Origin: Halobacterium salinarum DSM 3754
GTDB lineage: Archaea > Halobacteriota > Halobacteria > Halobacteriales > Halobacteriaceae
Direction of reading: 5' to 3'
Length of the DNA stretch: 64,000 nucleotides
Assembly (NCBI RefSeq): GCF_008124605.1
Contig: NZ_VRYN01000001.1
Span: 670,772 to 734,771, forward strand
The translations under genes were made by a program, and so were the position numbers. Under the pieces are notes generated by a model. The model ran no database searches. It had not been told where the DNA came from and saw only the letters and a list, made by a program, of their open reading frames with translations. Position 1 is the stretch's first letter; each line of letters opens with the position of its first letter. This document shows, one piece after another, positions 1-64,000 of the stretch.

Positions 1-63
1 CGGGTCGTGGTGCCACTCCCCGGACTCGTCGCGGAACCAGACGTTCGTCTCCGGGTGGAAGCA
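1..63 (-). mobile_element. N-terminal end of a PolC intein (truncated by window edge)
   Basis: The Cys codon at 61-63 begins CFHPETNVWF, matching intein splicing block A (nucleophilic Cys followed by an xxxTxV pattern). It sits straight after AKRRN, where DP2 proteins normally continue with a CDGDED-type sequence. Inteins at this DP2 site are known in haloarchaea and other Euryarchaeota. Only 21 intein codons are in the window, so whether it carries a homing endonuclease cannot be told. Confidence 0.85.
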
Positions 64-2838
64 GTTCCGGCGTTTCGCGGCGTGGAAGTAGGGGTGGGCG
101 TAGCCGACGGACGCGGAGGTGAAGCCGGCAACGCGGCCGACGACGGCGGCCGACGTGTGGGGTGCCATGCCGAAGACGAGTTCGCCGACGAGATCGTCGC
201 GGTCGTCGAGGTCGTAGAAGGCGTCGAGGCCGTAATACTGGGTGAGGAGGTCGTCGACGAAGTCCGCGGTCTTGAGCATGTGGTCGGCCGCGCCGTCGGA
301 GAGCACCACGTCCTGCACGCGGAGTTCGACCAGTTGGTCGTCGTGTTCGAGGGGGTCGCCGTGGATGTCCTGGTCGTAGCCGAGTTCGCGGAACTGCCCG
401 GCAGTGACGTCGAGCTCCGCGGGTGTGACGGCGGTCACCGGGAGGTCGGTCATGTCGTAGCGGACAGTGCCGTCCTTGAACGCGGTGACGTCGTGTTTCG
501 CGCGCAGGACGCCTTTCGCCATGGGTTCGGGGGTTTTCTCCGCGGATAACAGTCCCTTGACGCCTTTGAGTTGGTCGAAGGCGTTCTCGCGCTCGCCGAC
601 GGCGCGGAGCGCGCCGTGGTATTCGTCGTTGATGTCGATGACCTGTGTGGTGACGTTGTCGAGGTCCCGCCCGCAGTTCGGGCATTCGACGCGCCCGGAC
701 TCGTCGGGGGTGGCGACGGCACCGCAGTCCCGGCACTCGTAGTGGGGGTCGGTCCAGTCCCCGCAGTCGGGGCACCGCGATTCGTAGGTGTGCTCGTCGC
801 AGGACGGACAGACGCGGTCGCCGACCCGGACGGGGATTTCGCCGGGCGTGTCGGACATGTCCGGCGCGTACCGCGCGGCGTCGGCGACGTCGCGCTGGCT
901 GCCGCCGGCGTCGCCGATGGGGAACAGGGTGTGGACGGCCGGCGAGAGATCGCGGGATTCGGATTTCTCGGGGCGGCCCATGCGGTTCCCGATGCGTGTG
1001 GGGGCGCGCTCCTGGACGCTGAACGGCGCGACTTCGTTGACCGCGCGGACGGCGTTGGGCCACTCGGCGGCGGCCTCAGAGAGCGTCTCCCACTCCCGGT
1101 CGAGCGATTCGGTGACGCCGAGCGAGCGCGCCAGCGGCAGCCAGTCGTCGACCCGGATGGTGTCGTCGCCCTGGTGGTGGGTGACCAGGAGCGCTTCGAG
1201 CGTCTCGCGCACGGTGGTGGTGTGATCGAGCACGAGCACACCGCGGTCGTCGTCGTCGCTGGCGTCGGTGTGGGCGTCGGCGACGGCGTCGGCGAGCGCG
1301 CGGAACTGCTCGACGTCGATGTCGTGCCAGAGGTACGTGTACGCCGGGTGCAGCGGGGCGTCGTAGTCGGTCGCCCACGCCATGGCTTGATCGGCGGTGG
1401 GGGCGGTGAGATCGACGTACGGCGAGTCCCGGAGGGCTTGCACGTCCGCGCCCGCGGCGTCGAGGTCCTGAATCCACCACTCGGGGGCGTACGAGGCGGG
1501 CGCGAGCTCGTGGTTGTTCTCCACGAACTCCCCGTAGTTCACGAGGTATTCGCCGACGTCGAGGATCTCCGCGACGCCGTTGCGGACGTCGAGGGCGTCC
1601 GCGGGGTCGTTGATGTGGCGGACGTCGCCGTTGGCGAGTTTCACCGTCGGCCCCTCGATGGAGTCGACGGGGACGATGCCCGCGGCCTTCCCGGGGCGTT
1701 CGGTCTTGATCTGGGTGCCCGTCGCGAGGAAGTCATCGAGCAAGTGCATCGTCGCCGGGTGGACGCCCGCGGTCGCGTTCCCGTGGTTTCGCGCACGCCC
1801 GTAGCGCAGCCTGAACCCGCCGTTTTTGGAGGGATGGCCGAACACCGGCCGGCCCGCGATGAGGTCGCGGAGGAACTTGTCCGAGGGGTCGGCGCGGGGT
1901 GGCTCCTCGGTGTCGGTGCTCGCACTGGGGGCGTCCCCGTCGTCGGATGCGTCGCTGTCGCTGCCGGCGTCCGGGGTGTCTTCGTCGGCGTCGTCGGCGC
2001 CGATGGTGCCGTCGATGAGGTCCTGGAGCCACGGCCACGCGACTTCGTCGAGGTTCCGGGTGTAGCGCTGGATCTTGGGGGCTTTCAGCGCGATGCCCTC
2101 CGCGAGCACGAGACACATGCCGCCCCGCGGGGAGTTGGTGTCGATGCGTTCGAGATCGCGGAACCCATCGACCTCCTCGTTGCCGGTTGCTTCGCCGTCC
2201 AGCATCACCGGACAGTGTTCGGTGATGAACGTGGTTTCGGCGTCCTTCGGGGAGTACTGGAGACCGGTCTCGGAGTCGTAGAGATCGACCTCCTCGGCGT
2301 AGCGCTCGATCTCGTCGTCGCGGGGTTTGAACGCGTCGATGCCGAGCATCGCACGCGCGTAGTCGGCGACGAGCACCGAGAGCGCCTGCGCGGTGCCGCC
2401 GGCCGACCGGATGGGGCCGGCGTAGTAGACCGCGACGTACTGGGTGCCGTCGTCGTTGTCGTTGACTTCAACGCGGTCGATCCCCTCGATGGGGGCCGCG
2501 ACCACGCCCTCAGTGAGCAGTGCAACCGCGGTGCGGACCGCGCCCTCGATCTTGCCGGCGTCGGTGTCGTAGTCGCCGACGCGGCCGTCGACGAAGTCCG
2601 CGACGAGCTCCAGCGCGGCCTCCTCGCGGCTCATCTCGCCGTCGAGATCGCGGACGCGCTCGGCGACGCCGTCGATCCCGAGGATGTTCTCGACGCGGTC
2701 GGCCATGTCCTTTGCGACCGGGATTTCGACGTTCGGCGTCGGGTCTTCGCCGCGTTCCCGGGCGGCTTCCGCGACCTCGAAGGCGTCGTCGAGGCCGGTT
2801 TCCAGCGTTTCGAAGTAGGTTTCGTCGGTGGGCCGCAT
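1..2838 (-). CDS. polC: DNA polymerase II (PolD) large subunit DP2, partial, entering an intein
   Basis: This is the catalytic large subunit of the archaeal replicative polymerase PolD, which works with the DP1 subunit encoded at 58486-60012. The reading frame is open from the ATG at 2838 to the window edge (946 codons). Visible landmarks are the N-terminal segment with YYAGPIRSAGGTAQA near residue 130, an acidic low-complexity stretch near residues 285-310 (DADEDTPDAGSDSD), and two zinc-ribbon pairs around residues 670-720 (CPSC, CPDC, CRDC, CPNC). The conserved AKRRN follows near residue 921, and there the reading switches to CFHPETNVWF, a typical intein N-terminus. The start codon overlaps the stop of the upstream PPC-domain gene (TAATG), so translation is probably coupled. 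The exteins beyond the intein lie outside the window. Confidence 0.95.
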   Translation of the reverse strand, partial: MRPTDETYFETLETGLDDAFEVAEAARERGEDPTPNVEIPVAKDMADRVENILGIDGVAERVRDLDGEMSREEAALELVADFVDGRVGDYDTDAGKIEGAVRTAVALLTEGVVAAPIEGIDRVEVNDNDDGTQYVAVYYAGPIRSAGGTAQALSVLVADYARAMLGIDAFKPRDDEIERYAEEVDLYDSETGLQYSPKDAETTFITEHCPVMLDGEATGNEEVDGFRDLERIDTNSPRGGMCLVLAEGIALKAPKIQRYTRNLDEVAWPWLQDLIDGTIGADDADEDTPDAGSDSDASDDGDAPSASTDTEEPPRADPSDKFLRDLIAGRPVFGHPSKNGGFRLRYGRARNHGNATAGVHPATMHLLDDFLATGTQIKTERPGKAAGIVPVDSIEGPTVKLANGDVRHINDPADALDVRNGVAEILDVGEYLVNYGEFVENNHELAPASYAPEWWIQDLDAAGADVQALRDSPYVDLTAPTADQAMAWATDYDAPLHPAYTYLWHDIDVEQFRALADAVADAHTDASDDDDRGVLVLDHTTTVRETLEALLVTHHQGDDTIRVDDWLPLARSLGVTESLDREWETLSEAAAEWPNAVRAVNEVAPFSVQERAPTRIGNRMGRPEKSESRDLSPAVHTLFPIGDAGGSQRDVADAARYAPDMSDTPGEIPVRVGDRVCPSCDEHTYESRCPDCGDWTDPHYECRDCGAVATPDESGRVECPNCGRDLDNVTTQVIDINDEYHGALRAVGERENAFDQLKGVKGLLSAEKTPEPMAKGVLRAKHDVTAFKDGTVRYDMTDLPVTAVTPAELDVTAGQFRELGYDQDIHGDPLEHDDQLVELRVQDVVLSDGAADHMLKTADFVDDLLTQYYGLDAFYDLDDRDDLVGELVFGMAPHTSAAVVGRVAGFTSASVGYAHPYFHAAKRRNCFHPETNVWFRDESGEWHHDP

Positions 2839-3257
2839 TACAGCCAGCGGTCGAGGTCGGTGGCGGCGTCGTGCTCGCGAACGAGGTCGGCGTCGAGTTC
2901 GCGGACGTACAGTTCGCCGGCGAACACGGTCGCGCGTTCGAGGTGGCCCGCGAGGGCTTGCCCGGAGCGCCGCGACAGTGTCGCGTGCGTGTGCGCGAAC
3001 GGCTCGCCGTCGAGGGTGGCGATGTTGCCGACGCAGGCGGCGACCTCGAGGGGTTCGTCGAACTCGGCGGCGGTGTATTCGAAGTCGTCCTGGTCGTAAT
3101 ACCAGAGTTCCGCGTCCTGGACGGCGCCGAGACCGGTGAACCAGGCGGCGGTGATGTCCTCCGTGGCGGCCAGCGTTTCGAGTTCGGTGCGCCACTCCGA
3201 ACCGGGGTCGAGGCGGACGACGAACTCACGGCCACCCGTGACTTCGCGAGCGTTCAT
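2838..3257 (-). CDS. PPC-domain (DUF296) DNA-binding-like protein
   Basis: The 139-residue product has the fold signature of the plant-and-prokaryote-conserved (PPC/DUF296) domain. The strand GGREFVVRLDPGSEW leads in, GLGAVQDAELWYYD follows near residues 50-63, and EPFAHTHATLS near residues 88-98 supplies the clustered histidines seen in this family. ATG 3257 is chosen because it precedes the conserved start, and a longer upstream reading adds only unconserved residues. The stop overlaps the polC start in a TAATG, so the two form an operon. Haloarchaeal genomes often keep this gene beside polC. Its target is unknown; a role in binding DNA or a small ligand is inferred from the family. Confidence 0.85.
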   Translation of the reverse strand: MNAREVTGGREFVVRLDPGSEWRTELETLAATEDITAAWFTGLGAVQDAELWYYDQDDFEYTAAEFDEPLEVAACVGNIATLDGEPFAHTHATLSRRSGQALAGHLERATVFAGELYVRELDADLVREHDAATDLDRWL

Positions 3258-3315
3258 GCTCGTCTCAAGGATGCGGGTGCGCAAAAGTCCTGGCGTTGCG
3301 GTGTCGGGAACGCCG

Positions 3316-3480
3316 TTACCGCCACGCCGGAAGCGGGGTGGCGTGGGCCTCGGTTACCGACATCCACGCGTCGTCCGTGGAGATGTCGGCGATGACGAGT
3401 CGGGCGCGTGGGCCGTCGTCGTCCAGCGAAGCCATCACGTCGGTCCCTGCGTGCGCCGCGGGCGTGGCGTCAGTCGACAT
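3316..3480 (-). CDS. Small acidic haloarchaeal protein (54 aa)
   Basis: This short frame starts MSTDATPAAH and has a compact central strand pattern (ARLVIADISTDDAWMSV) before ending PAWR. It resembles a family of about 55-residue haloarchaeal proteins of unknown function. A TTAAGTAC box at 3507-3514 lies about 30 bases before the ATG, which suggests a leaderless transcript and supports both the gene and this start over a longer upstream reading. It precedes the PPC-polC pair on the same strand with a 58-base gap. I cannot assign a function. Confidence 0.65.
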   Translation of the reverse strand: MSTDATPAAHAGTDVMASLDDDGPRARLVIADISTDDAWMSVTEAHATPLPAWR

Positions 3481-3506
3481 GACGTATGCTACAACACCAC
3501 AGGAAG

Positions 3507-3514
3507 TACTTAAC
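3507..3514 (-). promoter_or_regulatory. TATA box for the 54-aa protein gene
   Basis: TTAAGTAC on the minus strand is centred about 30 bases upstream of the ATG at 3480, the spacing expected for a leaderless haloarchaeal mRNA. Confidence 0.55.
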
Positions 3515-3622
3515 AGCGTCGAAGCTGTCGGCGGGTTGACTCGGTGCCACGTCGCCGGCGAACGCGGACTGTCGTCGAGTGCCGTGGGAAAAGCTTTCAC
3601 TGTGGGCGGTCTGGCACCCAGT

Positions 3623-4174
3623 ATGGACCAGCAATCCCGCGGTGACGGGCCAGCCGCGAACGGAGCCCATCTCTCCGAGACGAGCGAGTCGGTGAAGACC
3701 AACTGGGAGCGAACGCTGCAGGACATCGAGGCGATGGCCGCCGACCGCGAGGAAAACGGGTTCACGACCTGCACCATCACCGCGGGGAGTACGGCGCCGG
3801 TCCCACCGGCGGAGGGGGCCGACGACGAGTTCGGGTTGACGTTCATCGTCTCGAAGGCCGACGGCGAGACGTTCGAATCCCACTACGACAGCGCCGAGTT
3901 CACCGAGACGGCCGTCTACCAGCGGACACAGGAGGGCCACGTCTACGTCGTCGTCGAGCAGCTCGACATGGACGCCGAGGTCGTGGTGTTTCTCGCGGGA
4001 ACGTTCCGGATGCGGGACGCCACCGATCTGGTGCGGGCGGCGACCGACCGTGAGGAGATGCACACACGCGTAAAAGCGATCGATCACACCGAGTACGGTG
4101 CGTTCACACACGACGACGTGTCGGCGTTCTTCCCGGAGCCGGCGGCGTACTACGCGTACGACCGCCAGCCCTGA
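3623..4174 (+). CDS. Conserved haloarchaeal hypothetical protein (183 aa)
   Basis: I do not recognise a characterised domain. The N-terminal third (ESVKTNWERTLQDIEAMAADREENGF) is helical and acidic. The middle is an alternating beta pattern (FGLTFIVSKADGETFE, VYQRTQEGHVYVVVEQLDMDAEVVVFLAG) and the C-terminus is aromatic (AAYYAYDRQP). There is no signal peptide or membrane segment, so it is probably cytoplasmic. ATG 3623 is preceded by AAAAGCTTT at 3588-3596, a weak TATA candidate. It is transcribed away from the polC cluster and convergent with the small membrane-protein gene at 4189. Confidence 0.7.
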   Translation: MDQQSRGDGPAANGAHLSETSESVKTNWERTLQDIEAMAADREENGFTTCTITAGSTAPVPPAEGADDEFGLTFIVSKADGETFESHYDSAEFTETAVYQRTQEGHVYVVVEQLDMDAEVVVFLAGTFRMRDATDLVRAATDREEMHTRVKAIDHTEYGAFTHDDVSAFFPEPAAYYAYDRQP

Positions 4175-4188
4175 GGCCACCGCCGTGC

Positions 4189-4377
4189 CTACATGTTGAC
4201 GAACAGGTAGACGCCGACCGCCACCAGCAGCGCGTAGAACACCATGCCGATGGTGCTACCGCCGGAGATCGCGCGCGTCAGGCTCGCCACGGAAACGTAC
4301 GCGACGAACACGCCGACGAACTTCCGCAGAACCCAGCTGATGACGAACCGCGGTGCGGACGCCGTATTCGTGGTCAT
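4189..4377 (-). CDS. Small two-helix membrane protein (62 aa)
   Basis: After a short polar start (MTTNTASAPRF) the sequence is almost wholly hydrophobic, with two predicted membrane spans (about residues 13-35 and 42-61). It ends VYLFVNM. The start ATG at 4377 was preferred over an upstream reading that adds an unlikely Arg-rich leader. Nothing indicates function. It lies between a convergent hypothetical gene and another membrane gene on the same strand. Confidence 0.65.
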   Translation of the reverse strand: MTTNTASAPRFVISWVLRKFVGVFVAYVSVASLTRAISGGSTIGMVFYALLVAVGVYLFVNM

Positions 4378-4432
4378 ATGTGTACAATCAACACCGACCA
4401 CATAAACCATGCGAAATCCGGGATGAGCGCCG

Positions 4433-4837
4433 TCACGGGCTCGCAACGGAGATTCCCAACACGAACTCCATGAACGCCGACACCGCGAGCACGACCAGGC
4501 CGGTCACGAGCAGCTTCCAGTTGCGGCTGATGCGGTCGGGGTGTCGCAGCGGCTGGCTGTCCAGCGGGGGAATGGTCTGGATCCAGCGCTCGACGCTGGT
4601 CTGGGACTGCGAACTCACGGACACGAGCTCGTCCTTGTGGGGGGCTGCGGGCGCGGGCCGCACAGCCATGAAACCGAGACCCGAAAGCAGGACGCCGACC
4701 ACGAAGAGCGCGAACTTCGCCGTCACGAGCGACGCCCCCAGCAGGGTGGTGGCGGCGAGCGTGGTGGCGACGAGCGCACCCGACACGAGCCCTGCCGAAT
4801 AGACGAGGTCGATCAGTCGAAGCGCGCGCTCGTGCAT
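4433..4837 (-). CDS. Haloarchaeal membrane protein, four spans (134 aa)
   Basis: Two hydrophobic segments in the first 60 residues are followed by a polar loop (PHKDELVSVSSQSQTSVERW) and a C-terminal hydrophobic segment (WKLLVTGLVVLAVSAFMEF). This suggests about three to four membrane spans. I do not recognise a characterised family. It starts nine bases downstream of the stop of the peptide ABC ATPase at 4846 on the same strand, so it may be the last gene of that operon or may have its own promoter. Confidence 0.65.
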   Translation of the reverse strand: MHERALRLIDLVYSAGLVSGALVATTLAATTLLGASLVTAKFALFVVGVLLSGLGFMAVRPAPAAPHKDELVSVSSQSQTSVERWIQTIPPLDSQPLRHPDRISRNWKLLVTGLVVLAVSAFMEFVLGISVASP

Positions 4838-4845
4838 GACAGTGG

Positions 4846-6183
4846 TTACTCGTGGGACCGGTCGGCGAGCGTGTCGGCGACCGAGTCGTACTCCGAATCG
4901 TGGCGGTGGCAGTAGCTCAGCCGGCCGGCGTCACTGACCTGGTGCATGTCGGGGCGCTCGGTGTCACAGACGCCGCCGAACTCCCGTGTGAGGGCGTCGT
5001 GTGCCTCGGTTGGACGGCCGTCTTTGACTGCTTCGATGGCGGTGTCAACGGTGTCAGTGATTCCCGCTGGGAGGTCGACGTCCGCGAACAGGTCGTCGGC
5101 GGCCTCCTCGATGTCGTCGTACTTCGAGAACGTGCCCAAGCGACGTTTCACGCGGTCACGAACCCCCATCTGGTCGCGGGTGCGCTCACGCACGACCTCG
5201 CGGAACTGCTCGATGCGACTCCACGTGTCGTCGTCGATGTCGGCGTACGCCTCGGGCCGGATCTTCGCCGGGCACCGGGTGCTGAACTGACACCCCGCCG
5301 GCGGGTTGCGGGGACTGGGCGGGGCACCGGGAAGCGTGATTCGGTTCCGGTCGATGGTGGGGTCGGGCCGTGGGATCGCGGACAACAACGACCGCGTGTA
5401 GGGGTTTTTCGCGTCGGCGTACAGCTCCTCCGTCTCGCCGATCTCCATGATCTTGCCGAGATACATGACTGCGACGCGGTCGCAGATGTGACGCACGACC
5501 GAGAGGTCGTGGGCGATGAACAGGTACGTAAGCCCGAACTCGTCTTGGAGGTCCTCCAAGAGGTTGAGGATCTTCGCCTGCACGGAGGCGTCGAGCGCGC
5601 TCACCGGTTCGTCGAGGACCATGAACTCCGGCTCCAAGGCGAGTGCGCGTGCGATGCCGATGCGCTGGCGTTGCCCGCCGGAGAACTGGTGGGGATACCG
5701 GTAGTAGTGGTCCGCCTGGAGGCCGACTGAGGACAACAGCTCCTTGACGCGGTCCCGGCGCTCGGCGGGTGAGTTCCAGTCGTGGGCGTCCAGGGGCTCG
5801 CGCACGATCTCACCGATGGTCATGCGGTCGTTGAGGCTTGAATCCGGGTCCTGGAAGACGATCTGGGCGTTCTTGCGCCACTGCTTGAGGTCGCTGCCGG
5901 TGAGCTTCGTGATGTCCCGGCCGTCGAAGGAGACGGTGCCCTCGGTCGCGGTTTCGAGCTGGATGAGCGTGCGCCCCAGGGTCGTCTTCCCGGAGCCGGA
6001 CTCACCCACCAGCCCGAGGGTCTCGCCCTCCTGGATCTCGAAGTTCACGCCGTCGACGGCCTTGACCGGCGGGCCGCTGAACCGGCCGCCGTCGCCGTAG
6101 TGTTTTTTGAGGTCGGTGACCTCCACGAGTGGCTGGCTGTGCTGGTCGGCGTCCGCGGTCGACTGGATCGATTGCTGGCTCAT
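4846..6183 (-). CDS. dppF: Dipeptide/oligopeptide ABC transporter ATPase (DppF type)
   Basis: This is a cytoplasmic ATPase that powers peptide import. Walker A is GESGSGKT, the ABC signature is [15 protein letters not shown], and Walker B is [12 protein letters not shown]. The oligopeptide-transporter C-terminal motif GCQFSTRCP is present. An acidic helical insert of roughly 100 residues separates that Cys pair from the final Cys pair ([15 protein letters not shown]), making the protein 445 aa against about 330 in bacterial DppF. ATG 6183 overlaps the stop of the preceding ATPase gene (ATGA), so the two ATPases are probably made together and form a heterodimer. It is the distal transporter gene of the operon. 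Confidence 0.92.
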
Positions 6184-7268
6184 TCCTGGGCACCTCCTTG
6201 TGTGTCGGCGGGGGCCTGCGAGCGGTGGTGTTCGACGCGCTCGGTGCGCGATTTCCCCTCGGGGTACAGCAGGCACGCCGTCGAGTGGTCGTGGGTGTCG
6301 GACACCGAGACGTGTGTCGGATGAACCTCGGTGCAGTCCTCGAACGCCTTGGGACACCGGGGGGCGAACCGGCAGTCGGTCGCGGGCTGGTTGGGCGTCG
6401 GCACGTCGCCCTCGATGGTGTTGAGCCGCTCGTCGTCGACGCTCGTTCCCGGGATGGCGTCCAACAGGCCCTGCGTGTACGGATGTTTGGGGTTTGCGAA
6501 CAGCTCTTCGACCGGTGCCTTCTCGACGAACTCGCCGGCGTACATCACGTTGACGCGGTCGCTGATCTCCGCGATGACGCCCATGTCGTGGGTGATAAAG
6601 AGGATCGCCAGGTCACGCTCGGCCTGGATGTCCTGGAGGAGTTCGACGATCTGGGCCTGGATCGTCACGTCGAGTGCGGTCGTGGGTTCGTCGCAGATGA
6701 GCACGTCGGGGTCGCACGCGAGCATCATCGCGATCACTGCGCGCTGTCGCATCCCCCCGGAGAACTCGTTGGGGTACTCGTCGAGTCGCCGCTCGGGGTC
6801 GGGGATCGCGACGTCTTCGAGCAGGTCGATGGCGACGTCCGTGGCCTCCTGGCCGGTGATCCCGCGGTTGATCCGGAGGGCCTCCCGGATCTGGTTGCCC
6901 ACCGTGTAGACGGGGTTCAGGGATTTCAGTGGGTCCTGGAAGATCATGCCGACGCCGCTCCCGCGGACCTCCTGGTACTGGTCGGCGCTGAGCTCCGTGA
7001 GCTCGGTGCCGTCGAAGACGATCGAGGACTCCGGGAGGACTTCGCCCGGCGCGTCGACCAGCCCCATGATCGACCGCGCAGTGACGCTTTTCCCGGAGCC
7101 GGATTCGCCGACGATCCCGAGCGTTTCGCCGGGCGAAATCGACAGCGAGATCCCGTCAACGGCGCGGATGTGTTCGTGGTCCGTCCGGAAGACCGTCTGT
7201 AGGTTCCGGATGGACAGGATCGATTCGCCCCGCGGGTCGTCGTCGGCTGTCGGTGTCGTGGATTGCAT
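6180..7268 (-). CDS. dppD: Dipeptide/oligopeptide ABC transporter ATPase (DppD type)
   Basis: This is the partner ATPase of the peptide importer (362 aa). Walker A GESGSGKS, signature [15 protein letters not shown], Walker [13 protein letters not shown] and the switch histidine ILFITHDMG are all intact. The C-terminal Cys motif [15 protein letters not shown] is of normal length, unlike the extended DppF beside it. The start codon directly follows the stop of the permease gene (TAG then ATG), and the 3' end overlaps dppF by four bases. Pairing of a D-type and an F-type ATPase is standard for this family. Confidence 0.93.
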
Positions 7269-8849
7269 CTATGCACCACCTCCGGTGGCCGCAGCTTCTT
7301 CCTCGGAGCCGCCTTCGCTCTCGGGGTCGATCGCGTCACGGATGCCGTCCCCGAGCGCGTTCGCTCCGGTGACCAGGACGACGATGATCAGGCCGGGAAT
7401 GAGGGCGATGTGCCACGACGCCGACGACACGTAGGGCTGCCCCTGGGAGATGGCGCGGCCCCACGCGGGCGTCGGCGGCGTGATCCCGAGTCCGTTGCCG
7501 AGGAACGACAGGGACGCCATCGCGATGACGATGCCGCCCACGGTCATGGACGCGTAGATCAACAGATACCCCAGCACGTACGGCAGCATGTGTTTTCGCA
7601 TCGTGACCGTGGGTTGCTGGCCGAAGCTCTTCGCGGCGTCAACCCACTCTTCTTCGGCGACCTGCAACGCCGGGCCACGGAGCGAACGCCACAGGACCGG
7701 CCACGTCGTCAGCCCGAACACCAGCGCTAACAGCAGCCCGCCGTTGAACACGGACTTGAGCCAGTGGTCCTGGAACACGACACTGACCATGATCAACAAC
7801 AACAGCTGGGGGATCGAGACGATCCCGTCGGCGAGCGTCAGCACGGAGAGGTCCACCGTCCCCCCGTAGTACGACGACACCAACGCCAGCAGCGCGGCGA
7901 TGAACCCCGCCATCCCGATGGCGATACCCGTCACCATCAGCGTGGTTTCGGCACCACCCATCATATACGTGAACAGGTCACGGCCGTTGGGGAGCGTGCC
8001 GAACGGATGGAACCGCCCGTAGTCGTCGTACGTCATGACACCCACGTTCTGTGCGGGGTTGCCCTTTGATTTCGAGTTGAAGTTCGCTTCCCCGACGGGG
8101 ATCGTCTCCACGGCGCCGGTGTCGTCCGAGACGTACTGGACCTCGTTGCCGTACGAGGCGGTGATGTTCTGCTGAACCGTCGAGGGCGCGAGCGTCGTTC
8201 CGAACAGCGACATCGTGAGGAACAACACCAGGACGACGATCCCGAACTTCCCCCAGGAGTGGTTGCGGAGCCGATTGACCATGTCGTCGCGGGGCGTCCA
8301 GCCGGCTCTGCGGTAGTGGGTGCGGAACGTGAGCCAGCCGCGGTACAGCCAGTAGAAGGTGAACAGCGAGTACGCGAGTGTCAACGCCATCCGGATCGCC
8401 CACGCGGCGGCGGGCGACAGTCCCAAAAACGGCCCGGTCCAGGCGTTGTACGACAATCCCAGGAACGACCGCACGGTCGAGGGGTCGTTGTACCCCTGGT
8501 TGGGAATGACATCGCGGCTGAGAAGCGTCGGGAGGCTCTGTGCCGTCGACCGAACGCCCTCGATGAACGTGCTGAGCGCCAGTTGGACGTCGACGACTCG
8601 GCCGGCCAACGCCGGTGAAACCAGTCCGACGATGACATCGATGAGACCGGTGACACCCATGACGAGGGCGTCAACGAGCGTGAGGATTCCGCCGGTAAGA
8701 GCACCCAGCTCCAGTACGACCAGCACTGCAGCGACGACACCCCATCGGAGGGCCGGCTGGGGGTTGGTGCGGATGCGGGTCCAGAGACCGTCGGTGCTGC
8801 GGCGTGTGGTGTCTCGTGTGTCGTCTGCGTGAGTGGTGTTTGCGGCCAT
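7269..8849 (-). CDS. dppC: Peptide ABC transporter permease (DppC type) with long N-terminal extension
   Basis: The C-terminal half is a standard DppC permease. It has the periplasmic entry FHPFGTLPNGRDLFTYMMGG, several membrane spans, and a coupling helix (EEEWVDAAKSFGQQPTVTMRKHMLP). The first roughly 230 residues are unusual: several extra hydrophobic segments (residues about 35-100 and 145-170) and a basic loop precede the normal first span. The total is 526 aa against about 300 in bacteria. It follows dppB by four bases and touches dppD. The extension may be a lineage feature of haloarchaeal importers; its job is unknown. Confidence 0.9.
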   Translation of the reverse strand: MAANTTHADDTRDTTRRSTDGLWTRIRTNPQPALRWGVVAAVLVVLELGALTGGILTLVDALVMGVTGLIDVIVGLVSPALAGRVVDVQLALSTFIEGVRSTAQSLPTLLSRDVIPNQGYNDPSTVRSFLGLSYNAWTGPFLGLSPAAAWAIRMALTLAYSLFTFYWLYRGWLTFRTHYRRAGWTPRDDMVNRLRNHSWGKFGIVVLVLFLTMSLFGTTLAPSTVQQNITASYGNEVQYVSDDTGAVETIPVGEANFNSKSKGNPAQNVGVMTYDDYGRFHPFGTLPNGRDLFTYMMGGAETTLMVTGIAIGMAGFIAALLALVSSYYGGTVDLSVLTLADGIVSIPQLLLLIMVSVVFQDHWLKSVFNGGLLLALVFGLTTWPVLWRSLRGPALQVAEEEWVDAAKSFGQQPTVTMRKHMLPYVLGYLLIYASMTVGGIVIAMASLSFLGNGLGITPPTPAWGRAISQGQPYVSSASWHIALIPGLIIVVLVTGANALGDGIRDAIDPESEGGSEEEAAATGGGA

Positions 8850-8853
8850 TGTG

Positions 8854-9945
8854 TTACTCGGTCGTGTCTGACAGCGTGATTCGCGGATCGATGTACGTGT
8901 ACAGCACGTCCTGGAGGAGGTTGAACAGGATCTGCATGAGGATGAAGATGAACACCAGCGACATCATCACCGGGATGTCGGAGTTGAACGCGGCGCGGAT
9001 GAAGAGGTTCCCGATCCCGTTGATGCTGAAGACCTTCTCGACGAGAACGGAGCCGCCGATGAGCAAGTAGAACTCGCCCATGATGACCGGGAGCAGCGGA
9101 ATGACCGCGTTTCGGCCGATGTGTTTCACGATGATGCGTCGCGGGGAGACGCCTTTGGCTTTCGCGGTGTCGACGTATTCGGACCGGAGGCTTTCGAGGA
9201 CGGCAGTCCGGCCGATGCGGACTTCGTTACCCATCGATGAGGACCCGAGAACGAGCGCGGCCGGCAGGATCCACTTGAACGCTTCGGCCATCGGGCCGAG
9301 GTTCGGAACGGGGATCCAGAAGAACTCCAAGACGGGCACGCCGGCGAACGGGTCGATCCCCGAGAACAGGTGTTGGAGCGCGTTCGAGGTGCCGACAACG
9401 TCGGTTTTGATGAGGAAATCACCGTAGCCATCGAGCACGCCGCCGGCCGTGAGCAGCCCGGACAGCATCACTGCCAGCCAGAAGTTCGGCATCGCACGCC
9501 AAACGATTCCCCCGAAGGAGGCCGCGTAATCGCTCCACGAGTTGGAGTTGAGGCCCGCGTACAGGCCGACCGGAATGCCGACGAAAAGCGCAACCAGCAC
9601 TGACCAGAAGCCGAGCCAGATGGTTGCGGGCAGGCGGCCGACGATCATGGCGGCCACGGGCTGGTCTCGGGCGATCGCCCAGGACGTCCCGAAGTCGAAC
9701 GTCACCATGTTGACGAGGAAGTTCTTGTACTGCACCCACAGTGGAACGAGGCTGCCGTTGGGGTATCGGATCCCCAGGGAGATCTCCAGGTTGCGGGCGG
9801 CGGTTGGGGTTGCGTCCTTCCCGAGGATGGCGAGGACGGGATCGATCGGCCCCAGGTACAGGATCAGGAAGGTGAGTGTGAGACCGAACAGGAGGACCGG
9901 GACACCGAGAAGTAACCGCTTCGCGATGTATAGTGGTCGGTTCAT
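8854..9945 (-). CDS. dppB: Peptide ABC transporter permease (DppB type)
   Basis: This 363-residue membrane subunit starts MNRPLYIAKRLLLGVPVLLFGLT, the usual DppB first span. It has about six spans and the EAA-type coupling loop (YVDTAKAKGVSPRRIIVKHIGRNA) that docks onto the ATPases. It ends in YTYIDPRITL, the hallmark YxxxDPRI of this family. It lies second in the operon, 131 bases after the binding-protein gene. That gap holds a T-rich terminator-like tract, so expression may be lower than that of the binding protein. Confidence 0.93.
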   Translation of the reverse strand: MNRPLYIAKRLLLGVPVLLFGLTLTFLILYLGPIDPVLAILGKDATPTAARNLEISLGIRYPNGSLVPLWVQYKNFLVNMVTFDFGTSWAIARDQPVAAMIVGRLPATIWLGFWSVLVALFVGIPVGLYAGLNSNSWSDYAASFGGIVWRAMPNFWLAVMLSGLLTAGGVLDGYGDFLIKTDVVGTSNALQHLFSGIDPFAGVPVLEFFWIPVPNLGPMAEAFKWILPAALVLGSSSMGNEVRIGRTAVLESLRSEYVDTAKAKGVSPRRIIVKHIGRNAVIPLLPVIMGEFYLLIGGSVLVEKVFSINGIGNLFIRAAFNSDIPVMMSLVFIFILMQILFNLLQDVLYTYIDPRITLSDTTE

Positions 9946-10045
9946 TGTGTATCACCACGGACTGTTGTTTCGGCGGCGTACATAGTTGATATCCGCTAGG
10001 GTGTCGCAAGCGTGCGGATGTGACTCAAGGGTTGAATTAGGTAAT

Positions 10046-10052
10046 AAAAAAA
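10046..10052 (-). terminator. T-tract behind dppA, likely partial terminator
   Basis: On the minus strand CCTTTTTTTATTACC lies about 25-40 bases after the dppA stop. Haloarchaeal transcripts commonly end at such U-tracts. Because dppB-F continue on the same strand, it would act as an attenuator that leaves binding-protein mRNA in excess. No strong hairpin is seen. Confidence 0.5.
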
Positions 10053-10076
10053 GGTTCGATTTACTGACTCAGCCGG

Positions 10077-11948
10077 TTACTCGCCCTGGTAATGGTTGTT
10101 GTACCCCTCCTGGCCGTCACTGAACAGCTGTGGCGGCTGCAGGTGGAAGGCACCGACACCACGGCCCTTGAACACGTCCGAGACGAACTGCTCGCGGTTG
10201 ATCACGTACGCCATCGCCTTGCGCACCGGCTTCGGGACCTTGGTCATGTTGAAGCCGACGTAGTACGTGTCGATCGTCGAAACCGACGAGGAGTTCACCG
10301 TCTTGTCGTTCTCCATGGGGCCGTAGGTGCCGAGCTTGCGGCCACCGGGGAGCGTCTCACCGCTGGAATGCAGTGATGGATCGTATTTCGAGGTCGGGAT
10401 GCCGGCGAGGTCGGCGTTCTCGTTCAGGAAGTAGTTGTATCGTGCCGTGTCGTCCGAGATGATGGTGTCGTCGATGCCGTCGATCGCCGGCGCGCCGTCG
10501 TGGTAGTCCTCGAAGGCATCCGCGGAGTACGACCCGCCGTTGCCGGAGTCCCACTCCACGAACGTGAACGGACCGGTGCCGACCGGGTTCGACGCGGAGA
10601 ACTCCGGATACGGCATGTCGCCCTCGTAGCCCTCGATGTCACCGACGATCCCCTCCGGAACCACGGAGAACGCACCGTACGTTAGCACGTCGAGGGCGTA
10701 CGGGAACGGCGATTCGAGTGTGAGACGAACCGTGTAGTCGTCGACAGCTTCGACGCCGGTGGCGCGTTTGACTGCGCCGTTCTCGTCGACCTCGTGTTCG
10801 ATGCCCAGCGTGGAGATGGCGAACGACTGGTTGGTGGAGTTCGTCGACTCCGCCAGCCGACGGATCGAGTACACGACGTCGTCGGCGGTCATCTCGCCGT
10901 AGTCGCCGTGGAACTGCACGCCCTCCTTGAACGTGAGCGTGTACTCGGAGAGGTCGTCGTTGGTCTCGTAGTCGGTGATGAGGAGGTTCGTGATCTCCGT
11001 CCGACCGTTCTCGTAGTTGGTCGGCGCGTCGAACAGGTCCATCACCTTGGCCCCGCTTGCGGTGTTGCCGGAGGCGACCGGGTCCAGAGAGTTGAACGTG
11101 GACGAAATGCCGCTCAACCGGCCTTTCCCGTCGATGCCGGCGACAGCATTGTTCGTCTTCTGTTTCGAGGAGTCCATCGCGCCGGGTGGGTTGTAGTCGA
11201 GCCGGTCGTACCAGAAGGATTGGGCGAGGTTGTGGTACACCGGAATGAGGGCAGCCGACTCCCAGATCCCTTCTTCCATGTTGGTTGCGGCGTCCTTCCG
11301 AGTTTGGATCGCGTCCTCTGATTGGCCGGGGTTGCTGACGAGCCGCTCGTACTGTTCGGTCATGAACTCCCGAACGCCGGGATCGGAGTTGGCGTCCTCC
11401 TTCCAGTAGAGGCGTGCGCCGTTGGCCGCGGTTTCGCCGCCGTAGATCGTGTTGTCCGGCTGAACGAGCTGCATGAAGTTCCGCGGCCGCGGATAGTCGG
11501 CAACCCATCCGAGGGTGAACGCCTCGTGCTCGCCCTGCTTGGTGGTTTCAAGCAGCGACGAGAAGTTGGCGTCGTTGATCGTCATTTCGATGTGGGCCTG
11601 TTCGAGCCGGGCGCGGATGGTGTTCGCCATCTCCTTCCACGTCGGGCTCTGGTACTGGAGCCAGTTGAGCTCGTACTTGTTGTCGGGGCCGTAGCCGGCC
11701 TCCTCCATGACCTTGCGCGCTTCCGCGACTTTCGTCTCGTCGATCCCGTAGGGGTATTTGTCGAAGTCGGGCTGGTAGTCGGTGCTTTCGCCGGTGGTCG
11801 TTGGCGCGTCAGTCGGCTCGCTGCCGCCGCTGCCATCGGCGTCGCTGGTGCTGTCGCTGCAGCCAGCGACGGTGGCAGTGAGGGCTGCCGCGCCCGTGGC
11901 TTTCAGGAACCGACGACGACTCGTGTTGGACATGCCGTCACCTGTCAT
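10077..11948 (-). CDS. dppA: Peptide-binding lipoprotein, circularly permuted DppA
   Basis: This is the extracellular substrate-binding protein of the peptide importer. The N-terminus has a Tat motif (SRRRFLK) and lipobox TVAGC (Cys30), followed by a Thr/Asp-rich linker. The lobes are in inverted order. Residues about 58-258 carry what is normally the C-terminal lobe: YGIDETKVAEARKVMEEAG, QGEHEAFTLGWVADYP, ALIPVYHN. Residues about 276-623 carry the normal N-terminal start and core: STFNSLDPVASGNT, GVQFHGDYGEMTADDVVYS, NPVGTGPF, VRKAMAYVINRE. The protein then stops at NNHYQGE, exactly where the first segment would normally continue. No frameshift is seen. ATG 11948 lies about 28 bases from a CTTAAGTA box, fitting a leaderless start. 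ATG 11933 (MSNTSRRR), preceded by GGTGA, is the alternative. Confidence 0.9.
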   Translation of the reverse strand: MTGDGMSNTSRRRFLKATGAAALTATVAGCSDSTSDADGSGGSEPTDAPTTTGESTDYQPDFDKYPYGIDETKVAEARKVMEEAGYGPDNKYELNWLQYQSPTWKEMANTIRARLEQAHIEMTINDANFSSLLETTKQGEHEAFTLGWVADYPRPRNFMQLVQPDNTIYGGETAANGARLYWKEDANSDPGVREFMTEQYERLVSNPGQSEDAIQTRKDAATNMEEGIWESAALIPVYHNLAQSFWYDRLDYNPPGAMDSSKQKTNNAVAGIDGKGRLSGISSTFNSLDPVASGNTASGAKVMDLFDAPTNYENGRTEITNLLITDYETNDDLSEYTLTFKEGVQFHGDYGEMTADDVVYSIRRLAESTNSTNQSFAISTLGIEHEVDENGAVKRATGVEAVDDYTVRLTLESPFPYALDVLTYGAFSVVPEGIVGDIEGYEGDMPYPEFSASNPVGTGPFTFVEWDSGNGGSYSADAFEDYHDGAPAIDGIDDTIISDDTARYNYFLNENADLAGIPTSKYDPSLHSSGETLPGGRKLGTYGPMENDKTVNSSSVSTIDTYYVGFNMTKVPKPVRKAMAYVINREQFVSDVFKGRGVGAFHLQPPQLFSDGQEGYNNHYQGE

Positions 11949-12258
11949 GGTCATAGGTGACAATAGCATGTACTTAAGCTCTTCGTCAAGTCCGCGCGAT
12001 CGTGGTCGATGTAACGCGACTAGCGCGTGGAAACTGTGTGCACGCGTACGCATACCGAGAGTGGCGATACCAGCGGCCGACACGACAGCTTCGTGATTGG
12101 TGTACGCACTGTCTCGTGTTGTGCGTGCGCGCTGTGCGTCGGCGTGGCGGTCGCCGCGGTCGGCCTGCGGTGGCTCCGTGGATCGTCAGCGTAGACCCGT
12201 GAGTCGGTGACGCAAGCTGTCGTAGCCTACAAATGGGTGGGGCAAGTACGACGCCCAC
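11949..12258. promoter_or_regulatory. Divergent promoter region between dppA and the CBS gene
   Basis: This 310-base stretch holds no convincing gene. Near dppA is a minus-strand CTTAAGTA box at 11972-11979. Near the CBS gene is a CCTACAAATG box at 12226-12235, centred about 28 bases before the ATG at 12259. The roughly 240 bases between them show no clear repeat, hairpin or RNA gene. Confidence 0.6.
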
Positions 12259-13116
12259 ATGAACGTCGCTGACGCGATGACACCCCGGGACGACGTGGTG
12301 ACGGTCGAGCTGCCCGGGACGCGGGACGACATCCTCGAATACCTACAGGAGCGGGCGTTCTCCGCGGTGCCCGTGGTGAAGGCAAGCGAGGACGGCGAGC
12401 GGTATCGCGGACTCATCTCCCGGGACGACCTGATCGAGCGCCCCGAGGAGGACCAGTTGGCGTTGCTGATGCGGGACGTGCCGACGACCACCCAGGACAC
12501 GACGGTCCCGGAGGTGGCGTCGCTGATGGTGGACTCCGGGACGCGACGCGTGCCGGTCGTCGAGGACGAGCGCCTGGAGGGCATCGTCACGGTGACCGAC
12601 GTGGTGCGTGCGATCGCCGACGGGCAGGCCGACGGCGACACCGACGTCGGGGGGCTCGCGCGCCGCGACATCAACACGACCTACGAGGGCGCGCCGCTGA
12701 CGGTCGCCGAGCGCAGCATCTCGTACGCCAACGTGCCGTACTCGGTGGTGCTCGGGGAGACCGGCGACATGGCGGGGATGGTGACCGAGGTCGACATCAT
12801 CGACGTGGCGCGCGTCGTCGAGGGCGAGGACAACACCGGCGATTCGATGGCGGCCGACGACGACGACTGGAAGTGGGAGTCGATCAAGGCCGTCGGCAGC
12901 CGGTATCTGCCGACGCGGAACGTCCAGATCCCGGCCGAACCGGTGCGGGAGTTCATGACCAGCGACGTCGTGACCGTGACCGGCAAGCGGACCTCCAGGG
13001 ACGCCGCCCAGACCATGCTCGACACGGACATCGAGCAGCTCCCACTGATGTCGGGCGACGAGCTCACCGGTATCGTACGCGACGTTGACCTGCTGGCTGC
13101 GCTCACCGATGAGTGA
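12259..13116 (+). CDS. Protein with four CBS domains
   Basis: The 285-residue protein is a row of CBS motifs: MNVADAMTPRDDVVTVE, LMRDVPTTTQDTTVPEV, TYEGAPLTVAER and EFMTSDVVTVTGKRTSRDA. Recurring GxVTxxD-type ends (GIVTVTDVVRAIADG, GIVRDVDLLAALTDE) close the repeats. CBS pairs bind adenosyl nucleotides or SAM and usually regulate a partner, but no catalytic domain is attached here. Its stop overlaps the glyS start (ATGAGTGA), so it is translated together with glycyl-tRNA synthetase. A link to translation or nucleotide status is suggested only by that context. Confidence 0.88.
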   Translation: MNVADAMTPRDDVVTVELPGTRDDILEYLQERAFSAVPVVKASEDGERYRGLISRDDLIERPEEDQLALLMRDVPTTTQDTTVPEVASLMVDSGTRRVPVVEDERLEGIVTVTDVVRAIADGQADGDTDVGGLARRDINTTYEGAPLTVAERSISYANVPYSVVLGETGDMAGMVTEVDIIDVARVVEGEDNTGDSMAADDDDWKWESIKAVGSRYLPTRNVQIPAEPVREFMTSDVVTVTGKRTSRDAAQTMLDTDIEQLPLMSGDELTGIVRDVDLLAALTDE

Positions 13117-14839
13117 GACGGTGAGCGAGCTCGCGCGCCGGCGCGGGTTCTTCTTCCAGGCGAGCGAGGCGTACGGGGGCGCGGCGGGGTTTTACACGTA
13201 CGGCCCGGAGGGCGCGGCGCTGAAGCGCAACATCGAGGACGCGTGGCGCGACCGCTTTGTCACCCGCGAGGGGAACATGGAGATCGATTCGCCGACGGTG
13301 ACGCCGGAGCCGGTGTTCCAGGCGTCCGGCCATCTCGACGACTTCGACGACATGCTCGTGGAGTGTCCGGACTGCGGGGAGAGCCACCGCGCCGACCACG
13401 TCATCGAGGACAACACCGACGTCGAGGACGCCGAATCCATGCCGACCGACGAGGTCGAGGCGCTCATTGCCGACCACGAGTTGGTGTGTCCGGCGTGTGG
13501 CGGCCCGCTGGCCGGCCAGTCGGTGACCGGCTTCAATCTGATGTTCGACACGACCATCGGGCCCGGCGACGGCGACCCGGGGTATCTGCGCCCGGAGACC
13601 GCCCAGGGGATGTTCACGGAGTTCCCGCGGCTCAAGGAGTACGCCCGCAACCAGTTGCCGTTCGGCGTCGCCCAAGTCGGCACGGGGTATCGCAACGAGA
13701 TCAGCCCGCGCAACGCCCTGTTGCGGACCCGGGAGTTCACCATGGCGGAGCTGGAGTTCTTCGTGGACCCCGCCGGCGACGGCCCCGCCCTCGACCGGGT
13801 TGCCGACGTGGAGTTGCCGCTGTACCCGGTCGACGCACAGCAGGCAGCCGGCGAGGAGTACCTGCGGCTGACGCCCCAGGAGGCCCTCGCCGAGGGCGTG
13901 GTGGGCGGCGAGTGGGTGGCGTATTTCCTCGCGCGCTCCAAGCAGTGGTTCGAGCGCGTCGGCGTGGACATGGACCGGTTCCGGTTCCGCCAACACCTCC
14001 CCGGCGAGCTGGCGCATTACGCGTCGGACTGCTGGGACGCCGAGGGTGAGGTCGACGGCGACTGGGTGGAGTTGGAGGGCGTGGCGTCACGGACCGACTA
14101 CGACCTCTCGAAGCACGACGAGCACGCCGACGACAGCTTCACCGTGTTTCAGGCGTACGACGAGCCCAAGACCGTCGAACGCGCGAGCGTCGACCCCGAG
14201 ATGTCGTATTTGGGGCCGGAGTTCGGCGGGGCTGCGGGCGACGTGGCCGACGCGCTGGCGGCGCTGGCGGCCCGTGACCGGGCGGCCTTCGACGGCGACG
14301 AGGTCACGGTGGACGTCGACGGCGAGGCGTACACCGTGCCCACCGAGCGGACCGGCTTCGAGGTCGCCGAGGAGACCGAGTCGGGCCGCCACATCATCCC
14401 CCACGTGGTGGAGCCGGCGTTCGGGATCGGGCGGGCGGTGTACACGGCGCTGGCGCACTCCTATGAGGCCGACGAGGTCGACGGCGAACCACGGGACGTG
14501 TTGCGGCTGCCCGCCGAGGTCGCGCCGACGACGGTGGGCGTGTTCCCGCTGATGGACAAGGACGGCCTGGGCGAGCGCGCCCGGGAGATCGCGGCGGAGC
14601 TGCGGGCAGCCGGGCTGGCAGTGACCTACGACGACTCGGGGAACATCGGGCGGCGGTACCGCCGCCAGGACGAGGTCGGCACCCCGTACTGCGTCACGGT
14701 TGATTACGAAGCCCTCGAAGAGGGCGCGGTGACGCTGCGGGATCGGGACACCACAACACAGGTTCGCGTGCCGATCGCGGAGGTGGCGGAGACGCTGGTC
14801 GGGCTTCGAGACGGCGAGTTGCGTTTCGAAGCGCTGTGA
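13109..14839 (+). CDS. glyS: Glycyl-tRNA synthetase
   Basis: This 576-residue class II synthetase of the archaeal/eukaryotic dimeric type charges tRNA-Gly. It begins with the conserved RRRGFFFQASEAYGGAAGFY. It carries a zinc-type insertion (CPDCGE near residue 90, CPACGG near 130), the glycine-site signature RPETAQGMF, and motif 2 (YRNEISPRNALLRTREFTM). The C-terminus is an anticodon-binding domain (TVGVFPLMDKDGLGERA). ATG 13109 overlaps the end of the CBS gene, and its stop overlaps the next GTG start, so three genes form one coupled operon. Confidence 0.96.
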   Translation: MSETVSELARRRGFFFQASEAYGGAAGFYTYGPEGAALKRNIEDAWRDRFVTREGNMEIDSPTVTPEPVFQASGHLDDFDDMLVECPDCGESHRADHVIEDNTDVEDAESMPTDEVEALIADHELVCPACGGPLAGQSVTGFNLMFDTTIGPGDGDPGYLRPETAQGMFTEFPRLKEYARNQLPFGVAQVGTGYRNEISPRNALLRTREFTMAELEFFVDPAGDGPALDRVADVELPLYPVDAQQAAGEEYLRLTPQEALAEGVVGGEWVAYFLARSKQWFERVGVDMDRFRFRQHLPGELAHYASDCWDAEGEVDGDWVELEGVASRTDYDLSKHDEHADDSFTVFQAYDEPKTVERASVDPEMSYLGPEFGGAAGDVADALAALAARDRAAFDGDEVTVDVDGEAYTVPTERTGFEVAEETESGRHIIPHVVEPAFGIGRAVYTALAHSYEADEVDGEPRDVLRLPAEVAPTTVGVFPLMDKDGLGERAREIAAELRAAGLAVTYDDSGNIGRRYRRQDEVGTPYCVTVDYEALEEGAVTLRDRDTTTQVRVPIAEVAETLVGLRDGELRFEAL

Positions 14840-15393
14840 GCGAACTCCGCCGGCGGCTCGTGCACGCCAGTGGCGCGGTCATTCCGGCGGGGTTTCTCGG
14901 TGGCGTCGTGTCGTGGCGGGTCGTACAGGGGTTGTTCGTGGTGGGCGCAGCCATTGCGGTCGTGTTGGAGGTGCTGCGGCTGTCCGGGCGCGTGAGCTGG
15001 CGGGTGTACGACGCGCTCACGCGAGAGTACGAGCAGGACAACCCCGCGGGGTACGCGCTGTACATGCTCGCGGGGGCGGCGACGGTGGTGGTGTTTCCCG
15101 CGAGCGTGGCGGTGCCGGCGGTGTTGATGTTGTCGATCGGCGATCCGGTCAGTGGGTTGTTGTCGGGGAGCGGCACGGGGCTCAAGCAGGGGTGGGTGTT
15201 GTTGGCGACGTTCGGGGTGTGTCTGGGGATCGCGAGCCTGCTTGCGGTGCCGCTGTCTGCTGGGGTGGCGGGCGCGGTGACCGCGACGCTGGCCGACGGC
15301 ACGACACCGGTCGTTCGCGGGTACGTCATCGACGACAACGCCTCGATCCCGCTGGGGTCGGCGGCCGCGATGTGGCTGGTGGCGGCTGTCTGA
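14836..15393 (+). CDS. Dolichol-kinase/phosphatidate cytidylyltransferase-like membrane protein
   Basis: The 185-residue polytopic protein opens with SELRRRLVHASGAVIPA, the start typical of SEC59/VTE5-like polyprenol kinases. It continues through about five hydrophobic spans with the motif SIGDPVSGLLSG near residue 97, where a family Asp-Pro sits in a glycine-rich loop. Archaeal members probably phosphorylate a lipid alcohol with CTP, for example archaeal dolichol used in N-glycosylation; the substrate here is inferred. GTG 14836 overlaps the glyS stop (GTGA). Confidence 0.8.
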   Translation: MSELRRRLVHASGAVIPAGFLGGVVSWRVVQGLFVVGAAIAVVLEVLRLSGRVSWRVYDALTREYEQDNPAGYALYMLAGAATVVVFPASVAVPAVLMLSIGDPVSGLLSGSGTGLKQGWVLLATFGVCLGIASLLAVPLSAGVAGAVTATLADGTTPVVRGYVIDDNASIPLGSAAAMWLVAAV

Positions 15394-15441
15394 GCGCGGG
15401 ACGCGAACGCTTAACCGAGCGACCGACGTACTCGTGGGCGA

Positions 15442-17796
15442 ATGTCGGAGGAGATGGGGTACGTCGACCACCCGATGCTTGCTGATGGTGTGATCGAGGC
15501 GCGCCAGTACCAACTCCAGTTGGCGGCGGCGGCCCGACAGGGGCACACGCTGGTGTGTCTGCCGACGGGGCTGGGGAAGACGACGGTGAGCCTGCTGGTG
15601 ACGGCGTATCGGTTGGCCGACGACGCGGGCGGGACGGCACTGCTGTTGGCACCGACGAAGCCGCTGGTCGAACAGCACGCCGGCTTCTACCGGGAGGCGC
15701 TGGCGATTCCGGACGACGACGTGGTGGTGTTCACGGGGGAGACGCGACCGGACGACCGGCGTGCGGCGTGGACCGACGCCAGGGTCGTGGTCGCCACCCC
15801 ACAGGTCGTCGAGAACGACCTCGTGGGCGGCCGCATCGACATGGACGACGTGGTGCATTGCACGTTCGACGAGTGCCACCGGGCGACCGGTGATTACGCG
15901 TACACGTACGTAGCCGAGCGGTATCACGCCGATGCGGCCGCTCCGCTGGTGACCGCGATGTCCGCGTCGCCGGGTGGCACCGAGGCGGAGATCCGGACGG
16001 TGTGTGAGAACCTCGGCGTGGGGAACGTGGAGGTGATGACCGAGGACGACGCCGATGTCGGCGAGCACACCCACGACACCGACGTGCAGTGGGAGCGCGT
16101 CACGCTCCCCGAGGAGATCCTGGAGATCCGGGACGCGATCAACGATGTGATCGAGGATCGCCTGGCGAAACTCCGAGAGATCGGCGTGACGAAGGCGTCC
16201 AGTCCGGACATCAGCCAGAAAGACCTCAACGAGATCCGGGGGCGGCTCCAGCAGCTCATCGACGACGACGACAGCGACGGCTACCAGGGGATGAGCGTGC
16301 ACGCCGAGGTGATGAAGCTCAAGCGCGCCGTCGAGCTCGTCGAGACCCAGAGCGTGGAGTCGGTGCGGCGGTATTTCGAGCGCCAGCGCAACGCCGCGAA
16401 CACCGCCGGGGCGTCGAAGGCCAGCCAGCGGCTGGTGAGCGAGCCGGCGGTCAAGCGGGCGATGCGGACCGCCAGGGAGTTCGACGGCCTGCATCCGAAG
16501 TTCCGGCAGGCCAGGATGTTGCTGGCGGAGACGCTGGGCATCGAGGACGGGGACCGGGTCATCGTGTTCACGGAGTCGAGGGATACCGCCGAGGCGCTGA
16601 CGGCGTTTCTCGGCGAGCATTTCGACACCCGGCGGTTCGTCGGGCAGGGGGATGCCGACGGCAGCGACGGGATGACCCAGACCGAGCAGCGCGAGACGCT
16701 GGCCGAGTTCCGGAGCGGTGACTTCGAGGTGCTGGTGTCGACGAGCGTCGCCGAGGAGGGGTTGGACGTGCCGGAAGTCGATCTCGTGTTGTTCTTCGAG
16801 CCGGTGCCGACGGCGATCCGGTCGGTCCAGCGGAAGGGCCGAACCGGCCGCCAGACGGCCGGCCGGGTCGTGGTGTTGCTGGCGGAGGACACCCGCGACG
16901 AGGCGTATTTCTGGATTTCGCGCCGCCGCGAGCAGGAGATGACCGAGGAACTGCAGTCGCTGAAGGGGCGTGCCGACGAGTTGGAGACCGAACTCGGTGG
17001 GGGCGACGCACAACAGGCCCTAGACGAGTTCGGGGACGCCGAGGCGGCCGGCGAGGAGCCGGCGGCACCGGCTCCCGAGGACGTGTCCGACGGCGAGGAC
17101 ACCGAGGGCGTGGCGGCGCGTGTAGACGGTGCCGGCGAGGCGGTCGAGGTGGTGGTGGATCAGCGCGAGCTGGATTCGACGATCGCGCGCGAGCTCTCGA
17201 AGCGTGACGGCGTGGAGACGCGCCTGGAGACGCTCGCGGTGGGGGATTACGTGGTGTCGGATCGCGTGGCCGTCGAGCGCAAGTCCCACAGTGATTTCAT
17301 GGACACGCTGCTGGGGAGCGAGCGCTCCATCTTCGAGCAGGCCAAGGAGCTTGCGCGCCAGTACACGCGGCCCGTGCTGGTGGTCGAGGGAGACGGCGAC
17401 CTCTACGCCGAGCGGAACGTGCACCCGAACGCGGTTCGGTCGGCGATGGCGTCGCTGGCGGTTGATTGGGGGCTGAGCGTCATGCACACGAACGGCGAGG
17501 GTGATACCACGGAGATGATCGAGACCATCGCCGAGCGCGAGCAGACCACCAACGACCGCGCGGTGAGCGCGCACGGCGAGAAAGCTGCGAAGACGCAGGG
17601 CGAGCAACAGGAGTACGTGGTGTCGTCGATCACCGACGTGGGGCCGGTGACAGCGCGCTCGCTGCTTGACACGTTCGGGAGCGTGGAGGCGGTGATGACA
17701 GCCAGCGAGGACGAGCTCACGGCGGCCGATGGCGTCGGGGCAGTGACCGCCGAGCGGATACGCGGGGTCGTTGGGACCGAGTATCAGCCGGAGTGA
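15442..17796 (+). CDS. hef: Hef helicase-nuclease (XPF/Mph1 family)
   Basis: Hef acts at stalled forks and branched DNA. Its N-terminal SF2 helicase has Walker A PTGLGKTT, DECH in FDECHRATGDY, and motif VI RKGRTGRQTAGR. A linker of low complexity (residues about 530-560) leads to the XPF nuclease domain with VAVERKSHSDFMDTLL (the ERKxxxD active site). Tandem helix-hairpin-helices follow (ITDVGPVTARSLLDTFGS, DGVGAVTAERIRGVV). All three parts are intact in 784 residues. It stands alone as a transcription unit, 48 bases after the membrane protein gene. In haloarchaea Hef is an important repair enzyme in place of a canonical Holliday junction pathway. Confidence 0.95.
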   Translation: MSEEMGYVDHPMLADGVIEARQYQLQLAAAARQGHTLVCLPTGLGKTTVSLLVTAYRLADDAGGTALLLAPTKPLVEQHAGFYREALAIPDDDVVVFTGETRPDDRRAAWTDARVVVATPQVVENDLVGGRIDMDDVVHCTFDECHRATGDYAYTYVAERYHADAAAPLVTAMSASPGGTEAEIRTVCENLGVGNVEVMTEDDADVGEHTHDTDVQWERVTLPEEILEIRDAINDVIEDRLAKLREIGVTKASSPDISQKDLNEIRGRLQQLIDDDDSDGYQGMSVHAEVMKLKRAVELVETQSVESVRRYFERQRNAANTAGASKASQRLVSEPAVKRAMRTAREFDGLHPKFRQARMLLAETLGIEDGDRVIVFTESRDTAEALTAFLGEHFDTRRFVGQGDADGSDGMTQTEQRETLAEFRSGDFEVLVSTSVAEEGLDVPEVDLVLFFEPVPTAIRSVQRKGRTGRQTAGRVVVLLAEDTRDEAYFWISRRREQEMTEELQSLKGRADELETELGGGDAQQALDEFGDAEAAGEEPAAPAPEDVSDGEDTEGVAARVDGAGEAVEVVVDQRELDSTIARELSKRDGVETRLETLAVGDYVVSDRVAVERKSHSDFMDTLLGSERSIFEQAKELARQYTRPVLVVEGDGDLYAERNVHPNAVRSAMASLAVDWGLSVMHTNGEGDTTEMIETIAEREQTTNDRAVSAHGEKAAKTQGEQQEYVVSSITDVGPVTARSLLDTFGSVEAVMTASEDELTAADGVGAVTAERIRGVVGTEYQPE

Positions 17797-17970
17797 GCGC
17801 GGGCAGAATATCGTTTCGTTGAGAGGTCTGTGTGGCGGCTGTGTTCGGTGAAGCGCCGGTGGGGCGCGCTCAGCCGCGGTTCGGCGTGCTGGGCGATCAA
17901 CCCCGGTCGTTGGATCGGCGCAGCCGTTTCTCACGACTCGTCGTGTGGGCATACTGAGCTATCATGGGAA

Positions 17971-17999
17971 ACATATATACCACATGTATTGTATGTGTG
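17971..17999 (+). promoter_or_regulatory. Promoter and candidate operator of the second peptide ABC operon
   Basis: ACATATATAC at 17971-17980 is a strong TATA box centred about 28 bases before ATG 18004. Immediately downstream, CACATGTATTGTATGTGTG (17981-17999) contains the inverted arms CACAT/ATGTG, placed where a repressor would block transcription initiation. Confidence 0.6.
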
Positions 18000-18003
18000 T
18001 GCC

Positions 18004-19965
18004 ATGGCAAATAGAGACACGCATGCGAGACCATCACGACCAAACACGGATCAGTCCACCAGCGAGGCGCACTCGCGGCGACGGGTGCTGAAAGCGCTCG
18101 GCGCGACCGGGGTTGCGGCGGGCGTCGCGGGCTGTCTGGGCGGCGGCAGCGACGACTCGGCGGCGACCGCGACCAGCGAGGAGACGTCGTCGCCGGACAC
18201 CGAGACGCTGCAACCCGAAAACATCCCGCGAGGTGGGACGTTCAAGGTGGCAACGACGTCGACGACGAACGGCTTGAACGCGTTCCGGATCGGTGACGGA
18301 GAGACCTCCGCTCGCGTCGAGGCAGTGATGGATGCGGGGTTCTCGCGGACCGGGGAGGCGTACGAGGACATCCTGCCGCTGTGGTTCGAGGACTTCTCGG
18401 TGTCCGAGCCCGTCGACCAGATCGAGATCACGCTCCGGGACAACCTCGAATACGGCAACGGCTACGGGGAGTTGACCGCCGACGACTACCTCTGGAACGT
18501 CAACAACCTCTGGCGGCCGGACTGGACGGCGTTCACCTACAGTCACCTGTTCAACGTCGGGGCTGACAACACCCCGATCACGTTCGAGAAAGTCGACAAG
18601 TACACGATCCGAGAGACGATCCCGGAGCCGCGACCGTTTTTCCCGTACAACGAGCCCCTCGGCGGGATGTTCCCGATCCCGAAAGCGCTCGCGAAGCCGT
18701 ACGTCGAGGCCGAGGACGCCGACGGCCTCGAACAGGACGAGGAGGTGATGCGGGCTGCGTTCAACGGCAACCTCGGGCTGTGGGACCTCAAGCGCTGGTC
18801 CCAGCAGTCGGTCATGGCCTTCGAGCGGGCTGAGGACTACTACCTCCGGAAGTGGGCGAAACGCGACGATCGCGTGCCCGAGGTGATGGCGAACGCGCCG
18901 TATTTCGATGAGTACCACGTGCAGTACTTCAACAAAGCGAGTACGGCTCGTGAAGCGCTGAAAGGCGGGGAGATAGACCGAGTGAGTATCCCCTCCACGG
19001 ACGTCCCGGAGTTCCGCGACCAGGGCGGTATCGAACTGTATAAGAACCCGTACCGGTCGTGGTCCGGGTATCTGGGGATCAACCACCGTGCGAACGGCTG
19101 GACGCAGCTCCGGAACAAGAAGGTCCGGCACGCGATGGCGCACATCTATCACAACGAGTTCATCGTCGAGAACATCCTCAACGGGCGGGCCGGCGTCCAG
19201 AACACGCTCCATCCGACCTGGGGGCCGTACGCGACCGAGAACCTCACGACGTTCTCGGGGTCGCTGGACGAAGCGCGCCGCCTCCTCAAGGAGGGCACCT
19301 CGAATGACTACGGGTACAGCGGCGACACCTTCGTTGGACCGGACGGCAACCAGGTCGAGTTGACCATCGTCTACCAGTCCGGGCAGACCGACGACCTGCG
19401 GGCGGCCTACCTGAAAAAGCGCCTCGGGAAGGTCGGCATCAAGCTGAACCAGGAAACGACGTCGTGGCCGAACCTGATGAGTAACTACTTCAAAACGACG
19501 GAGACGGCACCAGGCTTCTCGGGGGAGCCCGGATACGGCGACGAGAACAGGCAGCCGTCCGACTACAACCGCGGCCCACAGGACGAAGCGGTGTCGGCCC
19601 AGCCGTGGGACTTCATGCTCACACTCGGCTTCGACTATGGACCGAACACGCCCGCCCAGACGATCACGAACCTCTTCGGCACCGAACAGTCGTTCAACTC
19701 CTACGGCTATGCGCCGGATAGAGACCTCGCCGGAATGCGTGATGCGGCCCAGACGGCTGCGAGTCGCGACGCCGCGAAGGCGAAGATCACGGAGATGCTG
19801 GAGTACCTCTCCGAGGAGCGGCCGGTGATCTTCGAGTACAACCCGTACAACTTCTACGCGTACAACGACAGCGTCGAGAACATTCCGGACAGCCCCGCAA
19901 ACGACTACTACGTCGAAGAGCGGTATTCGGAGATGTACTTCTCCGACGGAGCCAGCGGCCGCTAA
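18004..19965 (+). CDS. Peptide/nickel-family ABC binding lipoprotein
   Basis: This is the substrate-binding protein of the second peptide-type importer (653 aa). It has a Tat signal (SRRRVLKALG) and lipobox VAGC with a glycine-rich linker. Lobe order is conventional: the start strand GGTFKVATTST, ELTADDYLWNVNNL, the domain III region KVRHAMAHIYHNEFIVENIL, KKRLGKVGIKLNQETTSW and a C-terminal VIFEYNPYNFYAYN. That contrasts with the permuted protein of the operon at 10-12 kb. ATG 18004 is supported by the TATA box at 17971. The ligand cannot be told from sequence; a peptide or related solute is likely. Confidence 0.9.
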   Translation: MANRDTHARPSRPNTDQSTSEAHSRRRVLKALGATGVAAGVAGCLGGGSDDSAATATSEETSSPDTETLQPENIPRGGTFKVATTSTTNGLNAFRIGDGETSARVEAVMDAGFSRTGEAYEDILPLWFEDFSVSEPVDQIEITLRDNLEYGNGYGELTADDYLWNVNNLWRPDWTAFTYSHLFNVGADNTPITFEKVDKYTIRETIPEPRPFFPYNEPLGGMFPIPKALAKPYVEAEDADGLEQDEEVMRAAFNGNLGLWDLKRWSQQSVMAFERAEDYYLRKWAKRDDRVPEVMANAPYFDEYHVQYFNKASTAREALKGGEIDRVSIPSTDVPEFRDQGGIELYKNPYRSWSGYLGINHRANGWTQLRNKKVRHAMAHIYHNEFIVENILNGRAGVQNTLHPTWGPYATENLTTFSGSLDEARRLLKEGTSNDYGYSGDTFVGPDGNQVELTIVYQSGQTDDLRAAYLKKRLGKVGIKLNQETTSWPNLMSNYFKTTETAPGFSGEPGYGDENRQPSDYNRGPQDEAVSAQPWDFMLTLGFDYGPNTPAQTITNLFGTEQSFNSYGYAPDRDLAGMRDAAQTAASRDAAKAKITEMLEYLSEERPVIFEYNPYNFYAYNDSVENIPDSPANDYYVEERYSEMYFSDGASGR

Positions 19966-19991
19966 GCCACCAGTTCAGAGGGATCACAACT

Positions 19992-20972
19992 ATGAAATGG
20001 TACATCGTGAAACGCGTGCTCTGGACGTTCGTGGTGATGTGGATCGCGTTGACCCTGACGTTCGGGCTGCTCGTCGCGTCGCCGGACACCGGACAGACGA
20101 AGTCGGTGATGAGTTGTTCGGCGTCGGGCGGCGACGCACAGCAGTGCAGAGAACAGTACCGTGAACGGCAGAACCTGGACAAACCCATCACCGAGCGGTA
20201 CGTCAACTACGTGACGAACATGGCGACGCTGAACTGGGGGTGGTCCGAATCCCGGTCGCAGTCGGTGATGGCGGCGATCTCGGAGGCGTGGCCGTACACC
20301 GCCCAGTACGCCATTCCCGTGCTCGTGGTGTCGACGATACTCGGGTACGGACTGGGGCTGTATTCGGCGTACAAGCCGTACACGAAGGCGGACTACCTGG
20401 GATCGTTCGTCGGGTTTTTCGGCATCAGTATTCCGAACTTCTGGTTCGCGCTCGTGCTCATCATCCTGTTAGGAACGCACTTCGAGTTCATCTCGACGTA
20501 CTACCAGAGCGGCATCCCGATAAACCAGGGGTGGGCCTCGATGGCGAACATCACACAGCTCCTGATACCGAGTTTCGTCCTGCTCACGGCCTCGCTGGCG
20601 TGGCAGATGCGGTACTCTCGGGCGCAGGCCATCGAGCAGATGAACCAGGAGTTCGTGAAGGTCGCGAAGGCGAAGGGGGCCAGCCAGTGGCGGCTCATGA
20701 TACACCACGTCTTCCGGATGGCCGCGGTGCCGCTGACGACGAGTTTCGTCAGCAGCCTGCTGGCCATCTTCTGGTCGGGGTCGGTCATCATCGAGCAGAT
20801 CTTCTCCATTCCCGGGCTGGGGTTGATGACGTTCACCGCGATCACCGAGCAGGACACGACGCTCGTGCTCGCAACCACGATGATCACCGTCTTCCTGGCG
20901 ATCATCGGGAACCTCATCGAGGACGTGTCGTACACCATCCTTGACCCACGGATCGACTACGGTGATCGGTAG
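19992..20972 (+). CDS. Peptide-type ABC permease (DppB type)
   Basis: This 326-residue permease starts MKWYIVKRVLWTFVVMWIALTLTFGLL and has six predicted spans. The coupling loop is FVKVAKAKGASQWRLMIHHVFRMA and the end YTILDPRIDYG, all typical of DppB. It follows the binding protein by 26 bases and precedes the second permease by one base, so it lies in a tight five-gene importer operon. Confidence 0.92.
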   Translation: MKWYIVKRVLWTFVVMWIALTLTFGLLVASPDTGQTKSVMSCSASGGDAQQCREQYRERQNLDKPITERYVNYVTNMATLNWGWSESRSQSVMAAISEAWPYTAQYAIPVLVVSTILGYGLGLYSAYKPYTKADYLGSFVGFFGISIPNFWFALVLIILLGTHFEFISTYYQSGIPINQGWASMANITQLLIPSFVLLTASLAWQMRYSRAQAIEQMNQEFVKVAKAKGASQWRLMIHHVFRMAAVPLTTSFVSSLLAIFWSGSVIIEQIFSIPGLGLMTFTAITEQDTTLVLATTMITVFLAIIGNLIEDVSYTILDPRIDYGDR

Positions 20973-20973
20973 T

Positions 20974-22134
20974 ATGGCCGCCGAAGACGCCGACACCGCT
21001 ACCTTCGAGGACATCGACTGGGACGCCCAGGGCATCTCGACGCTGGGTGTCTCGCGGGCCGGGCTCGCGGAGCTGCTGTCGTATCTGGGCCTGATCGCGG
21101 CGTTCGTCTATGACTACACGTGGAACACTGGGCCGCTGGTGTTTCGCTGGGACGTGTTGAGCGTGGAGTGGCTGTTCATCGGGACGCTCATCGCCATCGT
21201 CTTCCACGCGGTGATTCCGCTCTCCCAGAAGCCGCGGCTGCGGGCGTTCTACTGGCAGCGGTTCAAGAAGAATCAGGTCGCCGTGGTGGCGCTGGGCTGG
21301 CTGGCGGTCATGTTCGTCGTGGGGGTCCTCGGGCCGCTGCTCATCGACCCGCCGACGACCCAGTTCACCAACCAGAGCGTGCCGCCGGTTGGCATGAGCA
21401 CGACCGTCGGTGGCGTCGTGAAAACCGGCACCTGGCAGTACCCACTGGGAACGTCCGCGAAAGGCCAGGGCATCCTCACGCTCGTGGTGTACGGGATGCG
21501 CGTGAGCATGGAGGTCGGGCTCATCGCGACCATCTTCTCGGTCATCATCGGGTCGGCGGTCGGTGCCGTCGCGGCGTTCGCGACGTCGGTCGGCCGCGGC
21601 CGGATCGACGAGTTGCTGATGCGGTACGTCGACGTGCAGTCGGTGTTCCCGGATTTCATGCTGTTGTTGTTGTTGACGTACTTGTTCGGGAGCGAGCTGT
21701 GGATGATCATCCTCCTGTTCGGGTTCTTCAGTTGGGAGGGGATCGCTCGAACCGTGCGCGGGGAGGCCTTGCAGCGCGCCTCCGAGGAGTACATCACGGC
21801 CGCCGAAGCCTCGGGTGCGAACATGCTCTACATCGTGCGCCAACATCTCATTCCGAACTCGGCGAACAGCATCATCATCAGCGCGACGGTCGGGATTCCG
21901 GGGTTCATTCTCGGCGAGGCGTCACTGGCGTTTCTCGGGTTCAGCGACCCGACCACGTACTCGTGGGGGCGGACCATCGCCACCGGGCAGGTGAACCTCG
22001 CCAGCGCGTGGTGGATCGCGACGATCCCCGGCGTGTTCCTGTTCCTGACGGTGCTGTCGTTCTACTACGTCGGGGAGTCGTTGCGTGACGCCATGGACCC
22101 CCGCCAGGAGGTCGACGGAGGTGGGGGGCTGTGA
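20974..22134 (+). CDS. Peptide-type ABC permease (DppC type)
   Basis: This 386-residue permease has extra N-terminal sequence: about 90 residues with two hydrophobic segments before FKKNQVAVVALGWLAVMF. It then follows the DppC pattern with GTSAKGQGILTLVVYGMRVS, the coupling helix EEYITAAEASGANMLYIVRQHLIP, and the terminal YVGESLRDAMDPRQ. The extension is shorter than that of the other operon's DppC. ATG 20974 is chosen because it directly follows the upstream TAG. Its stop overlaps the GTG start of the next ATPase. Confidence 0.92.
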   Translation: MAAEDADTATFEDIDWDAQGISTLGVSRAGLAELLSYLGLIAAFVYDYTWNTGPLVFRWDVLSVEWLFIGTLIAIVFHAVIPLSQKPRLRAFYWQRFKKNQVAVVALGWLAVMFVVGVLGPLLIDPPTTQFTNQSVPPVGMSTTVGGVVKTGTWQYPLGTSAKGQGILTLVVYGMRVSMEVGLIATIFSVIIGSAVGAVAAFATSVGRGRIDELLMRYVDVQSVFPDFMLLLLLTYLFGSELWMIILLFGFFSWEGIARTVRGEALQRASEEYITAAEASGANMLYIVRQHLIPNSANSIIISATVGIPGFILGEASLAFLGFSDPTTYSWGRTIATGQVNLASAWWIATIPGVFLFLTVLSFYYVGESLRDAMDPRQEVDGGGGL

Positions 22135-23159
22135 GCGAGCCGTTGCTCTCGGTGTCGGACCTGGAGACGCAGTTCCACACCGACGCCGGCACGGTGTTTG
22201 CGGTGGACGGAGTGAGCTTCGACGTCGACCACGGGGAGACCGTGGCGATCGTCGGGGAGAGCGGCAGCGGGAAGACGGTCACGAGTGAGTCCATCACGTC
22301 GATTCTCGACACGCCGCCGGGGGAGATCGTCGGCGGGACGATCACCTTCGATGGGATGGACCTCACGACGCTCTCGGAGACGGCACTCCAGGACGTGCGC
22401 GGGAAGCGCATCAGCCACATCTTCCAGAACCCACAGAACGGCCTGAACCCGGTGTATACGGTTGGCCGCCAGATCGGGGAGGCGATCCGGATCCACGACC
22501 ACGGCGACCCCGAGGTGCCGGTTCAACGGCAGGTCGTCGACCTGCTGGATAAGACCGGGATTCCGGAGGCGAGCGCGCGCGTCGACGACTATCCACACGA
22601 GTTCTCCGGCGGGATGAAACAGCGCGTGCTCATCGCGATGGCGCTGGCCTGTGATCCCGACCTGCTCATCGCCGACGAGCCCACGACGGCCCTCGACGTC
22701 ACCATCCAGGGCCAGATCCTGCGGTTGCTCGAAGACCTCCAGGCCGAACACGACATGGGGATCATCTTCGTCACCCACGACCTGGGGGTGGTCTCGGAGA
22801 TCGCGGATCGCGTCGTCGTGATGTACGCCGGGAAGGTCATGGAGACCGGGACCGTCGAGGACATCTTCCGGAACCCATCGCATCCGTACACGCGGGCGTT
22901 GATGGACTGTCTGCCGGGGCGTGGCGGGTCGATGGATCGGATCGAGGGGTCGCTGCCCGACGTCACGGACCCGCCGGCAGGGTGTCGGTTCTCGCCGCGC
23001 TGTGAGCACGCCACCGAGGCGTGTCGGAGCGGCGACCAGCCGCCGTTGTGGGGCGTCGACAACGGCGACACCCACGAGGCGTCGTGTGTCTACTACGACG
23101 CCGAGCACGACGAGGGGGAACTGGCCGGCGGCGAGGGCGCGACTGGAGGACACCAATGA
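22131..23159 (+). CDS. Peptide-type ABC ATPase (DppD type)
   Basis: The 342-residue ATPase has Walker A GESGSGKT, signature [15 protein letters not shown], Walker [13 protein letters not shown] and switch IIFVTHDLG. The Cys-containing C-terminal motif is [21 protein letters not shown] 22131 overlaps the upstream TGA (GTGA), and its own end overlaps the next gene (ATGA), a sign of coupled translation with both neighbours. Confidence 0.93.
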
Positions 23160-24478
23160 GCAAGCAGATCGTGAACACGGAGTCGAACGCCGCGGAATCG
23201 TTGATGCGAGTGGACGGCCTCAAGAAGCATTACCCGATCACGGAGGGCGTACTGCGGACGGAGGTCGGACGGGTTCGCGCGGTGGACGGGGTGTCGTTCG
23301 AGGTGCGGGCGGGCGAAACCCTGGGGATCGTGGGGGAGTCGGGGTGTGGGAAGTCGACGGTGGCGGAGTCCGTGCTCCGGCTCACGGACCCGACCGCCGG
23401 CAGCGTCTACTTCGACGGGGAAGACGTCACCGCGTACGACGACACGGCGTTGAAGCGGTTCCGGCGGGAGGCCCAGATGATCTTCCAGAACCCGGATTCG
23501 AGCTTCGACCCGCGGATGACCACCGGCGAGTCGGTCGCCGAGCCGCTCAAGATCCACGGCGTGGGGCCACGCAGCCGGCGCTTGGAGATCGCGCGGGATC
23601 TCCTCGAACGCGTTGGAATGAGCGGTGAGGACGCCGCCCGGTATCCTCACGAGCTGTCCGGCGGCCAGAAGCAACGGGTTGCGCTCGCCCGGGCGCTGGT
23701 GGTCAACCCGCGACTCATCGTCGCCGACGAGCCGGTGTCGGCGCTCGACGTGAGCGTGCAGGCGGAGGTGTTGACGCTGCTGAACGACATCCAGGCGGAG
23801 TTCAACCTCGGAGTGCTGTTCATCAGCCACGACATGGGGGTGGTGCGCGAGGTGTGCGATCGGGTTGCGGTGATGTACCTGGGTGAGATCGTGGAAATGG
23901 GGCGGACCGAGGACGTGTTCAACGACCCCGAACACCCCTACACGCGGGCGCTGCTTCGGTCGATTCCGACGGTCGGGGTGGAGTCCCGGGGGACCGATGC
24001 GGGGCTTCGTGGGGAGGTCCCGCCGCCGTCCGATCCGCCGACGGGCTGTAACTTCCACACGCGGTGTCCGGAGGTGATCCAGCCCGACGGCTACGACTTC
24101 GAGCAGGCGCATTGGCGCGGCGTGATGAACCTCCGGGTTGCGGTGGAGCGCCACGGCGTCGACGTTGCGGGGCTTCGGGCGTTCGTCGGCGTGGAGGACG
24201 ACGCGTCGGTGTCGCCGGCGGACGCTGACGCGATGAAGGCGGAGCTGCGCCGCGAGCACGACATCCCCGAGACGCTCACCGATCCGTCGGCGGAGGCCAC
24301 CCTGGAGGCGGCGCTGGACGACATCGTGCGCGGCGACGTCGAGGACGGGCGGGCGGTGCTCGCCGAGGAGTTCGAGACCGTCTGCGAAGGGGAGTCGCCA
24401 CCGTTGGACGAGGATGGGACGGGGCGGCCAACCGCATGCCACCGCGACGGCGCGGCGGCACCAGGAGGGGACGACTAG
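23156..24478 (+). CDS. Peptide-type ABC ATPase (DppF type) with C-terminal insert
   Basis: Walker [10 protein letters not shown], signature [15 protein letters not shown] and Walker [13 protein letters not shown] mark the ATPase core. As in the other operon's DppF, the usual C-terminal Cys motif is split. [11 protein letters not shown] is followed by an acidic helical insert of about 110 residues before FETVCEGE and TACHRDG, giving 440 aa. ATG 23156 follows the DppD-type gene with an ATGA overlap. The stop overlaps the convergent Zn-ribbon gene by four bases (24475-24478), so the two transcripts must overlap. Confidence 0.92.
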
Positions 24479-25023
24479 GGCCGGAGGGTGTCGAGGGCGG
24501 CGGCGGCTTCGTGAGCCGCTTCGAGGTATTCGCGGGCGGTTCGGGGGTCGTCGGCGTCGCTCGCGCGGCGCGCGAGCGCGGCGATGGTGGATTCGAGTTC
24601 CTCAGTGGCTGGGGTTGTGGGTTCGGCGGTGGGGGCGTGTTCGGGGCGGTCGCGGGCGGCAGCCGTCGGGACGTCGTCGGTTGCAGCGGCCGTGCTGGAG
24701 GAGGTGTCGGGCGTCGTGGGTGGCGAGGACGGTGGCGTTGCCTGTGGGTCCGCGGGGGGTGAGCGGTCGGGCGCGGACTGCGTCGTGGCAGTGGGTTCGT
24801 CGTCGTTGTCGTCGTGTTGGCACGTCGGGCAGAACGTCTCGCCGTCGTGTCGGAACAGGGGGGTGCCACAGCGGTCGCAGTGGTCGTTGGTCATGGTTGC
24901 GCCCTGCAGGAGGAGGTCGCTCATGCGTGCGGTTTCCTCGCGGTCCTGTTGGTCTGCGTTGTATTTCTCGCGGAGTTCCTCGCGGGCGGCTTCCTTGTCG
25001 AAGCCGTCGTCGGTGTTGCTCAT
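24475..25023 (-). CDS. Sjogren autoantigen-1-like Zn-ribbon protein
   Basis: The first 65 residues match the Sjogren's syndrome/scleroderma autoantigen 1 (p27) family. A helix (KEAAREELREKYNADQQ) leads to MSDLLLQGATMTNDHC and the zinc ribbon CDRCGTPLFRHDGETFCPTCQ. The middle (about residues 75-140) is a Thr/Pro/Ala-rich disordered linker. The C-terminus (ELESTIAALARRASDADDPRTA) is a helical segment. Archaeal members are widely conserved but not assigned a firm role. It is convergent with, and overlaps, the ABC ATPase gene. Confidence 0.85.
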   Translation of the reverse strand: MSNTDDGFDKEAAREELREKYNADQQDREETARMSDLLLQGATMTNDHCDRCGTPLFRHDGETFCPTCQHDDNDDEPTATTQSAPDRSPPADPQATPPSSPPTTPDTSSSTAAATDDVPTAAARDRPEHAPTAEPTTPATEELESTIAALARRASDADDPRTAREYLEAAHEAAAALDTLRP

Positions 25024-25198
25024 GGGTGGCGTATCGGTCGGGAGCGTCGAAAAGGCTGCGGGCGATGGCGGACACCACCTGTATTCGATGCGTGTCGAAC
25101 CATGATTCGGTGGTTGTCGGGCTTTCGGGCGGTGTTCGTGGCATCACGCCGGGGGTATCGAAGCGCTTAACGGATTCGCCGGTGGTGAATTACGTGAT

Positions 25199-26113
25199 AT
25201 GACGAAAGTCAGCATTGTGGGTGCGGCCGGAACGGTTGGTGCTGCCGCAGGCTACAACCTCGCGCTCCGCGACGTGGTCGACGAACTCGTGTTCGTGGAC
25301 ATCCCCGACAAGGAAGAGGAGACCATCGGCCAGGCGGCCGACGCCAATCACGGCGTCGCCTACGACGCCAACACCGACGTCGTGCAGGGCGATTACGCGG
25401 ACACCGCCGGCTCCGACGTGGTCGTCATCACGGCCGGCATCCCCCGCCAGCCCGGCCAGAGCCGCACGGACCTCGCGGGCGACAACGCGCCCATCATGGA
25501 GGACATCGGCTCGTCGCTGGCCGAGCACAACGACGACTTCGTGACCGTCACCACGTCGAACCCCGTTGACCTCCTGAACCGCCACCTCTACGAGAGCGGC
25601 GACCGCGACCGCCACTCGGTCGTCGGGTTCGGCGGCCGCCTGGACAGCGCGCGCTTCCGGTACGTCCTGGGGCAGCGCTTCGATGTCCCCGTCCAGAACG
25701 TCGACGCGACCATCCTCGGCGAGCACGGCGACGCCCAGGTGCCCGTGTTCTCGAAGGTACGCGTCAACGGCACCGACCCCGCGTTCAGCGCCGATGAGCG
25801 CGAGGAGATCCTCGCGGACCTCCAGGAGTCGGCGATGAACGTCATCGAGAAGAAGGGCGCGACACAGTGGGGGCCGGCGACCGGCGTCGCCCACATGGTC
25901 GAAGCCATCCTCAACGACACCGGCGAAGTGCTGCCCGGGTCGATGGTGCTCGACGGCGAGTACGGCCTCGACGACGTGGGCCTGGGCGTCCCGGTGAAGC
26001 TCGGCTCCGACGGCGTCGAAGAGGTCGTCGAGTGGGAGCTCACGGCCGACGAGCGCGACCTCCTGGACGAGGCCGCCGGGAAGCTCTCCGCGCAGTACGA
26101 CGAGATCGCGTAA
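25199..26113 (+). CDS. mdh: Malate dehydrogenase (LDH-like, halophilic)
   Basis: This enzyme interconverts malate and oxaloacetate with NAD in the citric acid cycle. The dinucleotide fold starts at once ([19 protein letters not shown]). The substrate loop is [18 protein letters not shown], where Arg at the specificity position indicates malate rather than lactate. The catalytic His is in [14 protein letters not shown]. The length, 304 aa, is standard and the surface is very acidic, as in the well-studied Haloarcula enzyme. GCTTAACG at 25165-25172, about 30 bases before the ATG, is a likely TATA box for a leaderless message. Confidence 0.96.
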
Positions 26114-26138
26114 CGCCCGACTCCGGCTGATTCTGTGG

Positions 26139-26387
26139 TCAGGGGACGACTTGCTCGCCGTCGTCGTCGTAGACGGTGATGGCGTCGACCGGACAGGTGC
26201 GGGCCGCGAACTTCGCGTCCAGTTCGTCGCCGTCGGGCACGTCGACGGCGAACACGTCGTCCCCGATCGCGTCGCCGTCGACGAGCACCGCCTTCCCGGC
26301 GTCCATGTCTTCGTCGAAGCCGTCGCCCCATTCCGCGACACACTGGAACATCCCGATGCAGGTGTCCCGGTCGAATTCGACTCGCAT
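26139..26387 (-). CDS. Single-cluster ferredoxin (3Fe-4S type)
   Basis: This is an 82-residue acidic ferredoxin. Cluster ligands visible are CIGMFQC near residues 10-16 and TCPVDAITV near residue 64. Only three Cys ligands line up, because the second Cys of a CxxCxxC motif is absent (Cys-x5-Cys), so a 3Fe-4S cluster is likelier than 4Fe-4S. ATG 26385-26387 gives the canonical MRVEFDRDTCIG start; the frame stays open far upstream only as an antisense reading of hel308. It is divergent from hel308 with an 84-base gap. Its redox partner is unknown. Confidence 0.88.
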   Translation of the reverse strand: MRVEFDRDTCIGMFQCVAEWGDGFDEDMDAGKAVLVDGDAIGDDVFAVDVPDGDELDAKFAARTCPVDAITVYDDDGEQVVP

Positions 26388-26471
26388 ACCCGGACGTGGA
26401 CGCGGCGGGTGTATATTCCTGCCGGGGCCGGCCCGACAGTTTAAACCACGGGACGAGCCTACTGCGGGCCA

Positions 26472-28823
26472 ATGAGAGTTGCGGACGTGCCCGGGCTGCC
26501 CGGCGGTGTCGCCGACCACTTCGAGGGCGAGGGCGTCGAAGAGCTGTACCCGCCACAGGCCGAGGCCGTCGAGAGAGGCGTCACCGAGGGCGCGAACCTG
26601 GTGGCCAGCGTGCCGACGGCGAGCGGGAAGACGCTGATCGCGCAGTTGGCGATGCTGTCGGCGATCGCCGAGGGCGGTGACAGCCCCACGTTCTCGGGGG
26701 ACGGCACCGCGCTCTACATCGTGCCGCTGCGGGCGTTGGCGGGGGAGAAAGCCCAGGAGTTCGAGGCCTTCGAGCGGTTCGGGCTCTCGGTGGGCGTGTC
26801 GACGGGGAACTACGAGCGCGACGGCGCGCGGCTGGCCGACAACGACATCGTGGTGGCGACCTCCGAGAAGGTGGATTCGCTGGTGCGGAACGGGGCCGGG
26901 TGGATCGACGATCTGTCCTGCGTGGTCGCCGACGAGGTCCATCTCGTGGACGACGACCACCGCGGGCCGACGTTGGAGGTGACGCTGGCGAAGCTCCGCC
27001 AGCAGGTGGCCGATCTGCAGGTGGTTGCGCTGTCGGCGACGGTCGGGAACGCCGGCGAGCTTGCGGCGTGGCTGGACGCCGAGCTGGTGGATTCGGACTG
27101 GCGGCCCATCGAGTTGCGGACGGGCGTGCATTACGGGCAGTCGCTGCATTACGACGACGGCACCCAGGCCGAACTCTCCGTGGGGTCGGGCAGCCAGACG
27201 GCGGCCGTGGTGGCGGACACGCTGGCCGACGACGGGTCGACGCTGGTGTTCGTGAACTCGCGGCGGAACGCCGAGGCGTCGGCGCGCCGGCTGGCCGATG
27301 TCACCGGGAACGCGCTGTCGTCGGCCGAGCGCGAGCGGCTGGCGGACATCGCCGCGGAGATCCGCGGGGTCAGCGACACCGAAACCAGCGACGAGCTGGC
27401 CGACGCCGTCGCGTCGGGAGCGGCGTTCCATCACGCCGGCCTCGCGCGCGAGCACCGCGAACTCGTTGAGGAGGCGTTCCGGGATCGGCTGGTGAAAGCC
27501 GTGTCGGCGACGCCGACGCTGGCGGCGGGCGTGAACACGCCCGCCCGGCGGGTCGTGGTGCGGGACTGGCAGCGCTACGACGGCACGGCCGGTGGGATGC
27601 AGCCCCTGGACGTGCTTGAGGTCCACCAGATGTTCGGGCGTGCCGGCCGGCCGGGGTTGGACCCGTACGGGGAGGCCGTGCTGTTGGCGAACAGCCACGA
27701 CGAGTTGGAGGAGCTGTTCGACCGGTACGTGTACGCCGACCCGGAGCCGGTGCGGTCGAAGCTGGCGGCCGAGCCGGCGCTCCGGACGCACGTGCTGGCC
27801 GCCATCGCGACCGGGTTCACGACGACCGAGGACGGCCTCCACGAGTTCCTCGGAGGGACGCTGTACGCCACGCAGACCGACGACACGGGGCGGTTGCGGT
27901 CGGTCACGGGGGACGTGTTGCGCTACCTCGACCGGAACGGGTTCGTGGAGCGCGACGGCGCGGCGTTGCGTGCGACCGCCACCGGGCAGTTGGTGAGTCG
28001 GTTGTACGTCGATCCGATGAGCGCGGCGACGATCATCGACGGGCTGCGCGATGCGGCGCGGGACGCCACCGAGACCGACGATAAGGGGGCGTTTCGGCCG
28101 GCCAGCGAGCTGGGCGACGACGCGGCGCTGCCGGCGGACGCGAGCGTGGAGCCGACGCCGCTGGGGCTGTACCACCTCGTGAGTCGGACGCCGGACATGT
28201 ACGAGCTGTATCTCCGGTCGGGGGACCGCGAGCAGTACACGGAGGTCGCCTACGAGCACGAGGACGAGCTGCTGGGGGCGACGCCCCGCGAGGAGCAGGC
28301 GGAGTTCGAGGACTGGCTGTCGGCGTTGAAGACGGCGCGGCTCATGGCGGATTGGGCGTCGGAGCTCGACGAGGAGCGCATCGCCGAGCGCTACGACGTG
28401 GGACCGGGGGATATTCGGGGGAAGGTGGAGACCGCGGAGTGGCTGTTGAACGCCGCCGAGCGGTTGGCGGGGGAGTTGGACGTGGAGTGTGGGCCGGCGG
28501 TCCGTGAGGCCCGCAAGCGCGTCCAGTACGGGGTCCGCGAGGAGTTGTTGGGGCTCGCGGGGGTGCGGGACGTCGGGCGGAAGCGCGCGCGGCGGCTGTA
28601 CAACGCGGGCGTGGAGTCGCGGGCGGACCTCCGGAACGCCGACAAAGCCGTGGTCCTGGGGGCGGTGCGTGGGCGGGCGGCCACCGCCGAGCGGATCCTG
28701 GAGACCGTCGGCCATCCCGACCCCGGGATGGATGGCGTGGCCGCCGATACGGATGCGGCCCCGGAGTCCGGCGGTGAGGCGGGCGGCGACGAGGGGCAGG
28801 CGAGCCTGGGTGATTTCTCGTGA
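26472..28823 (+). CDS. hel308: Hel308 (Ski2-like) DNA helicase
   Basis: Hel308 unwinds lagging-strand structures at blocked forks with 3'-5' polarity. The 783-residue protein has the Q-motif region [12 protein letters not shown], Walker [10 protein letters not shown], motif [16 protein letters not shown], motif IVa/[20 protein letters not shown] and motif [18 protein letters not shown] winged helix and ratchet domain follow, and the helix-hairpin-helix end includes [20 protein letters not shown]. It ends GQASLGDFS, resembling a PCNA-interacting tail. Its stop overlaps the GTG of cgi121. Confidence 0.95.
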
Positions 28824-29317
28824 GGATCGTCGAGGGCGTCGCGGTGGTCGAGGACGTGGACGCGTTCGTGGCGTCGCTGGGGGCGGTGGGCGACGAGCAC
28901 GGGGTGGCGGTGCAGGCGTTCGACGCGGCGTACGTCGCCGGCCGGGAGCACGTGGAGAGCGCGGTAACACACGCTGCGCGGGCGTTCGATCGCGGGGCGA
29001 ACGTCGCCGACGAGCGCGCCGTGGAGATCCTGTTGTACGCGGCCGGCCGCCGGCAGATCCGGCGCGCACTCGACATGGGTGTGGACGAGGGGCGACAGCC
29101 GGTGTGTGTGGTGGTGGCTGGTGGGGGCGACGAGGCGGCGGCGGCTGACGCGGTGGCGGCGATGTTGGCGTCCGTGGAGCCGGTGGTTGGGGCGGCGAGT
29201 GAGCCGGCGGTGTTGCGGGCGTTTTTCGACGTGAGTGAGGCGGAGATGGCGGCGGTCGACGGATCACTGGCCGGCGTGGTGCGTGAGCGGGTGGCGTTGC
29301 TGGACGTGGAAAAGTAA
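28820..29317 (+). CDS. cgi121: KEOPS complex subunit Cgi121
   Basis: This 165-residue protein matches Cgi121, the tRNA-recruiting subunit of the KEOPS complex that makes the t6A modification at position 37 of ANN-decoding tRNAs. Diagnostic stretches are [20 protein letters not shown] near the N-terminus and [20 protein letters not shown] in the middle, followed by [17 protein letters not shown] 28820 overlaps the hel308 stop, so the repair helicase and the tRNA modifier are co-translated. Its 3' end lies five bases from an ORB-like element (29322). Confidence 0.88.
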
Positions 29318-29321
29318 GCAG

Positions 29322-29347
29322 GTTCCAGTTGAAACAAAGGGGTTGTG
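29322..29347 (+). repeat. Isolated ORB-like element beside tRNA-Gln
   Basis: GTTCCAGTTGAAAC followed by AAAGGGGTTGTG has the full layout of the origin recognition boxes at 53.9-54.5 kb: a dyad GTTCCA/GAAAC core and a G-rich tail. It lies between the convergent ends of cgi121 and tRNA-Gln, outside any gene. No oap or orc gene is nearby. Orc1/Cdc6 binding is inferred from similarity. Confidence 0.7.
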
Positions 29348-29435
29348 ACTGGCCGCCGTCCGGCGGTTTTCGCGTTCGGAATGTGGAGCGGTAGCGTGGG
29401 CGACCCCGGGGTAGGGGTGTCGTGTACGCCAGAAG

Positions 29436-29508
29436 TAGTCCCGGGAAGATTCGAACTTCCGTCGAAGCCCCCAGAAGGCTTCAGGATTGGCCACTACCCT
29501 ACGGGACT
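29436..29508 (-). tRNA. tRNA-Gln (CUG anticodon)
   Basis: The minus strand folds as a cloverleaf. The acceptor arm AGTCCCG pairs with CGGGACT. The anticodon stem AAGCC/GGCTT holds the loop TTCTGGG, with anticodon CTG. The T arm is GGAAG-TTCGAAT-CTTCC, followed by discriminator A. CCA is not encoded and no intron is present. CTAATAACC on the minus strand (29541-29549), about 35 bases upstream, is a likely TATA box. Confidence 0.95.
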
Positions 29509-29645
29509 GCGTGGCTGCACCAGACAAAACGGGTGTGGTGGTTATTAGTGTTGCGAAGCAGCGCCGACAGCCGCGGGCGAGCCACCCACAGCGTATACGT
29601 GGGTATATCGACGCCTATTTGCGGCCCGAGAATGCACGGACGCGT

Positions 29646-30230
29646 ATGTACATCGGACGGTTCGTCGTCGTGGGGCCGTCGGTTGCGGCGTACCGCGTGT
29701 CCTCGCGGTCGTTCCCGAACCGCAAGCTCATCGAGCGCCCGGCGGGGCTGACGGTGGTGCCGACGGCCGACGCCGAGGAGACGACCAACCCCTACGTGTC
29801 GTACAACTGCGTGCGGACGGCCGGCGGACACGCCGTCGTGGGCAACGGCAGCCACGTCGACCCGATCACGGAGAAAGTCGAGCGCGGATACCCGCCCCGG
29901 GACGCGCTCACGGAGGCGTTGCTGGCCATGGACTACGAGAAAGACGACTACGACACACCCCGGATCGCGGGCGTGCTGGCGTCCGACGGCACCGCGTACG
30001 TCGGGATCGTGCGCGCGGACGCAGTGCTCGTGCGGGCGGTCGAGGAGCCGACGCTGGTCGCGACCTACGAGAAAGACGCGCCCGAGGCGATCGGCTTCGA
30101 CGCCGCGACGGCTGCGGACGCGGCGCGTGAGGCGTACAGCGCGGCGTTCGAACACGCGGTGTGTGCGGCCGGCGTCAGCCGGCGGGGCGTGGGCGACGGC
30201 TACGACACCGCCGTGGTGAACGATCCCTAG
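29646..30230 (+). CDS. purO: IMP cyclohydrolase, archaeal type
   Basis: PurO closes the purine ring, converting FAICAR to IMP, the last step of purine synthesis in archaea lacking the bacterial PurH cyclohydrolase. The 194-residue protein begins [26 protein letters not shown]. It has the conserved [10 protein letters not shown] and [12 protein letters not shown], and ends near [18 protein letters not shown] 29646 fits the family start, and CCTATTT near 29614 is a TATA candidate about 28 bases upstream. It is divergent from tRNA-Gln. Confidence 0.92.
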
Positions 30231-30275
30231 CGGGGCGACCGGAGAACTAAGACCGGGGACGACCGAGACGTACGT

Positions 30276-30959
30276 ATGCGAATCGGCGTTGTCTCGGACA
30301 TCCACTCGAACCTGGTTGCATTGGAGGCCGTGCTCGCGGACATGCCGGCGGTCGATCAACTCGTGTGCGCGGGCGACGTGGTGGGCTACAATCCGTGGCC
30401 GGCCGCGTGTGTCGACACGCTGCGGGAGCGCGGCGTGCCGACGGTGATGGGCAACCACGACCGGATGGTGGCGACCGGGCAGAACTTCCAGGGGAACGGC
30501 ATGGCGCAGGCCGGCATCGAACACGCCGTCGAGGAGCTACACGACGTCCAGCGGACGTGGATCGAGAACCGGCCCGCGGAGCAGCGGCTCGCAGACGGGC
30601 GCGTGCGCGTGATCCACGACCACCCCGAGTTCCGGGACAAGTACACCTACCCCGACGAGTTCGAGCCGTCGCTGCTGGGGCGTGGCACCGACGACGACAC
30701 CCCGATCGAGGACGTGTTGATCCTGGGACACACGCACGTCCAGCACCACGAGACGTACGCGGCAGGCATCGTGATGAACCCGGGCAGCGTCGGACAACCG
30801 CGCGACGAGGACCCGCGGGCGGCGTACGCGGTCGTGGACGTCGACGACCTGTCGGTGACCGAGCACCGCGTCGAGTACGACATCGACGCTGTGCAGGCGG
30901 CGGTCTCGGATGCGGGGCTGCCGGCCCGGACTGCCGACCGGCTGGCGAGCGGCCGGTAG
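30276..30959 (+). CDS. Metallophosphoesterase (YfcE/MJ0936-like)
   Basis: The calcineurin-like motifs are complete: SDIHSN, AGDVVGYNPWP, GNHDRM, an HDHPEF region and GHTHVQHHETY near residues 149-159. This is a 227-residue two-metal phosphodiesterase fold. Small members of this family hydrolyse cyclic or di-ester nucleotides in vitro, but the natural substrate is unknown. A GAACTAAGA box at 30243-30251 may serve as TATA. It is convergent with tnaA, ending six bases from its stop. Confidence 0.88.
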   Translation: MRIGVVSDIHSNLVALEAVLADMPAVDQLVCAGDVVGYNPWPAACVDTLRERGVPTVMGNHDRMVATGQNFQGNGMAQAGIEHAVEELHDVQRTWIENRPAEQRLADGRVRVIHDHPEFRDKYTYPDEFEPSLLGRGTDDDTPIEDVLILGHTHVQHHETYAAGIVMNPGSVGQPRDEDPRAAYAVVDVDDLSVTEHRVEYDIDAVQAAVSDAGLPARTADRLASGR

Positions 30960-30964
30960 GCGGG

Positions 30965-32311
30965 TTACGCGACCGGCTGGAGGGCCGCGGAGAAATGCCG
31001 GAGTTCGGTCAGTTCGGGTTCGGAGACGATCTCCAGGCCGGTGACGTCGGTGCCACGCTCGCAGACCGCGGCGGCGGTGTCGGCGACGTGGTCGAGGTGG
31101 TCGGGACCGTACGTGCGGCGGGGGAGCGCGAGCCGAACGAGGTCGCGGCGGTCGGTGTCGGGGAACGCGAACCGGCCGAGTTCCACGGCGCGAACGCCGC
31201 CCTCGCGGTAGAGCTCACAGACGAACGCCTGCCCGGGGAACTGCTCGCGTGGGAGATGGGGGAGCGCGGCGTTGGCGTCGATGTAGACGGCGTGGCCGCC
31301 GGCCGGCTGGTAGATGGGGACATCGCGGTCGGTGAGGGCGTCCGCGAGCCGCTGGACCTGGGCGACGCGTTCGGCGACGTACGGCGGTTCGACGGCCTCC
31401 CGGAGGCCGACGGCGAACGCCGCCATGTCGCGGCCGGACATCCCGCCGTACGTCGAGAAGCCCTCGTAGAGGATGCCGCGCTGGCGGCACTGCTCGTGGA
31501 GGCGGCCGTCGTCGTGGAGGCCGACGAACCCGCCGACGTTGACCAGGCCGTCTTTCTTCCCGCTCATGACGCAGGCGTCGGCGTACGAGAGCTGCTCGCG
31601 GGCGATGGCGGCGACGGAGTCGTGCTCGTAGCCGGGTTCGCGCTGCTGGACGAAGTGGGCGTTCTCGGCGAACCGGCAGGCGTCGATGACGAACGTGGCG
31701 TCGATGTCGTCGGCGAACGCGGCGACCTCGCGGGTGTTCTCGATGCTGACCGGCTGGCCGGCCATGGAGTTGTTGGTGATGGTGAGCACGACGACGGGGA
31801 CGGCGTCCGCGCCGACGTCGTCGACGACGCGGCGGGCGCGTTCGACCGAGAAATTGCCCTTGAACGGGGCGTCGGTGTCGGGGTCGCGCGCGCCGTCGAC
31901 GGGGCAGTCGACGGGCGTGGCGTCGTTGGCGGCGACGTGCGCCCGCGTGGTGTCGAAGTGGGCGTTGTTCAGAACGGTGTCGCCAGCCGAGAGCACCGCC
32001 CCGTAGAGGACGTTTTCAGCGCCCCGGCCCTGGTGGGCGGGGATGATGTGCTGGAACCCCATCACGTCCTCGGCGGCGGCCGCGAGGTCGTCGAAGCTGG
32101 CGCTGCCGGCGTAGGCTTCGTCGCCCTGCAGCATGGCCGCCCACTGGTCGTTGCTCATGGTTCCGGTTCCCGAATCGGTCAGCAGGTCGACGGCCACGTC
32201 GTCGCTTGCGAGTTCGAAGACGTTGTGGCCGGCGTCGGCGAGCGCTGCCTCGCGGTCCGCCCGGCTGGTGTCCTCGATGCGGTCGACCATCGTGGCTGTG
32301 TGAGAACGCAT
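30965..32311 (-). CDS. tnaA: Tryptophanase (beta-eliminating lyase)
   Basis: This PLP enzyme splits tryptophan into indole, pyruvate and ammonia. It has LLTDSGTGTMSNDQWAAML near the N-terminus, FQHIIPAHQGRGAEN, and the Asp-Arg pair in FVIDACRFAENAHFV. The PLP lysine lies in MSGKKDGLVNVGG, close to the enterobacterial MSAKKD motif, and the C-terminal PAGGHAVYIDA is present. The 448-aa length is normal for TnaA; tyrosine phenol-lyase is the closest alternative. ATG 32311 or the in-frame ATG 32290 may be used. No TnaC-like leader peptide is seen in the 88 bases to the aspartate kinase gene. Confidence 0.9.
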   Translation of the reverse strand: MRSHTATMVDRIEDTSRADREAALADAGHNVFELASDDVAVDLLTDSGTGTMSNDQWAAMLQGDEAYAGSASFDDLAAAAEDVMGFQHIIPAHQGRGAENVLYGAVLSAGDTVLNNAHFDTTRAHVAANDATPVDCPVDGARDPDTDAPFKGNFSVERARRVVDDVGADAVPVVVLTITNNSMAGQPVSIENTREVAAFADDIDATFVIDACRFAENAHFVQQREPGYEHDSVAAIAREQLSYADACVMSGKKDGLVNVGGFVGLHDDGRLHEQCRQRGILYEGFSTYGGMSGRDMAAFAVGLREAVEPPYVAERVAQVQRLADALTDRDVPIYQPAGGHAVYIDANAALPHLPREQFPGQAFVCELYREGGVRAVELGRFAFPDTDRRDLVRLALPRRTYGPDHLDHVADTAAAVCERGTDVTGLEIVSEPELTELRHFSAALQPVA

Positions 32312-32399
32312 ACGAAACCGGGAGAACGGCGACCGCCATAGGTCCGGCGTGAGAACTCCGTACGGCGGTGTACAACTGCGTGCGGTGGTGTGGGGTTGG

Positions 32400-33584
32400 C
32401 TACGAGCCGAAGCCGTTCTGGACGACATCGAGGGCCGGCTCGCGGTCCGCCCAGGAGACGAAAACCGCGACGGAGGTGGCCGAGGAGATGATGTCGATGA
32501 CGTTGATGTTGCGGTCGGCAAGCGGGTCGATGATGCGACAGAGGACGCCCGGGCGGTTGGGGAGTTCGCCGCCGAGCACGCGGATCGCCGCGATGTCGTC
32601 GGTGACGGTGACCGAGGACAGCTCGGAGACGGCGATGACCTCCTGGTGGAGGATGTTCTCGGCGCGCTCGGCCACCGACTCGTCGACGTAGAACGTCATC
32701 GAGTCCATGCCGGAGGCCACGGCGTCGACGTTGATGTCGCTGTCAGAGAGCGCCGTCGAGAGCGCGGACGTGATGCCGGGGCGGTTGCGGATGGCACGCC
32801 CGGCGACGGTCAGACAGGCCAGCGGCGAGTCCCGCATGTCGATCATGCTCTCGAAGGTGCCCTCGATGCGCGTGCCCCCGGACAGCAGGTCGCCGTGCTG
32901 GTAGTGGATCACGCGGACGTCGAGGGCGTCGTCTTTGAACGAGAGCGCGGACGGCGCGATGACTTCCGCGCCGCGAAACGAGAGGTTGCGGAGTTCGTCG
33001 ACGGTGATGCGGCCGACGTTGCGTGCGCCCTCGACGACCTGGGGGTCGCCGGTCATGATGCCCTCCACGTCGGTGACGATGACGACCTCGTCGGCGTCGA
33101 GGTACCGCCCGAGCATCACCGCGGTCGTGTCCGAGCCGCCGCGCCCGAGCGTGGTGACGTTGCCCTGTGGGTCCTCGGCGAGGAACCCCGTGATCACGGG
33201 GACGGTGTCCCCGAGCCGGCCCGCGAGGCGGTCAACGCCGGCGGCCGTCGCGTCGGCGTCGACTTCACCGCGCTCGTTGGTGACGATCGGCCAGTCGGTG
33301 GTCCCGGGTTCGAGGAACGTCGCGTCGACGCCGCGAGCGGCCAGCGCGGCCTTCAGCATGCGCACGGACGTGCGTTCGCCCATCGAGACGATCTCCGCGC
33401 GGTCGGGTTCGTCGGCGTCGAACGTGATGTCGTCGAGCAGTTCGTCGGTGGTGTTGCCCATCGCCGACGCCACCACCGCGATCTCGTGGCCGGCCGCAAC
33501 GGCGTCCGCGATGGAGTCCGCAGCGCGCTCCACGCGGTCGCCGCTCCCGAGGCTGGTGCCGCCGAACTTCGTGACTACGCGCAC
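32400..33584 (-). CDS. lysC: Aspartate kinase
   Basis: This enzyme phosphorylates aspartate, the first step toward threonine, methionine and lysine. The kinase domain starts KFGGTSLGSGDRVERAA and includes SAMGNTTDELLDDI, SMGERTSVRMLKAAL, TTLGRGGSDTTAVML and DVEGIMTGDPQVV. Two ACT domains follow (RPGITSALSTALSDSDINVD, RPGVLCRIIDPLADRNINV), implying feedback control by an amino acid. The 394-aa length and GTG start at 33584 fit the family. It is on the same strand as tnaA, but the 88-base gap suggests separate promoters. Confidence 0.93.
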   Translation of the reverse strand: MRVVTKFGGTSLGSGDRVERAADSIADAVAAGHEIAVVASAMGNTTDELLDDITFDADEPDRAEIVSMGERTSVRMLKAALAARGVDATFLEPGTTDWPIVTNERGEVDADATAAGVDRLAGRLGDTVPVITGFLAEDPQGNVTTLGRGGSDTTAVMLGRYLDADEVVIVTDVEGIMTGDPQVVEGARNVGRITVDELRNLSFRGAEVIAPSALSFKDDALDVRVIHYQHGDLLSGGTRIEGTFESMIDMRDSPLACLTVAGRAIRNRPGITSALSTALSDSDINVDAVASGMDSMTFYVDESVAERAENILHQEVIAVSELSSVTVTDDIAAIRVLGGELPNRPGVLCRIIDPLADRNINVIDIISSATSVAVFVSWADREPALDVVQNGFGS

Positions 33585-33722
33585 CGGCGGTCACCCGTAC
33601 AGCGTCCCGTACTCATTGCCGCCGGCTATGGGAGCCACCGTAGATAACTGCTTGCATGGGTGAGAAGGTTGCCGGCCGGCCCGCACACGAGTTTCAAGAG
33701 GGCGGGCGGTGTAGGCGTGTGT

Positions 33723-34118
33723 ATGCACGTTCGGGACGCGACAGCCGGCGACACGGCTGCGGTGGCGGGGCTCGCGGCGGCCGACATCGACGCCGCCCGG
33801 CTCATCCGTGACCGGACCGTTCAGGTCGCGGTGGCCGACGACGGCGACGACGAGGACGTGATCGGGTTCCTGTCCTACGAGACAGGACGGGACGCAGTAC
33901 ACATCACGCGCATCGCGGGAGACGCCGAAGCGGTCGAGGCGTTGCTCGACCCGCCACAGACGTTTGCGACCCGGGAGACGTTGCCGGTGGAAGTCGTCCG
34001 GCCGGCCAACGGAACGGACGACATCACGGCAGCGCTGGTAGCTGCGTCCTTCGAGAGCGCCGGCCCGGGACCGGTGTTCGCCGGCGAACCGACGACCCGG
34101 TACCGGTGGGAGCCGTAG
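33723..34118 (+). CDS. GNAT-like hypothetical protein (131 aa)
   Basis: The start MHVRDATAGDTAAVAGLAAADIDAARLIRD resembles the first helix and strand of GNAT acetyltransferases, followed by GFLSYETGRDAVHITRIAGD as the central strands. The acetyl-CoA loop is not clear and the protein is short, so it may be a degenerate or non-catalytic member. ATG 33723 is preferred to an upstream reading. It is convergent with the ABC-2 permease gene, ending one base before its stop. Confidence 0.6.
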   Translation: MHVRDATAGDTAAVAGLAAADIDAARLIRDRTVQVAVADDGDDEDVIGFLSYETGRDAVHITRIAGDAEAVEALLDPPQTFATRETLPVEVVRPANGTDDITAALVAASFESAGPGPVFAGEPTTRYRWEP

Positions 34119-34119
34119 T

Positions 34120-34914
34120 CTAGAGGTCGCGGGTGTTGAACCGCCAGTAGCCGATCGCGGGCACACCGAGGAGCCACGCGATGGCGATCACGAGGAGGAC
34201 CCACTTGCTGGTGGCCAATGCGGCAGGGGTGTTCATTACACTCGTGAACCCCGCACGGGCAGTGGTAATCGCGTCCGTCGGCGGGATCTGGTTGAGGAAT
34301 TGACGCCGTCCAGGGGTGAGATTAAGAATGGAGTCCTCGGACGTGGTGTACGCGACGACGGACAGGATCAGCGGCCAGACGAAACTGAGCAGCGTGTAGA
34401 ACCCGGCGGCGATGATGGTTGACCGTGATGTGGAGCGAGCGAGCGCCGATAGCCCGACGCCGATCGAGGTGTAGACCAGCGCAAGCAGGAGCGCGAACAC
34501 GGCGAATCCCAGGTAGTTGATGGCGTCTACGGTGGTGTACACGGCGAACACGTATGCGCCGGCGGACATCACACCGATGAAGACGGCGATGAGCATGACT
34601 GCGCTGCGGCCGACGATCTTCCCGATGACGACGTCGCGGCGGGTGTGCGGCAGCGACAGCAGTAACTTCGACGTGCCGGATTCGAGTTCGCCGCTGATCG
34701 AGTGGATCGTGGCGAGGAGGGCGGTGATCGGGATGAGGAAGTTGACCGGACCCGAGAGAACGGTTAACAGCCCGAGGGTGCTGGTGTCGAAGTAGTATCC
34801 GTACCCGGCCGCAGCACCCAGCATGAACACCACGAACAACGCCGTGAGCGCCCAGAGGGCTTTCGATCGGACGGCGTCGCTGAAGTCCTTGCGTGCGATC
34901 GCGGCCCAGCTCAT
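34120..34914 (-). CDS. ABC-2 type permease
   Basis: The 264-residue protein starts MSWAAIARKDFSDAVRSKALW, the usual amphipathic lead-in of ABC-2 permeases, and has six predicted membrane spans. Span 2 is followed by the cytoplasmic SGELESGTSKLLLSLPHTRRDVVIGK, the conserved coupling segment of NatB/CcmB-like exporters. Its ATG overlaps the stop of the ATPase gene (ATGA). The pair probably exports a lipid, peptide or drug; the substrate cannot be told. Confidence 0.88.
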   Translation of the reverse strand: MSWAAIARKDFSDAVRSKALWALTALFVVFMLGAAAGYGYYFDTSTLGLLTVLSGPVNFLIPITALLATIHSISGELESGTSKLLLSLPHTRRDVVIGKIVGRSAVMLIAVFIGVMSAGAYVFAVYTTVDAINYLGFAVFALLLALVYTSIGVGLSALARSTSRSTIIAAGFYTLLSFVWPLILSVVAYTTSEDSILNLTPGRRQFLNQIPPTDAITTARAGFTSVMNTPAALATSKWVLLVIAIAWLLGVPAIGYWRFNTRDL

Positions 34915-35825
34915 GCGGGCATCTCCTCCGTCGTGTAGGCGGAGAACACGTCGTCCAGGGACGCGTCTTCGGTGGCGAAGTCCTGGACGGTCGCGCCGGT
35001 GGATTCGATGGCGTCGAGGACGTCCGTTTTCGACGCGTCGCCGGTCCGAACGACCAGATCGGAGGCATCGACGGACACCTCCGAGACGCCGGGGATGGCG
35101 TTGGCGGCGGCGACGGCGTCGTCAGTGACCGCGTCCAGGGTGACCGTCAGCGTGGTGGTGGCGTCGGTGGCCTCCCGGAGCGCGTCGATGGAGTCCTCGG
35201 CGACGAGCGTGCCGTTCTGCAGGATGCCGGCGTGGTCACAGATGGCCTCAACCTGGCCGAGAATGTGACTGGAGAAGAACACGGTCGTGCCGCGGTTGGC
35301 TTCCTCGGTGAGGATCGACCGCATCTCCCGCGCGCCGTTGGGGTCCAGCCCGGAGGAGGGTTCGTCGAGCAGCAGCATCTCGGGGTCGCCGACGAGCGCG
35401 ATGGCGAGCCCGAGGCGTTGTCGCATTCCCGTCGAGAACCCGCCGGCTTTGCGGTCGGCGGCCTCCGGGATGCCGACGCGGTCGAGCAGCGCATCGGGGT
35501 CGTTGGTGGCGTTCTTGGAGTCGATGGCGAACTCCACGTGTTTGCGTGCGGTGAGGCGGTCGTAGACCGAGAACCCCTCGGGCAGCACGCCGATGCGCTG
35601 GCGGATCGCCTGGGAGTTGGCCTGCGCGTCGTACCCCATAATCGTTGCGCTTCCGGTGGTCGGCCGCACGAAGTCCAGAAGGATGTTGATCGCCGTCGAT
35701 TTCCCCGCCCCGTTGGGGCCGAGGAAGCCGTATATCTCGCCCTCGTCGACCGTTATGTTGAGGTCTGTGAGGGCGGTAACGTCCCCATAGCGCTTGGAGA
35801 CGCCGCTGAGTTCGATCGCTGGCAT
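34911..35825 (-). CDS. ABC-2 exporter ATPase
   Basis: The 304-residue ATPase has Walker A GPNGAGKST, signature FSTGMRQRLGLAIAL, Walker B MLLLDEPSSGLD and switch VFFSSHILG. This is the NatA/CcmA-type exporter pattern. A C-terminal regulatory tail of about 80 residues (TLTVTLDAVTDDAVAAAN) is present, as in similar haloarchaeal ATPases. A CGATTTAC box at 35850-35857, about 28 bases before ATG 35825, supports this start. It is the first gene of a two-gene exporter operon. Confidence 0.92.
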   Translation of the reverse strand: MPAIELSGVSKRYGDVTALTDLNITVDEGEIYGFLGPNGAGKSTAINILLDFVRPTTGSATIMGYDAQANSQAIRQRIGVLPEGFSVYDRLTARKHVEFAIDSKNATNDPDALLDRVGIPEAADRKAGGFSTGMRQRLGLAIALVGDPEMLLLDEPSSGLDPNGAREMRSILTEEANRGTTVFFSSHILGQVEAICDHAGILQNGTLVAEDSIDALREATDATTTLTVTLDAVTDDAVAAANAIPGVSEVSVDASDLVVRTGDASKTDVLDAIESTGATVQDFATEDASLDDVFSAYTTEEMPA

Positions 35826-35892
35826 ACGTTTGCTCCGATTACACGTGTTGGTAAATCGGTTGGGGTGGTTCTCAGCGCCAGCGAGCGCGGCG

Positions 35893-36147
35893 TTACACCG
35901 TGTCGTCGGGGTCGTGCTCGTCGCGCATGCGGGACGCCTCCGTGCCGTAGCGGTCGACATCGGCGGGGTCCTCGACGGGGTCGAGGTCGTCGGCGGCGAC
36001 ATCCACGGCGGCGGTGGGGTCGCCGGCGTTCAGCGAGCGCTGTTTGCGGTGGACGTGTTCGCCGTCGGGCGTGGCGTACGTCAGGCTCAACAGGCCCTTG
36101 TCGGTGTATTCGCGGAAGACCAGCCATGCGCGCTCGGTGTCGCTCAT
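35893..36147 (-). CDS. Small acidic haloarchaeal protein (84 aa)
   Basis: This cytoplasmic protein starts MSDTERAWLVFREYTDKGLLSLTYATPDGEH, a beta-hairpin-like pattern, and ends in a very acidic tail (RMRDEHDPDDTV). I recognise no domain; similar short proteins occur across haloarchaea. It stands alone between the exporter pair and a membrane protein gene on the same strand. Confidence 0.65.
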   Translation of the reverse strand: MSDTERAWLVFREYTDKGLLSLTYATPDGEHVHRKQRSLNAGDPTAAVDVAADDLDPVEDPADVDRYGTEASRMRDEHDPDDTV

Positions 36148-36207
36148 GCGTGAGGGTTCGGTGAGCGACTCCTTGAAGCGTTCGTCGTGGCGCGGAGCGC
36201 GACGGCG

Positions 36208-36867
36208 CTACGAGAGCAGTCGGGCGGCGAACCCACCGACGGCCGACAACACGACGTTGATTGCGACGGTCAGGAGGAGGGAGATCAGGACAACGATGAT
36301 GAGGAAGGGGGTGCCGGCGGCGAACGTGCCGGCGGCGATGGCTGCCCAGATGACGTAGCTGGGCGCGCCGAACACGGCCCCAGCGAGTGCGCCGTCGAGG
36401 GTGGGGCTGCGTGTCGAGGCAGTGCCGGCGACGGCACCGCCGACGAGTTGCGAGAACGGGATGAAGGAGATGGCGGTGGCCACCAGCCCACCGAGCAGCG
36501 GGGCGTGCCAGCGCGGCGGGCTGTCACCGACGGCGATCAGGTCGCGGACGCGGCCCCGGTACCGGAAGAACGAGGCGGCGATGAGGACGGTGCCGACGCC
36601 GGCGACGAGGAACCCGATGGCAGTCCACGTGAGGAGGGTCTCAATGGCGGCGGCAAGCGCCGGTTGGGAGATGGAGAACGTGAACTCCGGGTCCGCGGTG
36701 AGTTCGGCGGCGAGATCGGTGGCGAAAGCACTGCGGTCGAGGTTGACGAGCAACAGCCCGATGAGGGCGATGATGAGCCCCTGAACGACGAGCAAGGCGG
36801 CGATGACGTAGTCGAGTTTGGTGTCGTACAACAGCGACGACTCGCGTGGGGTGTTCGGCGTGGCCAT
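36208..36867 (-). CDS. Haloarchaeal polytopic membrane protein (219 aa)
   Basis: About five to six membrane spans are visible: residues about 19-42, 72-95, 118-150 and two in the C-terminal third. The protein opens with a short polar leader ending YDTKLDYVIAALLVVQG. A single basic loop (FFRYRGRVRDLIAVGDSPPRW) sits mid-protein. I do not recognise a transporter family. ATG 36867 was chosen over an upstream in-frame ATG because hydrophobic conservation starts here. It is divergent from uvrC. Confidence 0.65.
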   Translation of the reverse strand: MATPNTPRESSLLYDTKLDYVIAALLVVQGLIIALIGLLLVNLDRSAFATDLAAELTADPEFTFSISQPALAAAIETLLTWTAIGFLVAGVGTVLIAASFFRYRGRVRDLIAVGDSPPRWHAPLLGGLVATAISFIPFSQLVGGAVAGTASTRSPTLDGALAGAVFGAPSYVIWAAIAAGTFAAGTPFLIIVVLISLLLTVAINVVLSAVGGFAARLLS

Positions 36868-36961
36868 TGTCAGTGGCGTCCACTGGGTGGCCCGTAAGTC
36901 CACCGGTGGATGGGGTGGGAGACCCGGTGGTTGAAAGCCGTCGCGGGCGTACGTGGGTGTG

Positions 36962-38734
36962 ATGAACGGCGACGAGGTGCGGGCGCGCGCGAGCGAGCTG
37001 CCGGCGGAGCCGGGCGTCTACCAGTTCGTCGCGCGCGACCCAGATGGGACGGCCGACGGGGAGCGAGTGCTGTACGTGGGGAAGGCCGTGGACATCCGCG
37101 ACCGGGTGCGGTCGTACGGCGACCCGCGCAGCGAGCGCATCGCCGGAATGGTGGCGCGCGCCGACGACGTGACCGTGGCCGTGACGGACACCGAAACGCA
37201 GGCGCTGTTGCTCGAAGCGAACCTGGTGAAACGCCACCAGCCGCGGTACAACGTCCGCCTGAAAGACGACAAGTCCTATCCGCTGGTGCAGGTGACCAGC
37301 CACCGGGAAGCGCCACGGATCGAGGTGACGCGGGACCCGGACCCGGGGGCGGCGGCGTTCGGCCCCTACACCGACAAGGGGGACGTGGAGACAGTCGTGA
37401 AAGCGGTGCGGTCGGTGTACGGGCTGCGTGGGTGTTCGGAGCACAAGTACCGGGACCGCGAGCGGCCGTGTCTGGACTACGAGATGGGGTTGTGTGCCGC
37501 ACCGTGCACGGGCGCGATCGGCGAGCGCGAGTACCGCGAAGCCGTCGAGAGCGCGACGCGGTTCTTCGAGGGGGAGACGGGCGCGCTCGCGGATCCACTC
37601 CGGCGGGAGATGGAGGCGGCGGCGCAGGCCGAGGCGTTCGAGCGCGCGGCGAACCTCCGGGATCGGCTGGCGGTCGTCGAGGGGTTCCACGTGGGCGGCG
37701 GCGCGGCGGTCGCCGCCGGCGACGCGGACGCCGGGGCGTCGACTGACGTGCTGGGCGTCGCCGTGGAGGGCGACGCCGCGACGGTGGCGCGGCTGCACGC
37801 CGAGGGCGGGCAGCTGGTCGAGCGCGACCAGCATCGACTGGACGCCCCGCAGGGCGAGGATCGGGTGGCGGCGGTGCTGGCGGCGTTCCTCGTGCAGTAC
37901 TACGCCGAGCGCGACCTGCCCGAGCGCATCCTGTTGCCCGAACCCCATGGCGACGACGAGGTGGCGGCGTGGCTGGACGCCGCGGACGTGGCCGTTGGCG
38001 TTCCGGGTGCTGGCCGGGAGGCGAGGCTCGTGGAGTTGGCACTGAAGAACGCGCACCGCCGGGCCGGGGGCGGCGACGAACTCGGGGCGCTGGCTGACGC
38101 GCTGGGCGTCCGGCGGCCCGAGCGCATCGAGGGGGTTGACGTGAGCCACGCCCAGGGCCGGGAGGTCGTCGGCAGCAACGTCTGCTTCGTGGACGGCAGC
38201 GCGGAGACGGCGGACTACCGCCGCAAGAAACTCGACGAGGAGAACGACGACTACGCGAACATGCGCCGGCTGGTGGGGTGGCGGGCAGAGCGCGCCGTCG
38301 ACGGCCGCGACGACCGGCCGGACCCGGACGTGTTGCTGGTGGACGGCGGCCGGGGGCAACTGGACGCCGCGCTTGACGCCGTTGAGGCCGCCGGCTGGGA
38401 CGGCCCCGACGCCGTGATCGCGCTGGCGAAAGACGAGGAGGTCGTGGTGACGCCCGACCGCACGTACGACTGGGGGAGCGACGCCCCCCAGTTGCACGTC
38501 CTGCAACGCGTCCGCGACGAAGCCCACCGGTTCGCGGTGGCGTACCACCGGACGCTGCGCGACGACGTGACGACGGCGCTGGACGGCATCACGGGCGTCG
38601 GGCCGGAGCTGCGGGCGCGGCTGCTGGGGCGGTTCGGGAGCGTTGCGGGCGTGCGACAGGCGTCGGTGGAGGACCTCCGGGATGTCGCGGGTGTCGGCGA
38701 GGCGACCGCCGAAACCATCGCCAAGCGGCTGTGA
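36962..38734 (+). CDS. uvrC: Excinuclease ABC subunit C
   Basis: UvrC makes both incisions in nucleotide-excision repair. The GIY-YIG N-terminus is [10 protein letters not shown] followed by [14 protein letters not shown]. The UvrC zinc/linker cysteines follow in [20 protein letters not shown] and [11 protein letters not shown]. The UVR helix lies near residue 220, the RNase H-like nuclease carries [20 protein letters not shown], and tandem HhH motifs close the protein ([35 protein letters not shown]). The 590-residue protein looks complete. It is convergent with uvrB, the two being separated by the nrdB remnant. Confidence 0.95.
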
Positions 38735-38743
38735 GCGTGGCGG

Positions 38744-38926
38744 TCAGTCCCAGTCGAGGGAGCCGCCCTGCTGGTACTCCGAGACGTTGCGCTCGACGAA
38801 GTTCGTCTCAGTGTTCAACTCGGCCTGCTCGGTCATCCACGGGAAGGGGTTGTCGGTGCCGTAGACGGGGTCCATGCGGAGCTGCTGGACGCGTCGGTCG
38901 GCGAGGAGGTCGTTTTCCCGGCTGTC
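38744..38926 (-). pseudogene. C-terminal remnant of ribonucleotide reductase small subunit (nrdB)
   Basis: Sixty codons read DSRENDLLADRRVQQLRMDP, then VYGTDNPFPWMTEQAEL, and end EYQQGGSLDWD before a stop. This matches the C-terminal tail of haloarchaeal class I RNR beta subunits, including the tail that docks onto the large subunit. There is no start codon and no upstream RNR sequence. Instead the frame continues without shift into uvrB, separated only by the uvrB TGA at 38927-38929. It is best read as a deletion scar where most of nrdB was lost. Confidence 0.8.
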
Positions 38927-40996
<2,070 letters not shown>

Positions 40997-41043
40997 TACA
41001 CCGGGGTACGTGCGGGGCGCACTTCAGGAGCGCGCCCGGCGGG

Positions 41044-41676
41044 CTAGCAGACCGGCTTGGGGTTGACGCCCATCGACTCCAGCTGGGCGGTGTACTCGTC
41101 GTAGGCCGCCTGGATGGCGGCGTCGGCGGCGTCACTGGCGGTCTGCCAGTCGTCGTCCGCCGCACAGACGGCGTCGAGGAGGTCGAGCGTGCGTTCTAGC
41201 TGGTCGTCGAGGTCGCCCTTGAGGTCGCGGAACAGCTGTGCGGTCTGGGGGTCGGCCTGGCCGACGAAAAAGCCCGTGAACTGTTCTTTTGATTTCTCCG
41301 TGGCGAGGATGCGCCCCAGGAGGCCGCCGAGGCGAGCGGCAGTGGTGTCGAGGCCCCGGAGGTGGGTGTGCATCGCGTTCGCGTCGTCAGAGGCGGGCTC
41401 GTGGGCGTCGAGTTCCCCGCGGACGGCGTCGTAGTGGTCGCGTTCCTCGCTTGCGGTGGTGGCGAACGCCGCCTGGGCGTCGGCGTGGGGTTCGGTGTCC
41501 GCCCACGCGGCGAACGTTTCGGCGGCGGCGTATTCGGCGTCCGCGGCGGCCACCAACACCGGGTCAGGGTCCATCTCCCCGCCGGTGTCGGCGTACAGCG
41601 ACTTCGAGGAGCCGAGCCGCGAGAGCGCGGTGTCGTTGGCCGTGCGGACTGCGTCGTGAAGTTCGCTGGCGTCCAT
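41044..41676 (-). CDS. Ferritin-like/rubrerythrin-family protein
   Basis: The 210-residue protein is all-helical in pattern with regularly placed carboxylates and histidines: ADAEYAAAETFAAWADTEPHADAQ, TTASEERDHYDAVRGEL, KSKEQFTGFFVGQADPQ. Haloarchaeal proteins of this type are grouped with rubrerythrins, but the full ExxH pair set for a di-iron centre is not obvious and the rubredoxin domain is absent. Metal binding is therefore uncertain. It lies between uvrB and tssA on the same strand with separate gaps. Confidence 0.6.
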   Translation of the reverse strand: MDASELHDAVRTANDTALSRLGSSKSLYADTGGEMDPDPVLVAAADAEYAAAETFAAWADTEPHADAQAAFATTASEERDHYDAVRGELDAHEPASDDANAMHTHLRGLDTTAARLGGLLGRILATEKSKEQFTGFFVGQADPQTAQLFRDLKGDLDDQLERTLDLLDAVCAADDDWQTASDAADAAIQAAYDEYTAQLESMGVNPKPVC

Positions 41677-41769
41677 GCTGAGGCGTTGGGGCGCTGGCGG
41701 CTTGTATGCTGGCGTCGGCGATCCGGGCGGCCGGCTGCGGGGCGGGTCGCGTCGGTCAGTCGGTGACGC

Positions 41770-42624
41770 TCACTCGCCGGTCTCGACGGGCGCGCCGACG
41801 AGGTTGCCCCACTCCGTCCAGGAGCCGTCGTAGTTGACGGTGTTGTCGTAGCCCAGCAGCTCGTGGAGCGCGAACCACGCGATCGAGGAGCGCTCGCCGA
41901 TGCGGCAGTACGCGACGGTGGTTTCGTCGCCGTCGATGCCCTGGTCGGCGTACAGCGATCGGAGTTCGTCGGCGGACTTGAACGTGCCGTCGGCGTTGAC
42001 CGTGGCGGCCCACGAGATGTTCTCCGCGCCGGGGATGTGGCCGCCCCGCTGGGCGGTCTCCTGGAGGCCTGGCGGCGCGAGGATCTCGCCGCTGAACTCC
42101 TCGGGCGAGCGCACGTCGACCAGCGGCAGGCCCTTGTCGATGGCGTTCTCGACGTCGTCGCGGTACGCCCGGATGCCCTCGAAGGGGCCACTGGCGTCGT
42201 AGTCGGTCGCGGAGAACGACGGCGGCTCCTCGCTGGTCGGGTAGTCGTTGTCCACCCAGTAGTCCCGGCCGCCGTCGAGGAGTTTCACGTCGTCGTGGCC
42301 GTAGTATTTGAACTGCCAGTAGGCGTAGGCGGCGAACCAGTTGGAGTTGTCGCCGTAGAGGACGACCGTGGAGTCCTCGGTGATGCCGTGGCTGCCCAGC
42401 AGCGATTCGAAGGCGTCCTTGTCGAGGATGTCCCGGGTGGTCTGGTCCTGCAGTTGGGTCTCCCAGTTGAACCCGATGGCACCGGGGGCGTGTGACTCCT
42501 CGTAGGCTTCGGTGTCGACGTCGACCTCCACGAGTCGGTGGTCGGGGTCGTCGCTCCGGAACTGGTCGAGGCGGTCGTCGACCCAGTCGGCGGTGACGAG
42601 TACGTCGGTGGCGTAATCTGCCAT
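41770..42624 (-). CDS. tssA: Thiosulfate sulfurtransferase (two-domain rhodanese) TssA
   Basis: The protein has two rhodanese modules in 284 aa. The N-terminal module (RLVEVDVDTEAYEESHAPGA) lacks the catalytic Cys and is structural. The C-terminal module (PLVDVRSPEEFSGE) has the active-site loop VAYCRIGERSS with the sulfur-carrying Cys. It transfers sulfur from thiosulfate or similar donors to cyanide or physiological thiophiles. A GTTATGTAC box near 42646-42654 precedes ATG 42624 by about 27 bases. It is divergent from tssB, which encodes a second rhodanese. Confidence 0.9.
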   Translation of the reverse strand: MADYATDVLVTADWVDDRLDQFRSDDPDHRLVEVDVDTEAYEESHAPGAIGFNWETQLQDQTTRDILDKDAFESLLGSHGITEDSTVVLYGDNSNWFAAYAYWQFKYYGHDDVKLLDGGRDYWVDNDYPTSEEPPSFSATDYDASGPFEGIRAYRDDVENAIDKGLPLVDVRSPEEFSGEILAPPGLQETAQRGGHIPGAENISWAATVNADGTFKSADELRSLYADQGIDGDETTVAYCRIGERSSIAWFALHELLGYDNTVNYDGSWTEWGNLVGAPVETGE

Positions 42625-42746
42625 ACGCAATGGGTGAACGCCCACGTACATAACTCTCGGTGCCGGCGGCGAAAACCCCCCATTCGTGTGGGGTCGTGGT
42701 GCCGGAGGCCGGAGTGCTATACGCCGGCGGCTCGAACGGGTGAGTG

Positions 42747-43520
42747 ATGTCGGACAACTGGGTGGTGACACCGGACTGGCTCGACGAACAGGACGACGCG
42801 TCGGTGCGTGTGGTGGACGTGCGCGACGCCTGGGAGTACGACGGCATCGGACACGTGCCGGGCGCGGTGAACGTGCCCTTCGATGCGTTCCGGAGCGCGG
42901 ACGGTCCACAGGGGATGCTGCCGCCGGCCGAGGAGTGGGCGGCGGTGCTGTCGGCGGCGGGCGTCGAGCGCGGGGACACGCTGGTGGCGTACGACGACAC
43001 CCACGGCGTGTTCGCGGCGCGGTTCCTCGTGACGGCGCTGTACCACGGGCACGACGACGTGGCGGTGTTGGACGGGGATTACAGCGCGTGGGTGCGCGAG
43101 CACGAAACCACGACCGGGACGCCGGAAGTAGAAGAAACGACGTACGAGCCCGGTGAGCGGGGCGTTGACGTGTTCGTGGGGACCGAGGCGGTGGCTGACG
43201 CGGCCGCCAGCGATGCGGCCGTGGTCGTTGACACGCGGGACCCGGCGGAGTTCGCCGACGGCCACATTCCGGACGCGGTGAACGTCACGTGGACGGCGTT
43301 CGTCGACGACGACACGCGGGGGTTGAAATCCCGGGCGGCGATCGAGGACGTGCTGGCCGAGCACGGCATCACGCGCGAGGACCGGGTGGTGTTGTACTGC
43401 AACACGGCGCGCCGGATCAGCCACACGTTCGTGGTGTTGCGGTCGCTGGGGTTCACCGACGTGTCGTTCTACGAGGGGAGCGTGCGGGCGTGGACGGCGG
43501 CCGGCCGGTCGCTGGTGTAG
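42747..43520 (+). CDS. tssB: Thiosulfate sulfurtransferase (two-domain rhodanese) TssB
   Basis: A second two-module rhodanese (257 aa) is transcribed away from tssA. The first module is VRVVDVRDAWEYDGIGHVPGA. The second is VVVDTRDPAEFADGHIPDAV with catalytic loop VLYCNTARRIS. The loop differs from TssA (YCNTARR versus YCRIGER), which suggests a different acceptor. An in-frame GTG lies directly before ATG 42747. Pairing of divergent tssA and tssB is common in haloarchaea. Confidence 0.9.
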   Translation: MSDNWVVTPDWLDEQDDASVRVVDVRDAWEYDGIGHVPGAVNVPFDAFRSADGPQGMLPPAEEWAAVLSAAGVERGDTLVAYDDTHGVFAARFLVTALYHGHDDVAVLDGDYSAWVREHETTTGTPEVEETTYEPGERGVDVFVGTEAVADAAASDAAVVVDTRDPAEFADGHIPDAVNVTWTAFVDDDTRGLKSRAAIEDVLAEHGITREDRVVLYCNTARRISHTFVVLRSLGFTDVSFYEGSVRAWTAAGRSLV

Positions 43521-43582
43521 CGCGGCCGACGGCCGGGTGTGGAGCGACGGGCTTAACCACAACCCTATTTAACAACCCGGTA

Positions 43583-44641
43583 ATGAGACGCCGTGACTAC
43601 CTGCGGGCGGTGGGTGGTGGGGCCACCGGAGTGGCTGCCGCGGGCTGCCTGCAGATGGGCGGCAACAGCGCGGAGACGCTGCGGGTCGGAACCTACGACT
43701 CGTTCGTCGGCGAGGGGGCGGCGGGCCGCTGGCTGAAAGCGCAGTGGGAGGCCGACCACGAGACGACCGTGGAGTTCACCACGCCGACCGCCGGCGTCAA
43801 CGAGTTCGTGAACAAGAAGCGCAACGGCGTGGGGATCGACGCGGATCTGTTCGTCGGCCTGAACACGGGGGAGCTGGTGCGCATCGACAACGAGCTCGGG
43901 GACGACACGCGGTTGTTCGACGGGCTGGCGGCCGACGTGTCCCGCAGCAGCGAGATCAAAGAGGCGCTTCACATCGACCCGGCGGGCCGCGCGCTCACCT
44001 ACGACACCGGCTACATTTCGTTGGTGTACGACGGCACGGTCGTGGACGCCCCCGAGACGTTCGAAGCGTTGACGACCGAGCCGTACGCGGGGACGCTGCT
44101 CACGCAGACCGCCCAGAACAGCGACCCAGGGCGGGCGTTCCTGCTGTGGACGATCCACGAGTTCGGCCCGGACGGCTACCTGGACTACTGGACGCGCCTG
44201 GTGGACAACGACGTGCGCGTGCTCAACGGCTGGTCGGAGTCGTACACCGCGTTCACGGAGGGTGAGCGCCCGATAGTGGTGTCGTACTCGACGGATCGAG
44301 TGATCTACAACGACCCCGACGACCTCCCACATCACCGGGTGGGCTTCCTGAACGATCAGGGGTATATCAATCCCGAGGCGGTCGCGCGGTTCGCTGACAC
44401 CGACACCCCGGAGGTCGCGGCGGAGTTCGTGGAGTTCATGCTGTCGCCGGAGCGCCAGCAGGGGATCGCGGAGCGGAACGCCCAGTTCCCGGCGACCGAA
44501 ACCGCCAGCCTGCCGGCGGACGTCGCGGAGTACGGCTACGAGCCGCCGGAGCCGGTGCGGTTGACGTACGACGAGCTGGCTGGGAGCGTCGCGGAGTGGA
44601 CGGAGACGTGGGCCCAGCGGATCGCCACGAACGTCGAATGA
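43583..44641 (+). CDS. Thiamine-type ABC binding lipoprotein
   Basis: The 352-residue protein has a Tat-like start (MRRRDYLRAVGGGATG) and lipobox AAAGC. The mature part matches the ThiB/TbpA family: LRVGTYDSFVGEGAAGRWLK, GIDADLFVGLNTGELVRID, ALTYDTGYISLVYD and ERQQGIAERNAQFPAT. ThiB proteins bind thiamine or its phosphates outside the cell. GCTTAACC at 43551-43558 is a TATA box about 28 bases upstream. It heads a three-gene operon with permease and ATPase. Iron-type binding proteins are the main alternative. Confidence 0.85.
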   Translation: MRRRDYLRAVGGGATGVAAAGCLQMGGNSAETLRVGTYDSFVGEGAAGRWLKAQWEADHETTVEFTTPTAGVNEFVNKKRNGVGIDADLFVGLNTGELVRIDNELGDDTRLFDGLAADVSRSSEIKEALHIDPAGRALTYDTGYISLVYDGTVVDAPETFEALTTEPYAGTLLTQTAQNSDPGRAFLLWTIHEFGPDGYLDYWTRLVDNDVRVLNGWSESYTAFTEGERPIVVSYSTDRVIYNDPDDLPHHRVGFLNDQGYINPEAVARFADTDTPEVAAEFVEFMLSPERQQGIAERNAQFPATETASLPADVAEYGYEPPEPVRLTYDELAGSVAEWTETWAQRIATNVE

Positions 44642-46458
44642 GGCGGCAGTCCGGCGTGAGCGTCGTCGACCGGTACGCGGTGCCGGCTGCGGGTGTGGCG
44701 ACGCTTGCCGTGCTCGCGGTGGTGTTTTACTATCCGGTCGGCACCGTGTTCGCGGCGGCGCTCGGCCCCGACAACCCCGTTTTGGCGGTGCTCACGTCGG
44801 AGTTCTACATGGGCGCTGCCCACGGCGTGTTCGCACACCCGCTGTCGGTGCCGGGGGACGTGGCTGCGTGGGCGCACGCGACGGACGTGCGCGTCGGGTG
44901 GAGTGGGTGGCTGCCCGCGATCACGGTCGTGCATCCCGGTGTCAGCCTCGGGCTGGTGGGGTTCACGGCGTACCAGGCGGTGCTGTCGACGGTGGCGAGC
45001 GTGGCACTGGGGCTGCCGGGTGCGTACGTGCTTGCGCGCTTCGAGTTCCCCGGGCGGCGGACGCTGCGGTCGCTGACGATCCTGCCGTTCGTGTTGCCGT
45101 CGATCATGGTGGTGGTCGGGTTCGTGGCGACGTTCGGACAGCACGGCACGGTCAACGACGCGCTGGCAGCGCTGGGTGTCGGACGCGTCCAGTTCCTGTA
45201 CACGCTGCAGATCGTGGTGGTCGCACACGCGTTCTACAACGCGCCGCTGGTCACGCGCATGGTGGCCTCGGCGTGGGAGACCGTCGACGCCAGCGCCGTG
45301 GAGACCGCGCGGTCGCTGGGGGCCAGTCCGCTGCGGGCGTTCCGTGACGTGGTGGTCCCGCAGTTGGTGCCGGCGATCGCCGCCAGCGCGCTGTTGACGT
45401 TCGTGTTCACGTTCATGTCGTTCCCCATCGTGCTGGCGTTGGGCGGGCTGAAGCTGGCGACCGTGGAGGTGTGGCTGTACGCCCGCATCCAGCAGTTCGA
45501 CTACGGCACGGCGGCGGCGCTCGCGACGCTCGAAACCGGGCTCTCGCTGGCGTTGATGTACGTGTATCTGCGGTACGAGGGCCGGCAGTCGGCCGCGAGT
45601 GCCGGCGGCAGGTCCCGCCCCCGCAAGCGCCTGTTGGGGGCGTCGGGGGGACGCGAGTGGGCGCTTCGGCTGGCGGGAGTGGGCTACGCGGTGGTGGTGG
45701 CGGTGGTGTTCGTCGCGCCCGTGGTGTCGATGGTGGCGGCGAGCGTGGGCGGGGTGACGGACCCGACGCTGCGGTGGTGGCGGTTCCTGGGCACGCGACA
45801 GGCCAGCGGCCGCACGCAGCCGGCGACCGCCGTCTGGTATTCGATCGTCTTCGGCGTGGGGGCGCTTGCGGTTGCGCTGCCGATGGGGGTGGTCGTGGGG
45901 GCGTTCTCGGCGCGGGGCGGCCGCGGGCGGCGGCTCGTGGACGCGGCGCTGATGGCGCCCGTCGCGGTGTCCGGGGTGGTCGTCGGCTTCGGACTGTTGC
46001 AGTCGCTCGCGTTCGGGGTCGACATCGCCGGCACGCGGGTGCAACTGGTTGGGCCGCTGGTGGTGGTGTGCGCGCACGCGATCGCGGGCTATCCGTTCGT
46101 GGTGCGGAACGTCGCGCCGATGCTGGCGGCGGTCGACAGCCGGGTGGTGGAGTCCGCGCGGGCGCTGGGTGCGAGCCGGGGGCGCGCGCTGTGGGACGTG
46201 GAGTTGCCGCTCGTGTGGCCGGGCGTGGTGGCGGGCGCGGCGTTCGCGTTCGCGATCAGCATCGGGGAGTTCGATTCGACGGTGATCCTGGCCAACGAGT
46301 CCGTGTACACGATGCCGGTGGCGCTCAAGCGGTTCCTGATCGATCGGACCGCGGGGCCAAGCACCGGCCCGGCGGCGGCGATGGGGACGGTGTTGTTGGT
46401 GGTGACGGCCGCCAGTTTCGTGGTGATCGACCGCGTCGGGGGTCGATATCAGCCATGA
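44638..46458 (+). CDS. Thiamine-type ABC permease (fused two-half ThiP type)
   Basis: The 606-residue protein is two permease halves in one chain with about 12 spans, as in ThiP. Each half has its own coupling loop: VETARSLGASPLRAFRDVVVP near residue 240 and VESARALGASRGRALWDVELP near residue 520. The conserved end of half two reads VYTMPVALKRFLIDR. ATG 44638 overlaps the upstream stop (ATGA) and its own end overlaps the ATPase start, so all three genes are coupled. The fused arrangement argues for thiamine or iron rather than peptide import. Confidence 0.9.
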   Translation: MRRQSGVSVVDRYAVPAAGVATLAVLAVVFYYPVGTVFAAALGPDNPVLAVLTSEFYMGAAHGVFAHPLSVPGDVAAWAHATDVRVGWSGWLPAITVVHPGVSLGLVGFTAYQAVLSTVASVALGLPGAYVLARFEFPGRRTLRSLTILPFVLPSIMVVVGFVATFGQHGTVNDALAALGVGRVQFLYTLQIVVVAHAFYNAPLVTRMVASAWETVDASAVETARSLGASPLRAFRDVVVPQLVPAIAASALLTFVFTFMSFPIVLALGGLKLATVEVWLYARIQQFDYGTAAALATLETGLSLALMYVYLRYEGRQSAASAGGRSRPRKRLLGASGGREWALRLAGVGYAVVVAVVFVAPVVSMVAASVGGVTDPTLRWWRFLGTRQASGRTQPATAVWYSIVFGVGALAVALPMGVVVGAFSARGGRGRRLVDAALMAPVAVSGVVVGFGLLQSLAFGVDIAGTRVQLVGPLVVVCAHAIAGYPFVVRNVAPMLAAVDSRVVESARALGASRGRALWDVELPLVWPGVVAGAAFAFAISIGEFDSTVILANESVYTMPVALKRFLIDRTAGPSTGPAAAMGTVLLVVTAASFVVIDRVGGRYQP

Positions 46459-47486
46459 CGAGCGTGGAGCTACAGGGGTTGGTGCGTGCGTTCGGGTCGA
46501 CGACGACGGCGGTCGACGACGTCTCAGTCTCCATCGCCGACGGCGAGTTCTTCACGTTGGTGGGGCCGTCGGGCTGCGGGAAGACCACGACGCTGCGCCT
46601 GATCGCGGGGTTCGAGACGCCGGACCGCGGGGAGATCGTGTTCGGGGATCGGTCGGTGGGTGGGGTGCCGCCCGAGGACCGCGACGTGGGGATCGTGTTC
46701 CAGAGTTACGCGCTGTTCCCGCACATGACCGTGCGCGAGAACGTCGCCTACGGCCTGCGGTTCCGGGAGCCACCGGGCGGGGCGTCGACCGAGGAGCGCG
46801 TCAGCGAGTTGCTGTCGCTGGTCGATCTGGCGGGAACCGGCGACCGGGAGCCGGCGGCGCTGTCCGGCGGGCAACAGCAGCGCGTGGCGCTAGCGCGCGC
46901 GCTCGCGCCAGGGCCGAGCGTGTTGCTGTTGGACGAGCCGATGAGCGCGCTGGATGCGCGGCTGCGCGACCGGCTGCGTGGCACGATCAAGGAGATCCAG
47001 CGCGAACTCGATATCACGACCGTCTACGTCACGCACGATCAGGCCGAGGCGTTGTCGATCTCCGACCGCGTGGCGGTGATGCGTGACGGTGCGGTGGTCC
47101 AGGTCGGCACGCCGGAGGCGGTCTACCGAGAGCCGTCCTCGCGGTTCGTCGCGGAGTTCGTCGGCGAGAACAACGTCGTGTCGGGGACGGCGGTTCCACT
47201 CGAAACAGGGGGGTCGAGTGTGTCAGTCAATGGCGTGACGTTCGAGCTGTCGGAGTGCGTGACGGGGGACGTCGCCGTCGGTCTGCGGCCGGAGGCGTTG
47301 TCCTTCGGTTCGGGTGGAGTCGGGTTCGATGTCACCGTCGAGCGCACGGCGTTCCGGGGTGACACCTACACGGTGTACTGTGACTGGGCCGGCACTGAAC
47401 TGCTCGTCACCACGCCCGACCCGCCGGACCGCGGCCCGGCGACCGTGAGCGTTGCGTCCGGGGGCATCGACGTGCTTCCGGAGTAG
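46455..47486 (+). CDS. ABC ATPase of the thiamine-type importer
   Basis: The 343-residue ATPase has Walker A GPSGCGKTTT, Q-loop VFQSYALFPHMT, signature [15 protein letters not shown], Walker B VLLLDEPMSALDARLRDRL and switch TVYVTHDQAEAL. A C-terminal TOBE/MOP-like domain (residues about 240-343, FVGENNVVSGTAV) is present, so it is longer than bacterial ThiQ and closer to PotA/FbpC. An exact ORB core lies within the gene at 47193-47215, coding for part of the VPLETGGSS linker of that domain. Confidence 0.92.
   Translation: MTSVELQGLVRAFGSTTTAVDDVSVSIADGEFFTLVGPSGCGKTTTLRLIAGFETPDRGEIVFGDRSVGGVPPEDRDVGIVFQSYALFPHMTVRENVAYGLRFREPPGGASTEERVSELLSLVDLAGTGDREPAALSGGQQQRVALARALAPGPSVLLLDEPMSALDARLRDRLRGTIKEIQRELDITTVYVTHDQAEALSISDRVAVMRDGAVVQVGTPEAVYREPSSRFVAEFVGENNVVSGTAVPLETGGSSVSVNGVTFELSECVTGDVAVGLRPEALSFGSGGVGFDVTVERTAFRGDTYTVYCDWAGTELLVTTPDPPDRGPATVSVASGGIDVLPE
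47193..47215 (+). repeat. ORB-like element inside the ABC ATPase gene
   Basis: GTTCCACTCGAAAC here is identical over 14 bases to the core of the origin box at 54105, and it continues into a G6 run (AGGGGGGTC). It lies in coding sequence 7.3 kb from the origin. Orc1 binding is inferred from similarity only. Confidence 0.65.
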
Positions 47487-47489
47487 CTG

Positions 47490-48167
47490 TCAGGGAGCCA
47501 CGCCAACCGTCAACAGCGTGCCGAACGTGCGGTAGCGCTCGACCATGTCCGCGCGGCTGTCGAAGCCCTCGTGGGGGAACTCGCTGGCGGCGGGGATGTC
47601 GATCTCCGTGTCCGCGATCAGGTCCTGCGCGGCGACGTGCAGGCCCGCCCCCCGGAACGCCTCGCGGTACGTGGCGCGATCCCAGCGGGTCATCTCGACG
47701 CTGATGGAGTCCTGCCAGTCGTGGCTGTGGACGTTCTCCTCGTAGTAGTTCACGCCGCAGTAGAACGTCCCGCCGGGGTTCAGGACGCGCCGGATCTCCG
47801 CGAGGGTTTCGCGGGGGTCGCTGGCGTAGTAGAACGCTTCGAAGCTGAACACGTGGTCGATGGCGTCGTCGGCGAACGGCAGGCTCCCGAAGTCACCGAC
47901 GACGTACGCGAGGTCGTCGTCGTCGGTGTACGTGCGGGCGTTGGCCGCCATCTCGGGGGCACCGTCGAGGCCGTACCCACGGGCGACGCCGCGCTCGCGG
48001 AGCGCGCGCACCGCGTACCCGCTGCCGGTCCCGAGATCGAGGACGGTGTCGTCGTCCTCGACGGGCATCCGCGCGAGCACGTCTTTGGCGGTGTGCCAAT
48101 GGCGGTCCTCCATGCCCTTGTCGCGGCCCGAGGCGGCCCACTCGTCGAACTCCTCGCGAACACTCAT
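47490..48167 (-). CDS. SAM-dependent methyltransferase
   Basis: The 225-residue class I methyltransferase has motif I VLDLGTGSGYAVRAL, an acidic loop II (YGLDGAPEMAANA), motif VVGDFGSLPFADDAIDHVFS and post-I LAEIRRVLNPGGTFYCGVNYYEEN. A central DWQDSISVEMTRWDRATYREAF may form a substrate cap. The substrate is unknown, with small molecules or quinone-type acceptors typical for such proteins. ATG 48167 gives the conserved MSVREEFDEWA start. It is convergent with the ABC ATPase gene and divergent from the next membrane gene. Confidence 0.85.
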   Translation of the reverse strand: MSVREEFDEWAASGRDKGMEDRHWHTAKDVLARMPVEDDDTVLDLGTGSGYAVRALRERGVARGYGLDGAPEMAANARTYTDDDDLAYVVGDFGSLPFADDAIDHVFSFEAFYYASDPRETLAEIRRVLNPGGTFYCGVNYYEENVHSHDWQDSISVEMTRWDRATYREAFRGAGLHVAAQDLIADTEIDIPAASEFPHEGFDSRADMVERYRTFGTLLTVGVAP

Positions 48168-48241
48168 AGGAGTGGCATGCACGCCGACCGGCAAAACGCC
48201 ACCGGACGGCATTTGGCCGGTGGCCGCGAACGCACCACGAG

Positions 48242-48673
48242 ATGAGTGGAAACCGGTACGCGTACGCGGACACCGTCCAGCAGGTCGTCGGCGGGGTCCT
48301 GCTGGCGGGGCCGTTTGTCGTCACCGAGGAAGTGTGGCTGCTTGCCAGCCGGATGCAGTGGTATCACAGCACCATCGTCGTGGGGGTCGTGGCGGCCATC
48401 GGGTACAGCGCCCTGTACACCGCCGACGACGGCCGCGACCCCGACCGGGAGGTCGACGTGGTCGGCGTTCCCGTGCGGTTCGTCTCCCTGATGGTGGTGT
48501 CGTTCGGGTCCGTGCTCGCGCTGTCGGTGGTGCTCACCGCACCCACGACGTTCGCCGCGGAACTCGGCGTCGGGTCCAGCGTGGCCGTGGTCGGCGTGTT
48601 GGCTGCCAAGGCGGCGTCGGTCAGCGCGCTGTTCAGCGTCGTGGGCGCGGCCACCGCCGACAGCCTGCTGTGA
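48242..48673 (+). CDS. Four-span membrane protein (DUF2391-like)
   Basis: The 143-residue protein has four predicted spans (about residues 12-32, 42-60, 78-98 and 113-135) and a charged loop between spans 2 and 3 (YTADDGRDPDREVDV). The opening ADTVQQVVGGVLLAGPFVVTEEVW resembles the DUF2391 integral membrane family. That assignment is from memory of the pattern and is tentative. It is divergent from the methyltransferase gene. Confidence 0.65.
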   Translation: MSGNRYAYADTVQQVVGGVLLAGPFVVTEEVWLLASRMQWYHSTIVVGVVAAIGYSALYTADDGRDPDREVDVVGVPVRFVSLMVVSFGSVLALSVVLTAPTTFAAELGVGSSVAVVGVLAAKAASVSALFSVVGAATADSLL

Positions 48674-48752
48674 GCCGCCAGCGGTGGGGCGGGTCGCCGG
48701 CCATGCGGTGTGCACCCGTATGATTAAGATGACGGGTGCGCTTCGCCACGGT

Positions 48753-49331
48753 ATGGACTACGAGCTCGCCATCGAGGGCACCCCGGACGCAGTGCCGGGC
48801 GGCACGGTCGCATTGCTCATTCATCCGTCCACCGGTGCGACCGACCGCATGGACACCGACTTCCTGAAAGCCGACACCGATCACTTCCTCGTGGTGTCGA
48901 CGCGCACCACTGCCCGCGAGGTCACACAGAAACTCGAATACTACGACGTCGACGAGGACCGCGCGGAGATCCTGGACACGCTGTCCGTCGAACACGGCTA
49001 CTCGCGGCGAGCCGCCTCCCACATCCGGTACGTCTCCCGGCCCGGGGACGTCGACGGGATCCTGGCGTCCATCGACGAGTTCCTCACCGACACCGACGGC
49101 AAGCGTCGGGTGAGCTTCGACTCGCTGACCGAGCTCGCGTACTACGCCGACGAACACCAAGCTCTCGATGCGTTGCAGCGGCTGCGTGGGATCGTGGAGC
49201 GCCACGACGCCACCGCCCTGGTGCACGTGTCCGCGGAGGTCCACGACGAGGACGCGCTGAGCCGGTTCCGCGACGCCAGCGATCTCGTCGTCGAACTCGA
49301 CGCCGACGGCACCGTGAGAACGGACCGCTGA
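48753..49331 (+). CDS. RecA-fold-like haloarchaeal hypothetical protein (192 aa)
   Basis: The protein runs MDYELAIEGTPDAVPGGTVALLIHPSTGATDRMDTDFLKADTDH and continues as alternating strands and helices (FLVVSTRTTAREVTQKLEYY, TALVHVSAEVHDEDALSRFR). The layout recalls the haloarchaeal RecA/KaiC-like proteins that lack a working Walker A: the expected GxxxxGK loop is replaced by HPSTGATD. ATG 48753 is supported by a GATTAAGA box at 48722-48729, about 28 bases upstream. It is convergent with the next gene. Confidence 0.65.
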   Translation: MDYELAIEGTPDAVPGGTVALLIHPSTGATDRMDTDFLKADTDHFLVVSTRTTAREVTQKLEYYDVDEDRAEILDTLSVEHGYSRRAASHIRYVSRPGDVDGILASIDEFLTDTDGKRRVSFDSLTELAYYADEHQALDALQRLRGIVERHDATALVHVSAEVHDEDALSRFRDASDLVVELDADGTVRTDR

Positions 49332-49338
49332 CGGCCGC

Positions 49339-50124
49339 CTACGCGTCGGTGTCGGCCGCGAACAGCTTTTCGGCCCACGTGACGGCGTACTCGCTGCCGT
49401 GGCGTCGGAACGCCGGCGAGTCGAGCGCCGCGAACGGGGTGGGCACGTCGACATCGTGTTTGACGGCGCTGCACGCCAGTTCGGCGGCGTCGGCGAACGA
49501 CGTGGTGCCGTGGGCGAGCTCCCCGGACAGCCCGTCGAGCCGCGGCCGAATGCGCTCGCCGGCGTCCACCCAGGCGTCGTACAGGCGGGGGAAGTCGGCG
49601 TCCCAGGTCTCGAACTCGGGGCGCGTGTGCAGCCCGCGGAACGCGGTTGCGGCGGCGGCGGCGGTCTGGTAGACCGCCACCGGGTCGCCGTCGACGGCCG
49701 CGGCGAACGCCGGATACGCCGAGCCGAAAAGCCCGAGGAACCGCTCGGGCAGTCCGAGACCGGCCGCGACCAGCGCCTCCGCGACGAGGAAGTCGGCGAA
49801 CTCGCTGGGGGTGCCTTCGATGCGGGCTTTCACGAACACCACCGGCGGCTCTGTCTGGGTCGTCCACGCGACGGCACCGTCGCCGGGCATTCCAACGACG
49901 AACTCCCGGGTGGCCAGCTGCGTCAGCAACGCCGGGCTGTCGGCGGGCAGCCAGTCGGTGTCGTACTCGTGTGGCGTGAGATCGTCGATCACCGGGAGCA
50001 CGTCGTCGCGGTGCTCGGGGGACAGCGTCTCGAAGTCCGCGTCACAGTCGAGGACGACGGCGTCCGGGGCGTAGGCGTCCCGGACGGCCGCGAGCTCGCC
50101 GTCGAGGGCGCGCTCGGTGAACAT
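49339..50124 (-). CDS. Conserved haloarchaeal protein (261 aa), unknown function
   Basis: I recognise no characterised domain. The product starts MFTERALDGELAAVRDAYAPDAVVLDCDADFETLS, a helix-strand pattern. A middle strand region (REFVVGMPGDGAVAWTTQTEPPVVFVKA) is followed by a helical C-terminal half (DADFPRLYDAWVDAGERIRPRLDGL). There is no signal or membrane segment. ATG 50124 overlaps the stop of a 27-codon upstream frame (TAATG). It converges with the gene ending at 49331. Confidence 0.7.
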   Translation of the reverse strand: MFTERALDGELAAVRDAYAPDAVVLDCDADFETLSPEHRDDVLPVIDDLTPHEYDTDWLPADSPALLTQLATREFVVGMPGDGAVAWTTQTEPPVVFVKARIEGTPSEFADFLVAEALVAAGLGLPERFLGLFGSAYPAFAAAVDGDPVAVYQTAAAAATAFRGLHTRPEFETWDADFPRLYDAWVDAGERIRPRLDGLSGELAHGTTSFADAAELACSAVKHDVDVPTPFAALDSPAFRRHGSEYAVTWAEKLFAADTDA

Positions 50125-50207
50125 TACGCCACGTTCACCAGCACGAGCAGGGAGAGAACGGCGGCGATAGCGACGGTCGACACGACGACTTTCGTTGGCG
50201 TGCTCAT
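50124..50207 (-). CDS. 27-residue single-span membrane peptide
   Basis: The minus strand encodes MSTPTKVVVSTVAIAAV, then LSLLVLVNVA and a stop: a short polar head and one hydrophobic helix. An in-frame upstream ATG (50228) would add seven residues. The stop overlaps the start of the following 261-aa gene (TAATG), the arrangement seen for coupled genes elsewhere in this window. It is too short for ordinary gene finders. Its function is unknown. Confidence 0.55.
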   Translation of the reverse strand: MSTPTKVVVSTVAIAAVLSLLVLVNVA

Positions 50208-50255
50208 GGAGTGACGTTCGGCGTCCATTCCTTAAATCCGTGGCGTTCGTGGGTG

Positions 50256-51797
50256 TCAGTCGGCGGCCGCGGTGGGGGTGCCGTACGCCCGCCAGGCGCC
50301 CGACCGGAAGCGCACGAAGTTGACCGCGGCGCGCGTGTACATGTCGCCGACGATCGCGAGGAAGATCGCGGCGAACCCCCAGCCGAGCCCGGGGGCCACG
50401 GTGAAACCGGGGATGGTGAGCACGCCCAACGCGATCGTCGGCGTGGTGACGGGGCCGACGGAGAGCGAGTGCACGGTGGCGTCGATCACCCACGGGCCGG
50501 CGGAGACGACCTGGCCGGGGTCGAGCGCCAGGAACGCCAGCGGGAGGCGGACGATGTACGTCCCGATCAGTCCGCCGTACAGCGGCCAACGGGTGTCGCC
50601 GGCCCCGCGGAGCGCGCCGCGGAGCGTGCGCGCCACGGAGAACCCGGCGACGCTGAGCCCGAAGATGCGGATGAACGTCACGGTCAGGGAGAACCGATCG
50701 GGGGTGAACGCGGACGCGATGGGGCCCGCAGCCACGAACAGCAGCGCGCCGATGATGAGTTGGGTGGCCAGCGCGACGCGCAGCGTCTGCCAGCCGTAGG
50801 CGGCCGCCTCATCGGGGTCGCCGGCGCCGAGTTGCTGACCGACGAGCGTCGATGACGCCGTCGAATACCCCCACGCGGGCATCAACGCCAACAGCATCAC
50901 GCGGCGGCCGATGGCGTAGGCGGCGACCACCTGGTGGCTGAACAGCCCGAGGACGAACAGGAACGGGAACCGGCCGAACGTCCGGGAGAGCCGGGTGCCC
51001 GCCAGCGGGAGGGAGACGCGAACGATCTCGCTGGCGACGCCCCAGTCCCACTGCTTGCCGCTGAACGAGAGGGTGACATCCCAGCGCCCGGAGAGCAGGA
51101 CGGCGAAGAACACGATGCCGGCGACGGCGTTGGCGATCGCGGTCCCCCAGGCGGCGCCGACGACGCCCAGCTCGGGGAACACCCAGATCCCGAAGATGAG
51201 CACCGCGTTCAACGCGATGTTCGTGGGGAGGGTGATGAGCCGAACGTACATCGGCGTCCGGGTGTCGCCGGCACCGGCGAGCGCCCGCGACGCCGTCATC
51301 CCCCAGAACCGGAACACGACGGTCAGCATCACCACGCGGAGGTACGCCGCACCCAACTCGATGATCTCGGGGTTGCTGTTGAGCAACCCGATCATCGAGT
51401 CGGCGTACACCCAGGTGCCGGCGGTGATGGGCAACGACACCAGCAACGCCAGCCACAGCGACTGCTTGATCGCGAAGTTGGCGCCGGCGTGGTCGTCAGC
51501 ACCTTTGAACCGGGAGACGACACTGATCGTGCCGGACGTGAGCGCGAGCGCGAGCCCGAACGGAATGAAGTAATACTGGAAGCCGATTTCGAGGGCGGCG
51601 ACCGCGGTCGAGCCGGTGGCGATACTCACCATGAAGAAGTCGGCGGTCCGCAGCAGCGTCCGGAGGCCGCCGGTTACCATCGCGGGGACAGCCAGATCGA
51701 AGGCCTCCTCGCCCCTGCGACGGTCGACGAGACCGAGACGCGCCAGGAACGCTGGGAACAGCGCCAGCAGTGCCTGCGCGCGGTTGCGAAGAGACAT
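50256..51797 (-). CDS. MATE family efflux transporter
   Basis: The 513-residue protein has about 12 membrane spans in two repeats, with the MATE hallmarks AVPAMVTGGLRTLLRTADFFMVS in span 1 and GWGFAAIFLAIVGDMYTRAAV near the end. Other MATE stretches are SRALAGAGDTRTPMYVRLI and ARTLRGALRGAGDTRWPLYG, one per half. It exports drugs, cations or metabolites using Na+ or H+ gradients; Na+ is plausible in a halophile. ATG 51797 is the conserved start. An inverted repeat lies about 80-110 bases upstream (51875-51908). Confidence 0.92.
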   Translation of the reverse strand: MSLRNRAQALLALFPAFLARLGLVDRRRGEEAFDLAVPAMVTGGLRTLLRTADFFMVSIATGSTAVAALEIGFQYYFIPFGLALALTSGTISVVSRFKGADDHAGANFAIKQSLWLALLVSLPITAGTWVYADSMIGLLNSNPEIIELGAAYLRVVMLTVVFRFWGMTASRALAGAGDTRTPMYVRLITLPTNIALNAVLIFGIWVFPELGVVGAAWGTAIANAVAGIVFFAVLLSGRWDVTLSFSGKQWDWGVASEIVRVSLPLAGTRLSRTFGRFPFLFVLGLFSHQVVAAYAIGRRVMLLALMPAWGYSTASSTLVGQQLGAGDPDEAAAYGWQTLRVALATQLIIGALLFVAAGPIASAFTPDRFSLTVTFIRIFGLSVAGFSVARTLRGALRGAGDTRWPLYGGLIGTYIVRLPLAFLALDPGQVVSAGPWVIDATVHSLSVGPVTTPTIALGVLTIPGFTVAPGLGWGFAAIFLAIVGDMYTRAAVNFVRFRSGAWRAYGTPTAAAD

Positions 51798-51874
51798 GTG
51801 TGTAGGCTGGCGGGCTACAGGGCAAAACAACTTCTGCACTCGGCAGCACTGCGGCGTGAAAACTACGGCGTGCG

Positions 51875-51908
51875 ACCGTGAAACAGTCGCATACTACCGT
51901 TTCACGGT
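51875..51908. promoter_or_regulatory. Inverted repeat upstream of the MATE gene
   Basis: ACCGTGAAAC (51875-51884) and GTTTCACGGT (51899-51908) form a perfect 10-base inverted repeat with a 14-base spacer. It lies between the MATE start and the end of oapC, in the right place for a repressor site of the exporter, or for a terminator stem of the oap operon. Confidence 0.5.
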
Positions 51909-51944
51909 GTGGTCTGTCGGGCAGGACGCGGGTGGGACTGCGGG

Positions 51945-52613
51945 CTATTCGACGTCGGTCGGATCGGCTGCCTCCCAGGCGTCCGGAACCTCGATGACGT
52001 ACTGGCCGTCCTCCTGGAGCGCGATGATGTACTCCTGGCGGTCGTACAGCTCCATGAGGTTGAGCTCGTACTGGCCGGGGGCGACGATGCGGATGGACTC
52101 GAACTGGTCGTTGAGTTCCTCGCGGAGGTCTTCCAGGTCGGGCTCCGCCTCGTCGGTGTCGGGCTCCTCGACGACGCGGCCGTCCGTGGGTTGGTCGGGA
52201 AGCGTGGACACGTCGACGACCTCGCTGCGGGCGGTTGCTTGCGCGCCGTCCTCGTCGTCGGGTGTTGCGGCGCGAACACCGGGGTCGGCGTCGGGCGCGG
52301 TCGCGCCCGGACTGTCGGCTGCCGGGTCGGACTGCGTGTCGCCCTCGTCGTCGGGTGTCGGATCGTCGGCGGGTGTGTCTGCCTCGGCGACGGCGTCACG
52401 GACGCGGTCGGCGGCGCGGCCGACAGCGCCCGAGACCGTACTGGAGTCGGCGTCCGAGCCGTCGGATGGCGTGGGGTCACCGCTGGGACTGTCCGCAGGG
52501 ATCTCGCTGGGATGGTACTGGAACTTGTTGCCGCCGCAGTCCGGACACCCCGACAGCATCTCCTTGGAGCCGTCCGCGAAGACGTGCCCGCAGTTCGTGC
52601 ATTGGTGGGGCAT
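51945..52613 (-). CDS. oapC: Origin-associated protein OapC (Zn-ribbon)
   Basis: The 222-residue protein begins MPHQCTNCGHVFADGSKEML and CPDCGGNKFQYHP, a four-Cys zinc ribbon. A long acidic, Ser/Pro/Thr-rich disordered middle follows (about residues 40-150). The conserved C-terminus reads LEDLREELNDQFESIRIVAPG and ELNLMELYDRQEYIIALQEDG. The oap genes lie beside the oriC1-type origin in haloarchaea. The oapB stop overlaps the oapC start by one base (TAATG), so they are coupled. Its molecular job is not established. Confidence 0.88.
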   Translation of the reverse strand: MPHQCTNCGHVFADGSKEMLSGCPDCGGNKFQYHPSEIPADSPSGDPTPSDGSDADSSTVSGAVGRAADRVRDAVAEADTPADDPTPDDEGDTQSDPAADSPGATAPDADPGVRAATPDDEDGAQATARSEVVDVSTLPDQPTDGRVVEEPDTDEAEPDLEDLREELNDQFESIRIVAPGQYELNLMELYDRQEYIIALQEDGQYVIEVPDAWEAADPTDVE

Positions 52614-53011
52614 TACTGGCGGGAGATGAGCGCGCTGATCAGCGTCTCATCCTTGTGGAGGGATTGGATCTGGTTCGCCGGCCCGATGACGGTCAGTTTC
52701 GACGTCTCCTGGGCACCCATGAGCCGCCCGAGGAGAGTGGTGTTCGAGGTTTCGGACTGGGGGAAGCTCTCGATCTCGATGCCGGAGAACCCGTCGGGGT
52801 TGATCTCGCTCATCGTGACTTCGATGAGCTTCGACTCCTCGTCGGGGGTCAGTCCGGACTCCAGGACGACGATGTCACCCTCCCGGACGCTGTCGAGGAT
52901 GAGTCGGATCTTCTCCATGGAGGTCTTGCCGTTCATCCGCTCGGTGCTGATGAGGTCGACCTGAACGCCGTCCTGTGGTCCGTCGCCGCTGCTGCTGGTT
53001 GTTTCTGGCAT
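52613..53011 (-). CDS. oapB: Origin-associated protein OapB (DUF2073)
   Basis: The 132-residue protein matches DUF2073: VQVDLISTERMNGKTSMEKIRLILDSVREGD, then IVVLESGLTPDEESKLIEVTM and ending TVIGPANQIQSLHKDET. This is a compact alpha/beta domain found almost only beside the small GTPase and Zn-ribbon partner. It sits six bases after oapA and overlaps oapC, so the three genes form one operon reading away from the origin. A role in replication control is inferred from the constant origin linkage. Confidence 0.9.
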   Translation of the reverse strand: MPETTSSSGDGPQDGVQVDLISTERMNGKTSMEKIRLILDSVREGDIVVLESGLTPDEESKLIEVTMSEINPDGFSGIEIESFPQSETSNTTLLGRLMGAQETSKLTVIGPANQIQSLHKDETLISALISRQ

Positions 53012-53017
53012 GTGCGG

Positions 53018-53662
53018 TCACCCGAAGTACGCCGCGATCTTGTCGTAGACCTCGTCCATGTTCTCGCCCTCCAACGCCGACAGCGGGATCGTCTCGTGTT
53101 GGGGGAAGGCGTTGGACACGCGTTGGATGTTGGCGTCGTCCAGGTCGGTTTTGTTCGCGAGGATGAGCACGGGCAGATCTCGGCTCTCGATGATGCCGAT
53201 GAGCATCGTGTTCACCTGCGTGAACGGGTCGTTGGTGGCGTCGAGCACGTAGATGACGCCGTCGACGTCCTCCCGCAGCCAGTGCATCGCCTCGGCGACG
53301 CCTTCGGTGGCCTCCCGAGAGCGCCGGACGGCCTCGTCTTTCTCCATGTCGTGGTCGAGGAACTGCGAGTAGTCGACTTTCGTCGTCACGCCGGGCGTGT
53401 CGACGATGTCGATGGTGACCGTCTTGCCGTTGCGCTCGATTTCGACGTTTTCCTTGCGGCGGGCGCGCCGCGTCTCGTGGGGAATGTGGCTCTCCGGACC
53501 GACGGCGTCACCCGTCCAGTCGCGGGCGATGCGGTTTGCAAGCGTTGTTTTCCCGGCGTTGGGCGGTCCATAAATCCCGATTCGTTTCGGCTCCGAGTCG
53601 TCGGCGAACAGACTCGCCGTGACCCGAGAGACGCTGTCGCGTAAGTCTGCGAACAGTCCCAT
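53018..53662 (-). CDS. oapA: Origin-associated GTPase OapA (Era/Obg-like)
   Basis: The 214-residue protein starts MGLFADLRDSVSRVTASLF and carries a complete small-GTPase set: G1 GPPNAGKTT, G3 DTPG in VDTPGVTTKV and G4 NKTD in LANKTDLDDAN. It belongs to the Era/FeoB-type GTPases and heads the oap operon next to the origin. ATG 53662 was chosen over an upstream in-frame ATG at 53686 that adds an unconserved WRAR leader. GTTTTATACG on the minus strand at 53721-53730 is a TATA box, giving a leader of roughly 35 bases. Confidence 0.9.
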   Translation of the reverse strand: MGLFADLRDSVSRVTASLFADDSEPKRIGIYGPPNAGKTTLANRIARDWTGDAVGPESHIPHETRRARRKENVEIERNGKTVTIDIVDTPGVTTKVDYSQFLDHDMEKDEAVRRSREATEGVAEAMHWLREDVDGVIYVLDATNDPFTQVNTMLIGIIESRDLPVLILANKTDLDDANIQRVSNAFPQHETIPLSALEGENMDEVYDKIAAYFG

Positions 53663-53720
53663 CCTTGCTCTCCATTCGCACCCCATGCCTTGTATGTTTG
53701 ACGCAGGACGTGTCTGGATG

Positions 53721-53730
53721 CGTATAAAAC
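53721..53730 (-). promoter_or_regulatory. TATA box of the oap operon
   Basis: GTTTTATACG on the minus strand is the only strong TATA match in front of oapA. With the usual 26-28 base spacing, transcription would begin near 53698, about 36 bases before ATG 53662. Confidence 0.6.
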
Positions 53731-53753
53731 CCCAGTGAGAGGGCGTAAAATCC

Positions 53754-53781
53754 GTCAGACAGGGGTCTGACCGTGGTCAGA
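53754..53781. repeat. Overlapping GTCAGAC hairpins
   Basis: GTCAGAC (53754-53760) pairs with GTCTGAC (53765-53771) across AGGG. The same central arm, as TCTGACC (53766-53772), also pairs with GGTCAGA (53775-53781). The two stems exclude each other. A further GTCAGAC occurs at 53853-53859, so the unit may be a protein-binding repeat of the origin or of the oapA promoter. Confidence 0.5.
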
Positions 53782-53884
53782 TCGAACCCCGGCTCTGGGA
53801 CTGACATCAAAACGAGAGTGCACCCCGTCAGCCACGATGTAGCCACACCCACGTCAGACGATATCAACACACACGAACATCCAC

Positions 53885-53914
53885 AACCCCCCACCCCTTC
53901 GTTTCGGGTGGAAC
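53885..53914 (-). repeat. Origin recognition box, inward-facing copy 1
   Basis: On the minus strand GTTCCACCCGAAAC is followed by GAAGGGGTGGGGGGTT. This is a full-length ORB with dyad core and G-rich tail that differs from the box at 54105 by two bases (ACCC for ACTC within the core). Its tail points away from the AT-rich tract. Confidence 0.88.
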
Positions 53915-53959
53915 TCCAGAACAGGGACGGCCCCGACCCACCCGCCAGCCAAGATCAGC

Positions 53960-54066
53960 GCCCAAACGCAACTAGAACTAGACAACTACCGTATTCTGCT
54001 TCTAGTTTTTGCTAGTTTGCGGTTGTTGTTTTGATTGTAGGGACTTAGTAGTACCGCTACTCTAGA
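53960..54066. other. AT-rich duplex-unwinding element
   Basis: This is the most AT-rich stretch of the window. It carries two AACTAG copies (53970-53981) facing two CTAGTT copies (54002-54007 and 54012-54017), and T-rich runs (TTGTTGTTTTGATTG). Its place between inverted ORBs fits the site where Orc1/Cdc6 binding opens the duplex. Confidence 0.75.
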
Positions 54067-54070
54067 AGGG

Positions 54071-54091
54071 GGGGTGGGGACCCCCCACCCC
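54071..54091. repeat. Perfect GC hairpin beside the unwinding element
   Basis: GGGGTGGGG (54071-54079) and CCCCACCCC (54083-54091) form a nine-base perfect stem around ACC. The G-rich arm repeats the tail composition of the ORBs and extends leftward into a G run, so one strand could also stack into G-rich structures. Confidence 0.6.
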
Positions 54092-54104
54092 ACAGAAGAC
54101 TCTC

Positions 54105-54134
54105 GTTCCACTCGAAACGAAGGGGTGGGGGGTT
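54105..54134 (+). repeat. Origin recognition box, inward-facing copy 2
   Basis: GTTCCACTCGAAAC is followed by GAAGGGGTGGGGGGTT. It is the mirror partner of the box at 53885, and the two tails match base for base. Together they bracket the AT-rich element, the arrangement on which Orc1/Cdc6 dimers assemble at archaeal origins. Confidence 0.88.
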
Positions 54135-54152
54135 GGCCGCCACGTTTGACCT

Positions 54153-54174
54153 CAACCTCTGTTTCAGGTGGAAC
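54153..54174 (-). repeat. Degenerate origin recognition box 3
   Basis: On the minus strand GTTCCACCTGAAAC has an intact dyad core, but the tail is only AGAGGTTG, without the long G run. Lower Orc1 affinity than the two main boxes is inferred. Confidence 0.7.
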
Positions 54175-54347
54175 GGCGATTCATCGTCTTTCTCCGCGGG
54201 TCGCCCCGGCTGGTTCCGGACCGCATCCCTCCCCCCTCTAACCGGCGGGACATCGGATGGCGGGGGTCCTGGTATCGGGTTGCTGTGATCGTGCCTGCCC
54301 GGAAGCGTCCCCGCTATCGTAACTTATTAGTCCGACTCGGACCCACT

Positions 54348-54370
54348 GTTTCATCTGCATCAACTGGAAC
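54348..54370 (-). repeat. ORB core interrupted by nine bases
   Basis: The plus strand reads GTTTCA, TCTGCATCA, ACTGGAAC. Removing the central nine bases restores a perfect ORB core (GTTTCAACTGGAAC). The insert ends in TCA, repeating the TCA before it, as after a slippage or short duplication. No G-rich tail is left. Confidence 0.5.
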
Positions 54371-54440
54371 GCTGTCGGAGCGGGGACGCTATACCGCCCG
54401 CTGATGGCCTTGCTGGCCGTTCTCTCTCCCCGACTGCGTA

Positions 54441-54462
54441 TTCCACCCGAAACAAGGGGGTG
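54441..54462 (+). repeat. Origin recognition box 5 at the orc1 start
   Basis: TTCCACCCGAAAC followed by AAGGGGGTG lies 11 bases before the orc1 ATG 54474 and touches the alternative GTG start at 54462. Binding here would block orc1 transcription or translation initiation, suggesting autoregulation. Confidence 0.75.
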
Positions 54463-54473
54463 TGCGTGAATAC

Positions 54474-56030
54474 ATGAAAGACGATCGGTCGACGGACGAA
54501 CGGCGAACCGCGGACCGCGACTTCGAAGTCGACCTCGACGACGTCCTCGACGACGAGGACGACGACGAGGGACTCTTCGATGACCTGCTCAGCGGCGAGC
54601 CCATCTTCGAGAACAAAGAGGTCCTGCGGCCGTCGTACACGCCCCACGAACTCCCACACCGAAACGACCAGATCAACAACATGGCGACCATCCTGGTCGC
54701 GGCGCTCCGCGGTGAGACGCCGTCGAACATCCTCATCTACGGGAAGACGGGCACCGGAAAGACGGCCAGCGCGAAGTTCGTGAGCCAGGAGTTGGAGAAG
54801 ACCTCCAAGAAGTACGACGTTCCCTGTGAGGTCGAATACATCAACTGCGAAGTCACGGACACCCAGTACCGGGTGCTCGCACAGCTCGCCAACACGTTCA
54901 TCGATCAAAACCGGGCGTTCGTCGACGCCCGCATCGCCGACCTCTCGGACCTCCGGGCACAGGCCGACGACGACCCCACCGCACTCGAAATAGGGGGGTC
55001 GCCGGGAGACGATCGTACAGGCGACGAATCGAGTGAGGGCTCCGACGTTTCGGACAGCTTTTCGGATCTTCGGGAGCGCTTCGACTCCGTCGCGGAGATC
55101 GACGACCGCATCGACTCCCTGGAAGCCGACAAGGCCGAGATGGAGCAAGTCCCCATGACAGGGTGGCCCACCGACCGCGTGTACGCGACGTTCTTCGACG
55201 CCGTCGACTACGTCGAGCGCGTCGCGGTCATCATGCTGGACGAGATCGACAAGCTCGTCGAGAAATCCGGCGACGATACGCTGTACAACCTCTCCCGCAT
55301 GAACTCTGAGTTGGACAACTCCCGGGTGTCGATCATCGGCATCAGCAACGACCTGAAGTTCACCGACTTCCTCGACCCCCGTGTCAAGTCCAGCCTCGGC
55401 GAGGAGGAGATCGTGTTCCCGCCGTACGACGCCAACCAGCTGCGGGACATCCTCCAGCACCGATCGGACGTCGCGTTCAAAGCCGACGCGCTCTCGGACG
55501 ACGTCCTCCCGTTGTGTGCGGCGTTCGCCGCCCAGGAGCACGGCGACGCCCGTCGCGCCCTTGACCTGCTGCGGACCGCCGGCGAGCTCGCGGAGCGCGA
55601 CCAGGCCGAAAACGTCACCGAGGACCACGTGCGCCGCGCCCAAGACAAGATCGAGCTCGACCGCGTCGTGGAGGTCGTCCGAACGCTGCCGACACAGAGC
55701 AAGCTCGTGCTCTACGCCATTCTCCTGTTGGAGGACAACGGCGTGCACAACGTCAACACGGGTGAGGTGTACAACATCTACAAGACGCTGTGCGACGAGC
55801 TCGACGCCGACGTGCTCACGCAGCGCCGGGTCACCGACCTCATCAGCGAACTCGACATGCTCGGCATCGTCAACGCCGTCGTCGTCTCGAAGGGCCGGTA
55901 CGGCCGCACCAAAGAGATCTCGCTGTCGGTTCCGGTCGAGGAGACGGAGGCGGTCCTCGAAGCGGATTCGCGGCTCAGCGACATCGAAGACATCACGCCG
56001 TTCGTGCAGGCGCGCTTCGAGAACAATTAG
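54474..56030 (+). CDS. orc1: Orc1/Cdc6 origin initiator
   Basis: The 518-residue AAA+ initiator binds ORBs and loads the MCM helicase. An acidic N-terminus (FEVDLDDVLDDEDDDEGLF) precedes Walker A YGKTGTGKTAS, Walker B VIMLDEIDKLVEK, sensor 1 IIGISNDLKF and arginine-finger region FLDPRVKSSLGEEEI. Sensor 2 is HGDARRALDLLRTAGEL and the C-terminal winged helix includes TQRRVTDLISELDMLGIV. An acidic insert of about 80 residues between QNRAFVDARIADL and VPMTGWPTDR is typical of haloarchaeal oriC1-type initiators. ATG 54474 is chosen, and GTG 54462 would add four residues. TATA candidates are ACTTATTAG near 54321 and GTATTCCA near 54438. Confidence 0.95.
   Translation: MKDDRSTDERRTADRDFEVDLDDVLDDEDDDEGLFDDLLSGEPIFENKEVLRPSYTPHELPHRNDQINNMATILVAALRGETPSNILIYGKTGTGKTASAKFVSQELEKTSKKYDVPCEVEYINCEVTDTQYRVLAQLANTFIDQNRAFVDARIADLSDLRAQADDDPTALEIGGSPGDDRTGDESSEGSDVSDSFSDLRERFDSVAEIDDRIDSLEADKAEMEQVPMTGWPTDRVYATFFDAVDYVERVAVIMLDEIDKLVEKSGDDTLYNLSRMNSELDNSRVSIIGISNDLKFTDFLDPRVKSSLGEEEIVFPPYDANQLRDILQHRSDVAFKADALSDDVLPLCAAFAAQEHGDARRALDLLRTAGELAERDQAENVTEDHVRRAQDKIELDRVVEVVRTLPTQSKLVLYAILLLEDNGVHNVNTGEVYNIYKTLCDELDADVLTQRRVTDLISELDMLGIVNAVVVSKGRYGRTKEISLSVPVEETEAVLEADSRLSDIEDITPFVQARFENN
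54981..55000 (+). repeat. Partial ORB-like sequence inside orc1
   Basis: GCACTCGAAATAGGGGGGTC matches the element at 47196-47215 in 18 of 20 positions, keeping ACTCGAAA and the G6 run. The left half of the dyad (GTTCC) is lost. It lies in the acidic insert of Orc1 and may be only a coding coincidence (LEIGGS against LETGGS). Confidence 0.35.
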
Positions 56031-56036
56031 TGGATG

Positions 56037-56315
56037 CTAGTCGCCGGCGGTCGCCCGTTCGCTGTGCTGTGACTGCCCCCGCACCGGGGTTGCGAGTTTG
56101 TACACTGCGTACACGAACAACACGAGCAGCGCCGCCAACACCAGCGCTGCCCGTACGTTCGGGGCGACCGCGGCCGCCGTCAGCACCTCGCCACTTTCGG
56201 TCGTCGGTACGTACGGCGGGCCCGCCAGGAACTCCACGAGGCCGCCGCCCACGACGCCGAGCATCATCAGTCCGCCGCTGAGTCCCATCACCGCCTTGTC
56301 GAGTGTGTCAGTCAT
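56037..56315 (-). CDS. Two-span membrane protein (92 aa)
   Basis: MTDTLDKAVMGLSGGLMMLGVVGGGLVEFLAG forms a first hydrophobic span, and NVRAALVLAALLVLFVYAVYKLA a second. An outward loop (PPYVPTTESGEVLTAA) separates them and the C-terminus is polar. I recognise no family with known function. It lies 14 bases behind the DoxX gene on the same strand, so the two are probably co-transcribed. It ends six bases from the orc1 stop on the other strand. Confidence 0.65.
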   Translation of the reverse strand: MTDTLDKAVMGLSGGLMMLGVVGGGLVEFLAGPPYVPTTESGEVLTAAAVAPNVRAALVLAALLVLFVYAVYKLATPVRGQSQHSERATAGD

Positions 56316-56329
56316 GTCGTGTCACCGTG

Positions 56330-56848
56330 TTATCCGAGGAGGTATTTGAGCCGCGGTGCCCCCTGAACGAGGCCCGTGCGCTCGACGATGCTGTCCAGGC
56401 CGTAGTAGCGGCCGGCGCCGAACACGATGATCGTGGTGAACAACAGCAAGCCCATGAAGTCACTGTTGACCACCCCGTGTGCGTATTCGGCGTTCCCGAT
56501 CCAGAACATGGTCATGAACATCACACCGCCGAACGACGCGAACCGCGTCAGGAGCCCGACGATGAGCGCCAGCCCGATCAGCGTCTCGAAGATCACGACC
56601 ATCGGGCCGATGATGCCGGGGTAGCCTGCCAGCGTCGTACCGACGGGTGCCAGCACCGTTCCCGCCATCCCCTGCAGGTAGCCCGACGGATCGAACGTCA
56701 AGCCGCCTTCGAGCAGCTTCGTGAAGCCCGCGTGGAAGAACCACCAGCCGGTCAGCACGCGCACGACCGCGATCCAGTACGCCGGCCAGGTGCCGGCGGC
56801 TCCGTAGCCAGCGCCGGACTCCGTCCCCGCTCGTGTGTTGTATTCCAT
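56330..56848 (-). CDS. DoxX family membrane protein
   Basis: The 172-residue protein has four spans in the DoxX order. It includes VVRVLTGWWFFHAGFTKLLEGG, then PMVVIFETLIGLALIVGLLTRFASFGGVMFMTM and the final LLFTTIIVFGAGRYYGLDSIVE. DoxX-like proteins are linked to thiosulfate:quinone oxidoreductases and to other redox enzymes; a specific reaction here is not shown. ATG 56848 is preceded by GAGGTGA about seven bases upstream, an unusual clear Shine-Dalgarno site in this window. TTTAAGTAAT at 56881-56890 is the TATA box. Confidence 0.88.
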   Translation of the reverse strand: MEYNTRAGTESGAGYGAAGTWPAYWIAVVRVLTGWWFFHAGFTKLLEGGLTFDPSGYLQGMAGTVLAPVGTTLAGYPGIIGPMVVIFETLIGLALIVGLLTRFASFGGVMFMTMFWIGNAEYAHGVVNSDFMGLLLFTTIIVFGAGRYYGLDSIVERTGLVQGAPRLKYLLG

Positions 56849-57006
56849 CGCGTTCACCTCGTGTCATCATCCACAGTCACATTACTTAAATGACAGACGT
56901 GGTTCCTGGCTCCTGGCGTCGGTTCTCAGCGCATGGGAAGCACCGGCCGGTCACAGCGGAATATGAAACGAGTTATACGCCGGGGTTCCCGAATGCCAGC
57001 ATATCC

Positions 57007-57381
57007 ATGCGCGCTCCCTTCGATTCGGACGACGCTCCGGATCTCCAGGATGTCCTGGATGCGCTGGATGACGCGGGCTGTCGAGACATCATCGAAGCGC
57101 TCGACGAACCGCGCACCGCCAAGGAGATCTCCGACCGAAGCGGCGTCCCGATGTCCACGACCTACCGGAAGCTGGATCTGCTGACTGACGCGGCGCTGCT
57201 CGAGGAGCGCGCGGTCTTACAGGACGACGGCCACCACACCACCGAATACGTGGTCGCCTTCGAGGACGTCGTTATCACCCTCGACGACGACCGCACGCTC
57301 GGTGTCGGCATCCACCGCCCGCCGACGTCGACCGACGAACGGCTCGAAACGCTGTGGACAGAGGTGAGCAAAGAAACATGA
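57007..57381 (+). CDS. Winged-helix transcription regulator (124 aa)
   Basis: The HTH is plain: CRDIIEALDEPRTAKEISDR, then SGVPMSTTYRKLDLLTDAALLEE, followed by a strand wing (HHTTEYVVAFEDVVITLDDDRTLGVGI). This is the ArsR/TrmB-like layout common in haloarchaea, with no sensor domain attached. AGTTATACG at 56971-56979 places transcription start a few bases before ATG 57007, which therefore was preferred to longer readings. Its stop overlaps the next small membrane-protein gene (ATGA). Confidence 0.82.
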   Translation: MRAPFDSDDAPDLQDVLDALDDAGCRDIIEALDEPRTAKEISDRSGVPMSTTYRKLDLLTDAALLEERAVLQDDGHHTTEYVVAFEDVVITLDDDRTLGVGIHRPPTSTDERLETLWTEVSKET

Positions 57382-57650
57382 TACACTACGAAGTCGTGGT
57401 CGCGCTGAAGACACTCACGCTGGCGCTCGGCGGTGCCGTCACGTATTTCGCCGCGAAGGCGTGGCGGCGCACGAGCTCGCCGGCGCTCCGGTCGTTGACG
57501 ATCGGGTTCGGGTTCGTGACGCTCGGCTCGCTGCTGGCGGGGGGGATCGACGTGCTGTTGAACCTGCAAAGCAATTTCGCCGTGTTGACCGAGAGCGCGC
57601 TCACCGCGATCGGGTTCGCGGTGATCGTCTACTCGCTGTACGCCGAGTAG
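57378..57650 (+). CDS. Three-span membrane protein coupled to the HTH regulator (90 aa)
   Basis: MIHYEVVVALKTLTLALGGAVTYFAAKAWRRT contains span 1 and a short basic turn. SLTIGFGFVTLGSLLAGGIDVLL contains span 2, and TESALTAIGFAVIVYSLYAE span 3. ATG 57378 overlaps the regulator stop, so the pair is co-translated. Such HTH-plus-small-membrane-protein pairs recur in haloarchaea, and the membrane partner could sequester or sense for the regulator. That role is inferred. Confidence 0.7.
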   Translation: MIHYEVVVALKTLTLALGGAVTYFAAKAWRRTSSPALRSLTIGFGFVTLGSLLAGGIDVLLNLQSNFAVLTESALTAIGFAVIVYSLYAE

Positions 57651-57654
57651 CCGG

Positions 57655-58374
57655 CTACGCCTGGCCCAGCGCGCGCTCGCCGCCGAGCGCCGCGCCGCCG
57701 GGGCGCGCCACGGTGGCCTCCCCGGAGATCACCAGCCGCACCCAGCCCGCGAACGGCACCCGGTACTCCGCGGTTCCCCGCACCCAGCCGGGCTTGACCG
57801 GCTCCGACAGTCCGGCCGACTGGTCGTAGTAGCTGTTCGATCTGTTGTTGTCGCCTTTCGTGATGAAGCCGGCGTGGGGTGCCGGACAGTTCCGCAGCTC
57901 GCTGCAGCTGTCCGCGGCGACGATCGACTCGTCCGCGCGGTCGTACCAGTTCTCCTCGTTGTCGACCCAGAACCGTGCGCGGTGAATGATCGGGACTGCC
58001 CTGCTGTTGCCGTCCGGTTCGTAGACGATCACGTCGCCGGTCCCCCCGATCTTCTCGTAGCCGTGAGCGGTCGCAGTCCTGTGCGGGACAACGCCCGTCT
58101 CGCCGGACGCGTACTCCGGACTGAGGCGGTGTTCCTCCGTGACGAACACCAGATCTCCCTTCTGGAGGTTCGGCTGCATGCTGCCGGATTCGACCGCCAC
58201 CAGTGGCGGCCACACACCGCTCACGGAGAACAACAACAGCCCGACCATCGACACCACGAGCAGACTCGAGAGGGCTTCCCGGACGAACAGCACGCCCGCC
58301 CGATCAGTCGACCAGAACCACCGGACTGCGGCCCGGGGGCCGTCGGTCGGATCGGGGACATCGTCGCCGGTCAT
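57655..58374 (-). CDS. sec11: Signal peptidase I (Sec11/S26B type)
   Basis: The membrane-bound serine protease removes signal peptides from secreted proteins. The 239-residue protein has one clear N-terminal span (LSSLLVVSMVGLLLFSVSGV). The catalytic Ser is in VAVESGSMQPNLQKGD. The His of the archaeal/eukaryotic Ser-His-Asp type is in VPIIHRARFWVDN, and the C-terminal FITKGDNNRSNS contains the conserved Asp. A further hydrophobic stretch near residue 205 may be a second membrane contact. It is convergent with the membrane gene at 57378 and divergent from DP1. Confidence 0.92.
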   Translation of the reverse strand: MTGDDVPDPTDGPRAAVRWFWSTDRAGVLFVREALSSLLVVSMVGLLLFSVSGVWPPLVAVESGSMQPNLQKGDLVFVTEEHRLSPEYASGETGVVPHRTATAHGYEKIGGTGDVIVYEPDGNSRAVPIIHRARFWVDNEENWYDRADESIVAADSCSELRNCPAPHAGFITKGDNNRSNSYYDQSAGLSEPVKPGWVRGTAEYRVPFAGWVRLVISGEATVARPGGAALGGERALGQA

Positions 58375-58485
58375 TGCATACCGGTTCGGTCGTACCGCGT
58401 TTCAACGTTGCCCTCCCGTCGGTTCCGGTACCGGCCCGCGGTCATCTCGCCATGCTTATCTCCTCGTCGCGCCTTCGAGTCCGGT

Positions 58486-60012
58486 GTGCCATTGGAGCCA
58501 TCGGTGCGCGTGGTCCGCGAGTTGACGAGCCGCGGATACAACGCCGACCGGGAGGCGGTGACGCTGCTCGCGGGCGCTGACGACCCGGGTGCAGCAGTCG
58601 AGCGCGCGGTCGCCGCCGCCGCAGCGGACGCGGCGACGCTCACCGTCAGCGACGTTCGAGCGGTGCTCGATGCCCACACCGCTTCGAGTGCCGCGCAGAC
58701 GTCCGCGCCGGCATCGACGCCTCCCGACGAGCCGACGACACACACCGATCCGTCGGCCACGGACACACCACCCAACCACGACGGCGGGCGCGCGGCCACC
58801 GCGGACGCGCGCAGCGTCGAGATCGACGGCGACATGACGGGCGCGTCCACGGGAACCGGCGAGTACCAGGACTTCGTGTCGGTGTTCCGCGACCGGTACG
58901 ACCGCCTCGCCGCACAGCTTCGGGGTCGCGTCAACCACCGGCCGACCAGCGCGCTCGCCTCGATGCCCGGGGGCAGTGACGCCGCCATCGTCGGCATGGT
59001 CAACGACATCCGGTCGACCACCAGCGGCCACTGGCGCGTCGAGTTGGAGGACACCAACGGCGTCTTCCCGGTGCTCGTGTTGAAAGACCGCGACGTCTCG
59101 GATCTCGTCGACGACCTCCTGTTGGACGAGGTGATCGCCGTGTCGGGCACGCTGGCCGACGACGGCACCATCCTCTTCGCCGACGACATCTACTTCCCGG
59201 AGGTTCCCCGCACGTACTCACCGAGCACCGCCGACCGCAGCGTGCAGGCCGCGCTCATCTCCGACGTGCACGTCGGCAGCCAGGAGTTCGCCGCCGACGC
59301 CTGGAGGTCGTTCGCCGACTGGCTGCACACGCCCGCCGCCGAGTCCGTGGAGTACCTGCTCATCGCCGGCGACATGGTTGAGGGCGTCGGCGTCTACCCG
59401 GGCCAAGACGAGGAACTCGACATCGTCGACATCTACGACCAGTACGAGACGTTCGCCGAACACCTCAAAGACGTGCCCGGGGACATGGAGATCGTGATGA
59501 TTCCGGGCAACCACGACGCCGTCCGGCTCGCCGAACCGCAGCCGGCGTTCGACGAGGAGCTGCGGTCGATCATGCGCGCCCACGACGCCCGCATCACCAG
59601 CAACCCCTCGACGGTCACCATCGACGGCGTCTCGGTGCTGTTGTACCACGGGGTGTCCCTGGACGAGGTGATCGCCGAACACCCCAGCGACGACGTCACC
59701 TACGACGACCCCCAGAACGCGATGGAGCTCCTCCTGAAAAAGCGCCACGTCGCCCCGCCGTTCGGCGGCCGCACCCGGCTCGCGCCCGAGGCCGAGGATC
59801 ACCTCGCCATCGACACCGTTCCGGACGTGTTCCACACCGGCCACGTCCACAAGCTCGGCGTCGGCATCCACCACAACGTCCGGCTTGTCAACTCCGGGTG
59901 CTGGCAACACCAGACGGCGTTCCAGGAGTCGGTGAACATCTCGCCGGACGTCGCCACCGCCCCCATCCTGGATCTGGACACCCTCGACATCACGGTGCAC
60001 AAGTTCTCGTAG
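58486..60012 (+). CDS. polB: DNA polymerase II (PolD) small subunit DP1
   Basis: DP1 partners DP2 (polC at 1-2838) in PolD and carries the 3'-5' exonuclease. The 508-residue protein has a helical N-terminus (VRVVRELTSRGYNADREAV) and a disordered Thr/Pro-rich linker (about residues 75-115). An OB fold follows (TTSGHWRVELEDTNGVFPV), then a full calcineurin-type nuclease: ISDVHVGSQEF, LIAGDMVEGVGVYPG, IPGNHDAVRLAEPQP, LYHGVSLDE and FHTGHVHKLGVG. The GTG at 58486 (VPLEPSVR) is chosen because it sits 28 bases after a GCTTATCT box. Confidence 0.95.
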   Translation: MPLEPSVRVVRELTSRGYNADREAVTLLAGADDPGAAVERAVAAAAADAATLTVSDVRAVLDAHTASSAAQTSAPASTPPDEPTTHTDPSATDTPPNHDGGRAATADARSVEIDGDMTGASTGTGEYQDFVSVFRDRYDRLAAQLRGRVNHRPTSALASMPGGSDAAIVGMVNDIRSTTSGHWRVELEDTNGVFPVLVLKDRDVSDLVDDLLLDEVIAVSGTLADDGTILFADDIYFPEVPRTYSPSTADRSVQAALISDVHVGSQEFAADAWRSFADWLHTPAAESVEYLLIAGDMVEGVGVYPGQDEELDIVDIYDQYETFAEHLKDVPGDMEIVMIPGNHDAVRLAEPQPAFDEELRSIMRAHDARITSNPSTVTIDGVSVLLYHGVSLDEVIAEHPSDDVTYDDPQNAMELLLKKRHVAPPFGGRTRLAPEAEDHLAIDTVPDVFHTGHVHKLGVGIHHNVRLVNSGCWQHQTAFQESVNISPDVATAPILDLDTLDITVHKFS

Positions 60013-60073
60013 CCACGGCGGCGAGCCTTGCACCACCCGCCGTGTTTATGCCCGCGCGCGCCGACGCTCCCGT

Positions 60074-61249
60074 ATGCGAGAGGACTTCCTGCTGTTGAAT
60101 CCCGGCCCCGTTCCGGTCGCCCGCGAGGTACGCGAGGCGATGAGCGCGCCGATGGTGTCCCACCGATCGGCGGCCTTCGAGGCGGTCTACGAGCGCGCCC
60201 AGGAGCACGTCGAGTACGTCTTCGAGGAGTCGACGCCGTCCGGGGACACGACGTCTGCCGGCGGGACGGCGCTGTTGTTGAACGGCACCGCGACTATGGG
60301 CATGGAGGCCGCGGTCGGCAACCTCGTTGGGGACGGCGGCGAGGTGGTGGCCGTGGTGAACGGGAAGTTCGGGCGGCGGTTCGCGCGCGTCGCCGAGCGG
60401 TACGCCGATGTCACGCGGGTGACCGCCGACTGGGGCGCGCCCGTGGACCTCGACGCCGTCGCCGACGCGGTCACCACCGAGACGGACGTGGTGACGATGG
60501 TGCACAACGAGACCAGCACCGGGCTGTTGAACCCCGTCGACGCGGTCGGCGATATCGCCGCCGACGCGGACGCACGCTACGTCGTCGACGGCGTCACGAG
60601 CATCGGCGGCGACGAGTTCCGGATCGACGACTGGGGCGTGGACATCGCGGTGACCGACGCCCAGAAGGCGTTGGCCGCACCGCCCGGGTTGAGCGCGGTG
60701 TACGTCACCGACGACGTGGTGCCGGCGTTGGACGGCGAGGCCGCGCCGTTCTACGAGGACATCGAGTGGCATCTGCGGAAAGCGGAGTCGAACCAGACGC
60801 CGTTCACGAGCGCCGTCCCCCTGTTCCGTGGGCTCGCGGCGGCCGCCGCGCGCATCCGCGAGGAGGGAATGGCCGACCGCATCGCCCGCCACCGCCGGCA
60901 GGCGGCGGCGTTCCGGGACGGGTTCCACGAGATGGGGTTGGCGTCGTTCCCGGAGTTGAACGACGCCGCGGCGTACTCGAACACGCTCACCGCCATCCGG
61001 CTGCCGGCGGGCGCGCGTGGCGCGGACGCCGCCGCGTTCATGGACGCCGTGACGGCGCGTGGCGTCTCGATCAGCGGCGGGCAGGGCCATCTCGGCGGCG
61101 AAATCTTCCGCGTGTCGAACATGGGCCAACTCACGGCCCAACAGGTGGTTCGGGGCGTGCGCACTGTCGGTGACGCACTCGACGAGGTCGGGGTTGACGT
61201 GGCCGTTCACGACGGCGTGGCCGCCGCACAGGCAACGCTCGAACAGTAG
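60074..61249 (+). CDS. Class V aminotransferase (alanine-glyoxylate/serine-pyruvate type)
   Basis: The 391-residue PLP enzyme starts MREDFLLLNPGPVPVAREVREAM, the family-typical NPGPVxV lead. It has LLNGTATMGMEAAVGNL, HNETSTGLLNPVDAV, DGVTSIGGDEFRIDDWGVD and the PLP lysine in VTDAQKALAAPPGLS. Members exchange amino groups between alanine, serine or glycine and glyoxylate or pyruvate; the true substrate pair is not fixed by these motifs. GTTTATG near 60043-60049 is a TATA candidate 28 bases upstream of ATG 60074. Confidence 0.9.
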   Translation: MREDFLLLNPGPVPVAREVREAMSAPMVSHRSAAFEAVYERAQEHVEYVFEESTPSGDTTSAGGTALLLNGTATMGMEAAVGNLVGDGGEVVAVVNGKFGRRFARVAERYADVTRVTADWGAPVDLDAVADAVTTETDVVTMVHNETSTGLLNPVDAVGDIAADADARYVVDGVTSIGGDEFRIDDWGVDIAVTDAQKALAAPPGLSAVYVTDDVVPALDGEAAPFYEDIEWHLRKAESNQTPFTSAVPLFRGLAAAAARIREEGMADRIARHRRQAAAFRDGFHEMGLASFPELNDAAAYSNTLTAIRLPAGARGADAAAFMDAVTARGVSISGGQGHLGGEIFRVSNMGQLTAQQVVRGVRTVGDALDEVGVDVAVHDGVAAAQATLEQ

Positions 61250-61258
61250 GCGCGCTCG

Positions 61259-62422
61259 CTACTCGCTTCGGCGGTCCCGCAGCGCCAGCAGCGCGGGCAA
61301 CGCGACGGCCGCAAGCACGAGTTCAGCGCCGCCCGCGATCGCGAACGCGTCCTGGAAGCCGCGGCGGTCGGCGATCCAGCCGCCACCCACGATGCCCGCC
61401 AAAAACCCCAGTGAGCCGGCGATGTTGAACCCCGCCATGTGGACGCCGCGCTCGGTGTCGGGCGCGATGTCGGTGACCAGCGCCATCGTGGCGGGTGCCA
61501 TCAGCGCCCCTAGCACGCCGACCGTGACCATGCCGGCTTGTGCGACCCGCAGCCCGGGCGCGACCCCCACGCCGGCGACCGCGACGCCGTACAGCGCGGA
61601 CCCGGCGGCGATGGGGATGGTGCGTCCGATGCGATCCGAGAGGCGGCCGAAGGGGTACTGCAGCAGGGCGAACGGCGCGAAAAACAGCGCGAGCGTGAGC
61701 CCGGTTGCGCCGGCGTCGAGGCCGAACCTGGACTGGAAGTACAGCGTCCCGACAAGCGCGAAGAACCCGGCGGTGAACCGGTCGATGAAGCCGAACGCGT
61801 ACGGCACCAGGACCGCCGGCGTGTCACGCACCGCGAGCACGGCCGCGGACAGCCGCGACTGGGTGGTGGTGGGGGCGTTGTCCGGGAGCCGGACGGTGAC
61901 GGCGGCGGCGACGGCGAGGGCGACGCTCCCGACGACCAGTGGGGCGCGCGGCGCGAGTTCGGTGAGCTGGCCGCCGATGGGCGCGCCCAGCGCGGTGCCC
62001 AGCCCGATGGCGATGCCGGCCGCCCCCATGTCCGCCCCGTGGTCGGCCGAGAGGTCCATGAGCATCGTCATCGCCAGCGAGAACGCGCCGATCGTGGCCG
62101 CGCCCTGTGCGACGCGCAACGCGAGCGCGCCGCCGAGCCCGAGGGGGGCCACAGCGAGCACGGCGTAGCCGAGGCTGCCGGCGGCGGCACCCGCGGCGAT
62201 GAACGGGGTGCGGCGGCCGGCGCGGTCGCTTGCGGCCCCCCAGACGCCGGCGAACGCGACGAACGCGCCGAACTCGGCGGCGAGAAACCACCGGCTCGCG
62301 GTCTCCGGGGCGGCTGCGCCGTAGGCTTCGACGAGGTCGGTCGCGCCCGGATAGACGAGCACCTGTGCGAACAGCACTGCGAACACGACCGAGGCTAAGG
62401 CCGCGCGCTCCCGGGTGGCCAT
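61259..62422 (-). CDS. Major facilitator superfamily exporter
   Basis: The 387-residue protein has 12 predicted spans. The MFS loop 2-3 motif is seen as [21 protein letters not shown], with its second-half echo [21 protein letters not shown] near residue 255. A motif-C-like [21 protein letters not shown] in the fifth span marks a drug:H+ antiporter type. The substrate is unknown. It is convergent with the aminotransferase gene and divergent from metX. Confidence 0.9.
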
Positions 62423-62592
62423 TCGGCGAGGGTTGGGATCGAAGCATCAAGAGCGCGGCGGCTGTGGCGGAACCCGCCCCGGCGGCCGCCTCTCGTGTGG
62501 CCCGCGGCGCGATGGCGGCGGCCCTTGCCGTGATTGCTGTGCATAATACGGTGGCGAAAAATTACTATCAAGTATGCACCGACGGGGGACCG

Positions 62593-63717
62593 ATGCCGAC
62601 CACTGAGCTCGACGGGTTCACCTTTGCCTGCGGTGACACCGTCGACAGCCTCACCGTCGCCTACCGCACGTACGGCGACTACACCGGCTCGAACGCGGTG
62701 CTGGTCTGTCACGCGCTCACCGGCAGCCAGCACGTCCGCGGGCGCGCCGACGGCGACGATCGAGGCTGGTGGCCGGACATCGTCGGCCCCGGACGCCCCA
62801 TCGACACCACCGAGTACTTCGTCGTCTGCGCGAACGTGCCCGGCTCCTGCCACGGGACCGACGGTCCGCCGGCCGACGGCCCCGGCGGCGACCCCTGGGG
62901 CACCGCCTTCCCCCCCGTCACCGTCCCGGACTGGACACGCTGCCAGCGCCGCCTCCTCGACACCCTCGGCGTCGACCGCCTGCACGCCGTCGTCGGCGGG
63001 AGCGTCGGCGGCATGAACGCCCTCGACTGGGCGCGGCGCTACCCCGACGACGTACACCGGATCGCCGCCGTCGCCACCGCACCACGCCTCGACGCCCAAT
63101 GCCTCGGCTTGAACGCCATCGCACGCCGCGCCATCCGCGGCGACCCGAACTGGAACGACGGCGACTACTACGGCGGCGCACACCCCGACCGGGGACTGGC
63201 GCTCGCCAGACAGCTCGGCCACGTGATGTACCTCTCGAAGGCGTCGATGGCCGACAAGTTCGGTCGCCGGACCGCCACCACCGACACCGCCCTCCCCGCC
63301 GACCCCGCGGCCGAGTTCTTCGCCACCCGGGACGTCGAATCCTACCTCGACTACCAGGCCGACACGTTCGTGGCCCGCTTCGACGCCAACAGCTACCTCT
63401 ACCTGCTGCGCGCCATGGACGCCTACGACCTCGCGGCAGGGCTGCCCTCCGTCGCCGACGCGCTGGCGGCCTTCGACGGCGACGCGCTCGTGCTGTCGTT
63501 CACCGGGGACTGGCATTTCACCGCCGCACAGAGCGCGACCGTCGCCGACGCCTTCCGGGCGGGCGGTGCCGCCGGCGTCGCCCACCACGTCGTCGACTCC
63601 GACTACGGCCACGACGCGTTCCTCGTCGACTCCGCGGCCGTCGGCCCGCCGCTGGCGGACTTCCTCGCCGCCGGCACCGACGGGGCGGCGGTCACTGACG
63701 CCACCGGTGGTGTGTGA
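62593..63717 (+). CDS. metX: Homoserine O-acetyltransferase
   Basis: The 374-residue alpha/beta hydrolase activates homoserine for methionine synthesis. The signature [17 protein letters not shown] holds the nucleophilic Ser. [12 protein letters not shown] and [17 protein letters not shown] are family landmarks, and the C-terminal [13 protein letters not shown] contains the catalytic His, with Asp in [16 protein letters not shown] at 62561-62568 lies about 28 bases before ATG 62593 and supports that start over the long open frame upstream. It leads directly to metY, the next enzyme. Confidence 0.92.
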
Positions 63718-63756
63718 CACTCCCGAAGCCCGGCAGCACCTGCAGGTGTCGGCGCG

Positions 63757-63765
63757 GTTTATACC
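63757..63765 (+). promoter_or_regulatory. TATA box of metY
   Basis: GTTTATACC is centred about 26 bases before ATG 63787, so metY has its own promoter despite following metX by only 69 bases. Confidence 0.65.
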
Positions 63766-63786
63766 ACTGGTGCCGTACTCCCAGTC

Positions 63787-64000
63787 ATGGGCCACGACCA
63801 CGGACTCCACACCAACAGTGTACACGCCGGCCAGCGCGTCGACCCGGCCACGGGCGCTCGCGCGCCGCCGCTCTACCAGACCACGTCGTACGCCTTCGAG
63901 GACAGCGCCGACGCCGCCGGCCAGTTCGCCCTTGAGCGGGACGGCTACATCTACTCGCGGCTGATGAACCCCACCGTGGAGACCCTCCAGGACCGCCTCG
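63787..64000 (+). CDS. metY: O-acetylhomoserine sulfhydrylase, N-terminal part
   Basis: The first 71 codons read MGHDHGLHTNSVHAGQRVDP, then RAPPLYQTTSYAFEDS and YIYSRLMNPTVETLQDRL before the window ends. This is the start of the PLP-dependent Cys/Met metabolism family. With metX upstream, O-acetylhomoserine sulfhydrylase, which makes homocysteine from sulfide, is the best call. Cystathionine gamma-synthase is the alternative. The PLP lysine lies beyond the window. Confidence 0.88.
   Translation, partial: MGHDHGLHTNSVHAGQRVDPATGARAPPLYQTTSYAFEDSADAAGQFALERDGYIYSRLMNPTVETLQDRL

Follow-up and report, generated by a model that had tools for sequence, protein, structure and literature searches.

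The reversed lobes of a DppA-like lipoprotein

A gene on the minus strand of a 64,000-nucleotide stretch of Halobacterium salinarum DSM 3754 DNA (the window; features in Table 1) raises the question whether a peptide-binding lipoprotein can carry its C-terminal lobe in front of its N-terminal lobe, and whether this order is natural and inherited. The first-pass annotation of this DNA had claimed that the C-terminal lobe comes first and the normal mature N-terminus follows, and that the two-piece coverage by a profile, C-part and then N-part, would serve as a check. Such coverage is seen with the Pfam profile SBP_bac_5 (PF00496), which matches the protein with 198 bits (cut-off 32.4) in two stretches of reversed order, profile positions 238-360 lying upstream of positions 2-262; the remaining two SBP_bac_5 genes of the same genome give one collinear match each. 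When the protein was searched against the PDB with phmmer, residues 20-318 of E. coli DppA (1dpp) aligned to its residues 287-607 and DppA residues 318-417 to its residues 54-155. Pfam, the PDB matches and the orthologs described below thus agree on the order, and the protein, which does not meet the canonical succession of N-lobe and C-lobe, is a permuted variant rather than a conventional member of PF00496. It was not filed as an E. coli-type DppA equivalog because its score on the NCBIfam model NF043070 (93.5 bits) is below the curated cut-off of 1005; a conventional haloarchaeal relative scores just 102 bits on this model.

The single intact reading frame claimed for the gene was borne out: the minus-strand frame begins with an ATG at 11948 or 11933 and runs, without internal stops, as far as the stop codon 10077-10079. 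The breakpoints first proposed were about right, except that the joint between the native ends lies at residues 255-285 (DNA 11171-11079), slightly downstream of 11175. The twin-arginine signal (RRR...LTATVAGC) ends in a lipobox cysteine, as in Tat lipoproteins, lipidation being inferred, and two cognate permeases and two ATPases adjoin the gene, the operon setting expected of an SBP_bac_5 protein. The TATA-like element upstream is a possible, weakly supported leaderless promoter of the permuted dppA. About 6 kb from the permuted gene, at 18004-19965 of the plus strand, the window encodes a second, distant SBP_bac_5 lipoprotein of conventional order, with a permease-like gene at 19992.

Table 1. 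The permuted gene, its parts and its neighbours in the window.
Feature	Position	Strand	Basis and remarks
Type A circularly permuted DppA-like lipoprotein gene	10077-11948	-	618-623 aa; single frame, orthologs, Pfam and PDB matches
Tat signal and lipobox (MSNTSRRRFLKATGAAALTATVAGC)	11859-11933	-	sequence; TIGR01409 TAT_signal above cut-off
Flexible low-complexity linker, residues 26-53	11775-11858	-	pLDDT <50 over residues 1-51; similar linker length in every type
C-terminal lobe segment in first place, residues 54-254 (E. coli DppA from ~318 onward)	11172-11774	-	PDB sequence match, reversed Pfam order
Joint of native C-terminus and native mature N-terminus, residues 255-285; predicted beta-hairpin	11079-11171	-	AlphaFold, sequence
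Native mature N-terminal segment in last place, residues 286-618 (E. coli DppA 1-324)	10080-11078	-	PDB sequence match, superposition
TATA-like CTTAAGTA, ~25-30 bases upstream of ATG 11948	11971-11978	-	sequence only, weak
Permease DppB	8854-9945	-	PF00528 and PF19300; conserved neighbour; 131 bases downstream of permuted gene
Permease DppC	7269-8849	-	PF00528
DppD-like ATPase	6180-7268	-	ORF with ABC ATPase motifs; conserved neighbour
DppF-like ATPase	4846-6183	-	ORF with ABC ATPase motifs; conserved neighbour

The rotated order is inherited

Full-length collinear orthologs of the protein, whose order we call type A, are present in two other Halobacterium genomes (G012, 69% identity; G011, 68%), and in a survey of 392 genomes of the order about two dozen further proteins align uninterrupted to residues 2-617, most of them with 57-64% identity. 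Such agreement goes far beyond chance. Inspection of orthologs in Halobacterium, proposed in the first-pass annotation as a check, gave a divided answer: G012 and G011 are permuted, whereas nine of the remaining species have conventional homologs only (G002 has another arrangement), but these homologs come from a different branch of the family in a tree of 82 rows. When codons were compared with G012 and G011, third positions were found to change most, in both lobes and in the joint. On the strength of this pattern and of the full-length orthologs, the permuted gene is inherited and under purifying selection. Since the order is shared by about 30 orthologs and is seen in dozens of genomes of haloarchaea, type A is not an assembly error, and neither such an error nor conventional orthologs, which were to have refuted the permutation, can be invoked. 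A natural circular permutant presents a complete ring in rotated order, in a single chain, and is inherited; the protein meets all three points, and its agreement in order with these orthologs upholds the claim of a natural permutation that leaves the export signal at the front, for which sequence comparison confirms the order.

Predicted structure

The suggested structure prediction returned a single DppA-like fold (AlphaFold, pLDDT 88.6, pTM 0.85), disordered in the signal and linker only, from an alignment of 57 rows of which 28 were conventional pieces. Residues 271-617 of the model (P0001) superpose on 1dpp 1-324 with Z 23.4 and an rmsd of 2.9 over 300 residues. A type C protein (L048; this order is defined below) was predicted from 34 rows of type C only with pLDDT 86.8, disorder being found mainly in signal and linker, and its residues 135-608 superpose on 1dpp 1-441 with Z 25.8. 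Z values of 23-26 to DppA, OppA and MppA over about 300 residues place these models within the DppA/OppA fold, so far as prediction goes. The C-lobe part (residues 54-254) was matched by sequence and not by a sequential structure aligner: Foldseek and VIA align in sequence order and, given a permuted chain, mostly pick up a single block, so that a missing full-length match is no evidence. By prediction alone, then, the permuted chain would fold like its unpermuted DppA-like relatives. In the model the joint forms a pair of strands, and the cut lies in a loop before helix 69-78 and after helix 607-613; the new termini had been expected in the hinge-side helix of domain III, but the cut falls in the loop between these two helices.

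Four orders of the same ring

Rotations of any kind were sought by writing the mature chain as a ring and searching with doubled copies of it, so that every rotation appears as one collinear match whose start reveals the order. Four orders were found among distinct proteins: conventional (136), A (30), B (3) and C (36). Type A starts at ring position ~347, which follows residue ~324 of E. coli DppA. The three type B proteins, L013, L089 and L248, start at ~118-123, in a loop that we place in domain II of the DppA structure. The 36 type C proteins start mostly at ~465-470, after DppA ~441. Counted from tables for families f1, f4, f5, f8 and f17 (492 genomes), the doubled ring yields ~290 conventional genes and, by approximate count, 38 of type A, 3 of type B and 54 of type C; families f6 and f7 were seen in part only, and bacteria were outside the permutation scan. 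For family f17 (28 genomes), none of the ~60 genes listed is rotated, a result that also serves as a control, showing that the doubled ring does not invent rotations.

The cuts are clean, with the ring complete and almost no residues lost or duplicated, and the native ends are joined almost without a seam, as a comparison of type C L265 with the conventional L157, its sister, illustrates. Within clades of many species the order stays the same. Further orders were suspected in genomes whose first scores were weak, but these proved conventional, except for cases already counted. A contig scan for further relatives brought up only distant homologs, conventional and mostly bacterial, and in a plasmid collection matches were to the N-lobe only, as expected for conventional relatives (Halorussus and others).

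The GWxxD aspartate, which in OppA/DppA structures binds the peptide amino group, is present in 30 of 30 type A proteins and in 33 of 33 when types A and B are taken together. In the main type C clade the motif reads GWxxS in 32 of 34 proteins (e.g. L048), and the substrate of this clade may possibly differ or have changed.

The order has changed repeatedly

For the binding-protein tree, proteins were cut into four segments that no rotation interrupts, brought into a common order and concatenated, and 43 representatives were analysed under an IQ-TREE mixture model. This tree requires eight order changes, as does a quick tree of 82 rows: A arises once, B three times (once from within clade A) and C three times, and there is one probable switch from C to conventional. 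The type B protein L248 is nested in clade A and 70-72% identical to proteins of that type; of the other two B proteins, L089 has the conventional L068 as its sister and L013 stands alone. Two type C proteins, L066 and L265, are sisters to the conventional L185 and L157, respectively, and the conventional L259 falls within the main C clade, beside type C congeners. In 200 bootstrap trees, one origin was never seen for A (without L248), B or C. AU tests rejected uniting the three B proteins (p 9e-5), a single origin of L013 and L089 (p 0.0017), a single origin of all C (p 2e-6), A without the nested L248 (p 1e-69) and all permuted proteins together (p 2e-6); exclusion of L259 from C was rejected more weakly (p 0.03), and the switch from C to conventional is accordingly graded as probable and only moderately supported. 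Groups A, B and C were defined by order, independently of the tree, whereas L013+L089 and the main C group were picked after seeing the tree, which makes their p values less strict. Six of the switches (L013, L089, L248, L066, L265, L259) rest on one genome each, and L265 comes from a fragmented assembly (a 5.1-kb contig).

Across the types, the binding-protein gene occupies the same place upstream of dppB-dppC-dppD/F, and dppB follows it in most loci. As a permutation cannot disturb the alignment of DppB, a tree of this permease is an independent check; it gives nine order changes, and L248, L089, L066, L265 and L259 are placed as in the binding-protein tree. One type A protein, L204, stands beside conventional proteins in the DppB tree (support 94) and is grouped with A in the binding-protein tree (support 99/98), so a second origin of A is left open by the former and unsupported by the latter. 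As judged from the trees, rotations have been fixed repeatedly, by some seven or more independent switches that involve three loops; the type A order is inferred to have arisen once, in the ancestor of the type A clade. That the conventional order is ancestral rests on solved and distant relatives being conventional.

Cut sites, tether and a proposed route

Local length variance was calculated along the ring from a non-redundant set of 68 conventional proteins. Its three highest peaks, at positions 464, 110 and 340, coincided with the C, B and A cut loops (ranks 1, 2 and 3). New ends thus arise at loops in which insertions and deletions are already tolerated by the family, and the cut loops agree with the general finding that viable permutation sites are exposed, less conserved loops (PMC3281007). 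The median length of the linker is 33 residues in conventional proteins, 35 in A, 33 in B and 29.5 in C.

Our reading, in which we have considerable confidence, is that the gene encodes a working lipid-tethered Venus-flytrap peptide-binding protein for a DppBCDF importer, its mature domain rotated behind an unchanged Tat signal, lipobox and linker. Peptide uptake is inferred from the operon and the motif, and there are no expression, binding or transport data. The native ends are fused through the short joint, and the new ends would be exposed in a domain III loop at the surface; fold and ligand cleft would be kept, and only the point at which the membrane tether leaves the fold would have moved. 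We further infer that native ends lying close together would make fusion easy, and that a flexible lipid tether of ~33 residues would leave the protein nearly indifferent to where it is attached, so that rotations survive.

The classical route to a circular permutation is tandem duplication and fusion, followed by trimming. At the DNA level, rotations may have come about in this way, the front and back copies being trimmed. The flanks of all permuted genes yielded neither a doubled, fused gene as an intermediate nor any convincing remnant of a duplicate. Weak flank matches near L063 and L133 were considered as leftovers and look like separate distant binding proteins. In G002, a relic of a conventional dppA (L014/L167, G002:C1:332337-332783, minus strand) retains the signal and the first ~137 residues, ending in VEATGEYE and a stop near the type B cut. 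It was rejected as a type B intermediate: it belongs to another branch and has no meaningful DNA similarity to the type B gene elsewhere in G002.

Alternative explanations

An artefact of assembly or sequencing, or misjoined contigs, has nothing in its favour beyond the odd order itself. It is already refuted for type A, where the same order recurs in about 30 genomes of several families with both halves equally conserved, and the single-genome B and C cases lie mostly on complete or near-complete chromosomes (contigs of 4.70 Mb in G401, 2.75 Mb in G153, 4.13 Mb in G306 and 3.51 Mb in G296); we give it practically no weight. Domain shuffling, with halves drawn from different genes, was raised by the authors of the TpMglB-2 study for that protein, whose moved part is poorly conserved (PMC4990184). 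Here, by contrast, in every recent switch the two pieces match one and the same sister about equally well (L265/L157 72 and 67%; L248/L022 72 and 70%; L089/L068 63 and 65%; L066/L185 66 and 71%; L259/L134 69 and 64%) and the ring is complete without overlap, which leaves a chimera very improbable. A dedicated DNA rearrangement activity that rotates the gene as programmed variation might account for recurrence at three sites only and for the lack of decayed intermediates, but the sites are explained by tolerance of insertions and deletions (without a systematic search of the surroundings for recombinase genes or inverted repeats), and orders are stable in clades of many species, with none rotated among the f17 genes listed. 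Such an activity seems extremely improbable to us.

Whether selection favours permutants is harder to settle. A moved tether could alter the contact of the binding protein with the S-layer, permease or export machinery, or with a virus, and repeated fixation in tethered proteins would fit; permuted relatives of TpMglB-2 are mostly tethered, and adaptation to anchoring has been suggested for them (PMC4990184). The main C clade, having lost the GWxxD aspartate, may have changed order and substrate together, but types A and B retain this residue throughout. The switches also have no common direction (conventional to B, A to B, probably C to conventional), and linker length hardly differs between orders. 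We regard adaptive switching as unlikely, though not to be dismissed, and retain the rotation of one gene behind an unchanged tether as the preferred reading. Only tentatively, and without being persuaded of it, do we raise the idea that permutation in haloarchaeal DppA may be ongoing and reversible, with four states switching on the time scale of genera and possibly selected by tether position.

Relation to known permuted binding proteins

E. coli DppA and OppA (cluster C, PF00496; 1dpp, 1ola) resemble the window protein in the homology of the mature chain, in predicted fold and in their DppBCDF partners. Compared with E. coli DppA, the window protein is rotated, with DppA's first 324 residues placed last, and its N-terminal lipid tether would leave domain III rather than domain I. 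Conventional DppA-like proteins of Haladaptataceae (e.g. Halorussus) are members of the same subfamily, with 41-47% identity to the N-lobe part, and differ in their conventional order.

Natural circular permutations are usually regarded as single old events between distant proteins, with untraceable steps. In haloarchaeal DppA four orders coexist in related proteins of the same operon, sister pairs are 63-72% identical across a switch, and there is an independent permease tree; one can therefore ask how rotations happen, which loops permit them, whether they are reversible and how much the position of the tether matters. In Treponema pallidum, the naturally permuted TpMglB-2 (Tp0684; 'Type Ic/Cluster Bc') is likewise a tethered ABC binding lipoprotein and still binds ligand (PMC4990184), but it is a cluster B sugar binder with one permutation, and a poorly conserved moved part, and recurrence has not been shown for it. 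Among glycine betaine-binding proteins, 2b4l, 1r9l and 1sw1 are circularly permuted relative to each other (PMC2395249) and, like haloarchaeal DppA, show permutation within binding proteins of one substrate class; they share <24% identity and their permutation was found by structure, whereas the haloarchaeal orders differ at 63-72% identity. In the open-access literature we met with no description of permuted binding proteins of family 5, nor of a permutation in any haloarchaeal transporter, and with no permutation of binding proteins, natural examples of which are known, reported to be as recurrent. The advance is that switches recur between closely related proteins, among them one from A to B and probably one from C to conventional. 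For annotation, these proteins carry a warning: in profile searches, permuted proteins appear as partial or split matches.

Observations at individual type C loci

Three type C loci have features of their own. In G545, the new C-terminus of the type C protein (L264 2006-4159) bears a low-complexity tail of ~50 residues with GNETGGNET repeats, like N-terminal linkers. In G211, a type C binding protein is part of a 965-residue ORF (L059 2794-5691, G211:C1) that also encodes a protein-kinase-like domain and a transmembrane-like stretch; the kinase-like domain scores 24.6 bits on Pfam Pkinase (cut-off 31.7), its NCBIfam kinase matches are below cut-off, and no dppB was found beside this ORF. In G144, a second, distantly related binding-protein gene (L133 2241-3485, minus strand) stands in divergent orientation beside the type C gene.
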